From positions 1 through 13,104 of the forward strand of contig CAMPIZ010000015.1 in the NCBI GenBank assembly GCA_946886675.1: a stretch of 13,104 nt of DNA. Reading direction: 5' to 3'. Positions 1 through 13,104 of this stretch are shown here, piece after piece. The notes below the pieces were generated by a model that made no database searches, was not told the DNA's origin, and was given only the letters and a program-made list of their open reading frames with translations. Every line of letters begins with the position of its first letter. The stretch's first letter is position 1. Position numbers and translations under genes: made by a program. Source of the DNA: an uncultured Flavobacterium sp. GTDB taxonomy: Bacteria > Bacteroidota > Bacteroidia > Flavobacteriales > Flavobacteriaceae.

Positions 1-748
1 CAGGAAGGATTGCTTCATACATTGTGTTATCTGCAAAAGCTATAATCTTACTGCCATTGGTTTGATCAGTGGCAAAGAAATCAAATTTTCCGTAGCCGTA
101 CTCATTAATTTTTATAGTATCAACAGGTGTTCCCTTTTTATTGATTAAATAGGCTTCAGATATTTTTACCGGCCTATGGTCGCAGGAAAGGATACTTAGC
201 CCTATGGTATTTGTTTTATGTTGGAGTAATGTACCACTTTGCGGATTTATAGTTATCGTTATATCTGTGGATGGGCTATTTTTGATAAGTGCTGTGGGAA
301 CCTCCTTATCTTCATTTAAAACGTTGATTTCATATAGGGAAGACTCATCTTCTGTAAAATTATTCATCCAGTTAGTATAAAATTGCAGGTAATATCTGCC
401 GGAGGGAAGACTATCCGAAAGTTTAAGGTTTCCTGTAAAACTTCCATGATACGCAAACAAAAGTTGTTTATCAATAATTTGACCCTCTGAATTCAGGAAG
501 TTGCAATATATATTAACAGACTGAAAATAAGGTTCATTTTTACTTCTGTTATAGATGTATCCCTTAAACCATATTTCTTCACCCGTAATAAAGGTAGTCT
601 TATTAAGCTGCACATGCATATTTTCTCTTTGCAAAGAAAAGTAATCGTATACTGATTTAAGGATCAGTTGCTTTTTATCTTGTTGTGCCTGTAGTGCAAC
701 AGGAAAACTAAGAAGTAAAAATAAAGTATGAAGTTTTAGTAGTTTCAT
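1..748 (-). CDS. MG2-type (alpha-2-macroglobulin-like) surface protein, 5' part only
   Basis: This frame is open from an ATG at 748 to the left edge, giving the first 249 residues of a longer protein. A signal peptide is clear: MKLLKLHTLFLLLSFPVALQ, then AQQ. Residues about 40-70 include QLNKTTFITGEEIWFKGYIY, which matches the start of MG2-like domains in large Bacteroidota surface proteins. Such proteins usually run to several hundred residues and are often annotated as MG2-domain or TonB-plug-containing proteins. Further beta-rich segments (LPSGRYYLQFYTNWM at about 110-124) fit stacked Ig-like/MG domains. The function is unknown; an outer-membrane or surface location is inferred. The gene is clearly AT-richer (about 35% GC by eye) than the genes to its right. 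Its promoter should lie in the 130-base gap 749-878, where I see no convincing element. Confidence 0.8.
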   Translation of the reverse strand, partial: MKLLKLHTLFLLLSFPVALQAQQDKKQLILKSVYDYFSLQRENMHVQLNKTTFITGEEIWFKGYIYNRSKNEPYFQSVNIYCNFLNSEGQIIDKQLLFAYHGSFTGNLKLSDSLPSGRYYLQFYTNWMNNFTEDESSLYEINVLNEDKEVPTALIKNSPSTDITITINPQSGTLLQHKTNTIGLSILSCDHRPVKISEAYLINKKGTPVDTIKINEYGYGKFDFFATDQTNGSKIIAFADNTMYEAILP

Positions 749-878
749 TGTGGGTATCTTTAATTTAAGTACAAAAGTGTAATGTCTGATTATCTTAATT
801 GTTGTTCGGTTTGTAAATCCGGGTTGCAATAGCTTTAAAGGCAATTGCGGGGAGCTATCTGATGCAGGTATCGTTTTA

Positions 879-1922
879 TTATGATTTTCCGATAGTGTCC
901 AGTAGAGCGTAATGCCCTTCACGAATTATCTTAAGGGTGGTTGGCTTTTGCGGGTAGCAGCGCATGAATATGTCTGTGAAATGCCTTCCGTAGTGCACCC
1001 TCTCAGGAATATTTGTGCCGACTAAAGGGGTCAGGGAAGCCTCAAAATTGGGTTCGTGGAAGTAAGCGATTGCATAACGCTCCTTCTGGGGATGCAGTGC
1101 GACTTTGTGTGGTGTCGCCATTAGGATATCCCCTGAGATATATTGCAATAAATCGCCCGGGAAAACCGTCAGTACATTATCACGCAATGGCACGCGTCTC
1201 CAGTGCGCATCATTTTTATATTCACCGGCCATGCTCTGTCCCGGTATCCAGTTCTTTTTCCTTTTTTCTTTATGACCCTCAGGGGTTAGCGGGGGGCGGA
1301 TATCCAGCCCGTCAGCCCCGAGTTGTGCGGCAATGACAAGCAGTCCGTAATCGGTATGTGCACCGATTCCTCTGCTGGTGTGCTCTTCGGCTTTCTGAAA
1401 ACGCAAGACCCGCATGTGATGCCATCCCTTGTGGGTCAGATCTGTTAAGGCATCAATCGGGAGCCCCAGGCCAAGTGCTGTGAGTCTCAGCAGTGCGTTG
1501 CCGATCTCACCTGCCATCTCCATAAAAGCCTGCAGATCGTCCCGATAGTCATTATCAGGCCAGGGAACCGGACCGTGACACGGCCAGTTTTGCAGATAAC
1601 GCCTGTCGGTTTTACTGATATCCTGGCAGATGGTAAAAATTTCAGAATAGTCCGGTTCCCCGTCTGTTTGTTCTTCCTGAGAGGCGATGTAGCCACTGTA
1701 GGTGCTCTCGCTGACAAATCCGGATTTCTCCTCCAGGCTTCTGCCAAAGAAAAGTTTACTTCTAGAGAATGCTCTTTGGGTAGTCCGGCTCTGTTCATCT
1801 GTGAGTGCGACCTGGAAAATACCCTGCTGCTGCCAGGTACTCACTATTGATTTCCCCAGGGTCCTATCATTCTCAGTACCGGTGATTACAGATGGGATTG
1901 CAAAGGTAATTAAGCTTTTCAT
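879..1922 (-). CDS. efe: Ethylene-forming-enzyme-like 2-oxoglutarate/Fe(II) dioxygenase
   Basis: A 347-residue protein that aligns nearly end to end with the 350-residue Pseudomonas syringae ethylene-forming enzyme (EFE), with roughly half the residues identical (compared from memory). EFE converts 2-oxoglutarate and O2 to ethylene and CO2 with arginine as cofactor, and in a side reaction hydroxylates arginine, giving guanidine and succinate. The iron triad is present: His189 and Asp191 (GAHTDY) and His272 (TPHKV). Other matches are Arg282 (2-oxoglutarate carboxylate; EFE Arg277), Arg171 in WHHMRVLRF, Glu84 and Thr86 (arginine pocket), Tyr192, Phe288, and Arg321-Cys322-Tyr323. The EFE Val85 equivalent is Gln85. 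The 2-oxoglutarate-pocket residues Leu173, Phe175, Ile186 and Phe254 are also kept. The protein is cytoplasmic, with no signal peptide. The gene is monocistronic or first before the MG2 gene, 130 bases away. Family assignment is strong; ethylene production in this organism is inference. Confidence 0.85.
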   Translation of the reverse strand: MKSLITFAIPSVITGTENDRTLGKSIVSTWQQQGIFQVALTDEQSRTTQRAFSRSKLFFGRSLEEKSGFVSESTYSGYIASQEEQTDGEPDYSEIFTICQDISKTDRRYLQNWPCHGPVPWPDNDYRDDLQAFMEMAGEIGNALLRLTALGLGLPIDALTDLTHKGWHHMRVLRFQKAEEHTSRGIGAHTDYGLLVIAAQLGADGLDIRPPLTPEGHKEKRKKNWIPGQSMAGEYKNDAHWRRVPLRDNVLTVFPGDLLQYISGDILMATPHKVALHPQKERYAIAYFHEPNFEASLTPLVGTNIPERVHYGRHFTDIFMRCYPQKPTTLKIIREGHYALLDTIGKS

Positions 1923-1941
1923 ACGGATCTTTTCTTTTAAG

Positions 1942-1979
1942 CAGGCTAATTTTTTCGGGGTAGCTATAGCTTTAGCCTG
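1942..1979. promoter_or_regulatory. 8-bp inverted repeat in the leader of the EFE-like gene
   Basis: CAGGCTAA at 1942-1949 and TTAGCCTG at 1972-1979 are exact reverse complements separated by 22 bases. The 10-bp palindrome AGCTATAGCT (1962-1971) lies inside the loop, against the right arm. The structure sits 20-57 bases upstream of the EFE-like start codon. It could be a protein-binding operator or a leader hairpin. There is no T-run after it and no recognised riboswitch shape. Confidence 0.4.
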
Positions 1980-2045
1980 TTCCGGTGTACAATCGCCTTT
2001 GATTTACTGCATCAGATAGGGCATTGGGCCACATAGCAGAGTCAT

Positions 2046-2104
2046 AGCCTGAATTAGTAACTGATTTATAAAGTTATTAAGCCTAAAAGGTTCAGCCTGT
2101 ATTA
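2046..2104. repeat. Direct repeat AGCCTGwATTA, two copies
   Basis: AGCCTGAATTA (2046-2056) and AGCCTGTATTA (2094-2104) match at 10 of 11 bases and start 48 bases apart. The core AGCCTG recurs at 1974-1979, in one arm of the inverted repeat nearer the gene. Read toward the EFE-like gene they are TAATwCAGGCT. Recurrence of one motif in a single upstream region suggests regulator sites, but no factor is recognised. Confidence 0.35.
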
Positions 2105-2129
2105 CCCTGATAAAAGTTGTATTATTTCA

Positions 2130-2179
2130 CCCGGGCCGGATTCCAGGCACTATGGCATCGGAGGATCCAACGGCCCGGG
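2130..2179. repeat. GC-rich 9-bp inverted repeat
   Basis: CCCGGGCCG (2130-2138) and CGGCCCGGG (2171-2179) are perfect reverse complements around a 32-base spacer. The repeat lies 45 bases downstream of the beta-barrel gene's stop and upstream of the EFE-like gene. The stem could end leftward transcription, but on the minus strand it is followed by TGAAATAATAC and not by a T-run, so a simple intrinsic terminator is doubtful. Confidence 0.45.
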
Positions 2180-2223
2180 AGCCTTACAGCATTGCTTTTC
2201 TGACCGGGGATAATAGGCTTATA

Positions 2224-4932
2224 CTACAGTTTGTAAGTCAGGGAGAAGAGCAGGTACCTTGGCTGTACCGTATAGGTGGAGGTACTGCTTATAAATTCAC
2301 TGAATTGATCACTGTTAATGGTTTTTGTATTCAGAAGGTTGGTAGCGTTTATCCTGTATTCCAGCGGGCTTTCCGGTTTTTGGTACGAGAGTGAGAGGTC
2401 CAGGAAATCATATTGATTCTTTATCGTTCCTGAAGTGTTACTGTAATTGTAAAACTCATAGTTTGATGTGAGGCTAAAGCCGTTAAGGAAATAGTATTCG
2501 AGCGTGGCAGTAGGCTTGTGGGTCAGGTAGGTAGTATCGGGGTAATTGTTAAAGGACAGGCTATATCCCAGTGTCAGTGAGGGAAGGTTATCAAATACGG
2601 TAGTAATGGCGGCATTGTAGTTTTGGGAGTAGGATTCCTGTGGTGCCTCTGCCCATTGGCCGGATGCTGTATTTTTTTGCATGGCATAGATTTTTTCCCA
2701 CCTAAGGGAGACCCCCAGGTTTATTTTATAGTTTCTGAAAACCGACCTGCCGTATCGCACTGTGGCGCTTAGCCTTTCATTGGCATAATCAGAGTTAAAA
2801 GGTGTCTGGATACTATTGACACCATTAAAGTCAGCCCTGTTGTTAATACTCTCCTTTGTTTTGCTGTAGCGAAGAAAGGCGCTTGTAGTGCTCATGTAAA
2901 AGGCGTTGAAATCCTGATAATACAGCATATGGTTCTGCAACACCGAATTATCCAGCCTGGGGTCACCTTTGTGTAATGTATAATAATTATGAAGGATGCT
3001 GCCTTCTGCCAGTTCTTTAATATCTGTGAAATTATTGGAGAGGTTAAAGCTATAGCGCAGTGAGGTGTTCTTTCCGGCTTTGAAATCAATGCTGGCATCC
3101 GGCAGCAGCCTTGAGAAATTGTTCCGGTACCTTTTCCCGGGCTGGTTGCTTTTTGTATGGTAGTTGTGAAGGGCCACACCGGGATTAAAGGTAAATCTGC
3201 CGGCTGTAAGCTTATAATGCAGTGCGGCAAAGACGTCGTTAAAGGTATAGTCTGCATTATTGTTTGCCGAGGCATCATGTATCGGGTTCCTCAGGCCATT
3301 ATCCAGAAGCTGAAATATATGAGAGTCCAGGTTCTGGTATACATGTGTGGCGGCCAGGGTCAGGTTCAGCTGGTTCAGCCCGTTGATACGGTGATAAAAA
3401 TCCAGTTTGGCATCCAGTTTACTGGTTTTTACAAATTTCTCCTGGCTCAGGTTGTTTTTTTCCTGACCTTGCTGATAATCGGTGAATATAAAGGGCGTTT
3501 GTTCCTGAATGGCATTATAAAGGGGATCCTCATCCTGATAGAGGTGCTGCAGATTCAGGGCAAAGACATTTTTTTTATTCTTCAGTGTATGGTAGAGATC
3601 CAGGTTCTGGCTCACAGAGAAGGGTTTTCTCTTTGTCCTGTCTGAAATCTCCTGGCTCTGGTCATTCTCCGGGTATACGATGGTATTGCTATGGCTGCGA
3701 CTCTTCAGGCGGGAACCTTTTGCAAAGAGATCGTAATTGGCCTCCAGGCGCTCATGGGGCCTGTAGTTGGCATTGACCTTAAAAAGGGCCATGGTATTGC
3801 TGCTATGGGCTGCGGTGCTTTCATATTGCCTTGTATTGATTTCTCCTGTCCGGTTATCAAGCAATGCATTTACCGTTGTGTTTTCGCTGTCTATAGTATT
3901 TGAGGAAAGGATACCGAAACCGCTGAAGCGCCATTTACTACCGGGATTAAAACTAAAATTCGCCGCATTAAAGCGCGAGTAGATCTCTTTAGCTTTATTG
4001 TTCTGTATAAACAGGGCTTCCAGTTCGGGCGGGATGACAGCAAAGTTACTTCGGCCTTTTCTCATGATATCCTTAAGCCCTCCGGAGAGTTTAAAATAAT
4101 CCTGGAAGGTAAAGGGTATTGCTCCGGTATTGTTTTGATTCCCAATATAATTCAGGCTATATTCAGGGCTGTAATAAAACAGGCTGGGGTTTAGTACATA
4201 ACGTTTATAAGGGCCTGCAGCGGCGGTTAGATCACCAAACCAAAAGTTCTTTTTTCCTTCTTTCAGCTTAATGTTCATGGCAACATTATCCTGATTGTCC
4301 TCCACATCTTTAAGCTGGCTGACCTGGTTATAATTGCTTAGCACTTCTATTTTATCTACGGCGTCGGCAGGGATGTTTTTGCTCCCGATTTTGGTATCAC
4401 CGTCAAAAAAGGCATTGCCTTCCACCATGAGCTTGGATACCGGTTTACCCTGAGCAAAAATTTCACCATCGGGTGTTACCTCAATACCGGGGAGTTTTTT
4501 AAGTACATCGCCGAGTTTTCTTTCGCTACCGTTGGTGAAGGCCCCGGCATTATAGGTAAGGGTATCCCCGTTAATCTTTACCGGTATTTCATGTACAATT
4601 TCAAGGCCCTGCAGTAGTGTGCCTTCCCGCAGTTTTATTTCCCGTACTATATTTTTCCCGGCCGTGGTAAGTTCAAATTCACCGGGCTGAAAACCTATAT
4701 AGGAAGCCTGTATCCTATAGGTGGTATTATTTTTCAAAACCAGTGAGAATTTGCCTTCCTCACTGGTTATGCTGTATGCTTCGGTTTCATTGGTATTATT
4801 GTTTACAGCCAGTACATTAGCCATTTCCAGAGGCTGGCCCAGGGTGTCTTTTACAAAACCTTCAAACCTTATGTTTTGTGCCCTCAGCCCTGCAAAAGCG
4901 AAGAGGATGAGCAATAAGATACTGTACTTCAT
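2224..4932 (-). CDS. Outer-membrane beta-barrel protein with carboxypeptidase-like and plug domains (TonB-receptor-like)
   Basis: A 902-residue outer-membrane protein. Residues 1-19 are a signal peptide ending LRAQ. Residues about 21-105 form a carboxypeptidase-regulatory-like Ig fold (FEGFVKDTLGQPLEMANV, ITSEEGKFSLVL, ASYIGFQPG). Residues about 110-230 form a plug-like domain (LGDVLKKLPGIEVTPDGEI, DAVDKIEVLSNYN). The remainder is a long beta-barrel ending YLLFSLTYKL, as expected for outer-membrane insertion. This layout is the Bacteroidota group often labelled outer membrane beta-barrel family protein, related to TonB-dependent receptors. I see no clear TonB box, so energised import is uncertain and the substrate is unknown. 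It starts 5 bases after the GLPGLI gene stops, so the two are almost certainly cotranscribed. Confidence 0.88.
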   Translation of the reverse strand: MKYSILLLILFAFAGLRAQNIRFEGFVKDTLGQPLEMANVLAVNNNTNETEAYSITSEEGKFSLVLKNNTTYRIQASYIGFQPGEFELTTAGKNIVREIKLREGTLLQGLEIVHEIPVKINGDTLTYNAGAFTNGSERKLGDVLKKLPGIEVTPDGEIFAQGKPVSKLMVEGNAFFDGDTKIGSKNIPADAVDKIEVLSNYNQVSQLKDVEDNQDNVAMNIKLKEGKKNFWFGDLTAAAGPYKRYVLNPSLFYYSPEYSLNYIGNQNNTGAIPFTFQDYFKLSGGLKDIMRKGRSNFAVIPPELEALFIQNNKAKEIYSRFNAANFSFNPGSKWRFSGFGILSSNTIDSENTTVNALLDNRTGEINTRQYESTAAHSSNTMALFKVNANYRPHERLEANYDLFAKGSRLKSRSHSNTIVYPENDQSQEISDRTKRKPFSVSQNLDLYHTLKNKKNVFALNLQHLYQDEDPLYNAIQEQTPFIFTDYQQGQEKNNLSQEKFVKTSKLDAKLDFYHRINGLNQLNLTLAATHVYQNLDSHIFQLLDNGLRNPIHDASANNNADYTFNDVFAALHYKLTAGRFTFNPGVALHNYHTKSNQPGKRYRNNFSRLLPDASIDFKAGKNTSLRYSFNLSNNFTDIKELAEGSILHNYYTLHKGDPRLDNSVLQNHMLYYQDFNAFYMSTTSAFLRYSKTKESINNRADFNGVNSIQTPFNSDYANERLSATVRYGRSVFRNYKINLGVSLRWEKIYAMQKNTASGQWAEAPQESYSQNYNAAITTVFDNLPSLTLGYSLSFNNYPDTTYLTHKPTATLEYYFLNGFSLTSNYEFYNYSNTSGTIKNQYDFLDLSLSYQKPESPLEYRINATNLLNTKTINSDQFSEFISSTSTYTVQPRYLLFSLTYKL

Positions 4933-4937
4933 AGTAA

Positions 4938-5789
4938 CTATTCTCTTGTAATTTGAATATAGGTTCCATTGCGGCTATTGGAAAATCTTTTTTGCATTTC
5001 CTGTTGTTTTTCCAGCAAGATCTTCATGTACTGCTCCTGAGTTACCTTTTTGCCTTTTTTGGGTGCTTCTATAGCGGGTCTGTCTTTAGGGTTCAGTACA
5101 ATCTTCGAACATAGAATGGTCTGGTAACCATCCTGGAGTTCGAGAATAAGTCCGGGAAGCCCTCCATATCCGGCAGGACCGAACTGAACCGGTATATCGC
5201 GGGTATACCACGCGGTTATGGTAAGGTCTTCGGGCTCCTTATCCATGGTAGCTCCAATGACGGTGATTTTATTTGCCGGAATAGTGTAGGTAGCCTTATA
5301 ACAGGTGTATTCGCCAATTTTTTTGGTCTGATTGGAAAGTACCCACGGATATTTACTGATGGAGTCGGTTATCAGGAAAGCCTTATCTAAGCTCTGTGTT
5401 TCCCTGACTGTAATTTTGTCTTTAAGGTTGGTATAGTACCTTGTTTTGTTCAGCGCGGATCCTGAGCTATTGAACTGTATTCTGACATTACTGTTAATAT
5501 CATTATTGTTAATATCTGGGGCCAGTGCAGGGTTTTCGTTTTTTTCATATAAAGAGGCCGTTTTACTGAAATTAAGGGTATAGGTATCCTGTCCGGCTTT
5601 TTTGAGCTGCTCCTTAATAAGGTCCTGCATATCTTCGGGAATATCCTGAGCCTGATCTTCCGTGAGGTCAAATTCGGGAACGTTTAGTTTTGTCTGATAG
5701 GTTGCCGTTCCGTAAAAGTCCTGCCCTTGTGTCAGGGGACTTAGTAAGAGTGCTGTCAGGACAATTGTCTGTACAAATAAATTTTTCAT
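4938..5789 (-). CDS. GLPGLI family periplasmic protein
   Basis: A 283-residue exported protein with the family-defining motif exactly kept: GLPGLILEL at residues 210-218, preceded by GPAGYG. The chosen ATG at 5789 starts a good signal peptide (MKNLFVQTIVLTALLLSPLT, then QGQ). The in-frame ATG at 5816 would put nine extra polar residues before it and is less likely. The upstream WYTRDIPVQFGP segment (about 194-205) is also typical. The family is known only from Bacteroidota and has no established biochemical role. Members often sit beside outer-membrane beta-barrel genes, as here, with a 5-base gap to the next gene. A periplasmic or outer-membrane-associated role with that partner is inferred. 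The gene diverges from a two-component system with probable regulator boxes between them. Confidence 0.9.
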   Translation of the reverse strand: MKNLFVQTIVLTALLLSPLTQGQDFYGTATYQTKLNVPEFDLTEDQAQDIPEDMQDLIKEQLKKAGQDTYTLNFSKTASLYEKNENPALAPDINNNDINSNVRIQFNSSGSALNKTRYYTNLKDKITVRETQSLDKAFLITDSISKYPWVLSNQTKKIGEYTCYKATYTIPANKITVIGATMDKEPEDLTITAWYTRDIPVQFGPAGYGGLPGLILELQDGYQTILCSKIVLNPKDRPAIEAPKKGKKVTQEQYMKILLEKQQEMQKRFSNSRNGTYIQITRE

Positions 5790-5813
5790 GATAAGAAATG
5801 TTTTTGTTTGCAG

Positions 5814-5821
5814 CAAAGTAA
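5814..5821 (-). promoter_or_regulatory. Possible -7 element for the GLPGLI/beta-barrel operon
   Basis: On the minus strand this reads TTACTTTG, one base off the Bacteroidota -7 consensus TAnnTTTG, and lies 25-32 bases upstream of the ATG at 5789. No TTG -33 element is found at the usual 17-23 base distance. That place is taken by the GTTAA box at 5842-5858. Confidence 0.4.
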
Positions 5822-5841
5822 GCTCAGGCAGTTATTTTATC

Positions 5842-5868
5842 AGGTTAATTTTTGTTAAGCAGTGTTAG
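5842..5868 (+). promoter_or_regulatory. Predicted response-regulator box 1 (GTTAA repeats)
   Basis: AGGTTAATTTTTGTTAA occupies 5842-5858. It contains GTTAA at 5844 and 5854, then GTTAG at 5864, so three half-sites start exactly 10 bases apart. OmpR/PhoB-type regulators typically bind tandem half-sites with about one helical turn of spacing. The box is 53-79 bases upstream of the GLPGLI start. Its near-identical partner lies at 5955-5971. Assignment to the adjacent response regulator is inference. Confidence 0.6.
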
Positions 5869-5954
5869 AGTTTGCAAAAAAGACCTGAAAGCCTCAAAGA
5901 GGAGGTTACATCGGGGGAAGGGGCAGTGCTGCCTGATGGTTGTTTCCTTTTTGA

Positions 5955-5971
5955 AGGTTAATCTTTGTTAA
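5955..5971 (+). promoter_or_regulatory. Predicted response-regulator box 2 (GTTAA repeat)
   Basis: AGGTTAATCTTTGTTAA matches box 1 at 16 of 17 bases in the same orientation. GTTAA half-sites start at 5957 and 5967, 10 bases apart, with no third half-site in phase. It lies 39-55 bases upstream of the histidine kinase start codon, which suggests autoregulation of the two-component operon. Confidence 0.6.
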
Positions 5972-5997
5972 CCGGGGGGTAAATGCTGTTTTATTAC

Positions 5998-6005
5998 TAT
6001 TTTTG
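5998..6005 (+). promoter_or_regulatory. Possible -7 element for the histidine kinase operon
   Basis: TATTTTTG fits the Bacteroidota -7 consensus TAnnTTTG exactly. It ends 4 bases before the ATG at 6010, so transcription from it would start at or very near the start codon and give a leaderless message. No TTG lies at the expected -33 distance; regulator box 2 sits slightly further upstream. Confidence 0.4.
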
Positions 6006-6009
6006 AACT

Positions 6010-7506
6010 ATGAGAAAAAGCAATCAGAAAGGCGTGGTTTTTTTTATAGGGACGGTTATATTGGTGACCCTGGCCATACAGATCTATTGGAATATCAATA
6101 ATTACAGGGCCAACAAGGCTGTGCTTACCAATGAGGTGCTCTCGGTGCTTACAAGCAGTGTGGACTCCTATTATAGTGAGCTGATACGAACGGATATTAT
6201 CACAATAGATAGGTCCGCCACTGTCTTTCCTTCAGCCGGTAGTCATACAATTACTATGGAAGCTGATTCCATGGAAGATTTAGCGCATGTTCTTGACAGT
6301 ATTAAAAAGCAGCACGGTCTGGAAGATTCAACGGTGATAACCACTGTGTCCGGGACAGGGAGAATCAAGCCGGTAATGTTTCAGGGGAACCTATTCAATG
6401 CTGAGCAGGTAATTACACAGGCAGACCGCAGCCTCACTACCCTGTCCCTGGACAGCCTTTCGCGCCTTACACAGGCAGCCACCAAGGTGATTGCCTCTAT
6501 GTTTAACCAGGATATTGACCTTAAGAAGCTCTCGGGATATGTTAAAGAGGAGTTGGGCAGTAAAGGTTTCGACTTTGACTTTGCCCTCTCCCAGCTCAGG
6601 GGAGCTAAGGTGATACATACTTTTAATGATCCGGAAGATCCAAAATACAGCCTTTCGGTTGCTTCCGGCTCAGCCTATCTCGCGCGCGCGAGCACCGTCA
6701 GGATCAGTTTTCCCGATATTACCCTGCTGGTTTTGAAGAAGAGTTTTTTAGGATTATTCTTATCGTTACTATTGTCAGTCTTTACCATAGCCTGTCTTTT
6801 TTACCTGCTTAAGATCATCAATGAGCAAAAGCAGATCATGCTTAGCAAGAATGATTTTATAAGCAATATCTCCCATGAGCTTAAAACGCCCATCACCACT
6901 TCTATGAGTGCCCTGGAAGGCATACAGCATTTCAACAGGGCGCAGGATCCGGAGAAGACCCGGAAATACCTTACTATTGCATCAGGGCAGCTCAGAAGGC
7001 TCAGTATCCTGGTGGAGAAGATCCTGGAGACCGTATCATTGGATACCAACAGGCTCACCCTTGTAAAAGAAGATGTTGACCTTACCGGGCTGGTCGGTGC
7101 TGTGGTGGAAAAGCAGCGGATCAATACTACTAAGGAGATCATAGTGGATTCCCCCGGGGTAGCCGTAAGTATTATGGCGGATCCGTTCCATTTGGAAAAT
7201 GTGGTTTCCAATATTGTGGAAAATGCTATAAAGTACGGCGGTGAGAGGATTAGGGTCACAATAAGGCCGGGCTACCACGGGGCCGATGTGTTTATAGCCG
7301 ATAATGGAAAAACCATAGAGCGGCACCAAGGTGAGAAGATATTTGAGAAATTTTACAGGATACCGACCCACAACCAGCATGATATCAAAGGATACGGTAT
7401 TGGTTTGTATTATTCCAGGATTATAATTGAAAAACATAAGGGCACACTGGTGTGGCTTGCAGAGACCCGGGAGACTACCTTTAAAATTACCCTACCCTAT
7501 GAATGA
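6010..7506 (+). CDS. Membrane sensor histidine kinase
   Basis: A 498-residue inner-membrane kinase. Membrane segments lie at about 9-28 and 244-268 and enclose a periplasmic sensor region of about 215 residues with no recognisable domain. The HisKA H-box is FISNISHELKTPITTSMSAL with phospho-acceptor His289. The ATPase domain shows the N-box (NVVSNIVENAIKYG, Asn401 and Asn405), a slightly altered G1 box (DNGKTI at 431-436 where DxGxGI is usual), the F-box EKIFEKFYR and the G2 box GYGIGL (461-466). No HAMP domain is apparent between the second membrane segment and the H-box. The stop codon overlaps the response-regulator start (ATGAATGA), so the two are translationally coupled. The divergent GLPGLI/beta-barrel pair is the likely target or input partner. 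Confidence 0.93.
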   Translation: MRKSNQKGVVFFIGTVILVTLAIQIYWNINNYRANKAVLTNEVLSVLTSSVDSYYSELIRTDIITIDRSATVFPSAGSHTITMEADSMEDLAHVLDSIKKQHGLEDSTVITTVSGTGRIKPVMFQGNLFNAEQVITQADRSLTTLSLDSLSRLTQAATKVIASMFNQDIDLKKLSGYVKEELGSKGFDFDFALSQLRGAKVIHTFNDPEDPKYSLSVASGSAYLARASTVRISFPDITLLVLKKSFLGLFLSLLLSVFTIACLFYLLKIINEQKQIMLSKNDFISNISHELKTPITTSMSALEGIQHFNRAQDPEKTRKYLTIASGQLRRLSILVEKILETVSLDTNRLTLVKEDVDLTGLVGAVVEKQRINTTKEIIVDSPGVAVSIMADPFHLENVVSNIVENAIKYGGERIRVTIRPGYHGADVFIADNGKTIERHQGEKIFEKFYRIPTHNQHDIKGYGIGLYYSRIIIEKHKGTLVWLAETRETTFKITLPYE

Positions 7507-8188
7507 TAGTATAAAGATCTTACTGGCCGAGGATGAGCCGTCACTGGCACTTATCATCAAAGAAAGCCTGGAGACCAGGAATTTTCAGGTAATTGTGTGT
7601 GCCGATGGCCAGCAGGCACTGCAGCAATACAGGGAGGAGGCCCCGCAGCTGCTGGTGCTGGATGTTATGATGCCCAAAACCGATGGTTTTGCCCTGGCCA
7701 GGGAGATAAGGGCGGGAGATAAAAAAACGCCTATTATCTTTCTGACTGCCAAATCCCAAACCAAAGATGTGGTGGAAGGCTTCCATTATGGCGGCAATGA
7801 CTATCTGAAGAAGCCTTTCAGTATGGAGGAGCTTATAGTCAGGATATATGCGCTTTTAAACCGGGTGGGGGGTAGTGCCCTGCAGGAGCCGGATCAGGAG
7901 ATCGCAATTGGCAGTTACCGGTTTGACCCTACAAGGCAGACACTTACCTGTGGGCCTGCTTCGGTGCCCCTGACCCATAGGGAGACCCAGGTGCTCAGAC
8001 ATCTCTACCAGAACAGGAACCAGATGGTAACGCGCTCTTTTATATTGACCGAAATATGGGGCCAGGATGACTTTTTCAGTGGCAGGAGCCTGGATGTGTT
8101 TATCTCAAAGCTCCGCAGGAAATTAAGTGAGGACCCCCATGTGCAGATTATCAACAGCCGCGGCTTTGGCTATAAGCTGATTTGTTAG
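7499..8188 (+). CDS. OmpR/PhoB-family response regulator
   Basis: A 229-residue cytoplasmic regulator starting at the ATG that overlaps the kinase stop by 8 bases. The open frame extends upstream to 7427, but only inside the kinase gene. The receiver domain (about 5-120) has the acidic pair Glu11-Asp12 (LLAEDEPS), phospho-acceptor Asp55 (LVLDVMMPKTDGF), Thr83 (FLTAK) and Lys105 (YLKKPF), so it should be phosphorylated by the preceding kinase. The C-terminal part (about 130-229) is an OmpR-type winged helix, with LTHRETQVLRHL, the RSLDVFISKLRRKL recognition-helix region and RGFGYKL at the end. The GTTAA direct repeats at 5842-5868 and 5955-5971 are its probable sites. It is convergent with the VOC gene across 57 bases that hold no clear terminator. 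Confidence 0.94.
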   Translation: MNDSIKILLAEDEPSLALIIKESLETRNFQVIVCADGQQALQQYREEAPQLLVLDVMMPKTDGFALAREIRAGDKKTPIIFLTAKSQTKDVVEGFHYGGNDYLKKPFSMEELIVRIYALLNRVGGSALQEPDQEIAIGSYRFDPTRQTLTCGPASVPLTHRETQVLRHLYQNRNQMVTRSFILTEIWGQDDFFSGRSLDVFISKLRRKLSEDPHVQIINSRGFGYKLIC

Positions 8189-8245
8189 GGAGGGTCCTGT
8201 AGAGGAATCGGAAAAGGTCGTGATTTTCAAAGGAACCAATACGGT

Positions 8246-8635
8246 TTATTTTTCATAGCATTCTATGGGGAGATCATCCGGATCATAAAAAAAGACAAAC
8301 CGTTTTCCGGTACACTCATCCTTTCGGACCCCATCGTGCCTTACCCTATTTTGTTCCAGCCATTCCAGGGCCTGGTCCAGGTCTTCTACCTCAAGGGCCA
8401 GGTGCCGTAATCCTGCAGCCTCCGGATAAGATATCCTTTTGGGAGGGTTGGGAAATGAGAAGAGTTCGATGCGATATTCCCCGCCGATGGCTAGGTCTGC
8501 TTTAAAGGATTGCCGCTCGGGCCTGTAATGCTCGGCAAGGATGGTGAAGCCCAGGATCCGGGTATAAAAGTCCCGCGCTTTTCTGTAGTCGGAGCAGATT
8601 ATGGCTATATGGTGCAGTTTACTTACTATAAGCAT
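8246..8635 (-). CDS. gloA2: VOC-superfamily metalloprotein, YaeR/GloA2-like
   Basis: A 129-residue single-domain VOC (glyoxalase/bleomycin-resistance/dioxygenase) protein. It closely resembles E. coli YaeR (GloA2) along its length: HHIAII, YRPERQSFKADLAIGG, RIELFSFPNPPKR, AAGLRHLALEV, KRFVFFYDPDDLPIECYE. The four metal-ligand positions of this fold are filled: His9, Glu57, His78 and Glu125. Glyoxalase-type detoxification is often assumed for such proteins, but YaeR homologues lack a firmly established substrate, so the reaction is uncertain. It starts 65 bases after the DUF5686 gene on the same strand and may be the last gene of the mreB cluster or have its own promoter. Confidence 0.88.
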   Translation of the reverse strand: MLIVSKLHHIAIICSDYRKARDFYTRILGFTILAEHYRPERQSFKADLAIGGEYRIELFSFPNPPKRISYPEAAGLRHLALEVEDLDQALEWLEQNRVRHDGVRKDECTGKRFVFFYDPDDLPIECYEK

Positions 8636-8654
8636 ACAATACGTGGTTGATGGG

Positions 8655-8666
8655 GTTATTAATAAC
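8655..8666. repeat. 12-bp perfect palindrome upstream of the VOC gene
   Basis: GTTATTAATAAC reads the same on both strands and lies 20-31 bases before the VOC gene's ATG at 8635. It could be a dimeric repressor operator. It is AT-rich and short enough to occur by chance. Confidence 0.3.
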
Positions 8667-8673
8667 TGGCTAT

Positions 8674-8693
8674 TGCAGGTGATGGCCCCTGCA
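8674..8693. repeat. 6-bp inverted repeat after the DUF5686 gene
   Basis: TGCAGG (8674-8679) and CCTGCA (8688-8693) flank an 8-base loop just downstream of the DUF5686 stop. It could form a small RNA hairpin between the two minus-strand genes. No T-run follows, so termination or attenuation is only a possibility. Confidence 0.3.
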
Positions 8694-8700
8694 GGAAGGG

Positions 8701-11109
8701 CTATTTGAAGATGAAATTCAGGGTAAGCTTTAAAGCCAGGTTGTCTTTCAGGTCCGGGTGCGCATACGCGCCATACCGGTAATATATTCCTGTGCCAAAG
8801 GTCATATAACCTAAGATCAGGCGCATTCTCAGTAAATTGTCCAGCTGAAGGCCGGCCTCGGTATAAATCTTGTTTTTTGTCATCAATCCTATTCCCTGAT
8901 GGTTTGTGCGGGAGCCCAGATCCCCCCAGCTTATATTATTGTGGATACTGATATGCGGCTGAAACCTCCCGCCTTTGTATAGGAGGCTTCCAAAGTTGTG
9001 TGAGGTGTGAAGGCTCAGATAACGGTCCGAAAGGAATTCATAGGGCCGCATTGTCTGAAAAGTATGCTTCATTATAAAAGGGTAGCCGCTAAAAAAGCTG
9101 CCTTCCCCGGTGAAAAGCAGGCCATAGGGCAGGGGACGGTCAATATACCCGGCCGCTATCCCGTAGGAGGTTTCACCCAGCGAAGGGGTATGGAATGAAT
9201 GCCGGAGCAGCACCTCTATTTTATTGTAATTAAAACTGCCTTTGCCTATTCCTTTAAGCCCCCTGGCATAGTGCAGTGAGATAATTGGGAATCGGGTACC
9301 CTGGCTGAATGTCTGATTAAACATAGTGAGGAACTTTTCCTTAAAAGCGAACCTGAGGTTGGCGGAAACCTCCGTGTTATGATAGTTTTTATAGTATTGG
9401 CCCTTATCATAAAAGGTATACTCATAAAGGGGGTTTATCCTGGCTGTGCGGATACCGATAACCCATTTGAGGTATCGCAAGGTGCGGAATCCCACATTTA
9501 GGCTGCCCTGCTCTATCCTGTCCATCTGTGAGGCTATCAGTGGCCGTATGGCAATAAGCTCCGGGGTAGGGAAGCGGAAGGAGTGCATTCCGGTTTCCAC
9601 TAAATTGTCCTGATAGCTGATACCTATTTGGAAAGCTTTGTCTTTAGAGAGGGTAAGCAGGGCCTCTGCCCCGTATTTCCACTTACCATCCCTGCTGCCA
9701 TAGCCTGTAAATCCTCCAAGGCGCAGCTTTTTAAAGAGCTTATCGTTGGTATAGAGGCTTAATCCGATCCGAGACTGCTCGTATTGGTTGTAGATTAGGG
9801 AGTTTTTAAGATCGATATCAAAGATACCTGCGGGAATATATCCCAAAGTTAAGCTGCCCAGCAGATCCATGGTGCGGTCAAGACGGGCAATTTTTCCTAT
9901 ACTGTCAATCACCTTATAGGTCGTGCGCTCAGAGAGGCTGAGTTTTTCTTTCCGGTAGCTGTTCCAGTACAGGCTGTCCCTGGATGCTGCCCCGGGGGAG
10001 AGGCGTACTGCTTCAAGGGCAAAATCCTGCTTTTTCAGGGGAATACCAATGGCAATACTGTCAATAGTACTGCTCCCCTGTACATACAGGTTCCGGTCTT
10101 TGCCTAGTGTCTGTGAAAATTCCAGCCGGAAGTCAAGCTGACTGGGAAACCAGTACCCTTCGGGGGTGTAGGTATAGTGCTGCTGCAGCCTGATATCCAG
10201 CATATCGGTCTGACTGGGTTGGGCAATGACATCCTGAATTCCGTATTTTCTGGTATTGATCTGCAGGATGCCTTTTAGCCCTTCAAAATTTTTACCCTTT
10301 TTCGGGTGGTAGGAGATAAGATAAAGGGTATCGGCCTGGCTGTACAGGGTGTCCAGCATGGTAAAATCATACTTGCTCAGGCTGCCATTGCTGATAGGGT
10401 TCAGATAATGTGTGTTAAGGATTTCAATCTCATCCCTATAGAAAGAGAAAGGCTGCAAATCAGTGGTAAGTGCTGCAAACAAAGGGTCCTTCAGCCCTGA
10501 TACCCTGGTGGCCAGCACTGTTTCCTCGCTATTTCCGGGCCTGAGGTACCTGCGCCGGGTGATGGATTCCAGCATAAAAACATGCCCGCCTTTTAGCCGT
10601 TTTTTGATCCGGATGCTGTCCTTAGGATTTTTAGAGCGGATGTCGTAGATGTTCTTATTGTAGGCGAGATAACTAAAGGAGGCCCTGTTTTCCGGGTCGT
10701 TGCGCTCTTTATTGGCGATAACCTTTTTTATGATGGTGTGGGCGGGATTCTCCGGAGAACTGATAATGATTTCCTCGAGCTCACTGGGTAGGAAATCAAG
10801 GGATATATTCAGGTCATTACAGTTGGCAGGGGTGACGGTGAGGGTTTTACTGCGGTATCCCACCCGGGAGAGGGTAATACTTGAGATACTGTCCTGCCCT
10901 TTAAAGAAAAATTCCCCATCAATGTTGGTTATGGTACTGCGCCCTGCCTCCCCATTGATCATTACATTTGAAAAAGGCAGCGGTTCTTTTGTGGCGGCAT
11001 CGGTAACTTTTCCCCGAACTGTGCTCTGGCCATAGGTCAGTGTAAAGCTGGTAAGCAGCACAGGGAGCAACAGGGGTTTGCAAAAAAGAAGGATACGGTT
11101 GAAAAACAT
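8701..11109 (-). CDS. DUF5686 outer-membrane protein with carboxypeptidase-like regulatory domain
   Basis: An 802-residue protein when started at the ATG at 11109, which gives a normal signal peptide (MFFNRILLFCKPLLLPVLLT, then SFTLTYGQ). An in-frame ATG at 11151 would add 14 residues before it. Residues about 30-105 are a carboxypeptidase-regulatory-like domain (VRGKVTDAATKEPLPFSNV, TNIDGEFFFKG, ITLSRVGYRSKTL). From about 112 the DUF5686 region begins (EEIIISSPENPAHTIIKKVI, FSYLAYNKNIYD), followed by a beta-rich C-terminal half ending LALKLTLNFIFK, suggesting an outer-membrane barrel. This two-domain layout is common in Bacteroidota, and its molecular function is not established. It follows the SPOR gene by 71 bases on the same strand, so cotranscription with mreB and the SPOR gene is plausible but unproven. 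Confidence 0.87.
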   Translation of the reverse strand: MFFNRILLFCKPLLLPVLLTSFTLTYGQSTVRGKVTDAATKEPLPFSNVMINGEAGRSTITNIDGEFFFKGQDSISSITLSRVGYRSKTLTVTPANCNDLNISLDFLPSELEEIIISSPENPAHTIIKKVIANKERNDPENRASFSYLAYNKNIYDIRSKNPKDSIRIKKRLKGGHVFMLESITRRRYLRPGNSEETVLATRVSGLKDPLFAALTTDLQPFSFYRDEIEILNTHYLNPISNGSLSKYDFTMLDTLYSQADTLYLISYHPKKGKNFEGLKGILQINTRKYGIQDVIAQPSQTDMLDIRLQQHYTYTPEGYWFPSQLDFRLEFSQTLGKDRNLYVQGSSTIDSIAIGIPLKKQDFALEAVRLSPGAASRDSLYWNSYRKEKLSLSERTTYKVIDSIGKIARLDRTMDLLGSLTLGYIPAGIFDIDLKNSLIYNQYEQSRIGLSLYTNDKLFKKLRLGGFTGYGSRDGKWKYGAEALLTLSKDKAFQIGISYQDNLVETGMHSFRFPTPELIAIRPLIASQMDRIEQGSLNVGFRTLRYLKWVIGIRTARINPLYEYTFYDKGQYYKNYHNTEVSANLRFAFKEKFLTMFNQTFSQGTRFPIISLHYARGLKGIGKGSFNYNKIEVLLRHSFHTPSLGETSYGIAAGYIDRPLPYGLLFTGEGSFFSGYPFIMKHTFQTMRPYEFLSDRYLSLHTSHNFGSLLYKGGRFQPHISIHNNISWGDLGSRTNHQGIGLMTKNKIYTEAGLQLDNLLRMRLILGYMTFGTGIYYRYGAYAHPDLKDNLALKLTLNFIFK

Positions 11110-11180
11110 ATAACAGCATGTAAGGGTTACTATAGCCTTAATCGGGGCCACGCTAAAGGGAACAGGATTTCAGGTGCATT

Positions 11181-11771
11181 TTATTCACTCTCAATGGCAA
11201 TTCTGTTGCCATTCTGATAGGATGCCACAAAGGCATCGCTAAAGCCCAGTCGTATTACTACTTTTTGAAATTCCCTTGCCTCTTCCACGGTTTTGAAGAT
11301 GCCAATGGAAAAGGCATACAGCTGGCGGTATGTCGGGGAATAGGAGTAATTACTCCAGGTGGACCGCAGGGGGATATCAAGATTTTCAAAGGCTCCGATC
11401 TGTACGGAATAGACCACATCACTTATCAGCGATTCTTCCTGAAGGTTTTGGCTCTCCAGTAGTAAGGAATCCCGTTGGTTTTTAAGCAGTATTAGTTCCT
11501 CTTCCTGTTGCCTGTAAAGGGTCTCTTTTTCCTGGCACAGGCCTGTTGCCTGTTCTGATTCCTTCAGCATTCCATAGAGGTAATAACAGGCGGCAAGGCC
11601 ACCGGCCAGCAGCAGGGCTGAGGCGATAAGGCCAAGGTTACGGGTAATTGCACACCTTTTGTAGGCTTTTCCTTTTTCGTTAATCTGATCCAGGAGTTTG
11701 CTGTTTGTGAGTTTTTCCCGATCAATCTGATCGTGCAGCGCCAAAAGGTCTTTCTCGTCAATGTACGGCAT
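11181..11771 (-). CDS. Membrane-anchored coiled-coil protein with C-terminal SPOR-like domain
   Basis: A 196-residue protein in four parts. Residues 1-45 are a charged cytoplasmic segment. Residues about 46-68 form one membrane helix (LGLIASALLLAGGLAACYYL). Residues about 70-115 are a heptad-like, Glu/Gln/Leu-rich coiled coil (KETLYRQQEEELILLKNQRD). Residues about 118-196 resemble a SPOR domain, with VVYSVQIGAFENL, RQLYAFSIGIFKTVEEAREF and IRLGFSDAFVASYQNG as the usual repeated half-motifs. SPOR domains bind peptidoglycan lacking stem peptides, usually at division or growth sites. The gene starts 26 bases after the MreB-like gene ends, so the two are probably cotranscribed. Its order (short cytoplasmic tail, membrane helix, coiled coil, periplasmic fold) is that of MreC, but it is not an MreC homologue by sequence. 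A role linking this MreB to the wall is inferred. Confidence 0.82.
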   Translation of the reverse strand: MPYIDEKDLLALHDQIDREKLTNSKLLDQINEKGKAYKRCAITRNLGLIASALLLAGGLAACYYLYGMLKESEQATGLCQEKETLYRQQEEELILLKNQRDSLLLESQNLQEESLISDVVYSVQIGAFENLDIPLRSTWSNYSYSPTYRQLYAFSIGIFKTVEEAREFQKVVIRLGFSDAFVASYQNGNRIAIESE

Positions 11772-11797
11772 TTTCTTATCTTTTTGATTAGTTGTAC

Positions 11798-12892
11798 TTA
11801 TGTGATTAATATGTGTTTGTATTTCTGAATGTCTTTCATGGCCATACCGGTTCCCCGTACCACTGTCCTTAGCGGGTCCTCTGCGATATGCACAGTGAGG
11901 CCTGTCTTCTGGGAGAGCCTTATATCAAAACCCCGTATCAGCGCCCCCCCGCCGGCCAGGTAGATTCCGGTGCTATAGATATCAGCGGCGAGTTCAGGCG
12001 GGGTATTGGAGAGGGCTTCCATAACGGCATCTTCGATCCGCTGTATGGATTTATCTATTGCTTTGGCCACCTCTTTATAGGAAATGCGTACCTCGCGGGG
12101 CTTTCCCGAGAGCAGGTCCCGTCCCTGCACCTTGATGGATTTCGGCGGCTTTTCCAGTTTGCTTACCGCTGCCCCGATCAGTATTTTTATCATCTCGGCC
12201 GTGCGTTCACCGATGTATAGATTAAAGCAGGTGCGGATGTGAAAAATTATATCGGCGGTGAGAATATCCCCGGCTATTTTAATGGATTTATCGCATACGA
12301 TCCCCCCCAGGGAGATCACGGCGATATCGGAGGTTCCCCCTCCAATATCCACTACCATACTGCCCTTTGGGGCCATAATGTCAATCCCCATCCCTATGGC
12401 GGCGGCAACAGGCTCGTGGATGAGGTAGATCTCCTTTGCGTTGATGCGCTCTGCCGATTCCTTCACGGCCCTCATCTCCACCTCGGTAATGCCTGAGGGG
12501 ATGCATATCACCATCCTAAAGGCCGGGGGAAAGAGTTTTCTTCTAAAGGCTGGTATTGCCCTGACAAAGCCTTTGATCATTTTCTCGGCGGCTTCAAAAT
12601 CAGCGATGACACCATCTTTCAGCGGCCTTATTATTTTCATATTATGATGGTTCTTACCCAGCATGAGTTTGGCTGTTTCCCCAATAGCAATTGTTTTTCC
12701 TGTTCTGGCATCAAGGGCTATGACCGAGGGGCTTTCGATAACAAGCTGGTCCCTGTGAAGGATTAAGATATTAGCCGTGCCCAGATCCATAGCGATTTCT
12801 TCGGTAAAAAAATTGAAAATTGATTTGTGGAAAAAATTCCGGAAGTCTACTTTTTGGAGTAGTGGTAGGTTGCGCTTTGGTGTTTTTTTCAT
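11798..12892 (-). CDS. mreB: MreB-family actin-like protein (possible mreB paralogue)
   Basis: A 364-residue MreB started at the ATG at 12892; an in-frame ATG at 12958 would add 22 unlikely residues. Motifs of the actin fold are intact: phosphate-1 AMDLGTANILI (35-45), IRPLKDGVIADFEAAEKMI, the ICIPSGITEVEMRAVKES region (129-146), IHEPVAAAIGMGIDI, phosphate-2 VDIGGGTSDIAVISLGGIV, and adenosine motif YLAGGGALIRGF (311-322). It should polymerise on the inner membrane and guide wall synthesis. It carries about 22 more N-terminal residues than common Bacteroidota MreB: a basic, aromatic segment (KKTPKRNLPLLQKVDFRNFF) that may be a membrane anchor. The next genes are not mreC, mreD, pbp2 or rodA but a SPOR-domain membrane protein, so this may be a second, specialised copy. 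Two runs of seven G (coding strand; 11944-11950 and 12302-12308) encode glycines. Confidence 0.92.
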   Translation of the reverse strand: MKKTPKRNLPLLQKVDFRNFFHKSIFNFFTEEIAMDLGTANILILHRDQLVIESPSVIALDARTGKTIAIGETAKLMLGKNHHNMKIIRPLKDGVIADFEAAEKMIKGFVRAIPAFRRKLFPPAFRMVICIPSGITEVEMRAVKESAERINAKEIYLIHEPVAAAIGMGIDIMAPKGSMVVDIGGGTSDIAVISLGGIVCDKSIKIAGDILTADIIFHIRTCFNLYIGERTAEMIKILIGAAVSKLEKPPKSIKVQGRDLLSGKPREVRISYKEVAKAIDKSIQRIEDAVMEALSNTPPELAADIYSTGIYLAGGGALIRGFDIRLSQKTGLTVHIAEDPLRTVVRGTGMAMKDIQKYKHILIT

Positions 12893-13104
12893 TGTATCAG
12901 CGGATGCTATAAATATGGCATGTAATGTAAAATGATTATTGTAATGGCATGCTATCACTATAATAGCTGCGGTAAGGGGGTGTTTTAAGTATACTTTGAT
13001 TGATGGTTTTACAGGGCAGCCTGCAGGATCATTCTAAGTGCTCCTTATCAGGGTTCTGTTGTTATTAGGCTGATACGCGCAAAAGATCGCAGGTTCTTTT
13101 ATTT
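12893..13104. other. Upstream region of the MreB gene, no gene seen
   Basis: These 212 bases reach the right edge and hold no open frame with protein-like character on either strand. The promoter for the leftward mreB cluster should be here. No exact TAnnTTTG element facing left was found. A pair of short repeats lies at 12904-12955. Confidence 0.5.
12904..12955. repeat. Short paired repeats upstream of mreB
   Basis: ATGGCATG occurs at 12915-12922 and 12944-12951, 29 bases apart. ATGCTAT occurs at 12904-12910 and 12949-12955, so the region contains two overlapping motif pairs 12-63 bases before the mreB start codon. This could be an operator region. The motifs are short and the significance is low. 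Confidence 0.25.

Follow-up and report, generated by a model that had tools for sequence, protein, structure and literature searches.

A stretch of 13,104 nucleotides from an uncultured Flavobacterium sp. (the window) carries a real, intact and well-conserved gene of the ethylene-forming enzyme (EFE) family in a flavobacterium-like genome, and its product is likely active. The reading that best explains the findings, which we hold to be probable, is that of an EFE-family enzyme forming ethylene together with minor amounts of guanidine and P5C. The gene is a minus-strand open reading frame (1922..879) that begins with an ATG at 1922 and ends with a stop codon at 879; the plus-strand frame over 879..1922 is interrupted by stops. 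An initial annotation of this region omitted the minus strand, as well as the differences from the reference enzyme at A87, M313, Y207 and in the beta-11 loop. The gene lies among the following features:

1..748, minus strand: 5' part of the downstream gene, which runs off the window; G+C 0.337, third position 0.293, well below the rest of the window; no Pfam family
879..1922, minus strand: EFE-family Fe(II)/2-oxoglutarate oxygenase gene, 347 aa
1923..2223, minus strand: upstream gap of 301 bases; no Rfam family
2224..4932, minus strand: 902-aa protein with a carboxypeptidase-regulatory-like domain, outer-membrane type; host marker
4938..5816, minus strand: GLPGLI (Porph_ging) family protein; host marker
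6010..7506, plus strand: sensor histidine kinase, 62% identical to that of Flavobacterium alkalisoli; main host evidence
7499..8188, plus strand: response regulator; best NCBIfam match RprY, below cut-off

Assignment to the EFE family

The protein contains the Pfam domains DIOX_N and 2OG-FeII_Oxy, and no NCBIfam model matches it at E 0.01. Its alignment to Pseudomonas savastanoi EFE (PsEFE) spans residues 2–344 (404 bits, E 6e-120) with 54% identity across 339 aligned positions, a match that on these scores lies far beyond chance and bears out the end-to-end correspondence claimed initially. When solved structures are ranked by sequence, P. savastanoi EFE comes first, its entries scoring up to 404 bits, and P. 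digitatum EFE second (315 bits); scores then fall steeply, to 71 bits for Anc357 and 62 bits for PaIPNS. ACC oxidase, the plant ethylene enzyme, was ruled out as closest kin: its match reaches only 22–23 bits over ~90 residues, far below the 404 bits of EFE.

Three trees were built, a quick one of 80 rows and careful ones of 67 rows and of 46 rows, the last including 4 outgroup rows; Penicillium digitatum and Ralstonia EFEs were left out of them. In the 80-row and 46-row trees, the branch of the window protein falls with the EFEs, apart from the PaIPNS-like oxygenases. The AlphaFold2 model (pLDDT 93.8) matches arginine-bound EFE (5V2Y) with 1.4 Å over 341 residues. Trees and predicted fold together place the protein in the EFE family rather than among other 2-oxoglutarate oxygenases, as had been suggested.

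Conservation of the catalytic sites

Sites were compared first with those of PsEFE and 119 aligned homologues and then over 226 rows, comprising 11 rows from the clade of the window protein (two pairs of which are duplicates or nearly so) and 215 others. Window residues His272, Arg282, Ile318, Arg321, Cys322, Tyr323 and E219 correspond to PsEFE H268, R277, M313, R316, C317, Y318 and E215, respectively. The iron triad is complete (H189, D191 and H272, the last being PsEFE H268) and is the same in 226/226 rows, while the two arginines that hold 2-oxoglutarate, R171 and R277, are identical to those of PsEFE, as are all ten residues tested here for EFE membership. The residues singled out in the initial annotation (His189, Asp191, His272, Arg282, Glu84, Thr86, Tyr192, Arg321, Cys322 and Tyr323) are all present under the same numbering.

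The hydrophobic pocket, a feature linked to ethylene formation in a study of reconstructed ancestors (PMC12329707), retains L173, F175, I186, V196, A198, L206, V270, A279, A281, F283 and E285 as in PsEFE. P93S and C280I are departures from PsEFE in the pocket lining, yet they follow the family norm, with S93 in 211/215 non-clade rows and a residue other than cysteine at 280 in 211/215. Across 23 published ligand-site positions, 2 differ from PsEFE, compared with 153/314 elsewhere (Fisher p 0.00012); none of the same 23 differs from the relative P0002, compared with 82/324 elsewhere (Fisher p 0.0036).

At the arginine site, eight of the 11 compared positions are kept (E84, T86, D91, Y192, F314, R316, C317 and Y318), and the only departures are V85Q, A87D and M313I. 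Gln85 occurs in 7/11 clade rows and 5/215 others, and Asp87 in 4/11 and 14/215, respectively. Position 313 is methionine in all 215 non-clade rows; within the clade it is Met in seven, Ile in two and Val in two, the window protein having Ile. Further changes relative to PsEFE are F278Y, Y207D and a one-residue insert before R277.

The V85Q replacement was flagged initially as potentially altering arginine binding or the ethylene-to-hydroxylation ratio. Glutamine is indeed present, but it is not peculiar to this protein, and a large effect is unlikely because the reported contact of V85 to arginine, in simulations of two compromised variants, is made by its backbone carbonyl (PMC11025135). EFEs with isoleucine or leucine at position 85 are described as active (PMC9101411), and a reconstructed enzyme with lysine at both 85 and 86 (Node 385) as performing poorly (PMC12329707). 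V85Q is mainly a clade trait, and Y207D, the lid insert and M313I are the better leads.

A separate branch with an altered lid loop

The window protein groups with P0002 (77% identical; contig of 2,298 bases) and P0003 (69%; contig of 6,623 bases) at full support in all three trees. This trio belongs to a branch of nine sequences (the window protein, P0002, P0003, P0004–P0008 and P0010; 100/100 support), which appears as 10 rows in the 80-row tree because the Erwinia psidii protein was entered twice. Its named members are from E. psidii and Burkholderia ubonensis, the others being unnamed database proteins. Branch members are 53–59% identical to PsEFE, and the branch is long, with 0.53–0.62 changes per site across the three trees. 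To our knowledge, none of its nine members has been characterized or assayed. The five newly characterized EFEs of one study were chosen at 60–95% identity to PsEFE (PMC9101411) and would therefore be expected to lie outside this branch. Unconstrained trees nest the branch among other EFEs (SH-aLRT 85–86 with 80 rows, up to 97/92 with 46 rows); a tree in which all other EFEs are forced into one clade is not rejected (p-AU 0.41, 46 rows), so that the branch may be either sister to them or nested.

The branch is marked by Y207D, found in 11/11 clade rows and 0/215 others, and by four residues inserted into the beta-11 lid loop beside E215. The counterpart of E215 is kept as E219 in the window protein, within a loop four residues longer than that of PsEFE. 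Additional markers are M230E, P242L and F257Y, each in at least 10/11 clade rows and in <1% elsewhere. In PsEFE, E215 sits in the beta-11 loop and is described as a shield of the active site; its change to alanine reduces both products (PMC12329707).

Host and gene neighbourhood

The neighbouring genes suggest a Flavobacterium-like host. The best named match of the histidine kinase is to Flavobacterium alkalisoli (62%), followed by F. rakeshii (57%); a DUF5686 protein is also found among the neighbours, beside the GLPGLI and carboxypeptidase-regulatory proteins. The left partial gene (1..748) matches six plasmid records, all from Bacteroidota, at 20–34% identity; a search of the window itself against plasmids gave no match. 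The kinase and the plasmid matches thus uphold the flavobacterium-like origin assigned initially.

Gaps of 301 bases upstream and 130 bases downstream of the EFE gene do not suggest an operon, and nothing marks the upstream 902-aa gene as an operon partner. The −7 promoter motif of Bacteroidota, TAnnTTTG, was not found in the 301-base gap, and promoter and terminator scans of 600–2400 gave results at chance level. Foreign codon usage was considered for the EFE gene and rejected: its usage fits that of the window genes (distance 0.157, control 0.148 ± 0.016; 29% of 374 pieces at least as far), and any transfer was therefore not recent, or came from a donor of similar usage. A mobile-element origin was likewise discarded, there being no tRNA and no transposase family among nine scanned neighbour proteins.

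Repeats are present in the gaps on either side of the gene. A perfect 13-bp inverted repeat (855–867, plus strand; 2007–2019, minus strand) flanks it, with a score reached by 0/300 gap shuffles; the window holds four non-palindromic 13-mer inverted pairs within 3 kb, this one included, and it may be due to chance. A direct repeat matching at 17/20 positions (818–837 and 1955–1974) was equalled by 5/300 shuffles.

No guanidine riboswitch was found in the window, where two sub-threshold matches concerned other families, and no guanidine-handling family was found among the nine scanned neighbour proteins. Among 57 EFE-like loci (of the best 79 from the genome scan described below), 15 matches at gathering score in 8 loci likewise included no guanidine riboswitch, the families being CrcZ, C4-type, isrK and CRISPR repeats.

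Distribution of EFE among bacteria

Across 84,980 species genomes, scanning returned at least 593 stretches, and at least 577 of them encode a relative. EFE-like loci make up 57 of the best 79 (46–62% identity in the best segment) and come from Actinomycetota, Myxococcota, Cyanobacteriota and Pseudomonadota; the family is thus spread much more widely than the Pseudomonas, Ralstonia and Penicillium on which the initial annotation had centred it. By record title, 0/79 of these loci are from Bacteroidota. When 5.8 billion proteins were searched with a profile (7,998 candidates scored, 981 hits, the best 120 of 981 examined), the matches listed included a canonical EFE in Rapidithrix thailandica (P0276; Bacteroidota, Flammeovirgaceae), a marine gliding bacterium. 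Bacteroidota are therefore unusual hosts with a precedent: the lineage of the window is unexpected as regards its phylum, as had been supposed, but it is not alone there.

Placing the Rapidithrix EFE and the window trio in one clade was rejected (p-AU 0.00016, 67-row tree), which suggests at least two separate arrivals, Bacteroidota having probably acquired EFE at least twice. We infer that EFE reached the lineage of the window by horizontal transfer, separately from that of Rapidithrix. Viral contigs gave 16 pattern matches and no relative, and no close kin was found on plasmids, the best plasmid match having 36% identity.

The E. psidii gene (L015) is preceded by UmuDC-like ORFs and, farther out, by an aconitase-like ORF (assignments by reading); in the 3 kb after the gene no ORF of at least 120 aa is listed. 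Nothing in the gene context of the window or of the E. psidii locus explains function. In 60 genomes drawn from the family of E. psidii, a match at E 1e-40 occurs only in E. psidii itself. Outside the matches of that draw, an EFE homologue of Erwinia mallotivora (L056, 8001–9001) is present as two overlapping pieces in a draft genome. A CRISPR array (CRISPR-DR4 repeats, L015 2105–2672) lies ~5 kb from the E. psidii EFE gene. A CrcZ small RNA gene lies within 6 kb of two Pseudomonas EFE loci (L038 2145–2544; L055 7389–7791, at ~0.2 kb), perhaps reflecting a common insertion neighbourhood.

Likely function and alternatives

By analogy with PsEFE (PMC10467617, PMC11345546), binding of arginine through E84, T86, Y192 and R321 would cause 2-oxoglutarate to chelate the iron. 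With O2, one route would fragment 2-oxoglutarate into ethylene and three CO2, and the other would yield succinate and C5-hydroxyarginine, the latter giving guanidine and P5C. The split between ethylene and guanidine is not readable from the sequence; the altered lid loop and Y207D are the most likely source of any difference from PsEFE.

Several features speak against the preferred reading, namely the long branch, Y207D, the beta-11 insert and the isoleucine at M313, a position invariant outside the clade, as well as the absence of a guanidine riboswitch from the window and of guanidine-handling families from the nine neighbour proteins. Homology is no guarantee of the activity: a P. chrysogenum homologue makes no ethylene (PMC4202696), the reconstructed Anc124, 56% identical to PsEFE, yields traces (PMC12329707), and the trace ethylene of PaIPNS amounts to ~0.1% of that of PsEFE (PMC12329707). 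At ten ethylene-linked positions (PMC4202696), the window protein agrees with producers at three (L22, V172 and A199), with the non-producer at one and with neither at six; the one non-producer-like change, F278Y, did not significantly affect PsEFE when introduced alone (PMC4202696). According to a 2023 review, the features that enable EFE to form ethylene remain uncertain (PMC10467617).

The clade-specific lid and Y207D, with the near-site changes at 85, 87 and 313, would also suit an EFE-family member that has turned into a hydroxylase of arginine or a guanidino compound, producing mainly guanidine and P5C and little ethylene by way of the lid loop, Y207D, A87D and M313I. The balance between the two activities is easily tipped, since single changes in PsEFE (A198V, D191E, or replacement of F283 or E285) nearly abolish ethylene and spare some arginine hydroxylation (PMC10467617). 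However, residues 198, 191, 283 and 285 are all unchanged here, and active reconstructed ancestors kept both activities, in ratios mostly near those of living EFEs (PMC12329707); we therefore regard such a switch as unlikely. Several reconstructed relatives mainly convert 2-oxoglutarate to succinate in an uncoupled manner (PMC12329707), and the window protein might do the same or be inactive, persisting by chance or for another substrate. This is highly improbable: the more hydrophilic 2-oxoglutarate pockets of Anc124, Anc317 and Anc357 are absent here, as are the lysine at R316 (Anc317, Anc357) and those at 85 and 86 (Node 385) (PMC12329707), and ligand-site positions are conserved relative to the diverged sister P0002.

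There is a very slight chance that the EFE gene of another bacterium was joined into a flavobacterial contig during assembly, as the G+C of the gene (0.50) exceeds that of the left (0.34) and right (0.44) partial genes. Yet the response regulator also has a G+C of 0.50, codon usage fits the window genes and both flanks have a Bacteroidota look. A database protein from ENA data (P0001; longest contig 3,088 bases) is identical at 346/347 residues, a single difference, although it is possibly not an independent sample.

Ethylene formation with minor guanidine and P5C thus remains the preferred reading. A broader proposal, offered tentatively and on balance doubtful, is that flavobacteria, Erwinia and Burkholderia share a second EFE type, in which a rebuilt lid (Y207D and four added residues by E215) and a remodelled arginine loop have reset the ethylene:guanidine ratio, and that horizontal transfer brought EFE into Bacteroidota on at least two occasions, providing flavobacteria of the rhizosphere or of aquatic habitats with a gaseous hormone and a supply of guanidine.

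Flavobacterium is a genus common in soil, in water and on plants. In the open-licence literature, searched by title and abstract start, no report was found of EFE in Bacteroidetes, Bacteroidota or Flavobacter, nor any EFE report for Rapidithrix and ethylene, for Flavobacterium ethylene production and 2-oxoglutarate, or for Erwinia psidii and ethylene; two papers mention EFE and Bacteroidetes or Flavobacterium in passages that do not link them (PMC5780703, PMC7002392). EFEs as a family are familiar, yet ethylene activity would be new for this branch and for a Flavobacterium-like host. If active, the enzyme would place Flavobacterium-like bacteria among those that form ethylene by the 2-oxoglutarate-dependent route, provide a natural altered-lid enzyme with which to probe the choice between ethylene and guanidine, and represent a further source of guanidine, in a phylum absent from a guanidine review, the main text of which has 0 occurrences of Bacteroid- or Flavobacter- (PMC12186494).

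Comparison with known systems

The plant homoarginine 6-hydroxylase (Din11, 2-ODD-C23) has threonine at R316 and at C317 and lysine at M313 (PMC12329707), whereas the window protein has R321, C322 and I318 at these places, and a Din11-type identity was rejected. PaIPNS and Anc357 (6JYV, 9OVH) share the fold class and iron triad and are EFE-like with essentially no ethylene; PaIPNS-like oxygenases carry lysine at the R316 position (PMC12329707), where the window protein has R321. The EFE of Penicillium digitatum Pd1 (9EIR/9EIS), a producer, is 46% identical to the window protein over aligned residues and differs from it in having I85, N317 and F280 (PMC12329707, PMC12060275).

Relative to the EFE of Pseudomonas savastanoi (syringae) pv. 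phaseolicola PK2 (5V2Y/6VP4), the window protein differs by V85Q, A87D, M313I, Y207D, F278Y, P93S and C280I, by the four-residue beta-11 insert and the one-residue insert before R277, and by its Bacteroidota host. The Rapidithrix thailandica EFE (P0276), although from the same phylum, is canonical: its 26 checked ligand-site and neighbouring residues are as in PsEFE except for I85, it is 65% identical to PsEFE, it has no lid insert and it lies elsewhere in the tree. By contrast, the homologues of Erwinia psidii (P0008/L015) and Burkholderia ubonensis (P0010), from hosts in the Gammaproteobacteria and Betaproteobacteria, are 54–55% identical to the window protein and share its branch, Y207D and the lid insert, the former having I85 and V313 and the latter P279.
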